From Arcobacter sp. LA11 (GTDB taxonomy: Bacteria > Campylobacterota > Campylobacteria > Campylobacterales > Arcobacteraceae): a stretch of DNA of 64,000 bases. Within the stretch, counting starts at the first letter, position 1; each line of letters begins with the position of its first letter. The position numbers and the translations under genes are program-made. The stretch spans positions 1-64,000 of the forward strand of contig NZ_BDIR01000005.1 of NCBI RefSeq assembly GCF_001895145.1, written 5' to 3'. Positions 1 through 64,000 of this stretch are shown in pieces. The notes beneath the pieces are model-generated. The model saw only the letters and a list, made by a program, of their open reading frames with translations. It made no database searches and was not told the DNA's origin.

Positions 1-2
1 CA

Positions 3-1076
3 AAACAAGAGAATATAAAAGTAATAAAAACAAACTATAATATAGAAACTTGTAAGAAAGAGACTTACACACAAAAAGATTTAAAAGAGTATCAAAACCT
101 TATAGAAAGTGGAGAAATTCAAGGATATAACTGTCTAGGTATTTATTATATAAAAACTACTAAAGATTATGAAAAAGCAGAAGAGTACTTTAAAAAAGGT
201 ATAAAAGCAGGAAGTGTAGAATCATACTATCAATTAGGAAGTTTATATTCTACTTTTATGGAAAAAGATTCTAAATATATAATTAGAGAGTATGAAAAAG
301 CAGCTTCAAAAGGTCATACATTAGCTATGCATAACTTAGCAGTACAATACTACAATCAAGCAAAATTTGATGAAGCTATAAAATGGTATAGAAAATCCGC
401 AGACAGTGGAGATAACTACTCACTAGAAGGTTTAGGTCATACTTATAGAATGAAAGGTGACTTAGAAAAAGCAAGAGAGACTTATCTAAAACTTGCGGTT
501 GAAAGAAAAGATCCTCAAGGGTATAAAAATCTTGGTATCTTTTATAGTCAAAAAAATAGATATAAAGATTTAAAAAAATCAAAAAATTACTTTTTAAAAT
601 GTATAGAATATGGAGACAATGATTGTTATACAGCACTAGCCGCTGCAATATATGAAAAAGAGAAAGATTATACTAATGCAATAATATGGTATAAAAAAGG
701 TTTTAAAGTGGGAACGAAAAGTTCTATAAATAGGTTAGGTTTTTTATATACTGATATATTAAAAGATTATGAGAAAGCTATATATTGGTTAAAAAAAGGT
801 TATGAAGAACTTGATTATTTAGATGCTGCTTTTCTTTTAGCTTACTTATATGAAGAAAATTTAAAAGATTATCAGAAAGCAGTATATTGGTATAAGATTG
901 GTCATAATAAAGGAGACCATAGTTCTACACAAAATTTAGGGTATCTATATGAAAAGCATTTAAAAGATTATAAAAATGCTGAAATTTGGTATAGAAAGTC
1001 TTTAAAAACTAAAAATTATAAAAAAGCAGAAAGAGGACTAAGAAGACTTAAAAAACTAGGAGTCTTAAGTGAGTAA
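3..1076 (+). CDS. Sel1-repeat (TPR-like) protein, 5' truncated by the window edge
   Basis: The reading frame is open from the first bases of the window, so the gene starts upstream and the first ATG seen (258) is internal. The product is a chain of about nine to ten Sel1-like helical repeats of roughly 36 residues, with recurring 'KDYEKA..WYKKG' and 'LGxLYE' signatures. Sel1 repeats are protein-interaction scaffolds. The stop overlaps the start of the downstream Tle1-like lipase by 8 bp, so the two are probably translationally coupled. In type VI secretion loci, Sel1 proteins often sit beside lipase effectors as immunity or adaptor proteins, and that is the inferred role. No signal peptide can be judged because the N-terminus is missing. 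Confidence 0.8.
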   Translation, partial: KQENIKVIKTNYNIETCKKETYTQKDLKEYQNLIESGEIQGYNCLGIYYIKTTKDYEKAEEYFKKGIKAGSVESYYQLGSLYSTFMEKDSKYIIREYEKAASKGHTLAMHNLAVQYYNQAKFDEAIKWYRKSADSGDNYSLEGLGHTYRMKGDLEKARETYLKLAVERKDPQGYKNLGIFYSQKNRYKDLKKSKNYFLKCIEYGDNDCYTALAAAIYEKEKDYTNAIIWYKKGFKVGTKSSINRLGFLYTDILKDYEKAIYWLKKGYEELDYLDAAFLLAYLYEENLKDYQKAVYWYKIGHNKGDHSSTQNLGYLYEKHLKDYKNAEIWYRKSLKTKNYKKAERGLRRLKKLGVLSE

Positions 1077-3654
1077 TTCTTGTAAAAAAGGTGCTGTATA
1101 TTTTCAATACAATGAAGCTTTACACTTAGCAGAATTTCTTACAAAAAAAGGTAAGCCTTGTATTGATACAAATCGTACTAGATGGGTCTTTATAATCATA
1201 AATAAAAAAGAGACTGAAAGTTTATGTCCAAATGAAGATAATAAACAGAAAGTTTTAGAAGAAGTAGTTGATGAATACTCATCATATCTATTAAAAGCTG
1301 TAAAAAAAGAAGCAAATCCAAATAATCAAATACTAAAATTTTCAAACTTAAGAGGTTCAAATGAGATAGAAGTAGAAAAAAAACTATTAAAAACTCAATC
1401 CGCCTCATTATACGGTTCAAAATCATATGGAACTGTTCTAAAACAAAAAAAATATACTTATGCCTATAACAATGAGCTACCAGAAGATAAAAAGATAAAC
1501 GATAAAGAGAAAACAACTTCTACTCTAGACTATACAAAACTAAGCTGTCAAAAAGTTTTAGATAAAGAACAAATGATATACAAACTAAATAATTCAAAAG
1601 AAGAAAACTCTAGTTATATCATAATCTCTATGCCTTATGTTTATAACTATAAAAAAGGCTCAAATGAAGAACTAGAAGTAACTACATATGAAAACAGAAT
1701 ATCAGCTTCATATATGCCAGAAATAAAAGTAGAATATGGAGTTTTCTTTGATGGTACAAAAAATAATATGTATAATATAGATTTTTATAGAAACTATAAA
1801 AAATTTTTAGAAAAGCCATGTAACTTTATCATCGATAATAAAGATAAAGATATAAAGAAATATAAAAAGAACACTCCAGAAGAATATTCTTCTATCCAAG
1901 AATACATAGCAGCAGACTCTAATCCTAAAAAAAATCAAAATATTATGGTTATGCTTCAAGAACAGATATTATCTCATGGTGTTAGATATTTTGATGAGAA
2001 ATCAAATGAAATAAGTAAAAATGAGAAAAAAGAGAATAATAAATATGATGATTCAACTTTTTGGCAAGCAAAGATTTCAAATCATGCAGAAAAAGTATTT
2101 GATTATCTCTTAGATGTAAAAAACGACGATGAAGATAAACTAGGTCAAGACTCAGGACAAAATAAGTTTTTATATAAAAAAATCTTACCAGGGGATGATG
2201 GAGATGGCAGTTTTACAAATGGTGAAACAAATATAAATAGACTCTATAAACTATACAATGGAGATGATTTAAAAACATATACCGATTTAGCTCCCGTAAC
2301 TAGATTTAAAGTATATGCCAGTGGTTCAGGTACTAGTGATGTATTTGAAAATGAAGATTATGATGCAGACTCAATTGTGGGATTAGGACTTGGAATAGGG
2401 GACACAGGTGTAAAAGCACATATCATTTATACTTGTCAAAAAATTGCAGACCAACTTAGAACGGCTTCTATTTTTAATATAGATGAACTTATATTTGATA
2501 CTTTTGGTTTCTCAAGAGGAGCTGCAAGTGCTAGGCATTTTGTATGTTCAATTGTAGATAAATATGAGATTACAAAAGAAGAAGGCAAAAGAAAATATAC
2601 TTTAGATACAAAAAATAAAGAAGATATTTTTGCATGCTTTTTTGAAAAAGAAGATGGATTATATACAAGAGTAGGGAATAAAGTATATTTTAATCCTCTA
2701 AGAGTAGATAAAAAACAAGTTGTAATAAATGCAGGAAGAACACAAAAAGTTGTAAAAAACCCATATTATAAAAAAGAAAAAATAAATATAGAATCTATCT
2801 CTTTTAGATTTGTAGGGATTTACGATACAGTTACTCACTATGGAGCAAAACAATCAAATGACCATAAAGACTTAAATATAGATTTTACAAAAAACAAAAA
2901 TGATAAAAAATTTGGACATGTTACACATATGATGGCTGAAGATGAATATCGTTATAACTTTGATGCATACTCTATTTTTGAAACAAACTATAAATATCAC
3001 CATCATACAAATGAAAAAGGAAACATCGAAGAATTTATTATCCCAGGAGCCCATGCTGATGTAGGAGGGGGATATAACGAAAAAGATGAACTTGTTTATT
3101 TAGGAAGAAGTGATTCTAATATAAATACTATTAAAAAGAAAATCAAATCTTGGAATAATAAATTTGTCTGGTTAGAAAATAATAATATAAAAGAGATATC
3201 AAATAAAGTTTATTTAAAAAAAGATGATTTAAAAGAAGAAAATGACGGTTTTTATATCACTTTCCAAAATATGTCAGAATTCAATATAAGCTCTTTTTAT
3301 CATATTTATATGTATAAAAAAATGATTTCTAATAAATATGAACATGTTTGCCTAAAATTCATGCATGATAAAGCAATAAAAAACAAAGATAATTTAGAAG
3401 AAGTACCACTTAGTTCTCCAGATAAAATTTATAAATTTGACGGAACATTAAAAAAAGTATATGACAAAATAATAAGTCTTGAAAAAATTAATACTGATAA
3501 AGAATTATATAAAAAACTAAAAGATGATTATATTCATCATTCATCAAAAGTTGCAGATTTTGTAAATAAACCATCAATGGAAAATAAGTCTAAAGCATAC
3601 TTTTATGGACAAAGAGTCGTTTATGGAATAACTGGAAATGTCTTTACAAATTAA
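1069..3654 (+). CDS. DUF2235 / Tle1-like lipase, probable type VI secretion effector
   Basis: This 861-residue protein starts at GTG, with AGGAG six bases upstream inside the Sel1 gene. Residues 1 to about 220 have no recognised domain. The DUF2235 alpha/beta-hydrolase fold then begins with a 'GVFFDGTKNN' motif. The nucleophile elbow GFSRG carries Ser482. 'GIYDTV' (Asp586) and 'GAHADVGGGY' (His662, Asp664) match the conserved motifs of the family. Tle1 proteins are phospholipases delivered by type VI secretion that attack the membranes of rival cells. No signal peptide is visible, which fits injection rather than Sec export. The coupled upstream Sel1 protein is the likely partner or immunity factor. 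The family call is strong; the T6SS role is inference, because no T6SS core gene lies in the window. Confidence 0.85.
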   Translation: MSNSCKKGAVYFQYNEALHLAEFLTKKGKPCIDTNRTRWVFIIINKKETESLCPNEDNKQKVLEEVVDEYSSYLLKAVKKEANPNNQILKFSNLRGSNEIEVEKKLLKTQSASLYGSKSYGTVLKQKKYTYAYNNELPEDKKINDKEKTTSTLDYTKLSCQKVLDKEQMIYKLNNSKEENSSYIIISMPYVYNYKKGSNEELEVTTYENRISASYMPEIKVEYGVFFDGTKNNMYNIDFYRNYKKFLEKPCNFIIDNKDKDIKKYKKNTPEEYSSIQEYIAADSNPKKNQNIMVMLQEQILSHGVRYFDEKSNEISKNEKKENNKYDDSTFWQAKISNHAEKVFDYLLDVKNDDEDKLGQDSGQNKFLYKKILPGDDGDGSFTNGETNINRLYKLYNGDDLKTYTDLAPVTRFKVYASGSGTSDVFENEDYDADSIVGLGLGIGDTGVKAHIIYTCQKIADQLRTASIFNIDELIFDTFGFSRGAASARHFVCSIVDKYEITKEEGKRKYTLDTKNKEDIFACFFEKEDGLYTRVGNKVYFNPLRVDKKQVVINAGRTQKVVKNPYYKKEKINIESISFRFVGIYDTVTHYGAKQSNDHKDLNIDFTKNKNDKKFGHVTHMMAEDEYRYNFDAYSIFETNYKYHHHTNEKGNIEEFIIPGAHADVGGGYNEKDELVYLGRSDSNINTIKKKIKSWNNKFVWLENNNIKEISNKVYLKKDDLKEENDGFYITFQNMSEFNISSFYHIYMYKKMISNKYEHVCLKFMHDKAIKNKDNLEEVPLSSPDKIYKFDGTLKKVYDKIISLEKINTDKELYKKLKDDYIHHSSKVADFVNKPSMENKSKAYFYGQRVVYGITGNVFTN

Positions 3655-3834
3655 AGTAAAAAACCTTTCTTTTATTTCGTATAAGTATTAAGATAGTTAA
3701 ACTTTATACTAAATTATTTTTTTTATTACTTATGTGTTTTTTTGTTATAAATTTGCTTATTTTTTTAAAATTAAATAACTTTTTAACAAACTATCTGATA
3801 TTATTTAGCAATTTTTTATAACAAAGGTAGTTAT

Positions 3835-5937
3835 ATGTCAAAAAGTATTAACTTAGACTTAAATTTGATTGCAGATGAAGCTATATCTGATTTAGAACAT
3901 GATAGCTTAGATTTTAACGCTTATTCAGAAGTAATAACAGAAGCTATTCTAAAAACTCCTACTCCATTTACTGTTGGTATTTTCTCTGAAGCAGGGAAAG
4001 GTAAAACTTCATTAATGAAGTTTATTCAAAAACAAATTGCCTTGACAAAAAATGATGATGAAAAAATTATAAGTCTGTTTTTTAATGCATGGAAATTTGA
4101 AAATGATGAACATCCTTTATTAGATTTATGCAGTGCAGTAGAAAGAACTATTCAAAAAAACAGAAACAACTTTGATGAAGATGTAGTAGTAAATATTCTT
4201 GATTATATCAAATACTTAAAATATGCAGTTGCAAATATAAAAATTCAATTAGATACTATTAAAACCAATGAAACAACAGATAATATAGATGAGAACCTTG
4301 AAAAACATCTATTAAATCAAAGTACTTTTTTTCAAATATTTGAATTGCTAAAAGGTCTAGAGAAAATTTTAAATGAAGAAAACTTTAAAATTGTAATATT
4401 TATTGATGATTTAGATAAATGTTTACCAAAAAATGCAGTTAAACTATTAGAAAGTATTAATCTAGTACTTGATTTAAAAGGTCTTTCATTTGTATTAGCA
4501 GCAGATAGAGAGATACTAGAAAACTTTCTTGAAGATAGAAGAAAAAGTAAATTTGATGAAAATAGCGAACAATCAGGAAAAACTTACCTAGACAAGATGG
4601 TACAGTTGCCATTTTATCTTCCTTCTTACAATGGAAAGATATCTAATCTAATTGATAATATCTATGCTAAAACCAACACTAGTGATACATTAGAAGACTC
4701 AATTAAAAATGTTATTCTTTCAATTTCATCACTTGATAATATAACACCTAGATTTATTATAAGATTAATAAACAGAATAAAAGTTAGTTCTAAAATTTTT
4801 ATGAAAATAAATCCAAATACTACACTAAAACATGATGTAATATACTCTTTATTTGCTATTTCTTGTACTCTTGAAGAGCTTTATAACGATATTTATCAAG
4901 TATTAGTTAAAAATGACCCTGTAGTTAAATATCTTATAAAAACAATACAACATGAAACATATATAAAAGAAGACTCTAGTCTTCATTTAAATATTAATAA
5001 AACACAAAAAGAACAGTTATTGCAGGTTTTAGAAAACGACTATGATGCATTAAGAATGATTTTTAGTACAGAGCAGGGTAAATATTGGTTAGAACATAGA
5101 AAGTTTAGAGTTGAAACATTTGAATTTCTACATTCAAACTCATTTGAAGAAGTATCAACAAGTACTCCTGTATATAAAACAGATTTTGAAGATACAATTG
5201 TTTTAATTGATGATAAAGATGTAAATGAAAAAGAATTTATAAAAATACCAAATCAGAATTTTGAAATGAGTAAATATGTTATAACTAATAAATGGTTCAA
5301 TGAATTTATTGATTCAAATGGATATACTGAAACAAAATTTTGGACAGATATGGCATCTAAGATCTGGCTAATGAACAATAAAGTAAGCTCATTAGATGAA
5401 AAATATGAAGAAATGTTAGAAAAAGAAAAAAACTATTATAAGAAAAAATACAAACAAAACCTACTAAAAGAAAATTTCAATAAAGATTTACAACCTGTTG
5501 TTTATGTTACATATTATGAAGCAAAAGCCTTTTGTAACTATTTATCAAGCATTGATGATGAATATAATTATGACATTCCCTCAAAAGAACAATGGGACTA
5601 TGTAGCAAGAGCAGGGGAAGAGGAAAGATTATTTCCATGGGGAAATACATGGAATAAAAACTATTGTAATAACTCATCTAATCAACTTCATAAAACTTCA
5701 GAAATAGGGGCTTTCCCACAAGGAAACTCTAAATTTGGTATAAGTGATATGGTTGGAAATGTTTGGTCTTGGACATCAAGTTTAGAGAAAAATGAATATA
5801 ACTACTTAAAAGGTGGTTCATGGAACTTTGCTGATTCTTCATACTTTAAAGTATCAAATAATAAAATGACCTTTTTCAACAATCCAAGCTTTCAATACTA
5901 TGATATTGGATTCTTTTGTATTAGAACAAAAAAATAA
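3835..5937 (+). CDS. KAP-family P-loop NTPase fused to a SUMF1/FGE-like domain
   Basis: The 700-residue product has an N-terminal KAP-type NTPase. Its P-loop is SEAGKGKTS (51-59), followed by the KAP 'NAWKFE' motif (84-89) and Walker B 'IVIFIDDLDKC' (186-196). Unlike many KAP proteins it shows no obvious membrane segments. From about residue 460 the C-terminus is a formylglycine-generating-enzyme/EgtB-type fold, with 'FPWGNTW', 'DMVGNVW', 'LKGGSWNF' and a terminal 'GFFCIR'. The cysteine pair needed for formylglycine formation is not visible at the expected 'YFKVSNN' position, so this domain is probably a ligand-binding version. AAAGG lies seven bases before the ATG. A switch-like NTPase with a recognition domain is inferred; a defence or T6SS-linked role is speculative. 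Confidence 0.8.
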   Translation: MSKSINLDLNLIADEAISDLEHDSLDFNAYSEVITEAILKTPTPFTVGIFSEAGKGKTSLMKFIQKQIALTKNDDEKIISLFFNAWKFENDEHPLLDLCSAVERTIQKNRNNFDEDVVVNILDYIKYLKYAVANIKIQLDTIKTNETTDNIDENLEKHLLNQSTFFQIFELLKGLEKILNEENFKIVIFIDDLDKCLPKNAVKLLESINLVLDLKGLSFVLAADREILENFLEDRRKSKFDENSEQSGKTYLDKMVQLPFYLPSYNGKISNLIDNIYAKTNTSDTLEDSIKNVILSISSLDNITPRFIIRLINRIKVSSKIFMKINPNTTLKHDVIYSLFAISCTLEELYNDIYQVLVKNDPVVKYLIKTIQHETYIKEDSSLHLNINKTQKEQLLQVLENDYDALRMIFSTEQGKYWLEHRKFRVETFEFLHSNSFEEVSTSTPVYKTDFEDTIVLIDDKDVNEKEFIKIPNQNFEMSKYVITNKWFNEFIDSNGYTETKFWTDMASKIWLMNNKVSSLDEKYEEMLEKEKNYYKKKYKQNLLKENFNKDLQPVVYVTYYEAKAFCNYLSSIDDEYNYDIPSKEQWDYVARAGEEERLFPWGNTWNKNYCNNSSNQLHKTSEIGAFPQGNSKFGISDMVGNVWSWTSSLEKNEYNYLKGGSWNFADSSYFKVSNNKMTFFNNPSFQYYDIGFFCIRTKK

Positions 5938-5950
5938 ATACAAATAAACT

Positions 5951-5990
5951 AACTTTCCAAAACTTTATTTAATTTTGGAAAGTTTCTATT
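5951..5990. terminator. Bidirectional terminator between convergent genes
   Basis: A perfect 12-bp stem (AACTTTCCAAAA and its complement) closes a loop of about 10 bases. It lies between the KAP-FGE gene and the convergent ParA-like gene, whose last codons form part of the stem. T-rich sequence follows on the plus strand. Confidence 0.6.
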
Positions 5991-6655
5991 TTATCATTAA
6001 CTTCTTTTATAATTTTAGACCAATCTTTTATAAAAGGTTTATAAGTAGTTTTCTTATCATCTTCTAAAGATAAATAAGTTCTAATATAACTTCTTTTTTT
6101 TGCAATTGAATCATGAATTATCTCATTACATTTAGATAACCCAAATACTTTTAATCTCTCAAAATGAGGGTATTTACTTTTGACTCTATTAAATGAAAAA
6201 ATAGTATCTTTTAATCTATCTTCATCTACACCTGTTGTAACAAACAAAAGGTTTTTATTTAGTTCAAATAAATTACTTGCAGTAATTAAACAACCAGTAT
6301 GATCAAGATATGGATTTTCACCAGTAGGCAAAATAATCAAGTTTGATCTCTTAATAAGTTGTAAAATTGTTTTATCGAGAACAAAACATCCTGCTAAATC
6401 TATAATAACAACTTTTGACTCTTTTAGTTTATCATCACTTTTAAAATCATAAGTTAAATAAGTGTTATCATAAAAATTCACATTTCCAGAAATAGCTGAA
6501 CCTTGATCATTTGTTATGTATGGAATATTAAACTCTTTTGCTAAACCTAAAGACAATACTGACTTACCAATTCCACCTTTATATCCTGCTCCAAAAATAA
6601 TAAATTTACCTTCTAAAGAGTTCAACAATAACTTATTAAGTTTAAAAAAATTCAT
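5969..6655 (-). CDS. ParA/MinD-like P-loop ATPase
   Basis: The 228-residue protein has the deviant Walker A motif KGGIGKS (26-32) typical of ParA/MinD/CobQ ATPases and a 'VVIIDLAGC' Walker B-like segment. It is short for a chromosomal ParA, and no parB or parS is seen nearby, so it is an orphan. Such ATPases position plasmids, chemoreceptor arrays, secretion systems or flagella by forming gradients on DNA or membrane. AGGAAAA lies upstream of the ATG. It is transcribed away from the envelope module starting at 6813, with 157 bp between the two starts, so shared regulation is possible. The cargo cannot be named from sequence. Confidence 0.75.
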   Translation of the reverse strand: MNFFKLNKLLLNSLEGKFIIFGAGYKGGIGKSVLSLGLAKEFNIPYITNDQGSAISGNVNFYDNTYLTYDFKSDDKLKESKVVIIDLAGCFVLDKTILQLIKRSNLIILPTGENPYLDHTGCLITASNLFELNKNLLFVTTGVDEDRLKDTIFSFNRVKSKYPHFERLKVFGLSKCNEIIHDSIAKKRSYIRTYLSLEDDKKTTYKPFIKDWSKIIKEVNDKIETFQN

Positions 6656-6812
6656 CTATTTTCCTGCTTATCTAATAAAATATTTTATCCAATTATTTAT
6701 GACTAAAGATTATACATAATTTATTTTAAACTAACTTTAACAATTATTCTGTAATAATACAAACGATTATTTATGAATCAGTTTAAAAATACACTATCAA
6801 GGGCTTTAAGAC

Positions 6813-7814
6813 GTGAATTTTGAAAATTATAATAATATCTATAAAGAAATATTAGATGATGAAACAGGAGACTTGTCTGCAAACTATTTATTAAATAAAT
6901 ATGAAATAAAACATGAAGAAGAATTACTTAATATATTAAATCAAATTAAGAAAAATGAATATATAAGTAGCGATAATAAAATAATAAATAGATTAATCAA
7001 TGAACTTGATGAAGATGATAATCTATTAGATATCAATGAAATCATAAATATAAAAGATAAAGTTATAAATGTCAATGAATTTGATCTACAAAATGAAGAG
7101 CCTGAAGAAAAAATAGATATAGAAACAGATGAAATTATAAAAGACAAATCAGAAAAAAGCCAAAATATCATCAATGAAACAACTAACAAGAAAAACTATT
7201 TTCTTTATATCATACCAATTGTATTGTTAGGTTTAGTATTATTCTTTTTTAATAGTTCAGAGGAAGAAAAAACAGAAAAAACTATGATAGTTAAAAATGA
7301 AAAAGTTATAGAAGAAGAGAAAAAAACTATAACTGCAGAACTAAAAGAAGAAAAAATATTAAGCACAGAAATAGAAGAGAAAAAAACTTCTATAGAAACT
7401 CCTGTAAAAAAAGTAGAAGAGGTTAGTGTTAAATTAACAAACGAAATAAAAGAAGATATAAAAGATAAAGATATAGATGAAACTGAAAAAGTAGTAAAAG
7501 AAAATGTAAGTAATGATATTGAAAACACCATAGAAAAAACTTCAAATTCTGAAGCTACACTAAATAAAATTGAAGAATCAACAAAAGAAATTTTATCAGA
7601 AAATAAAAGTACTATTAAACTTAAATCTTTAGATCAAATATCTAAATACGTAAAAAAATTAAAAGTAGAAGATAATAAATTATTGTTTGAAGGAAATTAC
7701 TACTCTGAAAATAATGATTTATTTGGTTTTAAAATCTTTAAAATTACTCCATTATACGTAAAATTTGAAGATGAAAATAAAAATATTAGAAAAAGATTTT
7801 TAATTAAAAAATAA
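6813..7814 (+). CDS. Single-pass membrane protein with acidic/lysine-rich periplasmic linker, unknown function
   Basis: The gene starts at GTG; an in-frame TAA six bases upstream excludes an earlier start, and AAGGG precedes it. The 333-residue protein has an N-terminal soluble part (1-128), one membrane helix (about 129-147) and a long Glu/Lys-rich stretch. It ends in a compact C-terminal segment (about 272-333) rich in beta-like 'LLFEGNYYSE' and 'LYVKFEDENK' sequence. The layout recalls bitopic envelope-machine proteins such as PilP- or TonB-like linkers, but I do not recognise the family. It is the first gene of a plus-strand unit followed by a lipoprotein, an M23 peptidase and another bitopic protein. 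Confidence 0.6.
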   Translation: MNFENYNNIYKEILDDETGDLSANYLLNKYEIKHEEELLNILNQIKKNEYISSDNKIINRLINELDEDDNLLDINEIINIKDKVINVNEFDLQNEEPEEKIDIETDEIIKDKSEKSQNIINETTNKKNYFLYIIPIVLLGLVLFFFNSSEEEKTEKTMIVKNEKVIEEEKKTITAELKEEKILSTEIEEKKTSIETPVKKVEEVSVKLTNEIKEDIKDKDIDETEKVVKENVSNDIENTIEKTSNSEATLNKIEESTKEILSENKSTIKLKSLDQISKYVKKLKVEDNKLLFEGNYYSENNDLFGFKIFKITPLYVKFEDENKNIRKRFLIKK

Positions 7815-7829
7815 TATTAAAGGAAATAA

Positions 7830-8240
7830 ATGAAAAATTATATTTTTTTACTAGCATCAGTAATTATATTTGCAGGTTGTAATGCAAATAATCAACCACA
7901 ACCAAAAGAGCAACCTGTTGTACAAGAAAAAGTTGTAGAAGAAAAAGTAGAAGAAAAAGAAGTAGTTAAAAAGAAAGTTGTTAAACAAAAAACGAAAAAA
8001 ACTACTGGTACATACTATAGAATGGTTACAAAAAGTATTGAAGTATTTTCTTACAAGGGTCGATTAAGTACTGCTATTCAAATAGATGAAAAGAAACTAA
8101 AAAACCCATTTTATATTAAAGGTAATTTAATAAAAATTGAAAAAGTTTATGATTCATCTATAGGTGAGCAATATGGTAAAATTGCTGGTAAAAACTTATT
8201 AGTATCAATGGATGACCTTACAACTTATACAAAAAAATAA
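7830..8240 (+). CDS. Small lipoprotein, unknown function
   Basis: The 136-residue protein begins with a lipoprotein signal peptide. A hydrophobic stretch ends in the lipobox 'IFAGC', placing the acylated cysteine at residue 17. A Pro/Gln and Val/Glu/Lys-rich linker follows, then a small C-terminal domain of about 80 residues starting near 'GTYYRMV'. AAAGGAAATAA precedes the ATG, and the gene lies 15 bases after the preceding membrane protein gene. It is probably anchored in the outer membrane and may be the outer partner of the neighbouring inner-membrane proteins. The function is unknown. Confidence 0.65.
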   Translation: MKNYIFLLASVIIFAGCNANNQPQPKEQPVVQEKVVEEKVEEKEVVKKKVVKQKTKKTTGTYYRMVTKSIEVFSYKGRLSTAIQIDEKKLKNPFYIKGNLIKIEKVYDSSIGEQYGKIAGKNLLVSMDDLTTYTKK

Positions 8241-8241
8241 T

Positions 8242-8269
8242 GAATATAGTGTAAATTTACACTATATTC
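8242..8269. repeat. Perfect 28-bp palindrome directly after the lipoprotein stop codon
   Basis: The left half GAATATAGTGTAAA is followed immediately by its exact reverse complement. It starts two bases after the lipoprotein stop and 37 bases before the M23 gene. No T-run follows, so it is not a classic terminator. It may be an RNA stabiliser, an attenuator or an operator. Confidence 0.55.
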
Positions 8270-8306
8270 CAAAAGCTAAAAACCAATTTGAAAGCCATAT
8301 ACAAAA

Positions 8307-9095
8307 TTGCAAATAACTAATCTAATAAGTAAAAAAAATATACTCTTATTTTTGATAACATTTTGTATTCTTGGGGCATATATTATATACTTAAATATAA
8401 ATATTTATAATTTAAAAGATACAATTAAAACAAAAGATGAACTTTATAAAATACAAATTAATAATAGAATTAATGAAATAAATCTTTTAAACGATCAATT
8501 AGTTGATTTACAGCAAATACTTAATATAGGACTTGATCTTTCAAAAAAAGATAATATTTATTTAAATACAAAACTAGGAGAAAAAGATAAAGAGTATATA
8601 TTGAACTCTATTCCTAGTGGTTCTCCATTAGAAAGAACTTTTATTACTTCAAAATATGGTTATAGGATACATCCTCTTACTAAAAAAAGAAGACTTCATA
8701 CAGGAGTAGACTTTAAAGCAAAAATAGGAACACATATATATTCTCCAGCAGATGGAGTAGTTATAAAAGCTAGAAACTTTGATCCAGGAGGATATGGTAA
8801 AATGATAACAATCGCACATAACTTTGGATTTAAAACACTTTATGGTCATATGAGTGATATATATGTAAAAGAAGGACAGATAATACAAAAAGGAACTCTC
8901 TTAGGTTTAACTGGTAATACAGGGCAGAGTAGTGGACCACATTTACATTATGAGGTAAAATTTGCAGAAAAATTTGTAGAACCCATAAATTTTGTTTATT
9001 GGAATAATAAAACATTTAATACTATTTTTACAAAAGATTTAAGCTTAGATTGGGAAAAATTAATTCTATTAGTAAAAGAAAGAAAAAATGATTAA
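8307..9095 (+). CDS. M23 family metallopeptidase (LytM-type murein endopeptidase), membrane-anchored
   Basis: The 262-residue protein starts at TTG; a TGA 18 bases upstream limits the start. An N-terminal membrane helix (about 11-29) is followed by a coiled-coil-like stretch and the LytM domain. The zinc ligands are intact: His131 and Asp135 in HTGVDF, and 'HLHYE' with His212 and His214. Peptidases of this family cut peptide cross-links in murein, and this one should act in the periplasm while tethered to the inner membrane. Its place in a unit with bitopic membrane proteins and a lipoprotein suggests local wall opening for an envelope structure. That last point is inference. Confidence 0.85.
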   Translation: MQITNLISKKNILLFLITFCILGAYIIYLNINIYNLKDTIKTKDELYKIQINNRINEINLLNDQLVDLQQILNIGLDLSKKDNIYLNTKLGEKDKEYILNSIPSGSPLERTFITSKYGYRIHPLTKKRRLHTGVDFKAKIGTHIYSPADGVVIKARNFDPGGYGKMITIAHNFGFKTLYGHMSDIYVKEGQIIQKGTLLGLTGNTGQSSGPHLHYEVKFAEKFVEPINFVYWNNKTFNTIFTKDLSLDWEKLILLVKERKND

Positions 9096-9106
9096 TAAGG
9101 GAAAAA

Positions 9107-9709
9107 ATGTTTAACGAAAAAGATAAATATCAAAATATATTGACACAATTACATGAGTTAAATAGAAATATTGTATTAAATGAAAATGAAAAAATGGAAC
9201 AAATAACGCAAAGAATTGAAAGTTTAGAAGAAAAAATAGAAAAATCATCTAATAATACAAACAAAAAGAATAATGATAAATTCTTTTTATCAATCATAAT
9301 AATTACTTTATTTAATACACTTTTATTATTATTTATACTTTTTACATATAATACAGAAGAAGACTCTATTATAAAAGAAAATAATAAAGAGACTATTCAA
9401 ATTGAAGAAAAACCTAAACTCAATGAAAAAGAAATTAATAAAACAACTATAGAAGAAAATACTAATAATGAAGATGTTTTATCTTTCAATGAAAAAAGCA
9501 TTATCGCATTTGAAGAAGATGAAGAGTTTGTTGAAATTAAACCAATAATACGTAAAGGAACTCAATACAATTGTAAAGATGATGAAAACACATACAAAAT
9601 CCCTTATACAGTAGAGATTAAAGGTAAGTTATATTCTGATAAATTTAAATTCATACTACAAGAAAATTCTGAAACTAAGGAATGTACAATATTAAAAGAA
9701 TATATGTAA
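9107..9709 (+). CDS. Coiled-coil single-pass membrane protein, unknown function
   Basis: The 200-residue protein has an N-terminal coiled-coil-like segment (about 5-48, 'QRIESLEEKIEK'), one membrane helix (about 59-81), a Glu-rich linker and a C-terminal periplasmic domain of about 50 residues containing 'YNCKDD' and 'TKECTI' cysteines that could pair. AAGGG precedes the ATG, and only 11 bases separate it from the M23 gene. The topology mirrors the first gene of the unit (6813-7814), which suggests that two bitopic proteins frame the lipoprotein and peptidase. I do not recognise the family. Confidence 0.6.
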   Translation: MFNEKDKYQNILTQLHELNRNIVLNENEKMEQITQRIESLEEKIEKSSNNTNKKNNDKFFLSIIIITLFNTLLLLFILFTYNTEEDSIIKENNKETIQIEEKPKLNEKEINKTTIEENTNNEDVLSFNEKSIIAFEEDEEFVEIKPIIRKGTQYNCKDDENTYKIPYTVEIKGKLYSDKFKFILQENSETKECTILKEYM

Positions 9710-9735
9710 TACATTATTCTTTTAATATATTAGTA

Positions 9736-9760
9736 TTGAAAACTATAATTTTCAAACTTT
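9736..9760 (+). terminator. Hairpin terminator of the envelope module
   Basis: The stem TTGAAAA/TTTTCAA with a six-base loop lies 27 bases after the last stop codon of the module and is followed by a short T-containing tail. Confidence 0.45.
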
Positions 9761-9772
9761 TATGGACTGAAC

Positions 9773-9797
9773 AAAAGAAGACCTCTTATCTTCTTTT
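9773..9797 (-). terminator. Hairpin terminator of the chemotaxis operon
   Basis: The stem AAAAGAAGA/TCTTCTTTT is nine base pairs with a seven-base loop. It includes the cheB stop codon and ends in a T-rich arm on the minus strand. Confidence 0.5.
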
Positions 9798-10865
9798 ATT
9801 GTTTGAAAACTCTATTATATACTTAGAAATATCATTTAAATGTATGATATCTTTAACTGCACCTTTTTTAATTGCTTTTGCAGGCATTCCAAAAACCACA
9901 CAGCTCTCTTCATTTTGAGCAACAGTATATGCACCATTGTCATGTAATTCTTTCATTGCAATACTTCCATCATCTCCCATACCTGTCATCATTACAGCCA
10001 TTGCTGCACCACCAACAGTATTGTTTACTGATCTAAATAAAACATCAACACTTGGTCTATGGTGACTAACTTTAACAGTATCTAGCAATTTTGTTTTATA
10101 ATCTTTCCCACTAGCTTTTTCTATAGTTAAATGCATATTACCTGGAGCTAAATACGCATGTCCTTTTTCTAATATCATTCCATCTTGTGCTTCATGTACT
10201 GTAAGTGATGAATTATCATTTAATCTATCTGCAAATGATTTTGAAAAACCATAAGGTATATGCTGAGTAATTAATATAGGAGGAAGGTTATTTGTTAAAC
10301 CCTTAAAGACCTTTAAGAGTGATTCAACACCACCAGTTGATGAACCTATTACAATAAGTTTCTTACCATTTAGCATCGAAGCTTCTAAAGGAATCACTTC
10401 ATCTGGATGAACCTTTCTTTCGACCTCTATTGCCTTTTTAGAAATGACTTTTTTTGTTGCTTTTGGTTTTTTTAAAGTATATCTTTTAAGTAAAAAGGTA
10501 AGATTAAGTAAATTCTCTTTTATTCTTTCAGAAAAAGAGCTCATAGGTTCACCTGTCTCAGGTTTAGGAATAAAACCAACAGCACCATCATCAAAAATAT
10601 CATTACCTCTTACACTTTCACCAGAAATAACAACTGCTGGCATAGGATGTAATCGCATAAGATTTCTTAAAAATGTTACACCATCCATTTTTGGCATATT
10701 TATATCTATCGTAACTAAATCAGGCTCATATTCTTTTATTTTTTCTCTAGCATCATATGCATCTATAGCTTCAGAAATAACTTCAAACTCATCAATACTA
10801 TTAATCATATCTTTAATAATTCTTCTCATTGAAGGAGAATCATCTATTACTAAAACCGTATACAT
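9786..10865 (-). CDS. cheB: CheB, chemoreceptor glutamate methylesterase with receiver domain
   Basis: The 359-residue protein has an N-terminal receiver domain with phospho-acceptor Asp54 ('TIDINMPKMDG') and a C-terminal methylesterase domain. The catalytic triad is visible: Ser176 in 'IGSSTGG', His202 in 'TQHIP', and Asp299 in 'TGMGDDG'. The enzyme removes methyl groups from receptor glutamates and may deamidate glutamines when phosphorylated by CheA, which resets receptor sensitivity. It is the last gene of the operon, 20 bases after cheD. The linker between the domains (about 125-165) is Lys-rich. The assignment is secure. Confidence 0.95.
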   Translation of the reverse strand: MYTVLVIDDSPSMRRIIKDMINSIDEFEVISEAIDAYDAREKIKEYEPDLVTIDINMPKMDGVTFLRNLMRLHPMPAVVISGESVRGNDIFDDGAVGFIPKPETGEPMSSFSERIKENLLNLTFLLKRYTLKKPKATKKVISKKAIEVERKVHPDEVIPLEASMLNGKKLIVIGSSTGGVESLLKVFKGLTNNLPPILITQHIPYGFSKSFADRLNDNSSLTVHEAQDGMILEKGHAYLAPGNMHLTIEKASGKDYKTKLLDTVKVSHHRPSVDVLFRSVNNTVGGAAMAVMMTGMGDDGSIAMKELHDNGAYTVAQNEESCVVFGMPAKAIKKGAVKDIIHLNDISKYIIEFSNNKRR

Positions 10866-10885
10866 CTTTACCCTATTCTATTATA

Positions 10886-11566
10886 TTAAAATAATTCAAT
10901 TTCCATCTCTGGCTCTGCTGCAGGAGTATCATCACCAAATAAGTCAACACCACCAACATACTCTTTGATAACTGGTGCTTTTGTAATTTCTGTTTGTAAT
11001 GCTTTTTCTTCATTAAGAATTTTATTATCTGTTTCACTCTTCTGAGTAACTTTTATAAATGTTTCAAAAGTATCAGCTAAAAGAATAAGTCGACCATGCT
11101 CACCTCTTGTGTGTTCACTTACTAATTTAAAACCTTCTGATTTACAAAAGTCTTTTGCAAACTCAACATTTCTATGTCCAATTGAATTTGAAGAAAGATT
11201 ATTTAGTTGCATAATGTCTGCACCACCTGAAATTTTTGCACTCATATTTTCTTTACTACATCCAAGTTTATACATTTCATTTAACATTGCTTCTACAGAG
11301 TATAAACCATATTTCATATCATCATTTGTACTACTTGTTGAAGGTAATAAAAAATGATTCATTCCTTTAACTTTTTTAACATTATCATAAAACATAATAG
11401 CAACACAAGAACCTAATAGTGTTTTAAAAGCTATATTATCTATATCTTTACCAACAGCGAACTCTCCACCAATGATAGTGTGAGTATTATAACCTTTTGT
11501 TTTTTGCGTAAATCTTGAAATAGAAGCCTTTTCTATTCCACCATCTTTATGTCCAATTACAATCAA
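10886..11566 (-). CDS. cheD: CheD, chemoreceptor glutamine deamidase, with C-terminal tail
   Basis: The 226-residue protein carries the CheD core, with catalytic Cys54 in 'LLGSCVA' and His71 in 'GMNHFLLP', plus 'KISGGADIM' and 'SIGHRNVEF'. CheD converts receptor glutamines to methylatable glutamates. It starts at TTG with AAGGA six bases upstream, and its first codon overlaps the cheR stop (TTGA). The core ends near residue 165. A tail of about 60 residues follows, with a 'DLFGDD' motif (208-213) and an 'EMEIELF' end, which resembles the aromatic-acidic motifs repeated in the CheA linker of this operon. No cheC gene is visible. Confidence 0.92.
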   Translation of the reverse strand: MIVIGHKDGGIEKASISRFTQKTKGYNTHTIIGGEFAVGKDIDNIAFKTLLGSCVAIMFYDNVKKVKGMNHFLLPSTSSTNDDMKYGLYSVEAMLNEMYKLGCSKENMSAKISGGADIMQLNNLSSNSIGHRNVEFAKDFCKSEGFKLVSEHTRGEHGRLILLADTFETFIKVTQKSETDNKILNEEKALQTEITKAPVIKEYVGGVDLFGDDTPAAEPEMEIELF

Positions 11567-12405
11567 TGTAATTCCTTTATTTTAATAAAAATATTTTGCC
11601 CTACTCTTTGTACATAATTTATTAAATCATGAGGATTTTCAGAATGTCCTATATATAAAGTACCACCCATTTTTAAATGTGAAAAAAGTTTTCTCAGTAT
11701 TTTATTTTGATCTTCTGCAGAAAAATAAATTAATACGTTTCGACAAAAAATAACGTCAAAATAATTACTTTCAAAAGGATAAGAACTATCATTTAAATTA
11801 TTTACTTGATAAGTAACCATTTTTTGCAATTCTGGCTTAACTTTTATTAGTATTTCTTCACTAGCTAGTGTCTTTTTAACTCTTTTTTTAAAATATTTTT
11901 GTGGTTTTATCCAATCAGGAAATTCTTTTGATGACTTTGAATATCTATATACTCCATTAGCAGCATATTGTAATACATTTGTATCTATATCCGTGGCTAA
12001 AATTGAAGCATTTATTCTCTTGCTTTGTTCTTCACTCGCTTCTAAAACTGTCATTGCCATAGAATAAGGTTCTTCTCCTGTAGAAGAAGCAGAACAATAC
12101 ATTTTTATATCTTGCCCAGATTTAGCAAATTCTGGTAAAACTCTATCTTTTAAATCTGTAAAATGAAAATCTTCTCTAAAAAAATGTGTTTTATTAGTAG
12201 TAAAAGAATTAATAAACTCCATTGTATGTGTACCATTCTCAATAGCAACAAGAAGTTCATCTATATCACCACTATATTTAGTATCACGTTTAAGTTTATG
12301 AAGTCTATTTGAAATCATAATATCTTTATTCTCTGCAAGTGTAATACCTGTCAAAGAATAAAGAAGAGATTTTACTTTTTCATGTAAAGCATTATTATCT
12401 AGCAT
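11563..12405 (-). CDS. cheR: CheR, chemoreceptor methyltransferase
   Basis: About 280 residues with a CheR layout: an all-alpha N-terminal domain, then a SAM-binding methyltransferase domain including 'YCSASSTGEEPYSMAM', 'ILATDID' and 'FCRNVLIYF'. It methylates receptor glutamates using S-adenosylmethionine, opposite to CheB. A TTG at 12423 gives six more residues and overlaps cheA, but it lacks a ribosome site. The ATG at 12405 is preferred, preceded by AAAGATAAT and seven bases after the cheA stop. There is no C-terminal extension for receptor tethering. The stop overlaps the cheD start. Confidence 0.93.
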   Translation of the reverse strand: MLDNNALHEKVKSLLYSLTGITLAENKDIMISNRLHKLKRDTKYSGDIDELLVAIENGTHTMEFINSFTTNKTHFFREDFHFTDLKDRVLPEFAKSGQDIKMYCSASSTGEEPYSMAMTVLEASEEQSKRINASILATDIDTNVLQYAANGVYRYSKSSKEFPDWIKPQKYFKKRVKKTLASEEILIKVKPELQKMVTYQVNNLNDSSYPFESNYFDVIFCRNVLIYFSAEDQNKILRKLFSHLKMGGTLYIGHSENPHDLINYVQRVGQNIFIKIKELH

Positions 12406-12412
12406 ATTATCT

Positions 12413-14518
12413 TTATGATGCAATTTGCGATGTTGTCATCGTTTTTTCTATTTTGATTTGGGCATTAATAATCCCTAACACATCAAGAATAAGACCAATA
12501 CTACCATCACCTCTAACTGTGGCTGCCCCTATTCCTTCAACACTTCTAAAGTTTTTATCAAGTGGTTTTACAACTACTTGATGTTGATTCAGGAATTCAT
12601 CTATAGAAATAGCTACTTTTGTAGTTCCTGATTTAACAACAATTAACATTCCATCTTCTAAGTTATCAAATGTTGGTTCAACTCCAAATAATTGATGAAT
12701 TCTAACCACTGGAATAAATTCTTCTCTTAACATTAGTAAATCTTGAGAACCATCACCAATTTTTTTAATCATATCTGACGTTGGTTGTAAAGATTCAACA
12801 ATTGCACTTAGAGGTAAGATATATTTTTGATCTCCTACTGCAATATCAAGACCATCAAGAATTGCAAGAGTAAGTGGTAACATAATTGTTATTATAGTAC
12901 CCTCACCTAATGTTGTATCAAGTTTAATTGCACCACCAAGTTTTTGAATATTTGTTTTAACAACGTCCATTCCAACACCACGACCAGAAATATCAGTAAC
13001 TTGGTCTGCAGTTGAAACTCCAGCACCAAATACCAACATAGCTTTTTCATTATCACTCATAGTGTTATATTGATTTTCATCAATTTGCCCTTGGTCTAAT
13101 GCTTTTAAAGCTACTTTTGTTGCATCAATACCTTTACCATCATCTTCAATTGTAATAATCATTTGACCATTAGCTTGTTCCGCTGAAATTATAATAGAAC
13201 CAACTTCATCTTTTCCACTTGCTGTTCTAATATCAGGAGTTTCTAATCCATGATCTAAAGAGTTTCTAATAATGTGCATTAAAGGATCAGTTAAACCTTC
13301 AATCATAGCTTTATCAATCTCAACATTATCACCAAAATGTTTGAACTCAACTTTTTTATCAAGTTTTTTAGAAATATCTCTTACAACTTTTGGGAATTTT
13401 GAATAAATTGATTCCATTGGTACCATTCTGATACTCATTATAGAATCTTGCATATCTCTAATATGTCTTTCTAATAATTCAAGTCTTTCTAATACTGCAT
13501 TTCTAGTTTTTGTTTCTTCAATAGAAGTAGAAAATTGTGTAAGCATTGCATTTGTAATAACTAAATCTCCTACATTATTCATCAATAAATCAATTTTATC
13601 AAGGTTAACTCTAATATTATTTGATGCTGCAGATTTTTTATTTGTGTCTTTTTCTGCTCGTGCAGGTCTTTTTGAAGCAGGTTTAGCAGGCTCTTTTGGA
13701 GCAGCATTAACGGCTTTTGGAGCAGTTTCTGCTGGAGCTTCAACTACTTTTTGAGTAGGAGTATTTATTTCTTTTTCTTGATCTTCATTATTTGCTTTTA
13801 TTTCTGCATCAGGTGTAATCTCTGGCATATCATCAAAAAAACCAAAATCTTCACTCTCTTCGTGTTCTATAACTGGAGTAACTGCAGTTTCAGATTTTTT
13901 ATCTAATGCATCATCAAAAAAACCATAATGATCATTATCTTTTCCTATTTCATCATCATTGAAAAATCCATATGAAACATTAAATTTATCATTATCAATT
14001 TCAGAATCATATAAGCCAAAGTTATCAGAAAAGTTATCATCAGATGAATTGTCTTCCGATGATTCTTCAGCAACTTCAACAGTAGGTATTGTTTCTTCTA
14101 CTTCAACTGGTGTCTCACCACTAATGTAAGCTCTAATAACAACTAATAATTCAGTTGTCATTTCAGTAAATGTCTCTCTTGTTAATTCTTCAGAAACTTC
14201 TAAATCAAGAAGTTCTTTCATAACATCTAAACCATCAATTAATGTTCCTGCCATTTCTGGTATAAATTCAATCTCATGATTTCTAAGTTTATCCATCATG
14301 TTTTCAACATCATGTGTAAACTCTGCAAATAAAGTTAATTCAACTGATGCTCCACTACCTTTTAAAGTATGAACATCACGGAAAAGCTGACCCATTTCAT
14401 CATCAGTTAATGATCCATTATTTTCAGCTTCCAATAAAACATTATCTGCGGATTCAAAAAGCTCTTCAGCTTCTTCAACGAACATCTCTCTATATTTAGA
14501 AATATCAAAACCAGACAT
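12413..14518 (-). CDS. cheA: CheA, chemotaxis histidine kinase without an evident P2 domain
   Basis: This 701-residue protein has an HPt (P1) domain with phospho-site His50 ('HTLKGSG'). A disordered acidic/Ala-Pro linker (about 135-298) is followed by the P3 dimerisation domain, the P4 kinase domain ('RNSLDHGLE' 418-426, 'DDGKGID' 459-465, 'GRGVGMDVV' 512-520) and a CheW-like P5 (about 555-690). A CheY/CheB-binding P2 domain is not recognisable. The linker instead holds four related motifs: FGLYDS (167), YGFFND (183), YGFFDD (198) and FGFFDD (225). It is the central kinase of the cluster; an AAAGG site lies upstream of the ATG. No cheW gene is adjacent, so coupling to receptors must rely on a cheW elsewhere. 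Confidence 0.94.
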   Translation of the reverse strand: MSGFDISKYREMFVEEAEELFESADNVLLEAENNGSLTDDEMGQLFRDVHTLKGSGASVELTLFAEFTHDVENMMDKLRNHEIEFIPEMAGTLIDGLDVMKELLDLEVSEELTRETFTEMTTELLVVIRAYISGETPVEVEETIPTVEVAEESSEDNSSDDNFSDNFGLYDSEIDNDKFNVSYGFFNDDEIGKDNDHYGFFDDALDKKSETAVTPVIEHEESEDFGFFDDMPEITPDAEIKANNEDQEKEINTPTQKVVEAPAETAPKAVNAAPKEPAKPASKRPARAEKDTNKKSAASNNIRVNLDKIDLLMNNVGDLVITNAMLTQFSTSIEETKTRNAVLERLELLERHIRDMQDSIMSIRMVPMESIYSKFPKVVRDISKKLDKKVEFKHFGDNVEIDKAMIEGLTDPLMHIIRNSLDHGLETPDIRTASGKDEVGSIIISAEQANGQMIITIEDDGKGIDATKVALKALDQGQIDENQYNTMSDNEKAMLVFGAGVSTADQVTDISGRGVGMDVVKTNIQKLGGAIKLDTTLGEGTIITIMLPLTLAILDGLDIAVGDQKYILPLSAIVESLQPTSDMIKKIGDGSQDLLMLREEFIPVVRIHQLFGVEPTFDNLEDGMLIVVKSGTTKVAISIDEFLNQHQVVVKPLDKNFRSVEGIGAATVRGDGSIGLILDVLGIINAQIKIEKTMTTSQIAS

Positions 14519-14533
14519 GATAAAACCTTTCTA

Positions 14534-14902
14534 TTATCTACTTAATACTATATTAACTGCTTTTAGTAATTGTTCAGGAACAAAAGGTTTTACAATCCAT
14601 CCTGTAGCACCTGCAGCTTTACCTTTTGCTTTCATTTCATCACTTCTTTCAGTTGTTAAAACTAAAATAGGTCGTGAAGCATAAGTAGGAAGCTTTCTTA
14701 ACTCACCAATTAATGTTAATCCATCCATATTTGGCATATTAACATCAGTAATTATTAAATCAAATGTTGCTGCTTTAGCTTTCTCTAAACCATCTACACC
14801 GTCTACCGCTTCTGTTACATCAGTATATCCACCTTCGTTAAGTGCATAATTTAGCATATCTCTTAACATTGTAGAGTCATCCACGATTAGTAGCTTAGCC
14901 AT
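14534..14902 (-). CDS. cheY: CheY-like single-domain response regulator
   Basis: The 122-residue receiver-only protein has the acidic pocket 'VDDS' (8-10), phospho-acceptor Asp53 ('IITDVNMPNMDG'), a conserved Thr at 83-84 and Lys105 ('VKPF'). It is the first gene of the operon, 15 bases ahead of cheA, with AAGGGG before the ATG. A CheY receives phosphate from CheA and acts on the flagellar switch. Since this gene is encoded with its own kinase, it is the natural output of this cluster. If the genome has another cheY, this one may serve a specialised pathway. Confidence 0.92.
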   Translation of the reverse strand: MAKLLIVDDSTMLRDMLNYALNEGGYTDVTEAVDGVDGLEKAKAATFDLIITDVNMPNMDGLTLIGELRKLPTYASRPILVLTTERSDEMKAKGKAAGATGWIVKPFVPEQLLKAVNIVLSR

Positions 14903-15161
14903 AAAAACCCCTTATTTTATTCTATAAAAATATTATTTTAACTATATTAACCAAAGAAATATTAATTTTAGTTTAGTAATTAAATTAATTATAACAAATT
15001 ATTAATTATATATTAGTTGAAAAAATCGCACTTTCTATTAGTTATTTATAATTGTATTTAATTTACTCATAAACTACTATTAAAATTATTAGAATGATTT
15101 TATTTAAAAATGTATTGTATATTGTTATTTTTTGAAGATTTTATTAAATTAAAGAAATAAA

Positions 15162-15183
15162 CCTCTTAAAAGAGGCTTATTTT
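15162..15183 (-). terminator. Terminator after pnp
   Basis: On the minus strand AAGCCTCT, TTTA and AGAGGTTT form an eight-bp stem, including one G-T pair, followed by ATTTCTTT. It starts a few bases after the pnp stop. Confidence 0.65.
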
Positions 15184-15185
15184 TA

Positions 15186-17369
15186 CTATAAAGAACTTGA
15201 AGCTAGTTCAATTCTATCTCGTGTTACTTTTAGAACTTTTATTTCCACACTGTCATCTACTTTAAGTACATCTTCTACTTTTTTAACTCTTTGTTTTGAA
15301 ATTTTAGAAATATGTAATAATCCTTCTCCACCTTTTGGTAACTCAACAAAAGCACCAAAATCTGCAATTCTCACAACTTTTCCAGTTAAAACTTGATCAA
15401 TAGTATAAAGTTTTTCAAAATCAATATTTTTCTTTCCATGATCTTTTCTTGCTGGAGCATTATTTGAAATAGATTTGATATGTTCACAAGCATCTAATAC
15501 ATTTTGTTTATTATCTCCACTAACTTTCACATTACCAGTATCTCTGTCTAAATCTATAGATACTGAGAATTTTTCAATAATCTCTTTAATTGTTGCACCA
15601 GCTTTTCCAATAATTACCATAAATTTACTTGGATCAATTGCAAACTGTTCTAATATAGGTAAAGCTTCACTTGGAATTATTTCTTCTGCTGCTTCTTCCA
15701 TTATACCTAAAATATGGTCTCTTCCTTCTTTAGCTTGAAGTAATGCTTCTTTTAGTACTGATAATTCAATCCCACCAAGCTTAATATCCATTTGTAATGC
15801 AGTTATACCTTTATTTGTACCAGCTACTTTAAAGTCCATATCACCATCGTGATCTTCAAGACCCATAATATCAGTTAATACAGAATAATTATCTCCTTCA
15901 ACAACCATTCCCATTGCTACACCTGCAACAAGATTAGAAATCGGAATTCCTGCAGCTTTTAAAGCTAATGAACCACCACAAACAGTGGCCATAGAAGATG
16001 AACCATTTGATTCTAATATTTCTGAAACTAATCTAATTGTATCTCCAAAATCTTTATCAATAGTAGCTTCAAGTGCTCTTTTCCCTAAATTTCCATGTCC
16101 AAGTTCTCTTCTTCCTACATTAAACATAGGTTTTGCTTCACCAACTGAAAATCCTGGGAAATTGTAATGAAGCATAAAATTATCAATATTTGCAGATTTT
16201 TCTGTTAATACTTCATACATTTGTCCATCTTTTGGACCAGCTAATGTTCCAACAACTAAAGCTTGTGTTTCTCCTCTAGTAAATAAACAAGATGAATGAG
16301 CAGAAGGTAAAATGTTTGTATCAATAGAAATTGGTCTTACATCTTTTAATCCTCTTCCATCAGCTCTTACTTTATCATTTACAATCATACCTCTAACAAC
16401 TTCTCTTTTTACAATAGAAACTGCCTCATAAACATCAGCAAATTCAATTTCATTTGAAGTACAATATTCATTTTCAGAAATAACTTTTGCTAAATCTTTT
16501 AATTCTGTAGCTCTTTCACTTTTTGCAAGTTTCTTAACAGCCGCATTTATATCTTCTAAATAAGTATCTCTTACATGAGAAATTAAATCTTCAGAAATTG
16601 TAAATTCTATAAGTTCTACATCTTTTATCTCTTTACAAACTTCTGAAAACCCTACTTCATAAGTTGAATTTGCTTCATTAAGTGCTTTTTGTGCAATCCC
16701 AATTGCTTCAACTAAATCATCCTCTGTCATTTCATTTGTTTCATGTACTTTTGAGAATGCTTCAATATCAACTTCTACCATCTCTTCAGAAGAAATAGCT
16801 TTCATTTCAATCATTAATAATTCTTCTTTTGTACCAGCAACATATAAGTCTAGAGTTGATTCATCCATTTTTGTTAAAGGAGGATTTACTACATATTCAC
16901 CAGCAATTTTTGCAACTCTTACACCAGCAACTGATTTTTTAATTGGTAAATTAGATGAATAAACTGCTGCACTTGCTGCATTTAAAGCTAGAGCTTGTAA
17001 ATCTACGTCTTTATCAGCACTTAAAACAATAACGGTAATTGTTGTAGGATAAACATAACCTTTTGGGAAAAGTGGTCTTAAACTTCTGTCAATAACCCTA
17101 GCAGTCAATGTTTCAAACTCACCTGGTTTTGCTTCTCTTTTAAAAAACCCTCCAGGAAGTTTTGCAGCAGCATATGTCTTTTCAATATATTGTACTGTTA
17201 AAGGAGTAAAGTCCTCAGATACTGGATTATCAAATTCACTAACAACTGTTGCTAAAACAACTGCATTTCCTAATTTTGCTAATACAGAACCATTTGCTTG
17301 TTTAGCAACTTTTCCAAATTCGAAAATCTCTTGTTTTCCATTTAACTCAAATTCACATACTGTTGACAT
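15186..17369 (-). CDS. pnp: Polyribonucleotide nucleotidyltransferase (PNPase)
   Basis: This 727-residue protein shows two RNase PH domains ('TARVIDRSLRPLFP' in the first, 'FPGFSVGEAKP' and 'GRRELGHGNL' in the second), then a KH domain ('KFMVIIGKAGATIKEI') and a C-terminal S1 domain ('GKVVRIADFGAFVEL'). It degrades RNA 3' to 5' by phosphorolysis and forms a trimer. The length is normal. It ends a minus-strand gene train (purD, RDD protein, lptD, phosphoribosyltransferase, pnp) with only five bases before it and a clear terminator after it. Confidence 0.97.
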   Translation of the reverse strand: MSTVCEFELNGKQEIFEFGKVAKQANGSVLAKLGNAVVLATVVSEFDNPVSEDFTPLTVQYIEKTYAAAKLPGGFFKREAKPGEFETLTARVIDRSLRPLFPKGYVYPTTITVIVLSADKDVDLQALALNAASAAVYSSNLPIKKSVAGVRVAKIAGEYVVNPPLTKMDESTLDLYVAGTKEELLMIEMKAISSEEMVEVDIEAFSKVHETNEMTEDDLVEAIGIAQKALNEANSTYEVGFSEVCKEIKDVELIEFTISEDLISHVRDTYLEDINAAVKKLAKSERATELKDLAKVISENEYCTSNEIEFADVYEAVSIVKREVVRGMIVNDKVRADGRGLKDVRPISIDTNILPSAHSSCLFTRGETQALVVGTLAGPKDGQMYEVLTEKSANIDNFMLHYNFPGFSVGEAKPMFNVGRRELGHGNLGKRALEATIDKDFGDTIRLVSEILESNGSSSMATVCGGSLALKAAGIPISNLVAGVAMGMVVEGDNYSVLTDIMGLEDHDGDMDFKVAGTNKGITALQMDIKLGGIELSVLKEALLQAKEGRDHILGIMEEAAEEIIPSEALPILEQFAIDPSKFMVIIGKAGATIKEIIEKFSVSIDLDRDTGNVKVSGDNKQNVLDACEHIKSISNNAPARKDHGKKNIDFEKLYTIDQVLTGKVVRIADFGAFVELPKGGEGLLHISKISKQRVKKVEDVLKVDDSVEIKVLKVTRDRIELASSSL

Positions 17370-17374
17370 ATAAT

Positions 17375-18022
17375 TTATCCTTTATTATTTTTAATTTCTT
17401 CATAAGTAATTTCTTCTAATTGATCATAATAAAAATCTATAGTTATAAAATGATCTAAACTTTTTACATAATACAAATCATCTGCTATTGATTCTATTGT
17501 ATTTATACTAGCTGTGGGCAAAATAGGTATTGCAACAGAAACTGACTTTGCACCCAAATTAATAGCTGTTTTAATACAAGCCATCATTGTTAAACTTGTA
17601 TTTAAACCTTCATCAATTAATAGAACATTTTTATGTTCTAACTTTTCAAGCTTCTTTCCTTTTCTATATTTATTTACACAAGAAGATAATTCATTTTCAA
17701 AAATATATCTTGATTTAGAAAAAATAAAATCCAAACTAATATCAAATGCTTTTACTAGTTCTTCATGGATTACAACCTCTTCTGTTTCAGTAACAATCGC
17801 TACCTCGCATTCTTCATTATTTGGCGAGTATACTTTTCTTGAGAACATAATATCAAATTTAGCATCTAACTCATTTGCAATTATTTTAGCAATTGGATTT
17901 GCCCCATATGAAGTTGCAACGACTATCCAATCTTCCAATCTCATTTTACTAATTGGTAAAACATCAATTAGTCTATAAGCAGCTACTTCTCTATTTTTGA
18001 AATAAATTTTATCAGGTGTCAT
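17375..18022 (-). CDS. Phosphoribosyltransferase-fold protein
   Basis: The 215-residue protein resembles type I phosphoribosyltransferases. It has a 'VVATSYGANPIAKIIANEL' region and a PRPP-loop-like 'VLLIDEGLNTSLTM', where a Glu-Gly pair replaces the usual Asp-Asp/Thr-Gly motif. This deviation makes the substrate, or even PRPP binding, uncertain. The ATG overlaps the lptD stop by one base or so, and pnp follows five bases later, so it is co-transcribed with outer-membrane biogenesis and RNA turnover genes. It could be a regulator or a salvage enzyme; a specific name is not justified. Confidence 0.7.
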   Translation of the reverse strand: MTPDKIYFKNREVAAYRLIDVLPISKMRLEDWIVVATSYGANPIAKIIANELDAKFDIMFSRKVYSPNNEECEVAIVTETEEVVIHEELVKAFDISLDFIFSKSRYIFENELSSCVNKYRKGKKLEKLEHKNVLLIDEGLNTSLTMMACIKTAINLGAKSVSVAIPILPTASINTIESIADDLYYVKSLDHFITIDFYYDQLEEITYEEIKNNKG

Positions 18023-20118
18023 TAGTTATCAACATCCTCTTGTTCTAATTCATACTCATGTTGTATACCACCTAATGGTTTTAAAAGTAATTGTAAATAA
18101 ATAATATCTTGTTTTGTTGGATCACCATCTGTTGTTGATGAAGCAATAATCTCTTTTTCATATTTTATATCTAAATTCCAACATTTATCTGTAATTCCAA
18201 ATATAAATGATTGCTTACTTCTTAATTTTTCTTCTAAATTATAATTTGTATAATATCCTATAGAATATTCATCAGATAATTTGTATTTTAAGTCAATTTG
18301 ATAAGATTCTAAATCCTCTTTTCCAGAATTAGGAGTGTCTTTTGACATATAATGTCCAAGTTTCATTGAAAAGTTATCATATGTTAAAGAAAAAGAAGAA
18401 GAAGATTCAATTAACTTATGATCTTGATGATTATAAGTAAGTTTATTCTTCACAGAACCAAGTATATAATTATAAACTATTTCATTTTCCATATTTTGAA
18501 ATTTTGCATCATCAAATTCATCATATAAAATTGATTGTTTTAACTTATGGTTAACAATTTGTTTTAAGTTTTCTTTATCATAAAATGATTGATTAATCCC
18601 TAAAGTAATACTATCTGAACTTCTTGTAACAGGGAAAGGAGATAATTCTGAAATACTATCTGAATCAAAATATAAATCACCATCTTCTTTAATAATATTA
18701 GAATGAGAATATTGTGCACTTAAATTCATTGTATGAATATATTTTTCATAAGGTTTAATCAAATCTGAACTTAGACCAATTGTAGTATTACTCTCAATAT
18801 ATGTAGCATCTTCTAATAATGTATCTGTATTTCCATAATCAAATTTATTTGCACTAAATTCATGTTTTGCGATTAATTGTATATAATCATCAAAAAAAGA
18901 ATATGAATATGAGATAGGTAAATTAAATTCATATTGATTTGCAGTAATTCCATCTCTTCTTGTATGGTTTGTATATTTTATATCTGTAGAATATAATAGT
19001 TTATCTAACAAGAAAGGTCTTGAATAAGTATGAGCCTGAAGTTTTGGTAATTCTTGCATAGTTGCTGCATTTGAATCATTATCAGTATCAATATAGTATC
19101 TAAAATACGAACCTAAAAAATAGCTAGGAGTGTCATAAATATAATTAATTTTTGATTCAACATACCGCTCGGTATCATCTTTATATTTATCATCTTCTAA
19201 AGTTTTATATTCAATATCATTTAAATAGTTTATAGAAACAAATAATCCATCTTTAGTACCTTTTTTATTTGCAAAAAGATTGTATCTTTTATAATCTATA
19301 TCAAAACCATAGTGTTCCTGATTTCTTAAATCATTTTCAAGTTGATAATCTTTCTTTTCTCCAAAATATCCTCCACTAACTTTTAGTATAGAATCGATAC
19401 TATCTGCATACCTAATATATGCATACATACCAGCACCTCTTTTTGCCCTAAATTGAGGTATTATTTCTATATCATAATTTTTAGCAGGGGCAATATATAT
19501 TGGCTGAGAATAAGTTCCACCTTCACTTTTTGAATATCCAATTGTAGGCATTAAAAGTCCAGTTCTTCTTTCAGTATTTGTAGAAAAGCCTAAATAAGGA
19601 GTATATAAAACAGGAATATCTTTAACATATAACCTTGCATTATAAGTATTAATCCATTTATCTTCTGTATCATAGTCTGCACTAGACATTCTTATACTCC
19701 AATCAGGATCAACACAATCACAACTAGAGAAAATAGAAGAAGCTAAAGAAATTACATCATCTTTTTTTTCAGAATCTTTAGAATTTATCCAAATAGCACC
19801 TTCTTCTTCAAAGAACATATTTGGTTTTTGATATAGATCATCACTATTTACATCTAAAAAAGCATATTCACTTTTGGTTTGTACATTATTGTCTTTTAAA
19901 ATTACTACATCATCAAAAAGCTCAAAAGTTCCTTTGTTTTTGTCATATATGATTTTTTGAGCTGTAATATAATATGTAGGAGAAAAAATAACAACATTTC
20001 CAGTTGCTATCATTATATTGTTTTTAGAATCAACATTATTTGCAATTACTTGAAATTTTTCTACCTGTGCTTCTAACGAAACTACTAATATAATTGTTGC
20101 AAGAAATTTTCTAAGCAT
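18022..20118 (-). CDS. lptD: LptD, lipopolysaccharide assembly outer-membrane protein
   Basis: The 698-residue protein starts with a signal peptide and an OstA/LptA-like beta-jellyroll domain ('KFQVIANNVDSKNNIMIATG'). It continues with 'LYVKDIPVLYTPY', 'RRTGLLMPTIGYS' and a long beta-barrel. LptD with LptE places LPS in the outer leaflet of the outer membrane. Cysteines near residue 130 ('SSCDC') and one near the C-terminus ('DKCWNLD') could form the inter-domain disulfides known for the family. The start overlaps the RDD gene by 8 bp. The barrel is rich in Asp, Asn and Tyr, as usual for such strands. Confidence 0.93.
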   Translation of the reverse strand: MLRKFLATIILVVSLEAQVEKFQVIANNVDSKNNIMIATGNVVIFSPTYYITAQKIIYDKNKGTFELFDDVVILKDNNVQTKSEYAFLDVNSDDLYQKPNMFFEEEGAIWINSKDSEKKDDVISLASSIFSSCDCVDPDWSIRMSSADYDTEDKWINTYNARLYVKDIPVLYTPYLGFSTNTERRTGLLMPTIGYSKSEGGTYSQPIYIAPAKNYDIEIIPQFRAKRGAGMYAYIRYADSIDSILKVSGGYFGEKKDYQLENDLRNQEHYGFDIDYKRYNLFANKKGTKDGLFVSINYLNDIEYKTLEDDKYKDDTERYVESKINYIYDTPSYFLGSYFRYYIDTDNDSNAATMQELPKLQAHTYSRPFLLDKLLYSTDIKYTNHTRRDGITANQYEFNLPISYSYSFFDDYIQLIAKHEFSANKFDYGNTDTLLEDATYIESNTTIGLSSDLIKPYEKYIHTMNLSAQYSHSNIIKEDGDLYFDSDSISELSPFPVTRSSDSITLGINQSFYDKENLKQIVNHKLKQSILYDEFDDAKFQNMENEIVYNYILGSVKNKLTYNHQDHKLIESSSSFSLTYDNFSMKLGHYMSKDTPNSGKEDLESYQIDLKYKLSDEYSIGYYTNYNLEEKLRSKQSFIFGITDKCWNLDIKYEKEIIASSTTDGDPTKQDIIYLQLLLKPLGGIQHEYELEQEDVDN

Positions 20119-20539
20119 TTACAACCAACGTTCTACCAATTTTATCATGTAAAGTTTGTCTTCCATCATTAAAGAATCCAAAAATAAATCCTATATAAAA
20201 AAACATCTCACTCGCAAGTCTCATAAAAGATCTTATTATTGCTGTAAAGATTGAAACCCTTCCAAAGTGGTTAAAATCAACTACTCTTATCTTAGTAATA
20301 ATTTTTCCAATTGTTGCCCCATAATACCATACAAATAAAGTTTGATAAATAAATTTTAAAAATAAAATTTGCCAAACAAATTCATTCATTACAACCAATA
20401 CAGATACTAAATCATTACCACTCGCAGCTATATTTTCCCAATACATAGCTATTATAATAAAAGTAACAAGGAAATCATCAATCACAAAAGCCATAGCTCT
20501 TGAACGCATAGAAGCTAATTCTAAATTATCAGTATTCAT
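20111..20539 (-). CDS. RDD family membrane protein
   Basis: The 142-residue protein has the RDD signature near its N-terminus ('SMRSRAMAFVIDDFLV'), about three hydrophobic segments and the conserved 'GATIGKIITKIRVVD' and 'GRQTLHDKIGRTLVV' segments. RDD proteins are small inner-membrane proteins of mostly unknown role; some have been linked to ion transport. It lies 17 bases after purD and overlaps lptD by 8 bp, so it belongs to the same transcript. Its position directly before lptD may mean a role in the envelope, but that is inference. Confidence 0.88.
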   Translation of the reverse strand: MNTDNLELASMRSRAMAFVIDDFLVTFIIIAMYWENIAASGNDLVSVLVVMNEFVWQILFLKFIYQTLFVWYYGATIGKIITKIRVVDFNHFGRVSIFTAIIRSFMRLASEMFFYIGFIFGFFNDGRQTLHDKIGRTLVVNA

Positions 20540-20556
20540 ATCTAGAGATTTTCTTC

Positions 20557-21825
20557 TTATTTCAATGCTTGATATGCAATATCAGTTCTAATTTTCTTAC
20601 CAGCAAAATGTACTTGCCCGCAAAGTGCATAAGCTCTATCTCTAGCTTTCTTAATAGAGTCTCCAAATCCTACACATAATAAAACTCTACCACCTGTAGC
20701 AAATAGTTTATCGTCTTCTTTTGATACTCCTGCATAAGAGATATGAGTATTATTTAAAATATCTTCATCAACTATATCATCTACAATAATTTCTGCAGGT
20801 TCACTTGAACCATATGGATAATTTGCACTTGCCATTACAACAGCAACTCCAAACTCATCTTTAATTTTGATATCTAATTTATCAAGTTGTTTTGTAGCAC
20901 CTTTATAAAATAATTCAGAAACAGGAGTTTCTAATAAAGGCATTAAAATTTCACACTCTGGATCACCAAATCTTACATTATATTCTAATATAATAGGTTC
21001 ACCATTTACAACCATTACTCCAATAAAAAGAACACCTTCAAAAGGTGCTCCTTCTTGTTTCATACCTTCTAGTGTTGGTTTAATAACTCTCTCTTCAACT
21101 TTTTTATAAATGTCATCATTTACAAGTGGTGTTGGAGCATATGCACCCATCCCACCAGTATTAGGACCCGTATCTCCATCCCCTATTCTCTTATGGTCTT
21201 GTGCTGCAGGTAAAACTTTATAGTTTTCTCCATCACAAATAGCAAAGATTGATAATTCATATCCATCTAAAAACTCTTCAACAACAATTGAAGTTCCTGC
21301 ATCTCCAAAAGAAGTACCTGCTAACATATCAGATGCAGCTTCTTTTGCTTCTTCTTTTGATTGTGCAATAATTACACCTTTCCCACCACATAATCCATCT
21401 GCTTTTACAACAATTGGAGCCGTCATAGTATCAATAAAGTCATGTGCTTCTTTTTCATTTGTAGTCTCAATAAACGCTGCTGTTGGTATGTTATATTTCT
21501 TTAAAATATTTTTCATATAAACTTTTGAACCTTCAAGTTGCGCTGCAGCCTTACTTGGTCCAAATACAGTTAATCCATTTTCTTTGAAAATATCAACAAC
21601 ACCATCTACTAATGGAGCTTCCGGTCCAACAATTGTTAAATCAATTCTATTTTCTTTTGACCAAGATGCTAATTCGTTATAATCTTTTATATTAATATTT
21701 GTACCTAAATTATCAGTTGCACCATTACCTGGCATAAAATATAAGTTATGTTCTTCAGTTTCTTTAGATATAGCTAACCCTATAGAGTATTCTCTTCCAC
21801 CACTACCAAGAATTAAAATGTTCAC
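20557..21825 (-). CDS. purD: Phosphoribosylamine-glycine ligase (GAR synthetase)
   Basis: This 422-residue ATP-grasp enzyme has '[14 protein letters not shown]' at the N-terminus, '[15 protein letters not shown]' in the ATP-binding lid, '[14 protein letters not shown]' and '[11 protein letters not shown]'. It joins glycine to phosphoribosylamine, the second step of de novo purine synthesis. It starts at GTG with AAGGA seven bases upstream. The length is normal. It follows the presumed 6S RNA gene on the same strand and begins the purD-RDD-lptD-PRTase-pnp series. Confidence 0.96.
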
Positions 21826-21854
21826 TAGATTTTCCTTAAAATGAGTAATAAATA

Positions 21855-22036
21855 AAACGATCCAAGTAGACGTTAACCATCAAAATGGCCCACAAAAGCC
21901 AACGATAGCACGTAAGAATAACACTTTAGGAGCAGAAATACAAAAAGTAAACGCTACACACCGTGTAATTACAATTACATACAAAAATATAGTATCGGAC
22001 CCTCAACAATGGAAATCCCGTACTACTTAGATGTCT
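21855..22036 (-). ncRNA. ssrS: 6S RNA (candidate)
   Basis: This 242-bp gap has unusually balanced base content for the genome and no reading frame. The minus-strand transcript folds into one long interrupted hairpin. The closing stem is ATCTAAGTAG (22032-22023) with CTACTTGGAT (21869-21860), extended past a one-base bulge by ACG/CGT. Further in are CCATT/GATGG, GGTCC/GGGCC and CGATA/TATCG, then a large central open region and a terminal arm. That is the shape of 6S RNA, which mimics an open promoter and binds RNA polymerase. CGTTTTATTTATT follows the closing stem as a terminator-like tail. The length (about 180) and the purD-adjacent position fit 6S genes as I remember them in this phylum. 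The strand is inferred mainly from the T-rich end. Confidence 0.7.
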
Positions 22037-22067
22037 TAATTTTATCTAATAATATTTAAATTAAACA

Positions 22068-22706
22068 TTAAACTATAGGCTTCTTAGCAAGTTTTATACA
22101 TTCTTCAATAGAAGTACTAGAAGATATCTCATATTTTATATTTTCTGGTAAATATTTAGCTGTAGTTTTTCCTATTACAATGGCTCTTAAAGTATCATTC
22201 CACTGATATTTCTTGAAAAAACAATTTACACTTGAAGGAGAGGTAAAAACTATTGTAGAATTATTTTCAATCTCCTTATCTAATGAATCAATATTTGATA
22301 CTGTTTTATATGTTATTAACTCATCAATACAAATATTATTCTTTTTAAGTATATCAACAAGATTTGAAACTACTTTTTTTGCTCTTATATATAAACATCT
22401 TTTATCTTTTAATAATGGTATTAATTCTTTTGCAAACTCATTTCCATGAGAACTTTTTCCAATAAACTTAACTCTTCCATTATATTCATCTATAACTTTT
22501 GCAGTTTTAGGTGCTATTGCATAAGAATCTATATTTTTCCACTCTTTATTAAAACTATCAAGAGAATAAATAGCATTTTTAGATGTAAAAATAAGTGCAT
22601 CATAGTTTTTTAGATTTATATTTGAAGATATAAATTCTATCTTAAAAACTTCTAAGTTTTCTACACCTTCAAAAGGTATATTATTCAATAAATATATTTT
22701 ACTCAT
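22068..22706 (-). CDS. hemD: Uroporphyrinogen-III synthase
   Basis: The 212-residue protein has the HemD pattern: two Rossmann-like halves with 'ALIFTSKNAIYSLD', 'SYAIAPKTAKVIDEY', 'TIVFTSPSSVNCFFKKY' and 'AIVIGKTTAKYL'. It closes and isomerises hydroxymethylbilane in haem and sirohaem synthesis. Sequence conservation in the family is low, but these landmarks are clear. The ATG overlaps the SulP stop (ATGA), so it is the last gene of der-SulP-hemD. Confidence 0.88.
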   Translation of the reverse strand: MSKIYLLNNIPFEGVENLEVFKIEFISSNINLKNYDALIFTSKNAIYSLDSFNKEWKNIDSYAIAPKTAKVIDEYNGRVKFIGKSSHGNEFAKELIPLLKDKRCLYIRAKKVVSNLVDILKKNNICIDELITYKTVSNIDSLDKEIENNSTIVFTSPSSVNCFFKKYQWNDTLRAIVIGKTTAKYLPENIKYEISSSTSIEECIKLAKKPIV

Positions 22707-24304
22707 GATTGTAAATGATGCTCCTTGAAGTCTTTTTCTTGAATAGCATTTACAGCAGATTCAAGATTATTATATATTTCAGAATTTTTATATACTTCAT
22801 GAGTATCAACATTTAATACTTTTCTTTTATCTGAATGTTTTAATAATAATATAGTTTTTATATTTTTGTCTTTTGTTCTAGTTATAATTTCTTCAATCAT
22901 AAATATTGCAGAAATATCCATAAAGGCCACATTTAGACAATCTAATATAATAAATTTTGTATTAGGATTAATTTTATCTATTTTTCTATCAAGAACAGAA
23001 GCAGTACCAAAAAATAAGGAACCTTCAATTTTTAATATTTTTGTATCTTTATTTTCAACATCAATATCAAAATTTACTTTATTTTTAGCATGTCTTGTTT
23101 GCATTCTTGTACTTTTTGATATTTTATATATTGCTAAAATTGAAGCAAATGTTATTCCTGCACCAACAGCCATAATTAAATCAACAAAAATTGTAAGTAA
23201 GAATACTGTAATCATAATCAATAAATCATGCTTTGAAACTTTTCCCATAATATTTAAAAATTTATAATCTAAAATATCGAATCCAACTTTAATTAAAATA
23301 CCAGAAAGAACTGATAAAGGTATTTTAGAAGCTAAAGGTGCTAAAAATAAAACTATAAATAAAAGTGCAATAGAATGTATCATCCCAGATACTCTTGATG
23401 TTCCACCACTTTTTATATTTATTACCGTCCTCATTGTTGCTCCAGCACCTGGAATTGCTCCAACTAATGAACAAAGAGAGTTCCCTATACCTTGTGCAAT
23501 AAGCTCCTTGTTTGGCTTATGTTTTGTTTTTGTCATTGAATCTGCAACAAGAGAAGTTAATAAAGTATCAATAGAACCTAAAAGAGCCAAAGTAATTGAC
23601 AAGGTAAGAATAGTATCTAGCTGTAAAATATCAAATTTTGTAGGAATACTAAATTCTGGAAAACCCATTGGTATTTCACCAATTGTAGGTACATCATATC
23701 CCATGTACATAGTGTAATAACTAACAAAAACTAAGGCAATAAGTGCAGGAGGAACATATTTTGAGACAACAGGAGGTGTCATAAACATAATTCCTAGTGT
23801 AATATACGCAATTATCAATGATTCGTCATTTGCAAAATGAAAAGTATTTGGAAGTTCCACTAAAGTATGCATTACAGAACCATAAGCATCTACTCCTACA
23901 AATGGATTGATTTGTAAGATTATAATAATAACTCCAATACCACTCATAAATCCAGAAATTACAGGGTATGGAATATATTTAACCCATTTACCAATTTTAA
24001 CAAGTCCTAAAGATACTTGAATAAGTCCCGCAAGAAAAATAACCATTATAACAGATTCAAAATCATCTTGAAAAGCTACTATTGCAGTTGCTGTAATAAC
24101 TGTCATTGGGCCAGTAGGTCCAGAAATTTGAGTAGAAGTTCCACCAAATAAAGAAGCAAAAAAACCAAGAATAATAGCGCCATATAGTCCAGCAGTAGCA
24201 CCAGCACCACTTGCAACACCAAAGGCTAAAGCTAAAGGAAGAGCTACTACGGCAGCTGTAATACCACCAAATATATCATTTTTTATACTATTAGCAGAAA
24301 TCAA
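22703..24304 (-). CDS. SulP family anion transporter with STAS domain
   Basis: The 533-residue protein has an N-terminal membrane domain of about 10-14 helices, including 'ALAFGVASGAGATAGLYGAI' and 'GPTGPMTVI', then a cytoplasmic STAS domain ('FIILDCLNVAFMDISAIFMI'). SulP carriers move bicarbonate, sulfate or other anions. The start is TTG with a very strong AGGAGG-type site. The gene lies 23 bases after der and overlaps hemD by 4 bp. Substrate cannot be decided; some marine SulP proteins are sodium-bicarbonate importers. A second, divergent SulP gene is at 45732. Confidence 0.9.
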   Translation of the reverse strand: MISANSIKNDIFGGITAAVVALPLALAFGVASGAGATAGLYGAIILGFFASLFGGTSTQISGPTGPMTVITATAIVAFQDDFESVIMVIFLAGLIQVSLGLVKIGKWVKYIPYPVISGFMSGIGVIIIILQINPFVGVDAYGSVMHTLVELPNTFHFANDESLIIAYITLGIMFMTPPVVSKYVPPALIALVFVSYYTMYMGYDVPTIGEIPMGFPEFSIPTKFDILQLDTILTLSITLALLGSIDTLLTSLVADSMTKTKHKPNKELIAQGIGNSLCSLVGAIPGAGATMRTVINIKSGGTSRVSGMIHSIALLFIVLFLAPLASKIPLSVLSGILIKVGFDILDYKFLNIMGKVSKHDLLIMITVFLLTIFVDLIMAVGAGITFASILAIYKISKSTRMQTRHAKNKVNFDIDVENKDTKILKIEGSLFFGTASVLDRKIDKINPNTKFIILDCLNVAFMDISAIFMIEEIITRTKDKNIKTILLLKHSDKRKVLNVDTHEVYKNSEIYNNLESAVNAIQEKDFKEHHLQS

Positions 24305-24327
24305 GTAGCTCCTCCTTTTATAATAAT

Positions 24328-25755
24328 TTAAATATCTTCTTCGTGTTCCTCATCTAATTCTCTTTGACCTTTAGAACGTGTAACTACATGAATAGGGGTA
24401 CCTTCAAAATTTATATTATTTCTTAAGAAGTTTATCAAATATCGCTTGTAAGAGAAGTGTAAAAGATTAGGTTTATTCATAATTAGTGCAATTCTTGGCG
24501 GTTTTGTTTCAAATTGTGTCGAATAATAGATTCTTAAATAAGCGCCATTTGGACTAGGAAGAGAATGTCTGATAACTGCAGTTTCTATTGTTTTATTTAA
24601 AACAGAAGTTGGAACTCTTTGTGCATAATTGTCATAAATTTCAACTAACTTATCTTTTAATCTATCAATACTTCTTCCTGTTTTAGCAGATACAGCGATA
24701 ATTGGAGCATAATAAAGAAATTTAAATTTACTTCTTATTTTTTCTTCTACTTCTTTAAAGTCATCTCTATTAATATCCCATTTATTAAGAACAATAATTG
24801 TTCCTAAACCATATTCATCAACAAGTCCAGCAATTTTTTCATCTAAATCAACTAACTCTTCAGAAGCATCAAGAACTACTAATGCAAGATTTGCTTTTTC
24901 TAACATCTCTTTTGTTCTCATTAAAGCGAATTTCTCAATTCCTTCAATACTTCCACGTCTTCTTAAACCAGCAGTATCTACAAATGTGATATTTTTATCT
25001 TTATATTCAAACTGTTCATCTACAGGGTCTATTGTCGTACCTGCAATTGGCGAAACAACTGAACGTTCTTCCCCAACTAATGCATTTAATATTGAAGACT
25101 TTCCAACATTTACTCTACCAATAATTGCTACTTTTATTTCACCATCATCAAGCTGGGCAGATTCATTAATATCTTCAATAGGATCAAGAAACTCTTCTAG
25201 AAAATCATCATCGTCTTGAACAATAACTGGTTCTTCAATTACAATTCGGGGAGGTAATTGTTCCCAAATCCACTCAAATAAACTTTTTGTACCCCTATTA
25301 TGTGATACAGAAATACCAAACATATCCTCTTCAGAAATACCAAACTCATAAAATTCCCAAAGTCTTTCTTTTTCTTTATCATTATCAATTTTATTTACTA
25401 CTAAAGCAAGTTTTTTACCTAAAGCTTGAAGCTCATAAAATAGTTCTTTATCTTTTTCATCTGGTAGTCTTTTACCATCTACCATAAAAAGTATTATATC
25501 AGCTTCTTTAGCACACTCAACTGCTTTTCTTTTTACATTTGAGAATATTGCATCATTAGTATCATCAATACCACCTGTATCTAGCATCATTGCATCTCTA
25601 TCTAAAATTTCAACTTCATGTCTTCTAATATCTCTAGTTGTACCAGCCATGTCAGAAACAATTGCAATTCTTTTTTTTGCAATTCTATTAAATAAAGAGG
25701 ATTTACCAACATTTGGTTGTCCAATAAGTGCTATCTTTTTTAGTGTATTATTCAT
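24328..25755 (-). CDS. der: Der (EngA), double-GTPase ribosome biogenesis factor
   Basis: This 475-residue protein has two tandem GTPase domains. The first has 'GQPNVGKSS', 'DTGGID' and 'NKID'; the second has 'GRVNVGKSS', 'DTAGLRRRG' and 'NKWD'. A C-terminal KH-like domain follows. Der is an essential GTPase that binds the 50S subunit during maturation. Between the GTPase domains lies an acidic linker (about 175-205). It starts the der-SulP-hemD unit. A strong hpf terminator lies just upstream. Confidence 0.97.
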   Translation of the reverse strand: MNNTLKKIALIGQPNVGKSSLFNRIAKKRIAIVSDMAGTTRDIRRHEVEILDRDAMMLDTGGIDDTNDAIFSNVKRKAVECAKEADIILFMVDGKRLPDEKDKELFYELQALGKKLALVVNKIDNDKEKERLWEFYEFGISEEDMFGISVSHNRGTKSLFEWIWEQLPPRIVIEEPVIVQDDDDFLEEFLDPIEDINESAQLDDGEIKVAIIGRVNVGKSSILNALVGEERSVVSPIAGTTIDPVDEQFEYKDKNITFVDTAGLRRRGSIEGIEKFALMRTKEMLEKANLALVVLDASEELVDLDEKIAGLVDEYGLGTIIVLNKWDINRDDFKEVEEKIRSKFKFLYYAPIIAVSAKTGRSIDRLKDKLVEIYDNYAQRVPTSVLNKTIETAVIRHSLPSPNGAYLRIYYSTQFETKPPRIALIMNKPNLLHFSYKRYLINFLRNNINFEGTPIHVVTRSKGQRELDEEHEEDI

Positions 25756-25782
25756 TTAAGTTTCTTATTCCTTTTAAATTAA

Positions 25783-25813
25783 AAAAGGCATTAGCCATAA
25801 AGCTAATACCTTT
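25783..25813 (-). terminator. Rho-independent terminator of hpf
   Basis: On the minus strand AAAGGTATTAGC pairs with GCTAATGCCTTT across a TTTATG loop and is followed by a T-run. It lies 21 bases after the hpf stop and ahead of der. Confidence 0.85.
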
Positions 25814-25833
25814 ACAAAATTTAGAATATACTT

Positions 25834-26376
25834 TTAGTATAATCCAAATTTTCCTTCTTCACTTGCTTTATATAATACTCTCATATTATCATCTTTATCA
25901 TAGAATACTTTAAATGCAGCATCTGAATCTTTTAATTCTGATAATGCTTCTTCAATATCCATTGGTTTGTATGAATTTAATCTAACAGGGAAAATCTCAG
26001 AATCTAGTTTTTCTAATTCGTTAGCAATTTCGTCTTCAATTTCAGCAGATGCAACCTCAGTAAGTTTAGTAGCTCTGTGACCAGTGATTTTATCATGATG
26101 TCTTCTAAGTACTTTAGAAACTCTATCAACAGCAATATCAATTGCAGAATATAAATCTTTATCTTTTTGTTTTACAACAACCGTGTCTAAATGAGCAATA
26201 TTTAAAGTAAATTCAAATGTAAATGCTTTTCTTCCATTTTTCTCTTCTTGAGAGATAATAGAGTTTACTGATATAATATCTAAATTATATTTTTTAAAAA
26301 TCTCTACTGAACTATTAACGTAATCTTTAATTGGTTCAGTTAATTCTATGTGTCTTCCTACAATACTTGTATTCAT
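25834..26376 (-). CDS. hpf: Ribosome hibernation-promoting factor, long form
   Basis: The 180-residue protein has an N-terminal HPF/RaiA domain ('GRHIELTEPIKDYVNSSVE', 'DLYSAIDIAVDRVSKVLRRHHDK') and a C-terminal domain (about 125-178, ending with 'NMRVLYKASEEGKFGLY') found in long HPFs that dimerise 70S ribosomes into 100S particles. It lowers translation in stationary phase. AAAGGAG precedes the ATG. It is a single transcription unit, with a strong terminator after it. The promoter should lie in the AT-rich 109-bp gap upstream. Confidence 0.95.
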   Translation of the reverse strand: MNTSIVGRHIELTEPIKDYVNSSVEIFKKYNLDIISVNSIISQEEKNGRKAFTFEFTLNIAHLDTVVVKQKDKDLYSAIDIAVDRVSKVLRRHHDKITGHRATKLTEVASAEIEDEIANELEKLDSEIFPVRLNSYKPMDIEEALSELKDSDAAFKVFYDKDDNMRVLYKASEEGKFGLY

Positions 26377-26472
26377 AACATACTCCTTTGCTTTATATAA
26401 TAAAAATATTTTATCATAAATAATATAAAAGAAGGATTTATGCAGTTTAATATTAAAAAAATAATGTATATA

Positions 26473-26500
26473 TTAGCTACGCAATCTATGCGTAGCTAAA
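26473..26500 (-). terminator. Terminator built from the last codons of the EF-hand gene
   Basis: TTAGCTACGCA and its complement form a perfect 11-bp stem with a five-base loop that holds the TAG stop codon. A T-rich stretch follows about 10 bases later on the minus strand. Confidence 0.6.
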
Positions 26501-27355
26501 AAGTGAGCTTGTATTTGAGTTTTGTAAATATGAATTAATTTCACTATTACTATTTTGATTATTAATTGCCTTTAATAATCCATCGAAACTTTTTGAATCA
26601 ATACTTGATTCTTCATTTTCACTATTTGATTTAAGCATATCCATTAATACACTAAGATTATCAAGTGCGTTTTGTTGATTTGAAGACAACTCAGAAGTAT
26701 CACTTTGACTTGTACCATAAGCTTCTTCTAATTCTGATAAAGAAACAACTCCATCTTCATTGGTATCAAGAACATCAAACTCTTCCTCAGATTCAGAAGA
26801 TGATGTTCCACCACTGCCACTTGGTGGTGGAGGTGGTGTTCCCCCTTGTGCAGCTCCAACTCCTGCAAGAGTTCCAACCTCATGTGCATCAAAACCAGCT
26901 TCTTCCATCGCGCTTGCTAATTCAGATGAGGGTTGAATTCCTGCTTCTTTGAAGGCAGCAACTATACTTTGAGCATCACTTTCAGTCAAATTATCCGCAT
27001 CATAATTTGATAAAACTGAAGATATAGTTTCTCGTGCATAAGAAGACAAAGTATTATTTGTTGAAGGTCCATCAAAACCAAAAGAGGAAAGTATAGATTG
27101 AAACTCTTCTTTTGAAGGCATTTCACCATTAAATTCAGACATTTTTGAATCAATTGCAGATGTTAATTCTGATTGATTTATTAAACCATCAGAATCTAAA
27201 TCAAATGAACTAAAACTATCTTCACTTATTCCCATCTCTTCAATACTAAGAGAAGAATCAGAATCAGAGTCTTTTTTAGAAATCATATGGCTAGCCATAC
27301 TTGTACTTGTTGGCATAACTAAACTAGCCATTGAGCTCATTTCTATAGAGTTCAT
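26486..27355 (-). CDS. EF-hand calcium-binding protein at the end of the flagellar operon
   Basis: The 289-residue acidic, serine-rich protein has EF-hand loops: 'DSDSDSSLSIEE' (about 29-40), 'DLDSDGLINQSE' (about 52-63), a degenerate 'NYDADNLTESD' (about 133) and 'DTNEDGVVSLSE' (about 197). A run of five prolines and a Gly/Ser stretch sits between the third and fourth. There is no signal peptide. It is downstream of fliD on the same strand, 63 bases away, so it probably shares the operon. It may be a calcium-responsive or secreted flagellar accessory protein. Similar bacterial EF-hand proteins exist, but no exact function is known to me. Confidence 0.75.
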   Translation of the reverse strand: MNSIEMSSMASLVMPTSTSMASHMISKKDSDSDSSLSIEEMGISEDSFSSFDLDSDGLINQSELTSAIDSKMSEFNGEMPSKEEFQSILSSFGFDGPSTNNTLSSYARETISSVLSNYDADNLTESDAQSIVAAFKEAGIQPSSELASAMEEAGFDAHEVGTLAGVGAAQGGTPPPPPSGSGGTSSSESEEEFDVLDTNEDGVVSLSELEEAYGTSQSDTSELSSNQQNALDNLSVLMDMLKSNSENEESSIDSKSFDGLLKAINNQNSNSEINSYLQNSNTSSLFSYA

Positions 27356-27418
27356 AAATACTCCTTTTTAATCTTATTCTAAAATAATACTATTTTAAAG
27401 TAAACAAGAAGTAACAAT

Positions 27419-28756
27419 TTAATCCTCACTATCAATAATTGCTTGTAATGAAGCAAAATCATTCTCCATCTGATTTATTAGAACCGTATAATCTGCAAAT
27501 TGAGAAGCCATTGTTTGATATTTTTCATCTAATGATTCCGATGCAGAATCATAATCATCATTTAATGTTTCTAGATATTCATCTAATCTCTCTTGATAAG
27601 AAGTTATTGTTCCATCTGTACTATCTAAAGCATCAAGATATGTTTTTAATGCAGTCCCTATTCCCTCTTTTTCTGCATAACCAACAAATAACTCTTTTAC
27701 ATCATCTAAATTAGAGGTCAAAGATTCTGTTAAAGTAGTACTGTCAAGTTCCATATATCCATCAATATCAAAGGAAAGGCCATAAACAAATGCATTTTCT
27801 TCATCAGTTAAGCCATATGATTCATAAAAATAGTTTTTTATGTCAGTCATAATTGTTCTTAAAGTACTACTATCAGATATTAATGCTGGATCATCTTCAT
27901 CTCCAATAACATAAGAATTTACTAAGTCTACTAATTCATTATATATTGTAGCCATAGACTCAACAGCATCTACAACATACGAACTATCTTGTTCAATACT
28001 TATTGAAGAATCTCCTGTTTCTATTGCAGATATTATTAAACCATTATTCATCGTAAATTTATTTGACGAGAGGTCATAATCTATTCCATCAACTGTTCCT
28101 TTGAAGTTTTGTGCAGTTAATACATGATTATCTTCATTCTCAAACCCTAGATTTAAATCACCACTTTGAGAAATGGTAATAGCATTAGATAATCCGCTTT
28201 CTGTACTTTTAATAACGAACCTATGTGTATCATCACTTACTTGTTCTAAAGCAACATCTAAAGAACTATAATAATTCATTTCAGTTAACACTTCTTCATA
28301 AGTTAATCCTGTAGTTACAAAATCATAAGTTTCATCACCTACTGTGATGCTTAATGTACCATCATCCATTATATCTTCACTATTGCTAATAGTATCAGAC
28401 TGATAAACATCTTTTGTTGATAACTGTTCTACTGTGACATTAATAGTCCCAGGATTTAAAGAACTTGTATCCGCAGCATCAAAAACTACTGAGTCACCAG
28501 AAGTATTTGCACTCACTTCATCAAATACATTAGTACCACTTGTATATAAATCAAGATTCTCCATAACTGCAAGTAATTCTAATATTTTACTTTCAACTGC
28601 ATCTACTGCTTCAATCTCAGCTTCAGTATCTTCAATTTCAGCCGTTATAGGATCAAGTTGTGATGCACTATCTGCTTCTTTTAATTGATCAATCAATGAT
28701 TGATCTAAACTTACTCCGCTACTTGAACTTCCTAATCCTAATATTCCATCAGCCAT
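27419..28756 (-). CDS. fliD: FliD, flagellar filament cap protein
   Basis: This 445-residue protein has a typical FliD N-terminus ('GSSSSGVSLDQSLIDQL', 'EIEDTEAEIEAVDAVESKI'), a central variable region beginning 'GTINVTVEQLSTKDVYQS', and a coiled C-terminus ('YQTMASQFADYTVLINQMEN'). It caps the growing filament and helps flagellin fold and assemble. It is secreted by the flagellar export apparatus, so no Sec signal is expected. It follows flgK with 10 bases between them. Length is normal. Confidence 0.9.
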   Translation of the reverse strand: MADGILGLGSSSSGVSLDQSLIDQLKEADSASQLDPITAEIEDTEAEIEAVDAVESKILELLAVMENLDLYTSGTNVFDEVSANTSGDSVVFDAADTSSLNPGTINVTVEQLSTKDVYQSDTISNSEDIMDDGTLSITVGDETYDFVTTGLTYEEVLTEMNYYSSLDVALEQVSDDTHRFVIKSTESGLSNAITISQSGDLNLGFENEDNHVLTAQNFKGTVDGIDYDLSSNKFTMNNGLIISAIETGDSSISIEQDSSYVVDAVESMATIYNELVDLVNSYVIGDEDDPALISDSSTLRTIMTDIKNYFYESYGLTDEENAFVYGLSFDIDGYMELDSTTLTESLTSNLDDVKELFVGYAEKEGIGTALKTYLDALDSTDGTITSYQERLDEYLETLNDDYDSASESLDEKYQTMASQFADYTVLINQMENDFASLQAIIDSED

Positions 28757-28766
28757 TATTTATCCT

Positions 28767-30047
28767 TTACATATCTAAAAGTGTTTGTAGCATTTCATCT
28801 ACTACTGTAATAACTTTTGCATTTGCTTCATAGGCAGCTTGGTATTCAATTAGTTTTATCATCTCTTCATCACTGTCAACTTTTGTAAAATTATCAAAAC
28901 TAGTTTGTAATGATTGAACAACTGATTCTTGTGCTTCAAGTTTAAAATCATTATTTTCAACCTTTGAAGATATCTCAACACGTAAAGACTGATAAAACTC
29001 ACTAAAAGATGAGATATCAGTACTTGTAGAATCAATACTATATTCACCCCATTGTATTTGAGCTAAGTTTTCTAAGTTATCATTTGTTAAATCACTTATT
29101 GCAGATGAATCAAAACTCATATTTGAAACAGAATCTCCACTAAAAATAGCTGTAGTACTATTTGCATTGACTTCATCTATTAAAGCTTTAGCAAAATCAT
29201 CCAATGATTGCATAGTAGAATAGATAGATGAACTATCATCACTTAGGTTTTCACTTAAAGATTTCAATGAACCACTTGATAGATTTAATTCGTTGTTATA
29301 TACATTTATAAAGGTTCTATCTTCTTCTTGGGTAATACTAATTTCATGTAAATTTACACCATTAAAAATTGTTGTTGCCCCAGCTATTTTTAATGTATAA
29401 TTGTCATTACTAGTATCAACTTCAATATTTGCATAATCACTTAACTCTTTTTCTAATTGATCTCTTTTATCAAGTAAATCATCTCTTTGTTGACTACTTG
29501 ATTGTATTTGTTCATTTAAATACACGATTTGAGATAATATTTCATTTACTTGGTCTACATCATTTGATAATTGAGTAAATATATTTTCTTCAATAGTCTC
29601 TAAATCACTATATAAATCCTTTAAACTAAATACTAATATCTCAGATTGATTTTCGAGATCAGACTTATATATCTCATTACTAGGATTTGAACGTAAGTTT
29701 TCAATTGATTGAAAATAATCATTTAAAGATACAGAAAAACCGCTACTATCAGTCTCTTGAAACATAATCTCTATTTGGGATAAAATCTCATCTTCTTGTT
29801 CATAAAAAGATTGTTCGCTTGTTTGTTTTATTAATTGGTTATATAAAAATTGATTCGTAGTTCTTGTAATACCATCAAAAGATACACCATTTCCAATATT
29901 ACTTTCTAAAGAACTAAGTTCACTTGTATTTACAACTCTTTTTTTATAGCCTTCTGTATTTTCATTAGCAATATTATTTGAAGTAGCATCTATTGCATAT
30001 CTAGAAGTAAAAAGTCCTGATTGTGCAGTATATAGAGAATCCATCAT
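28767..30047 (-). CDS. flgK: FlgK, hook-filament junction protein 1
   Basis: The 426-residue protein has the axial-protein N-terminus ('LYTAQSGLFTSRYAIDATSN', then 'NIANENTEGYKK') and C-terminus ('MIKLIEYQAAYEANAKVITV' followed by 'VDEMLQTLLDM'). FlgK joins the hook to the filament. It is on the short side for the family, with a reduced central domain. Two ATG codons stand in tandem at the start. It lies between the unknown 121-residue protein and fliD. Confidence 0.9.
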   Translation of the reverse strand: MMDSLYTAQSGLFTSRYAIDATSNNIANENTEGYKKRVVNTSELSSLESNIGNGVSFDGITRTTNQFLYNQLIKQTSEQSFYEQEDEILSQIEIMFQETDSSGFSVSLNDYFQSIENLRSNPSNEIYKSDLENQSEILVFSLKDLYSDLETIEENIFTQLSNDVDQVNEILSQIVYLNEQIQSSSQQRDDLLDKRDQLEKELSDYANIEVDTSNDNYTLKIAGATTIFNGVNLHEISITQEEDRTFINVYNNELNLSSGSLKSLSENLSDDSSSIYSTMQSLDDFAKALIDEVNANSTTAIFSGDSVSNMSFDSSAISDLTNDNLENLAQIQWGEYSIDSTSTDISSFSEFYQSLRVEISSKVENNDFKLEAQESVVQSLQTSFDNFTKVDSDEEMIKLIEYQAAYEANAKVITVVDEMLQTLLDM

Positions 30048-30057
30048 AATGAATCCT

Positions 30058-30423
30058 TTAATACATTCTTACAACATCTGTAAAGTCTATATATGAAACA
30101 TCACTATCTAAAACATATTTTTTATCAATATTATCAAAGCCAATAACTTCATGACATATTAAACTAACACTACTACCAATTATTTGTAAAGAGGAAATAT
30201 TGTATTGTCTATTTTGACCATTATTATTTATTCTTCCATCTTCTATAACCCTATCTATAATATTAACTAAGTTTGTTACTGTTAATTGAATCATTGTTTC
30301 TTGTAATTTTGTTAACATCTCTTCTAAATGATCAAAATTAGATGTTTGATGATTTTGAACAAAAAAACTATAACAATCTTGTACTTGAGACTGTAAGCCT
30401 ATTAAGTCAACTTGATTTTTCAT
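30058..30423 (-). CDS. Small unknown protein between flgL and flgK
   Basis: The 121-residue protein has no recognisable motif. It starts with a helical region ('MLTKLQETMIQLTVTNLVNI') and ends with a mixed segment ('VLDSDVSYIDFTDVVRMY'). It is 10 bases from both neighbours, with a ribosome site before its ATG, so it is a real co-transcribed gene. In other bacteria this place in the operon often holds the FlgK/FlgL export chaperone FlgN or the regulators FliW/CsrA. It does not resemble those by eye. A chaperone role is only inference from position and size. Confidence 0.6.
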   Translation of the reverse strand: MKNQVDLIGLQSQVQDCYSFFVQNHQTSNFDHLEEMLTKLQETMIQLTVTNLVNIIDRVIEDGRINNNGQNRQYNISSLQIIGSSVSLICHEVIGFDNIDKKYVLDSDVSYIDFTDVVRMY

Positions 30424-30433
30424 AAGATATCCT

Positions 30434-31567
30434 TTATTTTAAGTAATTAATTAAAGATAGAGAATTAACTCTATTTATTGTTGAATACAATGCAGAATAA
30501 GTATTCTCCAAAGCCTGTGCTTCAACTGCAAGTGCAGTTAAATCTGCACTTGCGTATTCATTTTCCAAGATTGTCAAGTTTGTTAGTTTTGTTTGAACAA
30601 TATCTTGGTAAGTATTAATTGTATTTGTTCTAGTTCCAACAATTGAGTGTGAAATATTTTGTGAGTCATATGCTGTATCAATGTTTTCTAAAGTAACTGA
30701 AAGAATGACACTTGCATCACCTTTACTAATAGTATTTCCATCTTCATCTTCTAATTTTAAAGCACTAATAACTTCATTTAAATCATCAAAAATAGAGTGT
30801 TTAATTTCTAGACTTCTACTAGATGTATTTACTGCACTAAAAGTTCCATCACCATTATCTGTTACAAGCATTGAAGAGGATGTAATATCACCATTTAAAA
30901 ATAGACCATCAGATGTTCCATCATTATTAGAATCCATAAGTTTCCACTCATTTCCATCTTCATCTAAAATTATTTCATTTGATGAAAAAGTAAAACCATC
31001 TGTATTTTCAACACTATTATTTGTATAGTAAAAGACATCTATTCCATTTACACCTTGAGATACATAACGATTTTCCTCAACATTAACTTGTTTTAAAGAG
31101 TTATCACTTTGATATGAAATCTCCCCTGTGGTTTCATCCTCTAAAAAAGGATTTATATCAGTATTTACTCCTGAAAAAAGATATTGATTATCTACACTTG
31201 TATTTGATAAAGAAAGAAGTGATTGCTTATAGTCTTCTACTTGTCCTGCAATAACTACTCTTCCCTCATCACTTGTTGTATCAGTATTAGCTTTTATCAA
31301 TTCAGAAAGTATTGATTCTGTAACACTTTTTATTTCAGCTAAAGCCGTATCACTTGAAGTATTAAAAGCAGTATTATAATTTATACTCTCATTTATAGAA
31401 GTATAAATATTAATATCATTTTTTACTCCTAATATATAATCGTATCTAATAGAATCATCACTACCATATTCAAGTGCTTCATTTGTGCTAAGACCATGAT
31501 TTACTTTATTGTTTCTGTCATTTAAAATATCTAGATTGTACATTATTGTATTAATTGAATTAACCAT
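30434..31567 (-). CDS. flgL: FlgL, hook-filament junction protein 3
   Basis: The 377-residue protein matches FlgL at both ends: 'INTIMYNLDILNDRNNKVNHG' minus its last residue at the start, and a flagellin-like C-terminal helix including 'LTALAVEAQALENTYSALYS'. The central part includes the conserved 'NQYLFSGVNTDINPF'. It joins FlgK to the filament. It follows flgE by 12 bases. Its domain ends, though shorter than those of flagellin, pair into the same coiled-coil core. Confidence 0.88.
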   Translation of the reverse strand: MVNSINTIMYNLDILNDRNNKVNHGLSTNEALEYGSDDSIRYDYILGVKNDINIYTSINESINYNTAFNTSSDTALAEIKSVTESILSELIKANTDTTSDEGRVVIAGQVEDYKQSLLSLSNTSVDNQYLFSGVNTDINPFLEDETTGEISYQSDNSLKQVNVEENRYVSQGVNGIDVFYYTNNSVENTDGFTFSSNEIILDEDGNEWKLMDSNNDGTSDGLFLNGDITSSSMLVTDNGDGTFSAVNTSSRSLEIKHSIFDDLNEVISALKLEDEDGNTISKGDASVILSVTLENIDTAYDSQNISHSIVGTRTNTINTYQDIVQTKLTNLTILENEYASADLTALAVEAQALENTYSALYSTINRVNSLSLINYLK

Positions 31568-31579
31568 AATAAATCCTTA

Positions 31580-33535
31580 CTATCGTTTCAATTGAATTAA
31601 TGTTGTTAAAATCTCATTTGCAGTTGTAATAGATTTTGAATTTGCTTCAAAAGCTCTTTGAAAAACCATCAAATTTACTAAGCTTTCACTCAAATCCGCG
31701 GTACTTAGTTCTAAAGTTTCACTCTCTATACTAGTTGAGTTGTCATTATTAACCATATAAATTGGATCACCACTAGTATTTGTTTTAGATAATAGATTAT
31801 CTCCTACTGCTTCAAGTCCGATATTATTGTTAAATTGTGCAATAGCAACTTGACCAATAGCATAATCAACACCATCTTGAGTCATAGTTATCACGCCATT
31901 ATCATCAACACTAAACTCACCAAAAGAAGAGTCTGTTAAACCTAAAGTGTCTAGTTTTAATTGTAAAGAAGATTGAGAAGTTGTTTGATCTACAGTTGAC
32001 AAAATTTGCATAAACTCTGCATCTGCACCAGTGTTACCACTTAAATCTAAATTCATCTCTTTTGTATAGGTAGTAGTTGAAGAAGAATCAGTAAATTGAA
32101 TAATCCCTGAAAACTCTTCTCCCGTCTCTTTTGATTGAATTACTAGATTTCCATTAATATTTTTTGCTTCTACTTCTAATTGTAAATCAGGGTCACTATT
32201 AATCTGCGCAGTTAAATTATCAATCATTGATTCAAAGTCATCTACACTTCCAGCTGCATATGTTGAGGTAATAGCAGTTCCATTTAAACTAAAGCTTACC
32301 GTGTCTCCTGTATCAAAAGAAATACTTACGCCATCATCATCACTAAAGATATCTTCTTCTTGGTAAACATCTTGTTGTTCACCTGCAACAGCATCTTTTA
32401 AAGCTTGCATTGCAGATTCTACTGCACCCTCACCTGTACCCATAGTAGCCTGCGTTATAGTATTTTCACTTCCTGCAGTCTCTATTGAATTTGATACTTC
32501 ATAAATATCCCCAATAGTAAAAGATTCTCCAGGTATTATAGATTCTATTTTTATAGTTCCATTGAGAACATCAGCGTCTGAAGTACTAGCATTATTTGAA
32601 CTATCAACTGTATATGCTTTTAATCCTGTAATATTTGATATTTCATCAGCTAAAGCTTTATAAGTTGCAATTCTACTTGCAGCTATATTATCATCACTAT
32701 CTACTGTACCACTACCATCTACATCTTCAGTAGTAGTTATACTTACATAATCTTGAGTATATTTATCTCCATTAATATATACATATATTTGATCACCCTC
32801 ATTATCTAAAAGAGTATCCGAACCATCTGGAAAATCAATAGTACTAATTTGTGAAATTGAAGGTGTTGATGTTGCATCTGGATCAATTGCATAATCATCC
32901 AAAGCACTAGTATAATTTGAAATTAATGCTTCAATATCTGATACTTTTGTAGATTGTGTTTTTATTCCTGATCCACTTAATACAGAAGAATCACTTTGTG
33001 CAGAATCTGTATAATCAGTCATTTTTGCAGAGTATGTTTCTATTTTATTTGAAAATTGTATTATTTGATTTCCTGCAACTTTTGTAAAATCACTAGTAAA
33101 AGATGTCCAATTTGAATTTGTTGAAGTGACATCATTATCTGCATCTAAAGGACTCATAGCCCAACCTTGAACCTCATTTCCTGAAGCATCTTGTAATGTT
33201 CCATTATCACCCATCCTGAAGTTACCAGCTCTGGTGTAATATAATTCAGATGTTCCAGTAGAACTTGCATCAGAAACAACAAAGAAGCCATCTCCATTTA
33301 ATGCCATATCATATGATGAACCTGTTAAGTTTAGACTTCCTTGAGTATATTGTTTCTCAGCACTAGTAACGGTAGAACCTTTACCAATGCTATCTTGATA
33401 CATTAAATCAGCAAATGATACCCTTGAGGCTTTATAACCTACAGTATTTACATTTGCAATATTATTTGATTCGTTATCTAATGCAACCTGTTGTGACGCT
33501 AAACCTGAAATTCCTGTCCATAATGCACCAATCAT
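31580..33535 (-). CDS. flgE: FlgE, flagellar hook protein
   Basis: The ATG at 33535 is chosen because AAAGGA stands six to seven bases upstream and the product then begins 'MIGALWTGISGLASQQVALD', as expected for the family. An earlier start at 33586 would add 17 residues unlike any hook protein. The 651-residue protein has the axial motif 'SNNIANVNTVGYKASRVSF' and a C-terminus with 'SLVNLMVFQRAFEANSKSI' and 'NEILTTLIQLKR'. The large Ser/Thr/Asp-rich middle is the surface-exposed domain. It polymerises into the hook. It lies 140 bases after flgD, a gap with a small hairpin (TAGAGT/ACTCTA), so partial termination is possible. Confidence 0.92.
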   Translation of the reverse strand: MIGALWTGISGLASQQVALDNESNNIANVNTVGYKASRVSFADLMYQDSIGKGSTVTSAEKQYTQGSLNLTGSSYDMALNGDGFFVVSDASSTGTSELYYTRAGNFRMGDNGTLQDASGNEVQGWAMSPLDADNDVTSTNSNWTSFTSDFTKVAGNQIIQFSNKIETYSAKMTDYTDSAQSDSSVLSGSGIKTQSTKVSDIEALISNYTSALDDYAIDPDATSTPSISQISTIDFPDGSDTLLDNEGDQIYVYINGDKYTQDYVSITTTEDVDGSGTVDSDDNIAASRIATYKALADEISNITGLKAYTVDSSNNASTSDADVLNGTIKIESIIPGESFTIGDIYEVSNSIETAGSENTITQATMGTGEGAVESAMQALKDAVAGEQQDVYQEEDIFSDDDGVSISFDTGDTVSFSLNGTAITSTYAAGSVDDFESMIDNLTAQINSDPDLQLEVEAKNINGNLVIQSKETGEEFSGIIQFTDSSSTTTYTKEMNLDLSGNTGADAEFMQILSTVDQTTSQSSLQLKLDTLGLTDSSFGEFSVDDNGVITMTQDGVDYAIGQVAIAQFNNNIGLEAVGDNLLSKTNTSGDPIYMVNNDNSTSIESETLELSTADLSESLVNLMVFQRAFEANSKSITTANEILTTLIQLKR

Positions 33536-33675
33536 TTTAAATCCTTTATGATTACTTCTGTGATTAAAACCACATATAGAAATCATAAAGATTTAGAGTA
33601 AACTCTAGGTATTCATTTACTCACTTTTAAAAATAATATTTAAACAAAAAGAAACATTTTGTTTTTTTAGTAACA

Positions 33676-34434
33676 TTAGTAAATTTTAGTAACATTACTA
33701 TATGGAATTTTTTCAACTTCACTACCATAAGCTGTAGCATTGTCACTAGAATAAGACAAACTTATTCCACTTTGAGATAAATTTGAGGCTCCGCCACTAA
33801 CAGATGCAACTAATTGATAATTTCCATTAGAATTCTCCATCATTGATGCCGTAATTCCATCAATTGAATTTAATTCTTCTGCGATTTCTTCATAAGTCTT
33901 TCCATAAGTACTTATTTCATGGCTATCTCCCGAACTATCAGTAATAGTTAAACTATCATTTTCATCAACACTTGTATCAAGATTATTTGAAATACTACTA
34001 GTCTCTTCAAATGAATAAACATCATAATAACCAGTGATTTCATAAGCAGATAAATATATTGTTCCATCTTCACCTTCAACCGATGAAACCTTATATTGTT
34101 TTGTATTTCCAGAATCATCAAGATTTCCATTTTCAATTACATTTCCAATTAATGCGGCAGAACTAGATAGAGATGTTTGAGCATATGATGTTGCTAAAGT
34201 TTCCATAGATTCGGCTAGAGAAATATTTGTTTCTAAAGTTTGTAGTTGAAGTTGATCATCTAGCATGGTACTAGAGTCAACAGGTTCAGTTGGATCTTGC
34301 ATAGATAATTCAGTTAACATTAGTGTAATAAAATCATTATTATCTAAACTATCATTACCACTTACAGCTGTCGTGTAAGAGTTACCATAAGCATCAGTAC
34401 TACTTGTTGTAGTTATATCACTTGTTGTAGACAT
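33676..34434 (-). CDS. flgD: FlgD, hook-cap / hook assembly protein
   Basis: The 252-residue protein shows the FlgD pattern: 'DFITLMLTELSMQDPTEPVD' (about 37-56) and 'DDQLQLQTLETNISLAESM', which define the export/cap region, followed by a beta-rich C-terminal half ('KQYKVSSVEGEDGTIYLSAY'). FlgD caps the hook during FlgE assembly. GGAGTCTTTA precedes the ATG. It is the first gene of this minus-strand flagellar operon. No sigma-54 or sigma-28 promoter is obvious in the 108 bases upstream. Confidence 0.88.
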   Translation of the reverse strand: MSTTSDITTTSSTDAYGNSYTTAVSGNDSLDNNDFITLMLTELSMQDPTEPVDSSTMLDDQLQLQTLETNISLAESMETLATSYAQTSLSSSAALIGNVIENGNLDDSGNTKQYKVSSVEGEDGTIYLSAYEITGYYDVYSFEETSSISNNLDTSVDENDSLTITDSSGDSHEISTYGKTYEEIAEELNSIDGITASMMENSNGNYQLVASVSGGASNLSQSGISLSYSSDNATAYGSEVEKIPYSNVTKIY

Positions 34435-34542
34435 TAAAGACTCCTTCTAAAGTTTTTACAACTTTATCAAAGGAAGAAAAACAGTAGGTAAGACTCTAGT
34501 AATAAAAGTTAATTAAAAAAATATATAGTAAATGAAAGATAA

Positions 34543-35820
34543 CTAAGAATCTATTTTGAATTGAATTTTAAATAAATGGTAACATCCGCTATAAGAATAA
34601 TAAAGTTTATATCCATGACTTTGTATTACATTATTAGTTATATACAAACCAAGACCTAAGCCTTTATCAATAGATTCATATTCTCTACTAAATGGTGTTA
34701 AATAGTGTTCAAAATCTTTTTTAAGTGGTTCTCCTTTATTTTTAATCAATAAAGAATCTTCTTTAACAAATATTTCAACTTTATCATTGGTATTATATCT
34801 TAAGGCATTATCAATTAAGTTTTTTAAGGCAATTGAAAATATTTCAAAATCAACATTTACTTTTGTTACATTAGAAAATATTTCTAATTTATCTCTATCT
34901 ATTAATAATATATCAATTGCTTGATCTAGTAAATCAATAACTCTATACTCTTTTTTAACTAAATTCATTTTTCCTGAAGTTAATTCTTCAAGCTTTACAA
35001 ACTCACCTAAAAGATACTCTAATCTTAAAAAAGCTTTTTGTAAAATCTCTTTTCTTCTACTTTCTTCTAAAGTATCAGAAACAAGTTTTCCTTTTGTAAT
35101 AGGTGTTTTTAATTCATGTAAAATATTACGTAAAAAAAGCTTTCTAGAATCATTTAATTCTCGTATTTTTGTTATAGCATTATTAAATTCATTTGAAACT
35201 TGTGATATTTCATCATTACCTATAGCTTTTGTATTTATATCTAAGTTTCCATAAGAAAATTTTGTAATTTCATTTTTCAACCGAACAAGTGGCTTTAATT
35301 TTTTATATAAAAAGTAATAAAACCAACCAAGTAAAATATCAGTACTTAAAAGAACAATTAACCAAAAATATCTTATTTCATTATCATCTAATAAATCAAT
35401 AAATATTATAGGCCCCGGTCTTTTTTTCTTAAAAGGTCGAAATTCTATATTTTTTTTTGTTCTGTCCCTAAATTTTGGTGGTCTTGGATGTATATATTTT
35501 TTATCATTATATTCAAAGATTTCTATAGGTGCAAATTTATCATCTTCATATTCATTTGCAAGTTCTTTTAATGCACGTAAATCAACATCTGATAATTTTA
35601 GAAAAAGATGTTTAATTTTTTTATTTATCTCTTGATCATCAGCTTGTTCAAATCTTGATTCTAAAACAATTCTAGTAGCATTAAAATATCTCTGAATATT
35701 CAATGTTTTATAATTATGATTATCAAGTAAAAACTGTACTAAAATAATTAAGTTTATAATAAAAAATATAATTGAAAAAAAGATTGTTATCTGAAAAAGA
35801 ATTGAACTCTTTTTATTCGT
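34543..35820 (-). CDS. ArsS-like two-component sensor histidine kinase, apparent ACG start
   Basis: The frame is open upstream of the first conventional start (TTG 35703) as far as the response regulator stop. The extra 39 residues encode a strong membrane helix ('ILFQITIFFSIIFFIINLII'), which a sensor kinase of this family needs. The only plausible start is ACG at 35820, overlapping the regulator stop as ACGAATAA, or a later ATT/ATA. This gives about 425 residues: first helix, periplasmic loop, second helix ('YFWLIVLLSTDILLGWFYYF'), HAMP-like region, 'LRNILHELKTPITKGK' phospho-His box, 'NLIDNALRYN' and 'GLGLGLYI'. It resembles ArsS, the acid-responsive kinase of Campylobacterota. The family is clear; the start is uncertain. 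Confidence 0.8.
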   Translation of the reverse strand, partial: TNKKSSILFQITIFFSIIFFIINLIILVQFLLDNHNYKTLNIQRYFNATRIVLESRFEQADDQEINKKIKHLFLKLSDVDLRALKELANEYEDDKFAPIEIFEYNDKKYIHPRPPKFRDRTKKNIEFRPFKKKRPGPIIFIDLLDDNEIRYFWLIVLLSTDILLGWFYYFLYKKLKPLVRLKNEITKFSYGNLDINTKAIGNDEISQVSNEFNNAITKIRELNDSRKLFLRNILHELKTPITKGKLVSDTLEESRRKEILQKAFLRLEYLLGEFVKLEELTSGKMNLVKKEYRVIDLLDQAIDILLIDRDKLEIFSNVTKVNVDFEIFSIALKNLIDNALRYNTNDKVEIFVKEDSLLIKNKGEPLKKDFEHYLTPFSREYESIDKGLGLGLYITNNVIQSHGYKLYYSYSGCYHLFKIQFKIDS

Positions 35821-36496
35821 TAACCAATTTATACCCTACTCCTCTAATAGAATGAATATACTTTGGCTTTCTTGAGTTGTCTTCAATTTTATTTCTAACT
35901 CGTCCAATTAATACATCAATACTTTTATATGTACTTTCATACTTTATAGAATCTACATTTGTAAGAATCTCTTCTCGTGAGATTACAAAACCCGCTCTTT
36001 TTATTAAATATGCCAAAATATAATACTCTGCATTGGTTAAATCAAGAAGAACATCTTTTTTAAATATCTCCATTTTCTCTTCTTTATGTATAAAAATAGA
36101 CTCTTTTTGAAGTTTTTCTTGAGAAGGAAGTTCAAAGTTACATCTTCTAAGAATAGATTTAATTCTAAATATTAATTCTTGAGTATCATAAGGTTTAGGC
36201 ATGAAGTCATCTGCACCATAAGAAAAACAAGCAATTTTATCTCCTAAATTTGAACGTGCACTTGAAATTATAATTGGAATTGAATATTGTTCTCGAATAA
36301 TTTTACATACTTCAATACCATCAATATTTGGTAAAGATAAATCAAGGATAATTAAATCATATTTTTTAAGTCTTAACCCAGAAATTCCTAGCTCTGGACT
36401 ATCATAGTTTGTTACTTTTATATTGTACTGGTCTAAATAATCTATTAAAATTTCTGCAAGTTCTAAATCATCTTCTATCATCAAAATATTAATCAA
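35813..36496 (-). CDS. OmpR-family response regulator, ArsR-like partner of the sensor
   Basis: The 227-residue protein has a receiver domain ('MIEDDLELAEIL', phospho-Asp in 'LIILDLSLPNIDG', 'PKPYD') and a winged-helix DNA-binding domain ending 'DNSRKPKYIHSIRGVGYKL'. It starts at TTG with GGAG six to seven bases upstream; the in-frame ATG at residue 6 would cut into the first strand. It overlaps the kinase gene by 8 bp if the ACG start is right. By similarity of both partners this is the ArsRS-type acid or phosphate-responsive system of the phylum, but the signal cannot be read from sequence. Confidence 0.88.
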   Translation of the reverse strand: MINILMIEDDLELAEILIDYLDQYNIKVTNYDSPELGISGLRLKKYDLIILDLSLPNIDGIEVCKIIREQYSIPIIISSARSNLGDKIACFSYGADDFMPKPYDTQELIFRIKSILRRCNFELPSQEKLQKESIFIHKEEKMEIFKKDVLLDLTNAEYYILAYLIKRAGFVISREEILTNVDSIKYESTYKSIDVLIGRVRNKIEDNSRKPKYIHSIRGVGYKLVNE

Positions 36497-36521
36497 TAAT
36501 TACTCCTTATTTACAAATGTA

Positions 36522-36527
36522 ATTATA
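36522..36527 (-). promoter_or_regulatory. Candidate -10 element of the ArsRS-like operon
   Basis: On the minus strand TATAAT stands 26 bases before the TTG start of the response regulator, within AT-rich DNA as is usual for sigma-70 promoters of this phylum, which lack a clear -35 box. Confidence 0.45.
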
Positions 36528-36561
36528 ATATATCAAAGTAAATATTCTGTAACAATATTGA

Positions 36562-38754
36562 TTAAATTAAGATTTCTCGGTTACCTTTTGCATTTGGCTC
36601 AGAAAGTACACCAGTTTTTTCTAATTGCTCAACAATCGTTGCTGCACGGTTATACCCTATTCTAAGTTTTCTCTGAATATATGAGATTGAAGTTTTTTTA
36701 TCAACTAAAACAACTTCTCTTGCATCTTCATAAAGCTCGTCTAATTCACCAATTTCATTTGTATCAGAAGATTTTCCACTTAAAGAAGAGCTATTTCTAT
36801 CTTTTACAAAATTCATATCATATACAACATCTCTTTGATCTTTTAAGAAATCCACTACATCTTCAATCTCTGTCTCTTTTGACCAAGGAGCATGTATTCT
36901 TACAAGTCCAGACATACCAGGAGGTGTAAATAACATATCTCCACGCCCAAGAAGTGATTCAGCACCCATAGAATCTAAGATAATTTTAGAATCTACTTTT
37001 TGCCCTACTTTATATGAAAGTCTACTTGGTAAATTTGCTTTAATAAGTCCAGTAACAACATCAACAGAAGGTCTTTGAGTTGCAACTATTAAGTGAATTC
37101 CTGAAGCTCTTGCCATTTGGGCAAGTCTAGCAACTGAAAGTTCAACCTCTTTTCCACTTGTCATCATTAAGTCTGCTAACTCATCAATAACAACTACTAT
37201 ATATGGTATCTCTTCATAACCTTCTTTTTTAGCTTTTTCATTATAATTTTCAATATTTTTAGTTTTTGTTTGAGACATTAAAGTATATCTTCTTTCCATC
37301 TCTCCAACCATATTTGATAAAGCATTAATTGCATCTGTAGGTTTTGTAATAACAGGAGTTAATAGATGTGGAATATCATTGTACATTGAAAATTCAAGCA
37401 TTTTAGGGTCAATCATTACAAGTCTAAGGTTATCAGGTGAGTTTTTATATAAAAGTGAAAGAATCATTGCATTTATACCTACAGACTTACCTGAACCAGT
37501 TGTTCCTGCTATTAATAAATGAGGAAGCTTTTTTAAATCTGTAATAAAAGGTTTTCCAACTATGTCTTTACCTAAAACCATAGTTAAAGGAGATTTAGCA
37601 TTTTGAAAGATTTCACTTTCAAGTAATTCTTTAATATAAATAGTTTGTGTATCTTCATTAGGAACTTCAATCCCAACTACATCTTTACCTGGAATTGGAG
37701 CTTGAATTCTTATTGTTTGAGCTTTTAAAGCCATTGCTAAATCATCTTGAAGATTCAAAATCTTAGATACTTTTACATTTGGAGCTGGTTTGAACTCAAA
37801 AGTAGTGACTACAGGTCCTGTATAAGTTCTAACTACATCCCCTTCTATTTTAAACATCAATAATTTTTCTAATAAATCTTCAATTTTTTTATCAATTTGA
37901 GCTTCTGATATTTTTGATTTTTTCTCTTTAGGAGCTGACTGGAAAAATTTTGTTGGTGGCAACTCAAAGTCTTTTGGCTTCTCAGTCTTACCTAATTCAA
38001 TTTCATCTAATAGTTTTTTATTTTCTTCTAACTCTTCAACAATAATTCCATGTCCAGTAACTTGTTCTTCTATTACTTCAGCTATTTCACTTTGTTCTAC
38101 TGTTGATTCTTCTACCTGGTTTAAATCAATAATATTTAAATCATCTACTTGTATTTCAGCTATATTATCTTCTGCATCTTCAATAACTATTTCTGCAATA
38201 TCACCTACTTCTTTAACTGTAACTTTCTCTTCTTTTCTTTTTTGTCTTTTTTTATTTTCTATTCTTTTTGGTTTTGAAGAGGTATTGACTTTTTTAAATT
38301 TCGGTACAAGTTTTTTTGGATCAATTTTTATATCACTATCTTCAAAAATTATTAAAAAAGAAATTACTAAACCAATTAAAACAAAAATCCAAAGACCTGC
38401 AAGTCCAATAAATGGGAACATAGAGTCAATTATAAAATTTCCTATATCTCCACTATAAATTCCTTTTTTGACAACAAGAGATTGAAACGTTAACAAAGAA
38501 ATTAAAAGAAGAATTATTGCAACAACTTTTAAAGAAAAATCTTTTATATCAAAATCTTTTTTGAAATTTAAAATATATAAAGGATATAAAAAAAGTAATA
38601 AATAAATATATGATAAGAAACCAAAATACTTATGAGAAAATGTAGCAAATAAGAAACCTATTTGCCCTACACTAGCTTTATCACTTATAAAAGTAGAGTA
38701 TTCAAAGTAAATTATTATAAAAAGAAATATTAGTGATGAAATTTTTTTAACTAT
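36562..38754 (-). CDS. ftsK: FtsK DNA translocase, apparent ATA start
   Basis: The conventional start (TTG 38496) would remove most of the membrane domain. The same frame is open for 86 more codons up to a TAA at 38758-38760 and encodes hydrophobic helices ('SSLIFLFIIIYF', 'YIYLLLFLYPLYIL'). No ATG, GTG or TTG exists in that stretch. The best start is ATA at 38754, seven bases after AAAGG, ten bases past the lpxD stop; the product begins '(M)VKKISSLIF'. The 730-residue protein then has an acidic linker, the motor ('LIAGTTGSGKSVGINAM', 'VVVIDELADLMM') and the gamma winged helix ('RIGYNRAATIVEQLEKTG'). FtsK pumps DNA at the division septum and activates dimer resolution. Confidence 0.88.
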   Translation of the reverse strand: MVKKISSLIFLFIIIYFEYSTFISDKASVGQIGFLFATFSHKYFGFLSYIYLLLFLYPLYILNFKKDFDIKDFSLKVVAIILLLISLLTFQSLVVKKGIYSGDIGNFIIDSMFPFIGLAGLWIFVLIGLVISFLIIFEDSDIKIDPKKLVPKFKKVNTSSKPKRIENKKRQKRKEEKVTVKEVGDIAEIVIEDAEDNIAEIQVDDLNIIDLNQVEESTVEQSEIAEVIEEQVTGHGIIVEELEENKKLLDEIELGKTEKPKDFELPPTKFFQSAPKEKKSKISEAQIDKKIEDLLEKLLMFKIEGDVVRTYTGPVVTTFEFKPAPNVKVSKILNLQDDLAMALKAQTIRIQAPIPGKDVVGIEVPNEDTQTIYIKELLESEIFQNAKSPLTMVLGKDIVGKPFITDLKKLPHLLIAGTTGSGKSVGINAMILSLLYKNSPDNLRLVMIDPKMLEFSMYNDIPHLLTPVITKPTDAINALSNMVGEMERRYTLMSQTKTKNIENYNEKAKKEGYEEIPYIVVVIDELADLMMTSGKEVELSVARLAQMARASGIHLIVATQRPSVDVVTGLIKANLPSRLSYKVGQKVDSKIILDSMGAESLLGRGDMLFTPPGMSGLVRIHAPWSKETEIEDVVDFLKDQRDVVYDMNFVKDRNSSSLSGKSSDTNEIGELDELYEDAREVVLVDKKTSISYIQRKLRIGYNRAATIVEQLEKTGVLSEPNAKGNREILI

Positions 38755-38764
38755 TTTTTAGCCT

Positions 38765-39715
38765 TTATTTGTTTAATAATTTTGCAATTCTTCCTTGAAG
38801 TCTAAGCCATTGTCTATGCTCAAACAGAGGAAAACCTGCCCATTGTTTTTTAGGTTCATCTATTGTTTTTGTAACACCACCACGTGCTGCAATTGTAGTA
38901 AAAGGTGCAATTTCAAGATGTCCTGCTGTTGCACTTTGTCCACCCATAATTACATATTCATTAAGTGTAGTAGAACCAGAAAGGCCAACTTGTCCTGTTA
39001 AAATACAACCAGGACCTATTTTACAATTATGTGCAATATGAACTAAATTATCAAGTCGTACACCTGAAGAAATTATTGTTGATTTAAATACTGCTCTATC
39101 AATAGCTGTATTTGAACCTATTTCAACATCATCTTCAATAACAACATTACCATTTTGATAAATCTTTATATATTTACCTAACTTTGTATTTGCAAAACCA
39201 AAACCATCACTACCAATAACTGTTCCTGAATGTATTATACAATCACTTCCAATTTCACAATCTCTATAAACTGAAACGTTTGGATAAATAATTGTATTAT
39301 TTCCAATCTTTACGTTATCACCTATAAAAGCACCAGCCATAATAGTACAATCTGAACCAATTATTGAATCTTTTCCTAAGTATACATTAGATTGAATAAT
39401 AGTATTTTTTCCAACAATACACTCTTTACCCTGTGTTTCAACAACATTAGGAGCAAATAACTTTGAAGCATATGCTAGTTTTAAATATGGTTCTTCGCAA
39501 ACTAAAGCTATAGTATTTTTCGGAACTTTATTTACAAATTCTTCTTTTACTAAAACCGCTGCTGCTTTTGTTTTTTCTAAATCTTTAATATATTTTTTAT
39601 TTTCTAAAAAAGTTAATTCTTTCTTATTTGAATCAAGAAGAGTATTTAATCCTGAAATCTCAATGTCATTTTTACATTCTATTTCTAAAGCTTCTGAAAT
39701 CTCATTTAGTGTCAA
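38765..39715 (-). CDS. lpxD: LpxD, UDP-3-O-acylglucosamine N-acyltransferase
   Basis: The 316-residue protein has an N-terminal uridine-binding domain and a left-handed beta-helix of hexapeptide repeats ('[20 protein letters not shown]'). The catalytic histidine lies in '[12 protein letters not shown]'. It adds the second acyl chain in lipid A synthesis. It starts at TTG with AAGGA six bases before. It sits 44 bases after ilvH, and ftsK starts ten bases past its stop, so ilvB-ilvH-lpxD-ftsK looks like one unit. Confidence 0.94.
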
Positions 39716-39759
39716 GTTTTATCCTTAAAGTTATGAAAAGATAAGAAATCTTACGATTT

Positions 39760-40257
39760 CTATCTTTCCATTGCTACAACACCACTTCGTACTACTTCAA
39801 GTGGCTTAAATTTATTCATTATATTTGTAAAGTTTGCAATTCTATGAGGCTCATCAGTTGCAGAAATTACAATCGCATCTTCAGTAACATTTTGAATATG
39901 TCCATTATATGCCCTTGCAATTACTTCAATATCACTAAGAGGTTGTTCAATTGGTATTTTAATTAAAACCGTCTCTTTTTCTATAACATTTTTATGTTCG
40001 TTAACCCTTAATACAGGAATTAACTTATTCAACTGCTTAACAATTTGATCAATAACTCTTTTATCTCCAGTTGTTACTATAGTCATTCTAGAATATTCAG
40101 TACCTGACATTGGAGCTACAGTTAAAGAATCAATATTATATCCACGTGCTGAAAATAGTCCAACGATTCTTGATAAGACATTGTGTTCATTTATAACAAT
40201 TACAGAAATAACTTGTCTAGTAGTCTCAGAATCATAATAGTGATTAAAATTATTCAT
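39760..40257 (-). CDS. ilvH: Acetolactate synthase small (regulatory) subunit
   Basis: This 165-residue protein has an N-terminal ACT domain ('VISVIVINEHNVLSRIVGLF', 'ARGYNIDSLTV') and a C-terminal domain. It binds valine and controls the large subunit for feedback inhibition. The length matches the complete IlvH/IlvN form with both domains. Its ATG overlaps the ilvB stop by 8 bp, so the two subunits are translationally coupled. Confidence 0.95.
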   Translation of the reverse strand: MNNFNHYYDSETTRQVISVIVINEHNVLSRIVGLFSARGYNIDSLTVAPMSGTEYSRMTIVTTGDKRVIDQIVKQLNKLIPVLRVNEHKNVIEKETVLIKIPIEQPLSDIEVIARAYNGHIQNVTEDAIVISATDEPHRIANFTNIMNKFKPLEVVRSGVVAMER

Positions 40258-41944
40258 TGCTATCTCCTAAAAGTGTCATTTCATTTAAAGCATGTCCATT
40301 TGGAACCATTGGTAATACTATTTCATCCCGTGCTACTATAACTTCAATCATTGCTGGTTTTTTCTTTTCAACAGCATCATTTAATGCTGTATCAAACTCC
40401 TCTTTTGTTGTTACTCTATAACCTATTCCACCAAATGATTCTACAAGCATTTTAAAATCTGGCTGAACAGAAAGATCAGTTTCCGAAATTCTATTTTCAT
40501 AAAATAAAGTCTGCCATTGTCTTACCATTCCTAAATAATTATTATTAAGAATGATATTAATCACTGGTAAATTATATTCAACACATGTCATTAACTCTTG
40601 GATATTCATTAAGATTGAACCATCACCTGTAAAGTTAATTGAAACCTTGTCTTTATTACCACGTGCAACACCCATAGCACCTGGAAGCCCAAACCCCATA
40701 GTACCTAATCCACCAGAGGTATTCCATTGTCTAGGATAAGAAAAAGGATAAAACTGTGCTGTCCACATTTGATGTTGTCCAACATCTGTAGAAATAATTG
40801 CATTTTCTCCTAATAATTGCCCAACTCTTTCGATTGGCCATTGAGGTTTAATAACACTATCAGAATCGTTATATCTTAAAGGTTCTTTTTCTCTATAATC
40901 CCTAAGTAAAGATACCCAATTTGAGTAATCATTAAATTCCATCTCTGAAGCAGAATCAATCATACCTTGAACAGTTACCTTTAAATCCCCAACTATTGGG
41001 AAATTTGTATCTACAAGTTTTGAAATAGATGCTGGGTCAATATCTACATGTATTACTTTTGCTTTTTTCGCAAATTCGTCTAATCTTCCCGTAACTCTAT
41101 CATCAAATCTAGCACCAAGTGAAATAAGTAAATCAGTATCATGAGCAGCCATATTTGCTGCAAACTCACCATGCATACCTAGCATACCCATTAAAAGTTC
41201 ATGGTCATGCCCCATTACTCCCCTTGCCATTAGAGTTTCAACAACAGGAATATTTAATTTTTCTGCTAATTCTCTAATTTCATATGCACAGTTTGCTAAA
41301 ATTGCTCCACCACCAACGTACAATAAAGGTTTTTTAGCTTTAGAAATTGCATCCATAGCTTTTTTTAGTTGCCTTTTATTGTACTTTACTGTTGGCTTAT
41401 AAGTTGGAATATTAACCTCTTTTGGATATTCAAAATTTGCAAGTTCTGCTGTAATATCTTTTGGAATATCTACGTGAACAGGTCCTGGTCTTCCAGTAGC
41501 TGCAATATGAAATGCCTCTTTAATAATTCTTGGTAAATCTTCAATCTTATTAACTAAATAATTGTGTTTTGTACAAGGTCTAGAAATACCTACAGCATCA
41601 ATCTCTTGGAATCCATCTGTACCAATAATTGTTGTTGGAACCTGTCCAGAAATAACAACTAATGGAATAGAATCCATATATGCATCTGCTAATCCTGTAA
41701 CAGCATTTGTAAATCCTGGTCCACTTGTTACAATAGCAACACCTACTTCCCCAGTAGATTTTGCGTAACCTTCTGCTGCGTGGATTGCAGCTTGCTCATG
41801 CCTAGTCAAAATATGTTGAAAAAAGCTCTGTTTATAAATTTCATCATAGACATTCATAATAGCGCCCCCAGGATATCCGAATACTACTTCTACCCCTTCT
41901 TCTTTTAATGATTCCGTAACCATTTTTGCGCCAGTTATTCTCAT
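40250..41944 (-). CDS. ilvB: Acetolactate synthase large (catalytic) subunit
   Basis: The 564-residue thiamine-diphosphate enzyme shows the N-terminal catalytic glutamate region ('ILTRHEQAAIHAAEGYAKS'), the FAD-associated middle domain and the cofactor motif 'GDGSILMNIQELMTCVEYN'. It condenses pyruvate, or pyruvate with 2-oxobutyrate, in valine, leucine and isoleucine synthesis. GGAGAGACA precedes the ATG. It starts the ilvB-ilvH-lpxD-ftsK unit. A 294-bp AT-rich gap separates it from the divergent flagellin-like gene and should hold promoters for both. I see no leader-peptide gene rich in branched residues there. Confidence 0.96.
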   Translation of the reverse strand: MRITGAKMVTESLKEEGVEVVFGYPGGAIMNVYDEIYKQSFFQHILTRHEQAAIHAAEGYAKSTGEVGVAIVTSGPGFTNAVTGLADAYMDSIPLVVISGQVPTTIIGTDGFQEIDAVGISRPCTKHNYLVNKIEDLPRIIKEAFHIAATGRPGPVHVDIPKDITAELANFEYPKEVNIPTYKPTVKYNKRQLKKAMDAISKAKKPLLYVGGGAILANCAYEIRELAEKLNIPVVETLMARGVMGHDHELLMGMLGMHGEFAANMAAHDTDLLISLGARFDDRVTGRLDEFAKKAKVIHVDIDPASISKLVDTNFPIVGDLKVTVQGMIDSASEMEFNDYSNWVSLLRDYREKEPLRYNDSDSVIKPQWPIERVGQLLGENAIISTDVGQHQMWTAQFYPFSYPRQWNTSGGLGTMGFGLPGAMGVARGNKDKVSINFTGDGSILMNIQELMTCVEYNLPVINIILNNNYLGMVRQWQTLFYENRISETDLSVQPDFKMLVESFGGIGYRVTTKEEFDTALNDAVEKKKPAMIEVIVARDEIVLPMVPNGHALNEMTLLGDSNE

Positions 41945-42238
41945 TGTCTCTCCCTATCGTAAATTAATCAGATATTTTACAAAAGTTATTATTAATAGCG
42001 GTTTAAGATAGTTAAATATCTATTATTAGAGCTTATACATAAAACTATAACAATCTTATCTTTCAATTATAAAATAGAAAATTATCTAATATTATTTTTT
42101 GTTCATTTCTTAATGAAATAGTCAAGTTATAGTTTATAAATACACTTAGTAATTGTTATTTAAATAATTAGTTTTAGTTTTAATTTATCTTTGTTATAGT
42201 AAAATAGGTATACAAGAGTACAACAATAGGAGTTTTTT

Positions 42239-43042
42239 ATGGATGTAAATAGTATTAATAACAACATAGCTTCTTTAAATAGTGTTCCTCAACAACATAT
42301 TGATAGAGCTAATAGTACAGAACAAATCAACAACAACGATCCATTTCTAAAACTATCAATAAGTGACTACAATAAAAAAAGAGATGAATTATCTCAATCT
42401 CTACAAGCCTTTAATGAAGGGATTGGTATTTCTAAAACTGCACAAAATGGTTTAGAAAAGCAACAAGAATACCTTCAAAATATACAAGAAAAACTTACTG
42501 ATTTAAAAAATGATGATAATATTGACTATGACAAAAACACTCAAAAAAATGATGTAAATCTTGAACTTTTAAAATTTAGAGAAGAGGCTTTTCAAACAAA
42601 ATATAAAAACGAAAATCTAATTGCAATAGATGATTATGAAGATGATTTAACAGTAAATATTTTTACAAAAGAGGCATATTTCTCTATAGATAAACCAAAT
42701 ACACCTGATATTGCATCACAGTTAGCACAAGAAATTAGTAATACAGATTTTAACAATACTGATGCTCTAGAAGAGACTATAAATAAAGTTGAAAATAGTA
42801 TTAATCAACTTCAAAATTTAAAAGACCAATTTACTGATTTAGGAAATAAACTTGAATCAAGTGCAAGAGTTTCAATACAAGAACAAGTTGAACTTTCTAA
42901 TCAAAATAGAGCTAATAAAAATATTAATTTTGGTAATGAAGTAAATGATTTTTCAAAAACTAATATACAAGCAAATGTAGGCTATTTAGCTGCCTCTCAA
43001 GCAAATATAGTACAAGAACAAAGTGTTAGGCTATTATCTTAG
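42239..43042 (+). CDS. Flagellin-like protein lacking a full flagellin N-terminus
   Basis: The 267-residue protein ends 'NVGYLAASQANIVQEQSVRL', which strongly resembles the flagellin C-terminal helix, and has a flagellin-like 'GIGISKTAQNGLEKQQEYL' helix at about 75-95. The N-terminus has a short 'SINNNIASLNS', much like the flagellin start, and the middle (about 110-190) is reduced. It should form the coiled-coil core typical of flagellins and be exported by the flagellar machine. AGGAG precedes the ATG and a TATAGT element lies near 42195. It stands alone, away from the hook operon. It may be a minor filament subunit or a secreted FlaC-type factor; the exact role is not known. Confidence 0.65.
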   Translation: MDVNSINNNIASLNSVPQQHIDRANSTEQINNNDPFLKLSISDYNKKRDELSQSLQAFNEGIGISKTAQNGLEKQQEYLQNIQEKLTDLKNDDNIDYDKNTQKNDVNLELLKFREEAFQTKYKNENLIAIDDYEDDLTVNIFTKEAYFSIDKPNTPDIASQLAQEISNTDFNNTDALEETINKVENSINQLQNLKDQFTDLGNKLESSARVSIQEQVELSNQNRANKNINFGNEVNDFSKTNIQANVGYLAASQANIVQEQSVRLLS

Positions 43043-43045
43043 TAT

Positions 43046-43954
43046 TTATTTTAAAATACAATGATTTATAGCAACACCTTCTCTTAATCCATCATCTAAA
43101 ACAATAGATTCATTTTTTTCTAGAACTTCAAATATTGCTCTATAAATATAAATTCCTATTTCAATAAACTCTACCCTACCACTACCTACTAGTTTAGTAA
43201 TTATATCTTTTGAAGAATTTCTAAAAATATCTAATGAGTCTTCTAAATCTTTTAAATTTAGTACTGTTCCATTTACTAACTCTTTATCATAATGGAAAAA
43301 ATCTTGTCCTAGTTTTATTGCAGCTATAGTTGTAGGAGTGCCAGCAGTTGCAACAAAGGTATAATCTTTTAAATCTATTTTTAATTCATCAATAAAGGCT
43401 CGTATATCAACTTTATGTGAATTTAGTTCTTTAATTAAATCTTCATATTTTAAATACTTTTGAGTTAAGGTTACTATGCCAAAATTAAAACTATGTGAAA
43501 AATAAGAATCTCCATCATTTACTATAATTTCAGTTGACCCACCACCAATATCAAGCAAAACAAATTTTGAGGAATTTATTTTTTCTCTTTTAAGTGCATA
43601 TTTAACAGCTAATAAAGTAAGTCTAGCTTCTTCTTTCCCATCTATTATATTAAATTTAGCACCAGTTCTTTTTTCGAAGGTTTTTAATACTTCACTGTTA
43701 TTTGAAGCTATTCTCATAGCTGCTGTTGTTACACAAACTGCTTTAGAAGGTTCATAACCTAATTGTATTGAAGATTGATTGATTGCATTTATAACTCTTT
43801 CTTGAGCCTCTTTTGATATAGCCTTTGTTTCATTTAAACCATCAGCCATACCTACAACTTCATTATATTCATCAATTATTTGATTATTTAAGCAATCATA
43901 AATTAAGACTCTAAAAGAATTAGAGCCTAAATCAATAGTCGTAACTTTATTCAT
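43046..43954 (-). CDS. Ppx/GppA family phosphatase
   Basis: The 302-residue protein has the ASKHA fold with 'TIDLGSNSFRVLIYD' at the N-terminus and 'VLLDIGGGSTEIIVN' as the second phosphate-binding motif. It contains only the catalytic two-domain unit; long Ppx proteins have extra C-terminal domains. Members hydrolyse exopolyphosphate or pppGpp. It follows pssA with one base between the genes, so it is the last gene of the diguanylate cyclase-pssA-ppx unit. Choosing Ppx or GppA is not possible from sequence. Confidence 0.9.
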   Translation of the reverse strand: MNKVTTIDLGSNSFRVLIYDCLNNQIIDEYNEVVGMADGLNETKAISKEAQERVINAINQSSIQLGYEPSKAVCVTTAAMRIASNNSEVLKTFEKRTGAKFNIIDGKEEARLTLLAVKYALKREKINSSKFVLLDIGGGSTEIIVNDGDSYFSHSFNFGIVTLTQKYLKYEDLIKELNSHKVDIRAFIDELKIDLKDYTFVATAGTPTTIAAIKLGQDFFHYDKELVNGTVLNLKDLEDSLDIFRNSSKDIITKLVGSGRVEFIEIGIYIYRAIFEVLEKNESIVLDDGLREGVAINHCILK

Positions 43955-43955
43955 A

Positions 43956-44513
43956 TTATGGATGAGGAATTTTTAGTTTAGAATTAAGTAAGAAACCTAT
44001 AACAATCATTAAAATAATAACTACATGTTCATTCATTATGCCAGTTAACCATACAAGATAAACTAGCCATAAAAGAATTGCTCCTAAAGGAGTTGGAACA
44101 CCTGTAAAGTATTTAGATACTTCACCCTCTTCGGCATTTATATTAAACTGAATTAATCTTCTTAAACCTGATATCACATAATAAATAAAAGCAAATGCAA
44201 TAAGAGGTGTATTTAACATCATCTCTTTTCCATCAATTACTGCAAAAAATATAAACATAGTTGGAACTATTACAAAAGATAAAAAGTCAGCAAATGAGTC
44301 TAGTTGAATTCCAAATTCAGTTGATAAATTATATTTTCTTGCAATTTTACCATCTACTATATCGAATGCACCAGCTAACCACGCAAAAAGTGCTGCTGCG
44401 AAAAAATTATCATGTGTTAAATAATAAATTGCAAAAACTCCTGCTGCAATATTAAAAAAAGTTGCTAAATTGGCTAAATTAAAGTGACTGTTTTTATCAA
44501 ATAAAAATGTCAT
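43956..44513 (-). CDS. pssA: CDP-alcohol phosphatidyltransferase, probable phosphatidylserine synthase
   Basis: The 185-residue membrane protein has about five to six helices and the intact CDP-alcohol motif D-G-x2-A-R-x8-G-x3-D-x3-D ('DGKIAR', later 'GIQLDSFAD'). This type II phosphatidylserine synthase joins CDP-diacylglycerol and serine, the first committed step to phosphatidylethanolamine. 'GLRRLIQFNI' is typical of PssA rather than PgsA. GGGG precedes the ATG, which overlaps the stop of the diguanylate cyclase gene. Confidence 0.82.
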   Translation of the reverse strand: MTFLFDKNSHFNLANLATFFNIAAGVFAIYYLTHDNFFAAALFAWLAGAFDIVDGKIARKYNLSTEFGIQLDSFADFLSFVIVPTMFIFFAVIDGKEMMLNTPLIAFAFIYYVISGLRRLIQFNINAEEGEVSKYFTGVPTPLGAILLWLVYLVWLTGIMNEHVVIILMIVIGFLLNSKLKIPHP

Positions 44514-45625
44514 TATTCCCCTTCATTGTGTATTGTAAATTGATTTCTACCATTTTCTTTTGACTTATATAAACATTCATCAGCTATTTTATATAATTTA
44601 TTACAAGAAATATATGAATTTGGTTCATATATAACTGCTCCAATAGATATAGTAACTACTTGTGATATCTTACTATTTTTATGCTCAATATTTAATGACT
44701 CGATATTTTTATTAACATCTTTTAGACACTCTTTTAAGATATCCTCATCAATATCAAATAAAATAACTCCAAACTCTTCACCACCAAGTCTAAATACATA
44801 TTCGTACTCTTTATTAAAATAAGTTTTCAAGTTACTTGCAACTGCTTTTAAAGTGACATCACCCATATCATGACCATAGGTATCATTATATTGTTTGAAA
44901 AAGTCAATATCAAACATAACAAAAGCTGTTTTCCAATTATTTGCATTTGAAATAAAAGGCATATTATCAAATATCTTGTCAAAATACATACGGTTATATA
45001 ATTTTGTCATAGAATCAGTTATTGAGTCCATTTTATATTTTTTAGTAAGAATTTTTAGTTGATTATCTTTTTTAATAATAGAATAAATAATTAAAGAAAT
45101 AAAAATAAAAGAGACAATAATTAATAAAACCATATTATAAAAAAGATAGTCTTTCATAGAAGAATACTCTTTTAAAAATGCTCTTCGTTGCTTATAAGCA
45201 ACTTTTTTTTCATGCTCTTTTAAAAAATTAATTTTATTTATGATGCTATCATATTCAGAAATTTTTATTGAATAAGTTAAAGAAGTGCTAACACTTTTAT
45301 TAACTACTTCAACAACTTTCCTTTCATCAATATCTTTATATGCGCTATTATAATAAGTCCACTCTTTTTTAATTTTTCTAAAATATGGATCTCTATTACA
45401 TTTTTTATGTGTTCTCATACAAACAATCAAATCTTTATACTCTTCTTCTATAGCATGTAATTTTAACACAGGCACATAATTTCCAAAATATATTTTATCT
45501 ATATGATTTTTTAATTTATCAATTTGTGAATTAAACATAAAACTTGATGTAAATAATGATAGAATAATTATTATACTTAAAACAATAAGTTTAAAACTAA
45601 GACTTTTATAAAACTCTTTTTTCAT
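44513..45625 (-). CDS. Membrane diguanylate cyclase with periplasmic sensor
   Basis: The 370-residue protein has a membrane helix at about 12-28, a helical periplasmic domain with 'MRTHKKCNRDPYF' and a second helix ('FYNMVLLIIVSFIFISLIIY') before a GGDEF domain with the active signature 'RLGGEEF'. It should make cyclic di-GMP. The inhibitory RxxD site expected five residues before GGEEF is absent, so product inhibition may be weak. It is the first gene of a tight unit with pssA and ppx (overlapping by one base), an unusual pairing. Confidence 0.85.
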   Translation of the reverse strand: MKKEFYKSLSFKLIVLSIIIILSLFTSSFMFNSQIDKLKNHIDKIYFGNYVPVLKLHAIEEEYKDLIVCMRTHKKCNRDPYFRKIKKEWTYYNSAYKDIDERKVVEVVNKSVSTSLTYSIKISEYDSIINKINFLKEHEKKVAYKQRRAFLKEYSSMKDYLFYNMVLLIIVSFIFISLIIYSIIKKDNQLKILTKKYKMDSITDSMTKLYNRMYFDKIFDNMPFISNANNWKTAFVMFDIDFFKQYNDTYGHDMGDVTLKAVASNLKTYFNKEYEYVFRLGGEEFGVILFDIDEDILKECLKDVNKNIESLNIEHKNSKISQVVTISIGAVIYEPNSYISCNKLYKIADECLYKSKENGRNQFTIHNEGE

Positions 45626-45731
45626 TCTCTATTATAAGCTATAAATAATTAAACTGCTCATAAAATAAGCTTAACTTTATCTTAATGAACTTTTAGATAT
45701 AATCGCGCCTTTATTAAAGAAAGGTTTTAAT

Positions 45732-47276
45732 TTGTTAAATATAAAAAATACATTTATAGGACAATCTATAAAAAGTGATGTCTTATCAGGAATTGTTGTT
45801 GCTGTAGCACTTGTTCCTGAAGCTATTGCTTTTTCTATTATTGCAGGAGTGTCTCCTCTAGTTGGATTATATACTGCTTTTATATTAGGGTTAATTACTG
45901 CAATGATTGGTGGTAAAGCCGGAATGATTTCAGGAGCTACAGGTGCAGTTGCTGTTGTACTAGTAGGACTTGGAGTAAAAATCAAAGAAGCACTTCCTCA
46001 AAACCTATTAGAGCAACTAACAGTAACTAACGAACTATCAAATTATATCTTACAATATATATTATTAGCAACTATTTTAGCAGGTATTATTCAGATATTA
46101 GTTGGAGTATTTAAACTAGGAAAATTAATTAGATTAGTTCCCCAACCAGCAATGTATGGATTTGTAAATGGTCTAGCAATTGTTATTGCAATGGCTCAGT
46201 TTCCTCTTTTTAAAGGTGAAAATTGGATTATGTATGCCTTAGTATTAGGAACTATGATAATAGTTAAATTTTTTCCAAAAGTTTCCAATGCAATACCATC
46301 TGGACTTGTGGCAATTATAGTTATTTCTGTTATTGTTATTGGTTTAGATTTAGATACAAAAAGAGTTGGAGATTTAGCTGATATATCAGGAAGTTTACCC
46401 TCTTTTTCTATTCCAACATTACATGTCGATTTTGATTCGATATTAACAGTTCTTCCTTATTCTATTTTAGTTGCATTAGTAGGACTTATTGAATCTTTAT
46501 TAACTCTTTCTGTTCTAGATGAAATGGGAGGTAAAAGAGGTAGTGGAAACCAAGAATGTATTGCCCAAGGTACGGGAAATGTAGTTTGTGGTTTCTTTGG
46601 AGGAATGGCAGGTTGTGCAATGATTGGACAATCTATTATTAACTTCTCAAATGGTGGATGGGGTAGATTATCAGCCCTTACTGCTTCACTATTGCTTATC
46701 TCTTTTGTTGTGGCTCTTTCTGGATATATTGCAATGATTCCAGTTGCAGTTCTTGTAGGTATTATGTTTATGGTTTCTATTGGAACTTTTGAGTGGGAAA
46801 GTGGAAATAGAATTAGATATATGCCAAACTCTGATAAGTTTGTATTAGTTGCAGTTACAATTATCACTATCTTTGCAGACCTTGCAATAGCAGTTATTAC
46901 AGGTATTATTATCTCTGCACTTGTATTTGCATGGAAACATTCAAAAGTAAGAAGTAGAACATATAGAGAAGGAAATGATACAAAAGTTTATGAGTTTGAT
47001 GGACCACTATTTTTTGGTTCAACTACATCTTTCTTTGAATTATTTGATACAAAACATGACCCAGAGAATATAATCTTAAACTTTAAAGATGCAAGAGTTA
47101 TGGATATATCTGGGGTTGAAGCTATTGATTCAATTACAAAAAAATATGCTGATTTAGGGAAAAAGCTTACAATTAGACACTTAAGTGAAGATTGTAAAAA
47201 AATTCTTAAGAATGCTGGACCATTTTGTACATATGAAGAAGATGAACCAAACTATAAGGTAGCTATAAACTACTAA
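45732..47276 (+). CDS. SulP family anion transporter with STAS domain (second copy)
   Basis: This 514-residue protein starts at TTG, with AAAGG about eight bases before. It has the SulP membrane domain ('VALVPEAIAFSIIAGVSPLV', 'GMISGATGAVAVVLVGLG') and a C-terminal STAS domain ('IILNFKDARVMDISGVEAI'). The sequence differs clearly from the copy at 22703 and is closer to the bicarbonate/sulfate branch of bacterial SulP proteins, though substrate is open. It is divergent from the diguanylate cyclase gene, with 106 bases between them. A strong hairpin terminator follows. Confidence 0.9.
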   Translation: MLNIKNTFIGQSIKSDVLSGIVVAVALVPEAIAFSIIAGVSPLVGLYTAFILGLITAMIGGKAGMISGATGAVAVVLVGLGVKIKEALPQNLLEQLTVTNELSNYILQYILLATILAGIIQILVGVFKLGKLIRLVPQPAMYGFVNGLAIVIAMAQFPLFKGENWIMYALVLGTMIIVKFFPKVSNAIPSGLVAIIVISVIVIGLDLDTKRVGDLADISGSLPSFSIPTLHVDFDSILTVLPYSILVALVGLIESLLTLSVLDEMGGKRGSGNQECIAQGTGNVVCGFFGGMAGCAMIGQSIINFSNGGWGRLSALTASLLLISFVVALSGYIAMIPVAVLVGIMFMVSIGTFEWESGNRIRYMPNSDKFVLVAVTIITIFADLAIAVITGIIISALVFAWKHSKVRSRTYREGNDTKVYEFDGPLFFGSTTSFFELFDTKHDPENIILNFKDARVMDISGVEAIDSITKKYADLGKKLTIRHLSEDCKKILKNAGPFCTYEEDEPNYKVAINY

Positions 47277-47282
47277 TACTTA

Positions 47283-47310
47283 GGGATAAACTAACTAGTT
47301 TGTCCCACTT
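47283..47310 (+). terminator. Terminator of the second SulP gene
   Basis: GGGATAAACT and AGTTTGTCCC pair over ten base pairs with an AACT loop, seven bases after the stop codon, followed by a T-rich tail. Confidence 0.75.
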
Positions 47311-47334
47311 ATTTACATTTTCTTTTCTCTTTGA

Positions 47335-47340
47335 TATAAT
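47335..47340 (+). promoter_or_regulatory. Candidate -10 element for the metallopeptidase-thioredoxin unit
   Basis: TATAAT stands 28 bases before the ATG of the SprA-type gene, after the terminator of the preceding gene, in a TTGATATAAT context. Confidence 0.5.
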
Positions 47341-47368
47341 ATACCTATAATACAAAAATAGGTTTGTT

Positions 47369-47869
47369 ATGGAAATAAATAATTTTTCACAATCATCATC
47401 ACTAATATATCAAGAACTAGCTCAAAAAAGAGCGGAATTATCTAATATAGACAAAAAAGAACTTGAAAAATCTACACAAGAATCTTATGATAAAGTTAAT
47501 ATTAGCGATAACAAGTATGATGAGAAAGATTATAATAGAGTATTAGACAAATTTAAAGATTTAGATGCCGAAACAAAAACTCATGAACAAACCCATGCAT
47601 CAGGAGCACCTACAACTGCACCAATAAGCTATAACTACCAAGTAGGACCAGATGGTAAATTATATGCAACTGGGGGTTCAGTTAGATTTGACACTTCTAT
47701 TCCAGATGATGAAGCAAGTGCAAATGTAAAATTAGAACAGTTAAAAGATGCTTCAAGTTCAGTAGATAATTTAAGTAGCGCAGATGCTCAAATAGCACGA
47801 ACTGCAAACTTAAATAAACTTTTATTACAAAGCCAAGATTATAATCAAGGAGAAAGTAATGAGAATTGA
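47369..47869 (+). CDS. SprA/CJM1_0395-type putative metallopeptidase
   Basis: The 166-residue protein contains 'THEQTHAS' with a zinc-binding His72-Glu73-x-x-His76, followed by the family signature 'YQVGPDGKLYATGGSVRFD' and a C-terminal helix with 'ADAQIARTANLNKLL'. The family is common in Campylobacterota and marine gamma-proteobacteria; its function is poorly known. No signal peptide is seen. The N-terminal 50 residues are helical and polar. It overlaps the miniature rod-like gene by 11 bp, so the two are translationally coupled. Confidence 0.75.
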   Translation: MEINNFSQSSSLIYQELAQKRAELSNIDKKELEKSTQESYDKVNISDNKYDEKDYNRVLDKFKDLDAETKTHEQTHASGAPTTAPISYNYQVGPDGKLYATGGSVRFDTSIPDDEASANVKLEQLKDASSSVDNLSSADAQIARTANLNKLLLQSQDYNQGESNEN

Positions 47870-48098
47870 TAATAATATACATGCAATGACAGCTTCTGCG
47901 GTACAAATAGACAAGTTAGCTACAAACCTAGCTGATGTAGCTAATACTGTAGGAGAGCCAGAGAATCAAGAAGTAACACAAGATTTAATTGATTCAATTG
48001 TAGGACAAATACCAGAAGTTATTTCATATGAAGCAAATGCAAAAGGAATAGAAACTCAAAATGCTGTCGCAGATGTATTACTAAATATAAAGGCTTAA
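47859..48098 (+). CDS. Miniature flagellar-rod-like protein (79 residues)
   Basis: The protein begins 'NNIHAMTASAVQIDKLATN' and 'LADVANTV', a variant of the axial motif that marks FlgB/FlgC/FlgG N-termini. It ends 'SYEANAKGIETQNAVADVLL' plus 'NIKA', close to the axial C-terminal helix. Nothing lies between the two except about 15 residues. It thus looks like the coiled-coil core of a rod protein without the outer domain. It overlaps the metallopeptidase gene and is followed by thioredoxin 2 six bases later. The role is unknown; a rod adaptor or a partner of the peptidase are possibilities. Confidence 0.6.
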   Translation: MRIDNNIHAMTASAVQIDKLATNLADVANTVGEPENQEVTQDLIDSIVGQIPEVISYEANAKGIETQNAVADVLLNIKA

Positions 48099-48104
48099 AG
48101 AAGA

Positions 48105-48536
48105 ATGTCAAAAATAAATATCGTATGTCCCCATTGTCAAAAAGTAAATGCAATTCCCAAAAAAGACAGTTATGCAAAAGCTAACTGTGGCTCTTGTAAA
48201 AATTCATTACTAGATACAACTCCTATAGAATTAGATGAATCAAACTTTGATCATGTAGTTGTAAACTCTGAAATTCCAGTAATAGTTGACTTTTGGGCGC
48301 CATGGTGTGGTCCATGTAAAATGATGACACCAATATTCAATGAAGTATCACAAAAATATCCACTAAAAGCTTTATTTGTTAAAGTAAACACTGAATCACA
48401 TCAAAATTTAGGTGCTAAATACAATATAAGATCAATACCTACTCTTGTAGTTTATAAAAATGGAAGTGAAGTAAAAAGAGTTAGTGGAGCATTAGACCCA
48501 TTAAAATTATCTAATTTAGTAAATGAAAATTTATAG
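48105..48536 (+). CDS. trxC: Thioredoxin 2 (zinc-ribbon thioredoxin)
   Basis: The 143-residue protein has an N-terminal zinc ribbon with two CxxC pairs (Cys8/Cys11 and Cys28/Cys31) followed by a thioredoxin domain with the active site WCGPC (Cys68 and Cys71). It reduces disulfides in the cytoplasm and is often linked to oxidative stress. AAAGAAG precedes the ATG. A perfect terminator follows the gene. The placement after the metallopeptidase and rod-like genes suggests a shared transcript. Confidence 0.92.
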   Translation: MSKINIVCPHCQKVNAIPKKDSYAKANCGSCKNSLLDTTPIELDESNFDHVVVNSEIPVIVDFWAPWCGPCKMMTPIFNEVSQKYPLKALFVKVNTESHQNLGAKYNIRSIPTLVVYKNGSEVKRVSGALDPLKLSNLVNENL

Positions 48537-48570
48537 TAATCTTGAACTTATTTTAAATTATCTTTTTTGT

Positions 48571-48605
48571 AAGTATTTAACTAAATAGTTAAATACTTTT
48601 TCTTC
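48571..48605 (+). terminator. Rho-independent terminator of trxC
   Basis: AAGTATTTAACT and its exact complement form a 12-bp stem with an AAAT loop, followed by TTTTTCTT. It lies 34 bases after the trxC stop. Confidence 0.85.
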
Positions 48606-48681
48606 AATTATATAACAGTATATAATACTTAAATAGGAAAAAGTTATAATCTTAATACAATAGTTATTGGTTTTTTAAAAT

Positions 48682-48921
48682 TTATTCAATGTTTTTTACA
48701 TAAATTGTTATATCATCGTAATCAATAAGAAATTCTTTTTGTATCTTTTCTACTTTAAATGTTGAAGATTGTTCTCTTATCTCTCCATATTGAAGTATAA
48801 TTTCATCACCAACTTTAGGAAGATGTAGTATATCTTTTGAACTTTCATATTCTTTTTCCATAATTGTATTTGGTGAACCGTGACTTCCCGAATTAGTTGC
48901 TAAAAAACAAACCTTTATCAT
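48682..48921 (-). CDS. Small unknown protein
   Basis: The ATG at 48921 is preferred because AAAGGAAG lies four bases upstream; a TTG at 48936 would swallow this ribosome site. The 79-residue protein begins 'MIKVCFLATNSGSHGSPNT' and ends with beta-like strands ('DDITIYVKNIE'). There is no signal peptide or known motif. It is alone, convergent with trxC. No function can be suggested. Confidence 0.55.
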   Translation of the reverse strand: MIKVCFLATNSGSHGSPNTIMEKEYESSKDILHLPKVGDEIILQYGEIREQSSTFKVEKIQKEFLIDYDDITIYVKNIE

Positions 48922-49024
48922 TAAACTTCCTTTCAAATATAATAAATATTTAATTTTATAATGTAAAAATAATTATTTGAAGTTAAAATTTAATAATTCA
49001 ATAAAATATTGAAAGATTTTAAAT

Positions 49025-49516
49025 TTAAGAAGTTTTCAAAAACTCTTTAAATTTTTCTAACTGATTTTCATTAAAAACTACAACACCATTTTCAATCAAT
49101 AATTTTGCAGTTAACCCTTGTCCTTCAATTAAATTTCCACTAAATGTTCCATCATATATTTTTTCATTTCCACATGAAGGAGATTTTGATTTTAAAAGTG
49201 CTACTTTTATATCTTCACTTTGACAAAGTTCAAAAGCATTTTTTGCACCAATTAAAAAATTAATTGTAACATCAGTTTTTTCTTTAGTTTGTACAATAAA
49301 AGGCTTTGTTCTACTTATTATCTCAGCAGCTTCTCTTGGTGTTGGCAATCCACCTGAAACTTCAGGGCAAAAAGAGTATATTTCATTTTCACAAAGAATA
49401 TCCATGAAAAGTTCTTTTTGAGCAAAAGTGAAAGAACTACCGTATGCTATTGATGAATTTTCTCCATCATATCTTACATCTTCACCTAAAAGACAAGATG
49501 AAATTAAAATCTTCAT
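49025..49516 (-). CDS. DUF523 family protein
   Basis: The 163-residue protein begins 'KILISSCLLGEDVRYDG' and has 'EVSGGLPTPREAAEI' and 'LLKSKSPSCG', the three cysteine/glycine motifs of DUF523. The family is widespread and uncharacterised; the conserved cysteines suggest a metal or thiol chemistry. The ATG overlaps the last base of the ttcA-like gene. Pairing with a tRNA thiolation enzyme gene could hint at a link with sulfur transfer, which is inference. Confidence 0.85.
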   Translation of the reverse strand: MKILISSCLLGEDVRYDGENSSIAYGSSFTFAQKELFMDILCENEIYSFCPEVSGGLPTPREAAEIISRTKPFIVQTKEKTDVTINFLIGAKNAFELCQSEDIKVALLKSKSPSCGNEKIYDGTFSGNLIEGQGLTAKLLIENGVVVFNENQLEKFKEFLKTS

Positions 49517-50277
49517 TAGTCTTCTCTATCTAAATGTTCTTTTGAAAAGAATGTAGATGGTTGAATATTATTAAAAGCAGCCTTCATTGAAACAAACATT
49601 TTAGGATTTTCTTCTTCAAGTTTTGCTAATAATTCTTTTGTAGCAGCTCTTGCATGTGGCATTTTTACATCAAATCTAAGTCCAGGACAGGCTTCATCAC
49701 CAATTACAGTTAACTCATTTGTATCTGCAAATGCTCTTAATTGTCTCTCTCTACAAAAAATTAATGGTCTTATCACTTCTAAACCATTTTCAGCTTTATA
49801 AATTGGAGGCATAGATCTTAAAGCTCCACTATATAAAAAATTCATAAAAAATGATTCCATAGCATCATCTAAGTGATGACCTAAAGCTACTTTATTATAA
49901 CCTTGTTCTAAAGCAGTTGTATATATATAACCTCTTCTCATTCTTGAAAAGAATGAACAAAAAGATGAATTTTTTCTAATTTTTTCACCAGCTAATTCAA
50001 AAATTTCAGTATCTACTATTTCATGTTCAATTCCATGTTCTTTACAATGATCAGCTAAAAACTGAACTTGTTCACCCATTCCATATGTAATCGTTACTGC
50101 TTTAAATTCAAAATCAAATGGAGTAACACTTTTTAATCTTTTTAATGCATGTATTAAAGTTGTTGAGTCTTTCCCACCTGAGAAACCTACAAGAACTTTA
50201 TCCCCTTCTTTTATTAAGCCATATTCAGCATTTGTTTTACCAACTAATTTAGATATTTTTTTACTAAGTTCTATCAA
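49516..50277 (-). CDS. ttcA: TtcA-family tRNA thiolation ATPase
   Basis: The 253-residue PP-loop ATPase has 'GFSGGKDSTT' (P-loop 33-38), 'ALGHHLDDAMESFFMNFLYS' and 'FCRERQLRAFA', all typical of TtcA, which makes 2-thiocytidine at tRNA position 32. In the family three cysteines hold an iron-sulfur cluster. Here Cys107 ('SSFCSFFSRMRRG') aligns with the first and Cys197 ('EACPGLR') with the third, but the second is Phe110. The start is TTG with AGGATAG upstream. It may be a clade variant with a changed cluster or substrate. Confidence 0.82.
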   Translation of the reverse strand: MIELSKKISKLVGKTNAEYGLIKEGDKVLVGFSGGKDSTTLIHALKRLKSVTPFDFEFKAVTITYGMGEQVQFLADHCKEHGIEHEIVDTEIFELAGEKIRKNSSFCSFFSRMRRGYIYTTALEQGYNKVALGHHLDDAMESFFMNFLYSGALRSMPPIYKAENGLEVIRPLIFCRERQLRAFADTNELTVIGDEACPGLRFDVKMPHARAATKELLAKLEEENPKMFVSMKAAFNNIQPSTFFSKEHLDRED

Positions 50278-50390
50278 AATTATCTATCCTATATATTTTT
50301 TCGCGATTATATCAAAAAAAAAGCAAATAGTCTATATTTATTATTTGACAAGTTTGTCTTTGAGTTAACAAAAAGTACACACTATTTTTT

Positions 50391-50396
50391 TATAAT
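50391..50396 (+). promoter_or_regulatory. Candidate -10 element of the DUF1223 gene
   Basis: TATAAT stands 18 bases before the ATG at 50415, with a GACAA/TTGTC inverted repeat about 45 bases further upstream (50347-50358) that could be an operator. Confidence 0.4.
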
Positions 50397-50414
50397 TAAA
50401 AAAAAGGAACATCT

Positions 50415-51143
50415 ATGAAAAAACTTCTATTAATAACAGCCTTTCTCTCAACTATATTATTTGCACAAGATCATACTTTTGAATCAAAAGATGATAGAGT
50501 TAATATTATTGAATTATACACATCACAAGGATGTAGTTCTTGTCCTCCTGCAGATAAATGGTTATCAAATTTAAAAGAACATCCAAAACTATTTAAAGAT
50601 TTTATTCCTATGGCTTTCCATATTACTTATTGGGATTTTATTGGTTGGAAGGATGTATTTGCAACTAAATCTAATGATAACAGACAAAGATATTACTCTA
50701 GTAAAGTTTGGAAAAAAAATTCAGTATATACGCCACAATTCATAATAAATGCAAAAGAGTATAGAACATGGTTTACAAATCAAAGTTTTCCAAATTTTAA
50801 AAATCAATATGGAGGAAAACTAAACATAAATCTAAATAATAACAAACTTCAAGTCTCTTATTTTAATAAAAATATTAAAAATCAAAAAATTTATTTAAAT
50901 GTAGGTATTTTAGGCTTTGACTATGAAATTAACATAAAAAGAGGTGAAAATAAATATAAAACTTTAGAACATGATTTTGTAGTTTTAAATCATATTCAAA
51001 AATTTGCAGAAATTAAAAATAATAAATTAGAAATAGATACAACATTATTCAATTTAGAAAAAAACAATAAGAAAAAAGCTTTAGTAATATGGTTAAGTGA
51101 TTACAATTCTGAAATTCTTCAAGCAACAGGAGGATATATCTAA
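50415..51143 (+). CDS. DUF1223 periplasmic thioredoxin-fold protein
   Basis: The 242-residue protein has a cleavable signal peptide (about 1-18, 'LLLITAFLSTILFA'), then 'VNIIELYTSQGCSSCPPADK' with a CSSC pair (Cys40, Cys43) in a thioredoxin-like fold and a beta-rich C-terminal half. DUF1223 proteins are periplasmic and uncharacterised; the CxxC suggests a thiol-disulfide role. AAAAAGG precedes the ATG. The gene stands alone, with a weak hairpin after it. Confidence 0.88.
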   Translation: MKKLLLITAFLSTILFAQDHTFESKDDRVNIIELYTSQGCSSCPPADKWLSNLKEHPKLFKDFIPMAFHITYWDFIGWKDVFATKSNDNRQRYYSSKVWKKNSVYTPQFIINAKEYRTWFTNQSFPNFKNQYGGKLNINLNNNKLQVSYFNKNIKNQKIYLNVGILGFDYEINIKRGENKYKTLEHDFVVLNHIQKFAEIKNNKLEIDTTLFNLEKNNKKKALVIWLSDYNSEILQATGGYI

Positions 51144-51148
51144 AAAGC

Positions 51149-51170
51149 AGTTATGATTAACTCCTTTTTT
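51149..51170 (+). terminator. Weak hairpin terminator after the DUF1223 gene
   Basis: AGTTA/TAACT forms a five-bp stem with a TGAT loop, followed by CC and six T. Confidence 0.4.
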
Positions 51171-51219
51171 AGTTAAATTGATTATAATTTCATATCAATT
51201 TAAATTAAAGAAAATATAA

Positions 51220-51414
51220 ATGACTCAAGAAGAAGTATTAGAATTTAAACACACTATAGCAAGAACTATTATCCCAATAGTTCAAAACATGACAGAAGAA
51301 CAAATCAGAAATATTATTAGTATTGTTGAAAAAGAACATAAAGATTTACCTGAAGGTTTTGGAAATATGCTTTATGAACAAATTCTTATTATGAAATATA
51401 ATGGAAGATACTAA
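51220..51414 (+). CDS. Small helical unknown protein (64 residues)
   Basis: The short protein is predicted by eye to be mostly helical ('VLEFKHTIARTIIPIVQ', 'MTEEQIRNIISIVEKEHKD') and polar, with no signal peptide or cysteine. AAAGAAAATATAA precedes the ATG, which is a weak site. Its last codons overlap the convergent EamA gene by 4 bp. It is plausible as a real gene because of its balanced composition and start context, but no function can be given. Confidence 0.5.
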   Translation: MTQEEVLEFKHTIARTIIPIVQNMTEEQIRNIISIVEKEHKDLPEGFGNMLYEQILIMKYNGRY

Positions 51415-52295
51415 TCTTCCTTTTTTAACTTATAACTATTTACCAAACCTGCAATAACTACACAAATTAATCCAACTACATAAACTAACTTAATTGGTTC
51501 ATCAAATAACAAAATCAAATAAATAGCCGATAAAATTGGTGTTATAAATACAAATGGTGCTAAATAAGATGCTTCTGTCATTTTCAATGCATTAATCCAT
51601 AAAAGATACGAAAAACCATTTAAAAATACACCATTTAATAGTATAGGAAACCACTCATTTAAAGTTGGCATTGCAAAAGAAGAAAAATAAAACATAGAAA
51701 AAAGAGATGCAATTGTTGCACTTAAAAAATATATAGAAGTAACTGAAATAGGTTCTAAATGAATTTTTTTGCTTAAAACAGAAAATAATGCAAAAGAAGA
51801 AGCTCCTAAAAGAACCAACATAATTACAGAAAAATTATCCACATGAACATTTGAGAAGTTACCTTTTGTAAGAACAATAAGTACTCCAAAAAAACCTAAC
51901 AATACTGCTATTGTTTTTCTTACAGTTAATCTCTCTTTTAATAAAAAAAGAGAAAACACCACAATTGATATAGGCCAAGTATACTGCACAACAAGGACTT
52001 CTAAACCTTTAGCTTCTTTATATCCAAGATATAAAAATAGATAATAAACATATGTTCCTAAAAGGCCTAAAATAACAACACTTAGCCAATCTTTTCGTGA
52101 ATACTTTTTGATTTCACTAACTTTTTGTTTAAAAATAGCAGTGAAGAATAAACAAATAAAAGATATTAAACTTGACCAAAAAAGAAATTGATGATTATCT
52201 AAAGATGATTGTGCAAACTTAGCTGCAGGAGGTATCATAGCCCAAAGAGCTACACATATAAGAACAAGTATTGTTCCTTTAGTTTTATTTGTCAT
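51411..52295 (-). CDS. EamA/DMT family transporter (first copy)
   Basis: The 294-residue protein has about ten membrane helices in two EamA repeats, starting 'GTILVLICVALWAMIPPAAK' and with 'YTWPISIVVFSLFLLKERL' near the end of the first. DMT proteins export amino acids or other metabolites. The ATG has an AGGATAT site. It lies directly after putA on the same strand, separated by a hairpin. A related gene lies at 61798; both flank the amino-acid uptake and catabolism block, so a role in amino-acid balance is possible. Confidence 0.88.
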   Translation of the reverse strand: MTNKTKGTILVLICVALWAMIPPAAKFAQSSLDNHQFLFWSSLISFICLFFTAIFKQKVSEIKKYSRKDWLSVVILGLLGTYVYYLFLYLGYKEAKGLEVLVVQYTWPISIVVFSLFLLKERLTVRKTIAVLLGFFGVLIVLTKGNFSNVHVDNFSVIMLVLLGASSFALFSVLSKKIHLEPISVTSIYFLSATIASLFSMFYFSSFAMPTLNEWFPILLNGVFLNGFSYLLWINALKMTEASYLAPFVFITPILSAIYLILLFDEPIKLVYVVGLICVVIAGLVNSYKLKKED

Positions 52296-52342
52296 TAAAT
52301 ATCCTATATTAAAAGAAAAATTATATAAAAGATTTACTTTAG

Positions 52343-52376
52343 AAAGATAAGAAGAAAAATTTTCCTTCTTATCTTT
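52343..52376 (-). terminator. Terminator of putA
   Basis: AAAGATAAGAAG pairs with CTTCTTATCTTT over 12 bp across a ten-base loop, directly after the putA stop on the minus strand. The T-rich arm is modest. Confidence 0.65.
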
Positions 52377-52381
52377 TTATA

Positions 52382-55300
52382 TTAGTTTATACCTCTAGCA
52401 CCAATATTCCCATATCTGTGATAAGAATGAGATACTGATTGTTCTTGGAAATAGTTTAATAATTCCAATCTACCTTCCATCATAGGAGCTTGTCTTACAA
52501 TAAAAGTAGCTGTTTTTGCTGCTTCCTCAAAAACAACTTTTGGAACTTTTTTAATATTCGAATAAATAACTCTATCATAGTTCTTTATAATACTTTTAAA
52601 CTCAGCATCAGTTTGTTCAATCATTTTATCTCGAGGAGTAAATAGTTTTGAAGCATCTTTTAAAAATGATTTCACTAAATTATTTTGTTCAATTGAAACT
52701 TTGAAATGAACTTGAGCAACTCGCGCTGCTAATATTCTTGAAACTGCTTCAAAAAGTGTATCATTATGTGATACTCTAATTAGAACATTTTTTAAAGGTA
52801 AGTATCTAAAGTGATTATCTTCTCCCCTAACCTCACAATAATCTTTCTCTTGTGAAAATTCATTTTCATAATTTTCTAAATAAGATTGCAAAGATAATTC
52901 TAATTTTTCAAAATCTTCTTTACTTTCACTATCTTTATAAGAGGCAATAAGTTGAGTTAAACTATTAGAATATTTCTTTTTAGTTTTTGGAGTAGATACT
53001 TCTTTAAAATCTACAAATTGTGTTATATAATTAAAAATTCCCACTTTACGCCCTGCTCCAATAGCAGATTTACCTAAACCACCAAATGGTTGTCTAAGAA
53101 CAATTGCTCCAGTTGTTCCTCTATTTACATATAGATTTCCAGCTTTTATATTTTTTTTCCAAAAAGTAACTTCTCTTTCATCTAAAGACTCAATACCAGA
53201 AGTTAATCCATATCCTGTAGAGTTTACAATATCAACAGCATGGGCAAGATTACTAGCTCTCATAACAGCAAGTACTGGACCAAATAATTCATTCATATGG
53301 CAGAAACTTCCTTCTTTTACACCCCATTTTATTGCTGGTTTTAACATAAACTTATTATCATCAGAATAAGAAGGTTTTAAAGCCCACTCTTCTCCTGTTT
53401 CAAGAGAATTAATTGCAGTTTCTAAATTACCAGAAACTGGATTTGCTAAAGTTCCAATTCTATTTTTAAAATCCCAAACAGAACCCACACTCATTGAATT
53501 TGCAGTATCAATTAATGCTTTTCTAAAATCTTTGTCTTCATATACTTCATCTTCAAGTATAAGTAATGAAGTAGCAGAACATTTTTGACCTGAATTAGAA
53601 AAGGCACTTTGACATACATTTTTAACAGCTTGTTCTCTATCTGCCATATTTGTGACAATAGTAGCATCCTTTCCTCCAGTCTCTGCTGTTAAGAATAAAT
53701 CAGGTCTTGTTTCTAACATTTTATAAGCAGTGTCTTCACCACCAGTTAAAATTACAAAGTCAACTGCTTTATTTGGAATCAAATGTTCACCAGCTAAAGC
53801 TCCTGGGCAAGGTAAGAATTGAAGTGTATTCTTCGAAACTCCTGCATCCCAGAAACATTTACACATTTCATATGCAGTTAAAGCTGCAACTGATGCAGGT
53901 TTTATAATAACAGTATTTCCAGCGGCAAGTGTGGCTGCAATACCACCTAAAGGAATAGCTACAGGGAAATTCCAAGGAGGAACAACCACACCAACACCTT
54001 TTCCACTAAACTCTAAATTCTCATATTTATCAAAGTATTCTGCAGAATATGGATAAAATTCAATAAAATCAACTGATTCTGATACTTCAACATCAGTTTC
54101 AGTAAATACTTTACCAACTTCTGCTGCTGCTATACCAATTAAATCATCTCTTCTTTCACGTACTTTTATCGCTGCTTCTTTTAATATTTCATGTCTTTGT
54201 TTATGAGTTTTACTTCTCCATCCATCAACATCTGCACTTGCTATTTCAACAGATTTTTTAATATCTTCAGCATTTGCAATAGCAAATTTTCCAGCTAATA
54301 CACCCTCTTGAACTTGTGATTTGTCTATTGCTTCAATAATCTCTCTGTCATTAGTTATATCTTCACCACCAACTACAATTGGAGCTATTTTATGTTCTGT
54401 ATTTTTATCAAACTTCCATTTTTTAACTATATCTCTAGCCCATTCATGATTTTTAGGTAATATAAAATCTGTATCAGCTTCTGCTTCATAAACACCTGTA
54501 TCATATGCAGACTTTTTAAAATCATTCCATTTTTCTTCTAATCTATTTTGAGTTCTTTTCGCACCAACAAAAGAAGTTTTTTCTGCTTCAAAAGATTTAA
54601 TAAATAGATCTTTTTGCATATTCCAATTTTCTGAACCAACTGTTAAACCAAAAGAGTATCTAATAAAGTTATTTGGACCAGTATTTTCATCTAACCTTCT
54701 AACTAAGTAAGCAATAGCATTTGTAAATTGCTCTTTTGCAGCTGTTGGAGCATAAAGAATAACTTCTTTAGAAATCTCTTTTATTGCTAACCTTGCAGCT
54801 TCACTCATACCTTCTAACATCTCTAAAGTATGATATTTTGATACATCATTATCTTCAGCTAATTGTGTTGCATATGCTAATTCAAATAGATTATGAGATG
54901 CAGTTCCTAAATGTAAAAAAGGAGCATTTTGGGGTTGAAGTGCAAATCTTGCCATTCTTTTATAATTTGAATCTGTATCTAATTTTTCAGTATAAGTAAC
55001 CATTTCCCAATGTTTTTGAGATGCTTCAGTCTCTTCCATCTCCATATTAGCACCTTTTACAAGTCTAACTTTAATAGGTGCTCCACCATTTTCTACTCTA
55101 TTTTTTACCCAAGAAGTTAAATCTTTTTGAACATTAAACGAATCAGGTAGATATGCTTGAAGTACTATACCAGCATAGAAATTTTTAAATTCTTCTTTTT
55201 CTAAAGTCTTTTTAAATACTGCAACAGTAATATCTAAATCTCTATACTCTTCCATATCAAGATTGATAAATTTATTTGATTTTGTACCATCTGGTGCAAT

Positions 55301-55948
55301 ATAAGGATGTTCTTGCGCTTGTTTATAAATTCTTGTTAATTTATCTACAAGAACTTCAACAGTATGATCAAAATCTAATGCATTGATTTGAGAGTAAATT
55401 GTTGAAATTTTAATCGAAATATAGTCAATATTTGGGTTAGATAATGCTTTTAAATATTTTTGAACTCTCTCTTGAGCTTCTTCTTCACCAAGAACCACTT
55501 CACCAATTAGATTGATATTTACTCTTGTTCCTTCTGATTTTCTTTGAACTAAATGTGCATTAAAAGGCTTTTCTTCACCTTTTATTACAACTGTTCTAGT
55601 ATCTTCTCTAATTTGATTTACAAACATTGGAACTGAAAGGTTCGGTAAATACTTACCAAAGTTTTGGAATAACCATAATAGTGTTTTATCTTTTGTTGTA
55701 AAAAAGTGTGCCATTCCATGTTTTTCAAGTAAAAATATAATCTGATTAGCAATTCTATCGTTTGATTGGGCTCTAAAACACTGATCCATTAGTTCTATTA
55801 AAAGTGCTTTATCTTTTGGATGGTCTAGCATCTTATTCATTTTTACATAGAATTCTCTATCAAAGTCACTTACAAGCTCTGTAGCTCTATTTTGCCATTT
55901 TTGGGCAAGGTTTATGGCAGAATTTATAAGTTCTTGCTCATTTGTCAT
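52382..55948 (-). CDS. putA: PutA, bifunctional proline dehydrogenase / glutamate semialdehyde dehydrogenase
   Basis: This 1188-residue protein has an N-terminal FAD-dependent proline dehydrogenase barrel ('RLVKGANMEMEETEASQKHW', 'FLHLGTASHNLFELAYA') and an aldehyde dehydrogenase domain with catalytic Cys in 'NSGQKCSAT' and Glu in 'LTAETGGKD'. A C-terminal region of about 180 residues follows. It oxidises proline to glutamate in two steps with channelled intermediate. No N-terminal ribbon-helix-helix is present, so it is not an autorepressor. The ATG is preceded by AAGGATAACAG and, about 40 bases further, by a three-way-junction-like RNA element. The livF gene lies upstream on the same strand. 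Confidence 0.96.
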   Translation of the reverse strand: MTNEQELINSAINLAQKWQNRATELVSDFDREFYVKMNKMLDHPKDKALLIELMDQCFRAQSNDRIANQIIFLLEKHGMAHFFTTKDKTLLWLFQNFGKYLPNLSVPMFVNQIREDTRTVVIKGEEKPFNAHLVQRKSEGTRVNINLIGEVVLGEEEAQERVQKYLKALSNPNIDYISIKISTIYSQINALDFDHTVEVLVDKLTRIYKQAQEHPYIAPDGTKSNKFINLDMEEYRDLDITVAVFKKTLEKEEFKNFYAGIVLQAYLPDSFNVQKDLTSWVKNRVENGGAPIKVRLVKGANMEMEETEASQKHWEMVTYTEKLDTDSNYKRMARFALQPQNAPFLHLGTASHNLFELAYATQLAEDNDVSKYHTLEMLEGMSEAARLAIKEISKEVILYAPTAAKEQFTNAIAYLVRRLDENTGPNNFIRYSFGLTVGSENWNMQKDLFIKSFEAEKTSFVGAKRTQNRLEEKWNDFKKSAYDTGVYEAEADTDFILPKNHEWARDIVKKWKFDKNTEHKIAPIVVGGEDITNDREIIEAIDKSQVQEGVLAGKFAIANAEDIKKSVEIASADVDGWRSKTHKQRHEILKEAAIKVRERRDDLIGIAAAEVGKVFTETDVEVSESVDFIEFYPYSAEYFDKYENLEFSGKGVGVVVPPWNFPVAIPLGGIAATLAAGNTVIIKPASVAALTAYEMCKCFWDAGVSKNTLQFLPCPGALAGEHLIPNKAVDFVILTGGEDTAYKMLETRPDLFLTAETGGKDATIVTNMADREQAVKNVCQSAFSNSGQKCSATSLLILEDEVYEDKDFRKALIDTANSMSVGSVWDFKNRIGTLANPVSGNLETAINSLETGEEWALKPSYSDDNKFMLKPAIKWGVKEGSFCHMNELFGPVLAVMRASNLAHAVDIVNSTGYGLTSGIESLDEREVTFWKKNIKAGNLYVNRGTTGAIVLRQPFGGLGKSAIGAGRKVGIFNYITQFVDFKEVSTPKTKKKYSNSLTQLIASYKDSESKEDFEKLELSLQSYLENYENEFSQEKDYCEVRGEDNHFRYLPLKNVLIRVSHNDTLFEAVSRILAARVAQVHFKVSIEQNNLVKSFLKDASKLFTPRDKMIEQTDAEFKSIIKNYDRVIYSNIKKVPKVVFEEAAKTATFIVRQAPMMEGRLELLNYFQEQSVSHSYHRYGNIGARGIN

Positions 55949-55989
55949 CTGTTATCCTTCATTTTTATTCGTTTTTAAATAAATTTCAT

Positions 55990-56060
55990 GTAGCTTAACA
56001 GTCAGGCTTCAATTGTCTGTCTTGAGGGGAGCAACCGCCAAGTATGCCCCTCATTGCTAC
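55990..56060 (-). promoter_or_regulatory. Structured leader or sRNA between livF and putA, three-way-junction candidate
   Basis: The 146-bp gap holds a compact block with unusual G and C content for this genome. On the minus strand GTAGC (56060-56056) pairs with GCTAC (55994-55990). The enclosed part forms GAGGGG/CCCCTC (56052-56047 with 56029-56024) and a second arm, ACAGACA with TGACTGT (56020-56014 with 56004-55998). Both arms spring from the GTAGC stem, a three-way junction. It could be a cis-regulatory leader of putA, a terminator of the liv operon, or a small RNA on either strand. It matches no riboswitch class I know. Confidence 0.5.
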
Positions 56061-56094
56061 TAAATTTTTCTTCAACTTTTTTTATATTTTTTAT

Positions 56095-56817
56095 TTAGTG
56101 TTTTTTTCCTAAATAAGCTTCTTGAATCTTCTTAGAATTTAGAAGTTCTTCAGCTGTTCCTTCATGGGTAATTTTACCTACTTCTAAAACATACGCACGA
56201 TCGGCTAATTTCAGAGCTGCTTTTGCATTTTGCTCAACTAAAAGTACTGTTACTCCACTTTGTGCAATCTCTTTTACAGCCTTAAAAATTGCTTTTATCA
56301 AAATTGGAGCAAGTCCTAAACTTGGTTCATCTAGAATTAAAAGTTTTGGTTTTGACATGATTGCACGACCAATTGCCAGCATTTGTTGTTCACCACCAGA
56401 AAGTGTTCCAGCAAATTGTTTTCGCCTTTCTTTAAGTCTTGGTAAAATGTCATAAATCCATTCTAAAGTCTCTTTATCATGATCTTTAAGTGTATAAGCA
56501 CCCATCATTAGATTTTCTTCTACAGTAAGTGTTCCAAATACTCTTCTTCCTTCAGGAGAATGAGACATACCAAGAGCAACAATATCATGTGCTTCACACT
56601 TTGTAATATCATTTTTATCAAAAACAATATGTCCAGCTTTAGCTTTTAAAAGACCAGATATGGTCTGTAAAGTTGTAGTTTTCCCAGCACCATTAGCTCC
56701 AAGAATTGTTACTACTTCACCACGTCTTACATGAATATTGATTCCTTTAATAGCAGCGATAGCTCCATAACTTACTTCTAAATCTTTTACATCAAGTAAT
56801 ATTTCGTTATTTACCAT
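56095..56817 (-). CDS. livF: Branched-chain amino-acid ABC transporter ATPase LivF
   Basis: The 240-residue ATPase has Walker A 'GANGAGKTT', signature 'LSGGEQQ', Walker B 'LLILDEPS' and the LivF-like 'GMSHSPEGRRVF'. It powers uptake with LivG, LivM, LivH and LivK. It is the last gene of the operon, two bases after livG. Substrates of such systems are usually leucine, isoleucine, valine, but some transport proline or other amino acids; the neighbouring putA makes proline possible here. Confidence 0.92.
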   Translation of the reverse strand: MVNNEILLDVKDLEVSYGAIAAIKGINIHVRRGEVVTILGANGAGKTTTLQTISGLLKAKAGHIVFDKNDITKCEAHDIVALGMSHSPEGRRVFGTLTVEENLMMGAYTLKDHDKETLEWIYDILPRLKERRKQFAGTLSGGEQQMLAIGRAIMSKPKLLILDEPSLGLAPILIKAIFKAVKEIAQSGVTVLLVEQNAKAALKLADRAYVLEVGKITHEGTAEELLNSKKIQEAYLGKKH

Positions 56818-56819
56818 AG

Positions 56820-57602
56820 TTACAATTGCTCCTCTTCTTCATCATCTGTTCCAATATAAGCTTCAATAACTCGTGGATCATCTTGAACAAACGATGGTTC
56901 ACCTTGAGAAATCTCTTTACCAAAGTTAATAACAGTAATATAATCAGTAAGATTCATTACCATTTCCATATCATGCTCAATCATCATAATACCAATATCC
57001 ATTTTACTAATATCTCTAATAATCTCAGTAAGTTCTTTAGTTTCATTTTCATTAAGACCAGCTGCTGGTTCATCTAAAATAAGTAGTTCTGGATTTGCAG
57101 CTAATGCCCTTGCCATTTCTACTTTTCTTTGATTTCCATATGATAAATCACCAGTTGGTGTTGTTGCAAACTTAGAAAGATTAAAGAACTTCATAAGTTC
57201 TTCAACTTTTTTCCAAGATTCCAATTCATCTTTTTTATAAAAAGGTGTATGAAAAATTGAGTGATACCATTTTTGTTTTGATTTCGTATGATATCCAGCC
57301 ATAATATTTTCAGCTACACTCATCTCTTTAAAAAGTCTAATATTTTGAAACGTTCTTAAAACACCCATTTGGGCAATTTTATGAGGTTCTGTTCCTGTAA
57401 TATCTTTACCTTTGTATTTAATAGTTCCTTTTTCAGGGACATAAATACCTGTAACACAGTTAAAAAGAGTAGTCTTCCCAGCACCATTTGGACCAATAAT
57501 TCCATAAATCTGACCAGGTTTTACTTTAATAGTTAAATCATCAATCGCAACTAAACCATGGAAAAATTTAGATACATTTTCTATTTCTAAAACGTATTCC
57601 AT
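56820..57602 (-). CDS. livG: Branched-chain amino-acid ABC transporter ATPase LivG
   Basis: This 260-residue ATPase shows 'GPNGAGKTT', the long LivG insert with 'FKEMSVAENIMAGYHT', 'LSYGNQRKVEMARALA' and 'LLILDEPAAGLNENE'. The signature 'LSYGNQR' is typical of LivG. It pairs with LivF to form the ATPase dimer at the inner membrane. Its start overlaps the last base of livM. Confidence 0.93.
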   Translation of the reverse strand: MEYVLEIENVSKFFHGLVAIDDLTIKVKPGQIYGIIGPNGAGKTTLFNCVTGIYVPEKGTIKYKGKDITGTEPHKIAQMGVLRTFQNIRLFKEMSVAENIMAGYHTKSKQKWYHSIFHTPFYKKDELESWKKVEELMKFFNLSKFATTPTGDLSYGNQRKVEMARALAANPELLILDEPAAGLNENETKELTEIIRDISKMDIGIMMIEHDMEMVMNLTDYITVINFGKEISQGEPSFVQDDPRVIEAYIGTDDEEEEQL

Positions 57603-58561
57603 TATTTAGCTCCTTCTTCTTTTTTAGGCCTTAAAAAATTAGGTATGTTTCCAAAACTTGCAGGCCAAACACCATTTGGTCTAAGCACCATTGTAAGCAC
57701 CATTGCTGCACCAAAGATTAAATATCTTGACTCTTTAAACTCTGTAAAAAGTTCTGGAAGTACAAACATTACAAATGTTCCAATAATAACACCAGGAAGT
57801 GATGCAGAACCACCTACAAGTACAATTGCAAAGAACATAACTGATTGCATGAAAGAGAATGATTCAGGAGAAACAGCTGAATACTGGATAGCAAAAACTG
57901 AACCAGCAGCACCTGCAATTGCTGCACCTAATGCAAATGCAAATAGTTTGAAATATGGAACATTTATTCCCATAGATTTTGCTGCAATCTCATCTTTATG
58001 AATATAGTATAAAGCTCTTCCATATCTTGAAGAATCTAAATTTCTAATGATTAAGAATGTTAGTAATAATAATCCAAAGGCAATATAATAAATTGCTGTA
58101 TCAGAGAATAATTCATATCCAAAGATTCTAACTACATCAATACCAAAAATACCATTTGGTCCACCAGTTAATCCAAATATATCATTTGATAAAACTTGTT
58201 CAAAGATGATATTAAATCCAATAGTTGCAACTAATAGATAATCACCTCTTAAGTGAATAATTGGACCGGCTAATAAAACTGCAACAATTGCTGGAAATAT
58301 AATAGCAAATGGCAAAGTAGCAATAATTTCAAAACCAAAATGAACATTTAAAATTGCTGTTGTATATGCACCAAGTCCAAAGAAAATTGCATGACCCATA
58401 TTAAACACACCAGCACGTCCTAAGATAATATCTTGAGAAAAAGCTACTGTAGCAAATACTAAAAAAGTAATACCAATTGAAAGCCAAGCAGAATCAACTA
58501 ACATTGGAAAAAATGCCATTATTACTATAAATAAAATAGCTATAAGTGTTGTTTTATTCAT
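57602..58561 (-). CDS. livM: Branched-chain amino-acid ABC transporter permease LivM
   Basis: The 319-residue permease has about nine to ten helices and the LivM signatures 'GRAGVFNMGHAIFFGLGAYT' and 'VGGSASLPGVIIGTFVMFVL'. It forms the membrane channel with LivH. Both ends overlap neighbours by one base (livH stop, livG start), so the operon is translated in a tightly coupled way. A C-terminal cytoplasmic tail is Lys/Glu-rich. Confidence 0.93.
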   Translation of the reverse strand: MNKTTLIAILFIVIMAFFPMLVDSAWLSIGITFLVFATVAFSQDIILGRAGVFNMGHAIFFGLGAYTTAILNVHFGFEIIATLPFAIIFPAIVAVLLAGPIIHLRGDYLLVATIGFNIIFEQVLSNDIFGLTGGPNGIFGIDVVRIFGYELFSDTAIYYIAFGLLLLTFLIIRNLDSSRYGRALYYIHKDEIAAKSMGINVPYFKLFAFALGAAIAGAAGSVFAIQYSAVSPESFSFMQSVMFFAIVLVGGSASLPGVIIGTFVMFVLPELFTEFKESRYLIFGAAMVLTMVLRPNGVWPASFGNIPNFLRPKKEEGAK

Positions 58562-59463
58562 TATACTTTCTCCGCTACTTTTTCACCAAGAATACCGGTA
58601 GGTCTTACAATTAAAATTACGATTAGTAAAATAAATGTAAACGTTTCAGCCCATTCTGTTGAAATATATCCTGCAATAAGTGCATTAAATAACCCTAGCA
58701 TTAAACCCCCAAGCATAGCTCCTGGAATATTACCAATACCACCAATAATTGCTGCAATAAAGGCATTTAAGCCATAAAGCCACCCCATATCAAATGTTAA
58801 CGCTCTATAATAAAGTCCAATAAACAATCCACCAATAGCTCCAAGCATAGAACCAATAACAAAAATAGTCATAATAACTCTATTTACATTGATACCCATT
58901 AGTTTTGCGGCATCTTGATCAATTGCAGTTGCTCTAATAGCTGTACCCATTTTTGTTTTATTAATAAAAATAAAAAGTGCTGCCATTAAAACTGCTGATA
59001 ATGCTAAAATACAAACTTGTGTAAATGAAATAATTACACCACCAAAATTCCAAGAGGTGCTTGGTAATAAATCAGCAGGAAAGATTTGCATATTTGGTCC
59101 CCAAATAAGCATAATTCCATTTTGAATTACTAATGCTGCACCAAGTGCAGAAACAACTGCACTAAGTCTTGGTGCCGTTCTTAAAGGCCTATAAGCCAGA
59201 CGCTCAAGAAGAACACCTATAAAAGCCACAATAATTGCTGTTAATAAAAAGATAATAATGATATTAATAAATGAAGCCGCACTTGCCCCAAATAATTGTG
59301 TAAAAATAGTCAGTCCCACATAAGCTGAAAAGGCTACAAGGTCACCGTGTGCGAAGTTAATTAACTTCATCACACCGTAAACCATAGTATAACCTAAAGC
59401 AACCAATGCATATAAACTTCCTATAGTTAAACCATTTATTAACTGTTGAAGAAAAATATCCAT
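58561..59463 (-). CDS. livH: Branched-chain amino-acid ABC transporter permease LivH
   Basis: This 300-residue permease has about eight helices and the family motifs 'NGLTIGSLYALVALGYTMVY', 'MKLINFAHGDLVAFSAYVGL' and 'AIIGGIGNIPGAMLGGLMLG'. It pairs with LivM. The gene lies 14 bases after livK. Length is typical. Confidence 0.94.
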   Translation of the reverse strand: MDIFLQQLINGLTIGSLYALVALGYTMVYGVMKLINFAHGDLVAFSAYVGLTIFTQLFGASAASFINIIIIFLLTAIIVAFIGVLLERLAYRPLRTAPRLSAVVSALGAALVIQNGIMLIWGPNMQIFPADLLPSTSWNFGGVIISFTQVCILALSAVLMAALFIFINKTKMGTAIRATAIDQDAAKLMGINVNRVIMTIFVIGSMLGAIGGLFIGLYYRALTFDMGWLYGLNAFIAAIIGGIGNIPGAMLGGLMLGLFNALIAGYISTEWAETFTFILLIVILIVRPTGILGEKVAEKV

Positions 59464-59477
59464 TTTAATTTACCTTA

Positions 59478-60599
59478 TTATTTTACTACTTCTTTAGTTC
59501 CATCTGCTTTCATATTATAAACAACAAACTTAGCTCCAACTCTTTCACCATCTTCTCTAATGTTGAATGGTCCAGTAATACCTGGGAAGTCTTTCATTGT
59601 ATTTCTAATATAGTCAGAGATTTTTTTAGTATCAAAAGATTTTGTTTTTTCAACACCTTCAATAACTGCTCTTAAACCATCAGCATTTGTAACAGGCCAA
59701 ATTGAAGGAGGATCCATTTGGAATCTTTTCTTATAATCACCTAAATACTTTTTAGCTTCTGGGTATGGTAAAATTTCTGGAGTTGGGAAGTTAATTAAAA
59801 CTGTACCTTCAGCAGCTTTCCCAGCTAGTTTATAGAAATCTGGGTTATCATTTGAATCACCACCAACAAAATCAGCTTTAATTCCTAATTGAGCTTGTTG
59901 AGATCTAATTAACCCACCATCAGTATAATAACCAGAATAATAAATTACATCTGGGTTCATAGATTTAATTTTTGTTAAAACTGCTGTAAAGTTTTGAGTA
60001 CCAGATTTAACTTTTCCTCTAAAAATTACGTTTCCACCAAGTGCTTTTGTTGAAGCTTCAGTTGAATCACCAAGTCCTGCAGAATATGAAGAATAATCAG
60101 ATAATACTACAATTCTTTTATATTTTTTTACATTTACAAAATATTCAGCTGTAAAATCACTTTGTGAAGAGTTTGGAAATGAATTTCTAAAGAAAGTCCA
60201 ATATTTTTTAGCAATTAAAGAATCAGATGTACCATCTGAAGTTTGTAATACTTTATTTCTATAATATGTAGTTTGAGCTGCTTCCGTTGCTCCTGATGTA
60301 TAAGAACCAATTACTGCAAAAACACCTGCATTTACTAATTTCTTAGCACAAACTGCTGCTTTTTGAGCTTTTGCTTCATCATCACAAGTAACAACCTCAA
60401 TTTTCTTACCTAAAAGACCACCTTGAGCATTCTTCTCATCTACAATAAGTTTTACAAAGTTATCTATACTTTGCCCCTCATTTGCGTATTTTCCTGTAAT
60501 TGGTGCTTGTACACCGATTTTTACTGTATCAGCTGCAACTAGTGAACTAGCAACTGCTGCACTTAGTGCTAATGCACTAGCAATTTTTGTTAATTTCAT
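59478..60599 (-). CDS. livK: Amino-acid-binding protein of the liv transporter
   Basis: The 373-residue protein has a signal peptide (about 1-22, 'ALALSAAVASSLVAADTVKI') and the type I periplasmic-binding fold of the LivJ/LivK family ('GVQAPITGKYANEGQSIDN', 'VIGSYTSGATEAAQTTYYR', 'RIVVLSDYSSYSAGLGDS'). It delivers the ligand to LivHM. A strong ribosome site AAGGAG precedes the ATG. Ligand specificity, such as leucine, proline or a non-classical substrate, cannot be read off. It starts the operon, after a 129-bp leader with three hairpins. Confidence 0.93.
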   Translation of the reverse strand: MKLTKIASALALSAAVASSLVAADTVKIGVQAPITGKYANEGQSIDNFVKLIVDEKNAQGGLLGKKIEVVTCDDEAKAQKAAVCAKKLVNAGVFAVIGSYTSGATEAAQTTYYRNKVLQTSDGTSDSLIAKKYWTFFRNSFPNSSQSDFTAEYFVNVKKYKRIVVLSDYSSYSAGLGDSTEASTKALGGNVIFRGKVKSGTQNFTAVLTKIKSMNPDVIYYSGYYTDGGLIRSQQAQLGIKADFVGGDSNDNPDFYKLAGKAAEGTVLINFPTPEILPYPEAKKYLGDYKKRFQMDPPSIWPVTNADGLRAVIEGVEKTKSFDTKKISDYIRNTMKDFPGITGPFNIREDGERVGAKFVVYNMKADGTKEVVK

Positions 60600-60728
60600 A
60601 TATACTCCTTATAAAATAGTCCCTATTTTACAAGGGACCTCATTTAATTACTTCTTTTCACAAAATGGCAAAGCCATTTCTAAAGAAGCAAATCCTTAAG
60701 AGAGCAACGAGTTGCTCTTGCAATCTAA
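60600..60728 (-). promoter_or_regulatory. livK leader with three hairpins
   Basis: On the minus strand, in order: AGAGCAAC/GTTGCTCT (60718-60701, eight bp), AAATGGC/GCCATTT with an AAA or TTT loop (60679-60663) and GTCCCT-type stem with AGGGAC (60638-60619, six bp) directly before the ribosome site. The first may be the terminator of the preceding gene; the last ends about 19 bases before the livK ATG and could hide or expose the start region. No leader peptide gene is apparent. Confidence 0.5.
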
Positions 60729-61388
60729 TTAAAAAGTAGGTTCTATAATATAGCAACCTACGCACCATTCGCCGATGTTATCAATTATATTTATCTCTCC
60801 CCCTTTAAAATTAGATTTCAAGTTCTTATGACTTGATACGATTTTATCAAACGACTCAATTATTTCATCAAGTCTTTTTTGTGTTTTCTTTCTTGCACTA
60901 TTAGAAATATCAAGATAAAAAGCAAATACTCCATAATCAAGAGTAGAATCTTCTTGTCTTTCCCTTTCTAACATTTTACACATTTTTTCTACTTCACTCT
61001 TATACTCTTCTTGAACATTTCTAACACCATTTTTTATACTCATTATAACTCTTGAAATAGAATCATTATCAGTTTTATGTTCGAATCTTTCATCTAAAGT
61101 CAAACACATAACATCTTGTGTTAAATACTTTTCTTTCATAAAGTCTCTAAATCCTGCCCTATTAGGTAAAGAACATCTTAATATATCTGCAACAGTAGCA
61201 TCAATAAAAATCTCTGGAGAGTTAGAAAGTTTTGCTATTTCTTGAGAAACATGGATTGTAAGAAACTTAGCAGGAGCATAAGAAAGATAAAGTTCATCTG
61301 CTGTCCAATGGGAATAATTAGCTTTTGCAGTTCTTATTCCTCTAGTTACAGCATCTATGATTTCTTCTTGATTTGGAAACTTGTGCAT
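60729..61388 (-). CDS. Unknown protein partnered with a ribbon-helix-helix protein
   Basis: The 219-residue cytosolic-looking protein has 'NYSHWTADELYLSYAPAKFL' near the start, 'CSLPNRAGFRDFMKEKYL' in the middle, a charged helical stretch ('EKMCKMLERERQEDS') and the end 'IGEWCVGCYIIEPTF'. I recognise no family. Only three bases separate it from the upstream ribbon-helix-helix gene, which has its own tandem operator, so the pair looks like an autoregulated two-gene module. A toxin, a nuclease-like or a sensory role is possible; none is demonstrated by motifs. A hairpin follows the gene. Confidence 0.6.
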   Translation of the reverse strand: MHKFPNQEEIIDAVTRGIRTAKANYSHWTADELYLSYAPAKFLTIHVSQEIAKLSNSPEIFIDATVADILRCSLPNRAGFRDFMKEKYLTQDVMCLTLDERFEHKTDNDSISRVIMSIKNGVRNVQEEYKSEVEKMCKMLERERQEDSTLDYGVFAFYLDISNSARKKTQKRLDEIIESFDKIVSSHKNLKSNFKGGEINIIDNIGEWCVGCYIIEPTF

Positions 61389-61391
61389 ATT

Positions 61392-61619
61392 TTAACCTAT
61401 ATAATTTTCATCAACTTCTTCTAATATACCGCTTTCATACAATATATCTTCTATAAGACGATTTTTTGAAATATTAATTTGATTCGAAAGAATTACTAAA
61501 GCATTATCTAACTTCTTATCAATTTTAATTGTTAATTGAGATATCTCTTTTTTATCTTTTTTAGTATGTTTATTAATAACATTTTTTATAACTGCACGAG
61601 AGTTTTTTTGCTTAGCCAT
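61392..61619 (-). CDS. Ribbon-helix-helix DNA-binding protein, antitoxin-like
   Basis: The 75-residue protein has a Lys-rich flexible N-terminus (about 1-25) and a clear ribbon-helix-helix: strand 'ISQLTIKIDKKLDNA', then 'LVILSNQINISKNRLIEDIL'. The layout resembles CopG/ParD/Arc-type repressors and antitoxins. It is three bases upstream of the unknown 219-residue gene. Two tandem copies of a 12-bp sequence with TAGTACTA cores lie 27 bases before its ATG and are the likely operator. Confidence 0.75.
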   Translation of the reverse strand: MAKQKNSRAVIKNVINKHTKKDKKEISQLTIKIDKKLDNALVILSNQINISKNRLIEDILYESGILEEVDENYIG

Positions 61620-61645
61620 CTTACTCTTTTCCCTAATTAAATTTT

Positions 61646-61669
61646 AGTAGTACTAAAAGTAGTACTAAA
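61646..61669. promoter_or_regulatory. Tandem 12-bp operator of the ribbon-helix-helix module
   Basis: AGTAGTACTAAA occurs twice in direct succession, each copy containing the palindrome TAGTACTA, centred one turn of DNA plus about two bases apart (12 bp). This is the usual operator form of ribbon-helix-helix repressors, placed before the repressor gene. Confidence 0.65.
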
Positions 61670-61766
61670 TTATTATTAGTCATTATTTCATAGAAAAAAT
61701 AAAATGAAACTTAAAATATTAGTGATTTATATATAATTTTTATACAATTTTATAACAACTTAACTA

Positions 61767-61786
61767 AATAGCATGTTAATGCTATT
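61767..61786 (-). terminator. Hairpin terminator of the second EamA gene
   Basis: AATAGCAT/ATGCTATT forms an eight-bp stem with a four-base loop, about ten bases after the stop codon on the minus strand. Confidence 0.5.
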
Positions 61787-61797
61787 CTAATGCTATT

Positions 61798-62673
61798 TTA
61801 CTTACTTTTCTGTTGAATTACTAAACCAAGAATTATAAAAGATAATCCAAATAATGTGGAGATAAAAATAGGTTCATTTAATACAAAATAAATAAGTATT
61901 AATGAAAGAAAAGGAGAGATAAATATAAGATTTGCAATCTTTGCAGTATTTTCTGCTGTTTGCATAGCTTTTAACCAAAAAAGAAAAGTAATTCCCATTT
62001 CAAAAAAACCTACATATATAGCTGCTAAAATCCCTTCTATATCAGGGAAAACAATTGTTTGAGTAAAATACAAATATATTCCTATCATAGGCAATGCAAA
62101 TAAGAAGTTTGAAAATAGACTTACAACAGGATCACTCTTAGACTTAGTATTAAAAATCCAATAAAGTGCCCAAAGTACTGTACTTAACAATGCAAGTAAA
62201 ACACCATCAAGATTTGAAAAGTTTAAACTAAAAGGTTCACCTTTTGTAGAAATAATTAAAACACCAAAATAGCAAATTATTCCAGCAACTATATCACCAA
62301 AGGTAAGCTTTTGTTTTAATAAAGGAACAGATAAAAATGCTAACATTAAAGCCCAAGTATAGTTTATTGCTTGTGCTTCTTGGGCAGGGAGTAAATCATA
62401 AGCTTTAAATAAAACAAGATAATACAAAAATGGATTTATAGAACCTAATATTAAAGTCATAAGTGAATTAGTTTTTACATGTATACTTACTAAATGAAGT
62501 TTCTTTTGAATAATGATTACAAAAAACAATACAAAAAAAGATGACAAAGAAGCATAAAATACAAGTTCTTCTGGAGACAAATACTTTAATGAAATTTTAA
62601 AGGCAGTTGCAACTGTAGACCAAAGTAAAACTGATATAAAGGCAAATTTAAAGGCAATAGAGTTTGATTTTAT
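61798..62673 (-). CDS. EamA/DMT family transporter (second copy), apparent ATA start
   Basis: The first conventional start (TTG 62580) would drop the first membrane helix. The frame is open upstream and encodes 31 further residues beginning '(M)KSNSIAFKFAFISVLLWST', exactly the EamA N-terminal helix. No ATG, GTG or TTG is in reach; ATA at 62673 has GGAG seven bases before it. The resulting 291-residue protein has the normal two-EamA-repeat length ('YTWALMLAFLSVPLLKQKL'). It probably exports a metabolite such as an amino acid. Upstream, 42 bases away, is the convergent-in-order metallopeptidase gene on the same strand. Confidence 0.85.
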   Translation of the reverse strand: MKSNSIAFKFAFISVLLWSTVATAFKISLKYLSPEELVFYASLSSFFVLFFVIIIQKKLHLVSIHVKTNSLMTLILGSINPFLYYLVLFKAYDLLPAQEAQAINYTWALMLAFLSVPLLKQKLTFGDIVAGIICYFGVLIISTKGEPFSLNFSNLDGVLLALLSTVLWALYWIFNTKSKSDPVVSLFSNFLFALPMIGIYLYFTQTIVFPDIEGILAAIYVGFFEMGITFLFWLKAMQTAENTAKIANLIFISPFLSLILIYFVLNEPIFISTLFGLSFIILGLVIQQKSK

Positions 62674-62715
62674 AATACTTCTCCAATAAAAATTGAAGAA
62701 ATTGTATCATAAGTT

Positions 62716-63663
62716 TTAATACATTACTTTAATTTCTAAATCCCCTTTTTCATTCATATCAAATACTATTCCCATTTGATTAAAGAAAGCATCAATGTAA
62801 AATGCTAAATCTTGATAGATTGATAAATTTATAAAACCATCTGGATAAATCTCTTTCATAGAATAAAATTCATATTGCATTGCTTCCCATATATCTTTAA
62901 AATATGAACACTCTAAATTATAATCTGAGTCATAATCTAATTCTTCTAAAGTCATGTTAAATCCATGTAAATAGCCTTGTAAATAAGCGGCTGTTTTTAA
63001 AAGAGATTTTATATCTTCTATTGAAGAAAATAGCAAATCATCTCTTTTTTTATTTATTTTAAAAGCTAAAAGCTGAGTTTTTATATTTTGACTTGCACTA
63101 TTTATTTTTTTTATTAAGTTCTTTGCCATAATTTTAGGGAATTGAGTTTCTAATGCACTATTTGATGATATGTAGTTTGCTATATATTCACTCCAACACT
63201 CTTCTGCAATTGGAAATAAAATTGAACTTTTTCCTTTATACTTAGTTGTTTTCATTAAATCTTTAAATATATCAATTTTTTTATTGTTATCATGAATATG
63301 CGCAAGTTCATGGTGAATTATATGAAAAGCATCTTTATAGCTTTGTTTTTCATGACTAGTGAGAATATTTGTAATAAAAGAGGTTTTTATAACTAATACT
63401 AATTCAAAATCATCTTTTTTTGGTATTGTTAAAACTACTGCATAAGTGTCTTGATTTGCTCTATATCTATTTTTAAAAGATGTTTGATTTGCACTTGTTA
63501 AACTTTCAACATCTCTTTCAAAATTAGAGGTAATGACAATTTTTTCTAATCTTCTAAAATCTAAAGAAGAAAAATTATCTACTATATCTTTTAAAGCACT
63601 CACAACTTCTAAAGATACTTTTTCTGTTAACCCATTAATTTTTATATTTATATCTTTTAGCAT
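62716..63663 (-). CDS. HELAH zinc metallopeptidase-like protein, unknown family
   Basis: The 315-residue protein contains 'HHELAHIHD' (HExxH at 118-122 from the chosen start) followed about 35 residues later by 'EECWSEYIANYIS', which can supply the third, glutamate, ligand of gluzincins. There is no signal peptide or membrane helix, so it acts in the cytoplasm or is exported otherwise. The ATG at 63663 is chosen because GAGGTGAT, an excellent ribosome site, lies just before it; a GTG at 63672 sits inside that site. I do not recognise a named family. It is divergent from the secreted-protein gene at 63807. Confidence 0.65.
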   Translation of the reverse strand: MLKDINIKINGLTEKVSLEVVSALKDIVDNFSSLDFRRLEKIVITSNFERDVESLTSANQTSFKNRYRANQDTYAVVLTIPKKDDFELVLVIKTSFITNILTSHEKQSYKDAFHIIHHELAHIHDNNKKIDIFKDLMKTTKYKGKSSILFPIAEECWSEYIANYISSNSALETQFPKIMAKNLIKKINSASQNIKTQLLAFKINKKRDDLLFSSIEDIKSLLKTAAYLQGYLHGFNMTLEELDYDSDYNLECSYFKDIWEAMQYEFYSMKEIYPDGFINLSIYQDLAFYIDAFFNQMGIVFDMNEKGDLEIKVMY

Positions 63664-63806
63664 AACAATCACCTCTATATATTAATTATAGAAAAAAGAT
63701 ATATTATTTTATTGATTCTACAAAGCTATAATTTTTATTTAAGTTTTATCATATTTTATTATTATAATATTTATTTATATTAAATTTTATACTTAGGAGA
63801 GTAAAT

Positions 63807-64000
63807 ATGAAGATTAAGTTATTAAAAATTCTTTTAATATTAGGACTTATTTCAACTGCAAATTATGCAAATGATTTAAACTTAAGAGGAGATGGTGTCT
63901 CAATTGAAAAAGATGATTCAAAGTTTATAATAAAAAGAATGCATGACGAAGAATGTCGTAAAATCAATGGTGCTGATCCTAAAAATATTTGGTCAGGTAA
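63807..64000 (+). CDS. Start of a secreted protein gene, 3' truncated by the window edge
   Basis: The frame is open from the ATG to the window end (64 complete codons). AGGAGA precedes the ATG. The N-terminus is a clear signal peptide ('KLLKILLILGLISTANYA', cleavage expected near residue 21) followed by a polar region with one cysteine ('MHDEECRKINGADPKNIW'). The visible part is too short to assign a family. It is divergent from the HELAH peptidase gene with 143 bases between them. Confidence 0.7.
   Translation, partial: MKIKLLKILLILGLISTANYANDLNLRGDGVSIEKDDSKFIIKRMHDEECRKINGADPKNIWSG

Follow-up and report, generated by a model that had tools for sequence, protein, structure and literature searches.

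What is the G+C-rich block that separates an amino-acid transporter operon from the proline-degradation gene putA in Arcobacter sp. LA11? In the window, i.e. the whole 64,000-nt stretch that was analysed, putA (52382-55948, minus strand, with its ATG start codon at 55948) encodes a protein with proline dehydrogenase and aldehyde (L-glutamate gamma-semialdehyde) dehydrogenase domains (PF01619, E = 2.8e-62; PF00171, E = 1.9e-97); no further Pfam domain was detected at E = 0.001, and PutA has no recognisable DNA-binding domain. The gene upstream, livF (56095-56817, minus strand), is the last of the transporter operon, its best match being NF008626 (LivF) with an E-value of 4.8e-84, below the model's own cut-off. 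The block lies in the 146-nt gap between the two.

A sequence-only reading of this gap had described a G/C-rich block that stands out from its surroundings, and indeed G+C content in 40-base windows is 55% compared with 12-30% in the flanks. That reading gave no strand. Since both livF and putA are on the minus strand, the relevant RNA is the minus-strand transcript. When folded alone, the minus strand yielded z = -1.71 (12 of 200 shuffles were equally good) and the plus strand z = -2.62 (1 of 200). The single-sequence fold is only modestly above chance and insufficient by itself.

Architecture of the three-way junction

BLAST against 100 related genomes yielded about a dozen homologues, all inspected ones lying between livF and putA, and from the BLAST homologues we built covariance models (R1, then R2 and R3). 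The covariance-model match delimits the element at 55985-56064 (minus strand); the window copy scores 71 bits with R2 and 75 bits with R3, with E-values of 4.8e-14 and 4.6e-13 on the whole-genome scale. The element is compact (about 75 nt), and its stems are those initially proposed. Read on the forward strand, they are GTAGC (55990-55994) with GCTAC (56056-56060), the GAGGGG/CCCCTC arm (56024-56029 and 56047-56052) and a seven-position arm with one mismatch, ACAGTCA (55998-56004) with TGTCTGT (56014-56020).

On the minus strand, stem P1 pairs GTAGC (56056-56060) with GCTAC (55990-55994), measures 5-7 bp across homologues and encloses P2 and P3; the last C of its 3′ strand and the next bases are shared with a hairpin of the downstream tail, P4. 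P2 pairs GAGGGG (56047-56052) with CCCCTC (56024-56029) and is capped by a loop, ACUUGGCGGU, that is near-invariant across homologues; the most conserved stretch, ACTTGGCGGT (56034-56043), is kept in nearly all of them. P3 pairs ACAGACA (56014-56020) with TGACTGT (55998-56004) around the loop ATTGAAGCC (56005-56013), of which AAGC is retained in most, not all, homologues. The sequence of P3 varies freely, but the CA/UG following the internal mismatch stays, and the joining residues, AA between P1 and P2 and UAA between P3 and P1, are largely kept. Two further ideas about the loops were rejected. A kissing interaction that would pair GGC of the P2 loop with GC of the P3 loop is contradicted by two loci, L059 and L065, in which GGC has become GCC without a matching change in the P3 loop, and a mutual-information scan of the alignment revealed no such pair. 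Mimicry of the anticodon loop of tRNA-Pro would need CUUGG, but the same two loci carry CUUGC.

Covariation among homologues

Covariation among relatives had been set beforehand as the test of the proposed structure. In alignments fitted to the model structure, so that the pair counts lean towards it, 28 copies showed two-sided changes in 12 of 19 pairs with 95.6% of cells paired, and 33 copies (31 distinct), including those preceding ornithine cyclodeaminase genes (ocd; see below), showed two-sided changes in 14 of 19 pairs. None of 500 shuffles reached any of five pairing measures for the 28-copy alignment, nor did any of 500 match the larger one; in slid controls on the 28 copies at most 47% of cells were paired. 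Compensatory changes are also visible in the raw sequences of all three stems. In P1, GTAGC/GCTAC becomes GTAAC/GTTAC in one genome (G052), and T-A/T-G changes occur at the last pair. P2 appears elsewhere as GAGGGA/TCCCTC, GAGGGC/GCCCTC or AAGGGG/CCCCTT in place of GAGGGG/CCCCTC, and P3 as ACAG/CTGT, GAGC/GCTC or AAGC/GCTT. Moreover, when the column pairs of the alignment are ranked by mutual information, the outer four pairs of P3 take the first four positions. RNAalifold, run on a plain MAFFT alignment, recovered P1, with P2 and P3 misaligned. Pair cells read on the minus strand comprise 13 G-U against 6 A-C combinations, an excess that may be taken as a weak sign that the minus strand is the RNA. 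We consider it close to certain that the three-way junction is a conserved RNA structure on the minus strand.

Distribution and linkage to putA

A putA-like match (E = 1e-10) is present in 49 of 104 Arcobacteraceae genomes, 28 of which, representing 28 species and seven genera (g1, g3, g6, g10, g11, g12 and g13), carry a strong copy of the element (R2 E-value of 6e-9 or better). Five decayed copies were also recognised (G045, G029, G055, G001 and G013). All 28 strong and all five decayed copies are located immediately upstream of putA. livF directly precedes 27 of the 28 strong copies; in the exception, G142, a different ABC ATPase lies upstream and the element still stands before putA, which indicates that its association is with putA and not with liv. 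Taken together, an action in cis on putA is very probable. In G133, the livF stop (1386) and the element (from 1391) are separated by only 4 nt. No promoter could fit between them, and the element therefore most likely resides within a liv-putA transcript.

In four of the decayed copies (G029, G055, G001 and G045; loci L037, L038, L041 and L042), P2 is lost or altered and remnants of P1 and P3 are recognisable; these leaders are still situated between livF and putA and represent natural cases of element loss. In G056 and G046 (L068 and L069), the place of the element in the livF-putA gap is taken by a terminator-like hairpin followed by a T-run. The element is absent from five genomes of the window's genus in which putA is 1.1-2.2 kb away from livF, and a different conserved, A+T-rich leader is found there instead. 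Such a leader is shared by the liv-distant putA genes of L045, L049, L051, L052, L060, L066 and L070 and ends in two GTANTAC palindromes separated by 5 nt; it might represent either an operator accompanied by its own promoter or another structured leader.

In 399 order-wide and 397 phylum-wide genomes (overlapping samples), no convincing copy turned up beyond Arcobacteraceae. A pattern scan of 84,980 species genomes, with the model then applied, likewise revealed no convincing member elsewhere: the pattern matches outside this family had no model match. Of the candidates from other families, that in G185 has no loop and that in G221 falls inside an ORF. Weak model matches in eight genomes (G104, G057, G011, G101, G105, G118, G108 and G123) were coding or terminator-like, loop-less or stem-less, and a second weak match in the window's own genome (G000:C9) was rejected for the same classes of fault. 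The G104 hairpin (L100:1354-1437, plus strand) precedes a replication-type gene and keeps the loop, with an exact 10-base match (TTTACTTGGCGGTTA); given its phage-like island and poor P1, we regard this match as probably due to chance.

A second copy upstream of an ornithine-to-proline operon

Two species, G020 and G058, have a second copy of the element further down the same gene cluster. These copies were scored by R2 before their inclusion in any model, with E-values of 0.016 and 0.014 per genome. In G020 the second copy precedes genes for CtlX (NF046062), ornithine cyclodeaminase (NF005762) and arginase (best match TIGR01229), and in G058 a ctlX remnant followed by ocd and arginase; after arginase both operons encode a transporter-like membrane protein. 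By their established functions, CtlX, arginase and ornithine cyclodeaminase together lead from citrulline and arginine through ornithine to proline. The ctlX gene of G058 has apparently been cut to a short remnant (L098:4190-4260, minus strand) between the second RNA copy and ocd. P2 of the second copies is an 11-position stem of unrelated sequence (AAGGGAAAGGA/TCCTTTCCCTT in G058); despite this difference, the loop TACTTGGCGGT is retained, as is the tail including its Shine-Dalgarno site. In G020 this site serves a short frame, open for at least 44 codons, and the frame in G058 is unlike it. A further 12 ornithine cyclodeaminase loci have no copy, so that only those of G020 and G058 possess one.

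The tail and the ribosome-binding site of putA

Across homologues the element sits 36-38 nt before putA, the length of the tail being nearly constant. In the window this A+T-rich tail (55955-55989, minus strand) ends with the Shine-Dalgarno sequence AAGGA of putA (55955-55959, minus strand), 6 nt before the ATG. In most homologues CUUAAAAUU, directly after P1, can pair with AAUUUUAAG, which includes the first Shine-Dalgarno bases, so that the resulting hairpin P4 covers the AAG of AAGGA. The outer cells of P4 are 89% paired in register and at most 71% out of register; a share of this pairing is expected from A+T richness alone. The stability of P4 is low (about -1 to -4 kcal/mol), and the hairpin is partly eroded in the window copy, with 4 of 9 outer positions paired and only the inner UUUAUU/AAUAAA (55978-55983 with 55964-55969) well kept. 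P1 ends on its 3′ side with CUU, the bases that pair with AAG in P4, so that P1 and P4 compete. The overlap of P1 and P4 on CUU, together with the Shine-Dalgarno AAG, is a plausible candidate for an expression platform acting as a translational switch.

Functional interpretation

What, then, does the element do? The covariation, the association with putA, the second copy before a proline-making operon, and the register of P4 with its shared CUU all point to an orphan, riboswitch-like leader that senses a metabolite and acts in cis within the liv-putA operon to tune proline-catabolic translation, a reading to which we assign a probability of about 0.6. The steps from structure to sensing, including a small molecule rather than a protein as the partner, are ones that we infer. 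The RNA class is apparently new and restricted to a single bacterial family; it probably represents a novel RNA switch of proline metabolism.

Under this reading, the junction would recognise a metabolite of the proline route, with L-proline as the first guess and P5C, glutamate or ornithine as alternatives. Ligand binding would stabilise P1; without ligand, the 3′ end of P1 (CUU) would pair with the Shine-Dalgarno AAG in P4. The ligand would thus make the ribosome-binding site accessible and increase PutA synthesis, and the co-transcribed upstream transporter genes would be unaffected by the switch. The narrower proposal, in which the class recognises L-proline or one of its direct neighbours (P5C, ornithine) and as a riboswitch turns on proline-catabolic translation inside a transporter operon, is tentative. 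The direction of control would be the same for putA, which breaks proline down, and for ocd, which makes it, and this does not single out proline as the ligand. The narrow gene association, with proline degradation and an ornithine-to-proline operon, allows the question of the ligand to be addressed directly with a small set of compounds. An aptamer that responds to proline, if real, would add one more amino acid to the known riboswitch ligands, and the switch would explain how Arcobacteraceae, with a PutA that has no recognisable DNA-binding domain, regulate proline use.

Alternatively, the loop of P2 might be the site through which an RNA-binding protein, be it a regulator or an enzyme that regulates its own synthesis, controls translation or mRNA stability of putA and ocd. 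As in many protein-binding leaders, a single hairpin loop holds most of the invariant sequence and P3 varies freely; the ocd copies retain mainly loop and tail in sequence; and the leaders of G029, G055, G045 and G001 have lost or altered P2 while keeping remnants of P1 and P3. However, a protein that simply binds the loop would have no need of the three-way junction, yet this persists along with its joining AA and UAA, and no candidate protein was found; we judge this explanation rather unlikely. Improbable, in our view, is a role in mRNA processing or stability, in which the element between liv and putA would set separate levels for the two parts of the transcript and sense nothing. The intercistronic position, with a spacing from livF that can be as short as 4 nt, and the terminator-like hairpin occupying the same place in G046 and G056 would suit such a role, but the near-invariant loop, the recurrence before ocd away from liv and the presence in G142 without liv argue against it.

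Intrinsic termination of liv transcription, or transcription attenuation, is suggested by G+C-rich hairpins between operons but very hard to reconcile with the sequence following GCUAC on the minus strand (AUGAAAUUUAUU), which has no U-run; a scan for terminators likewise found no terminator-like site at the element, which speaks against the plain liv terminator that the sequence-only reading had itself named as its alternative. Equally remote is control by a leader peptide: an ATG stands just before P2 in the window (opening a 19-codon frame) and in a few relatives, but most homologues (e.g. L033-L035, L044 and L056-L059) have no start codon there, and hence there is no conserved upstream frame.

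Relationship to known RNA families

The riboswitch-like reading agrees with the initial impression of an aptamer-like topology matching no known class: in addition to the covariation described above, neither the window copy nor the homologue set has a match in Rfam 15 at gathering or relaxed thresholds. Lysine, glycine and glutamine riboswitches are likewise short structured leaders, with conserved joining and loop residues, before genes for the use or transport of one amino acid, and a Shine-Dalgarno switch of the same kind is plausible here. The Arcobacteraceae element differs from them in having no Rfam match, in preceding different genes and in having a candidate ligand only. In the papers that we searched, no proline-binding riboswitch was found, the sole match being a T-box. 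T-box leaders of proline genes (proBA and proI of Bacillus; PMC13198045) also exert RNA control of proline metabolism. T-boxes read tRNA-Pro and control biosynthesis by termination. The data do not support a T-box at the putA leader, with no T-box match in Rfam and no terminator at the element.

Judging from their main-text passages, the orphan riboswitch candidates obtained from scans of GC-rich intergenic regions (PMC6429828, PMC8632094, PMC11109978) are objects of the same kind, and those passages name no motif of putA or proline catabolism. The main-text passages of the 2019 study (PMC6429828) include Arcobacter sp. L among the genomes scanned and leave most Arcobacter-confined intergenic regions unnamed; the putA leader could be one of these. 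Arcobacter is not mentioned in the corresponding passages of the 26- and 50-genome surveys (PMC8632094, PMC11109978).

Other features of the window

The window also contains a purD RNA (RF01069; 21860-21972, minus strand, 50.2 bits), a described cis-regulatory motif that differs from the putA leader in sequence and position and has no match there. Upstream of the liv operon, 60729-61388 (minus strand) encodes a protein of 219 aa for which neither Pfam nor NCBIfam gave a significant match. Its relatives adjoin putA or the second RNA copy in three loci (L045, L097 and L098), and the protein may therefore be linked to the use of proline or other amino acids.
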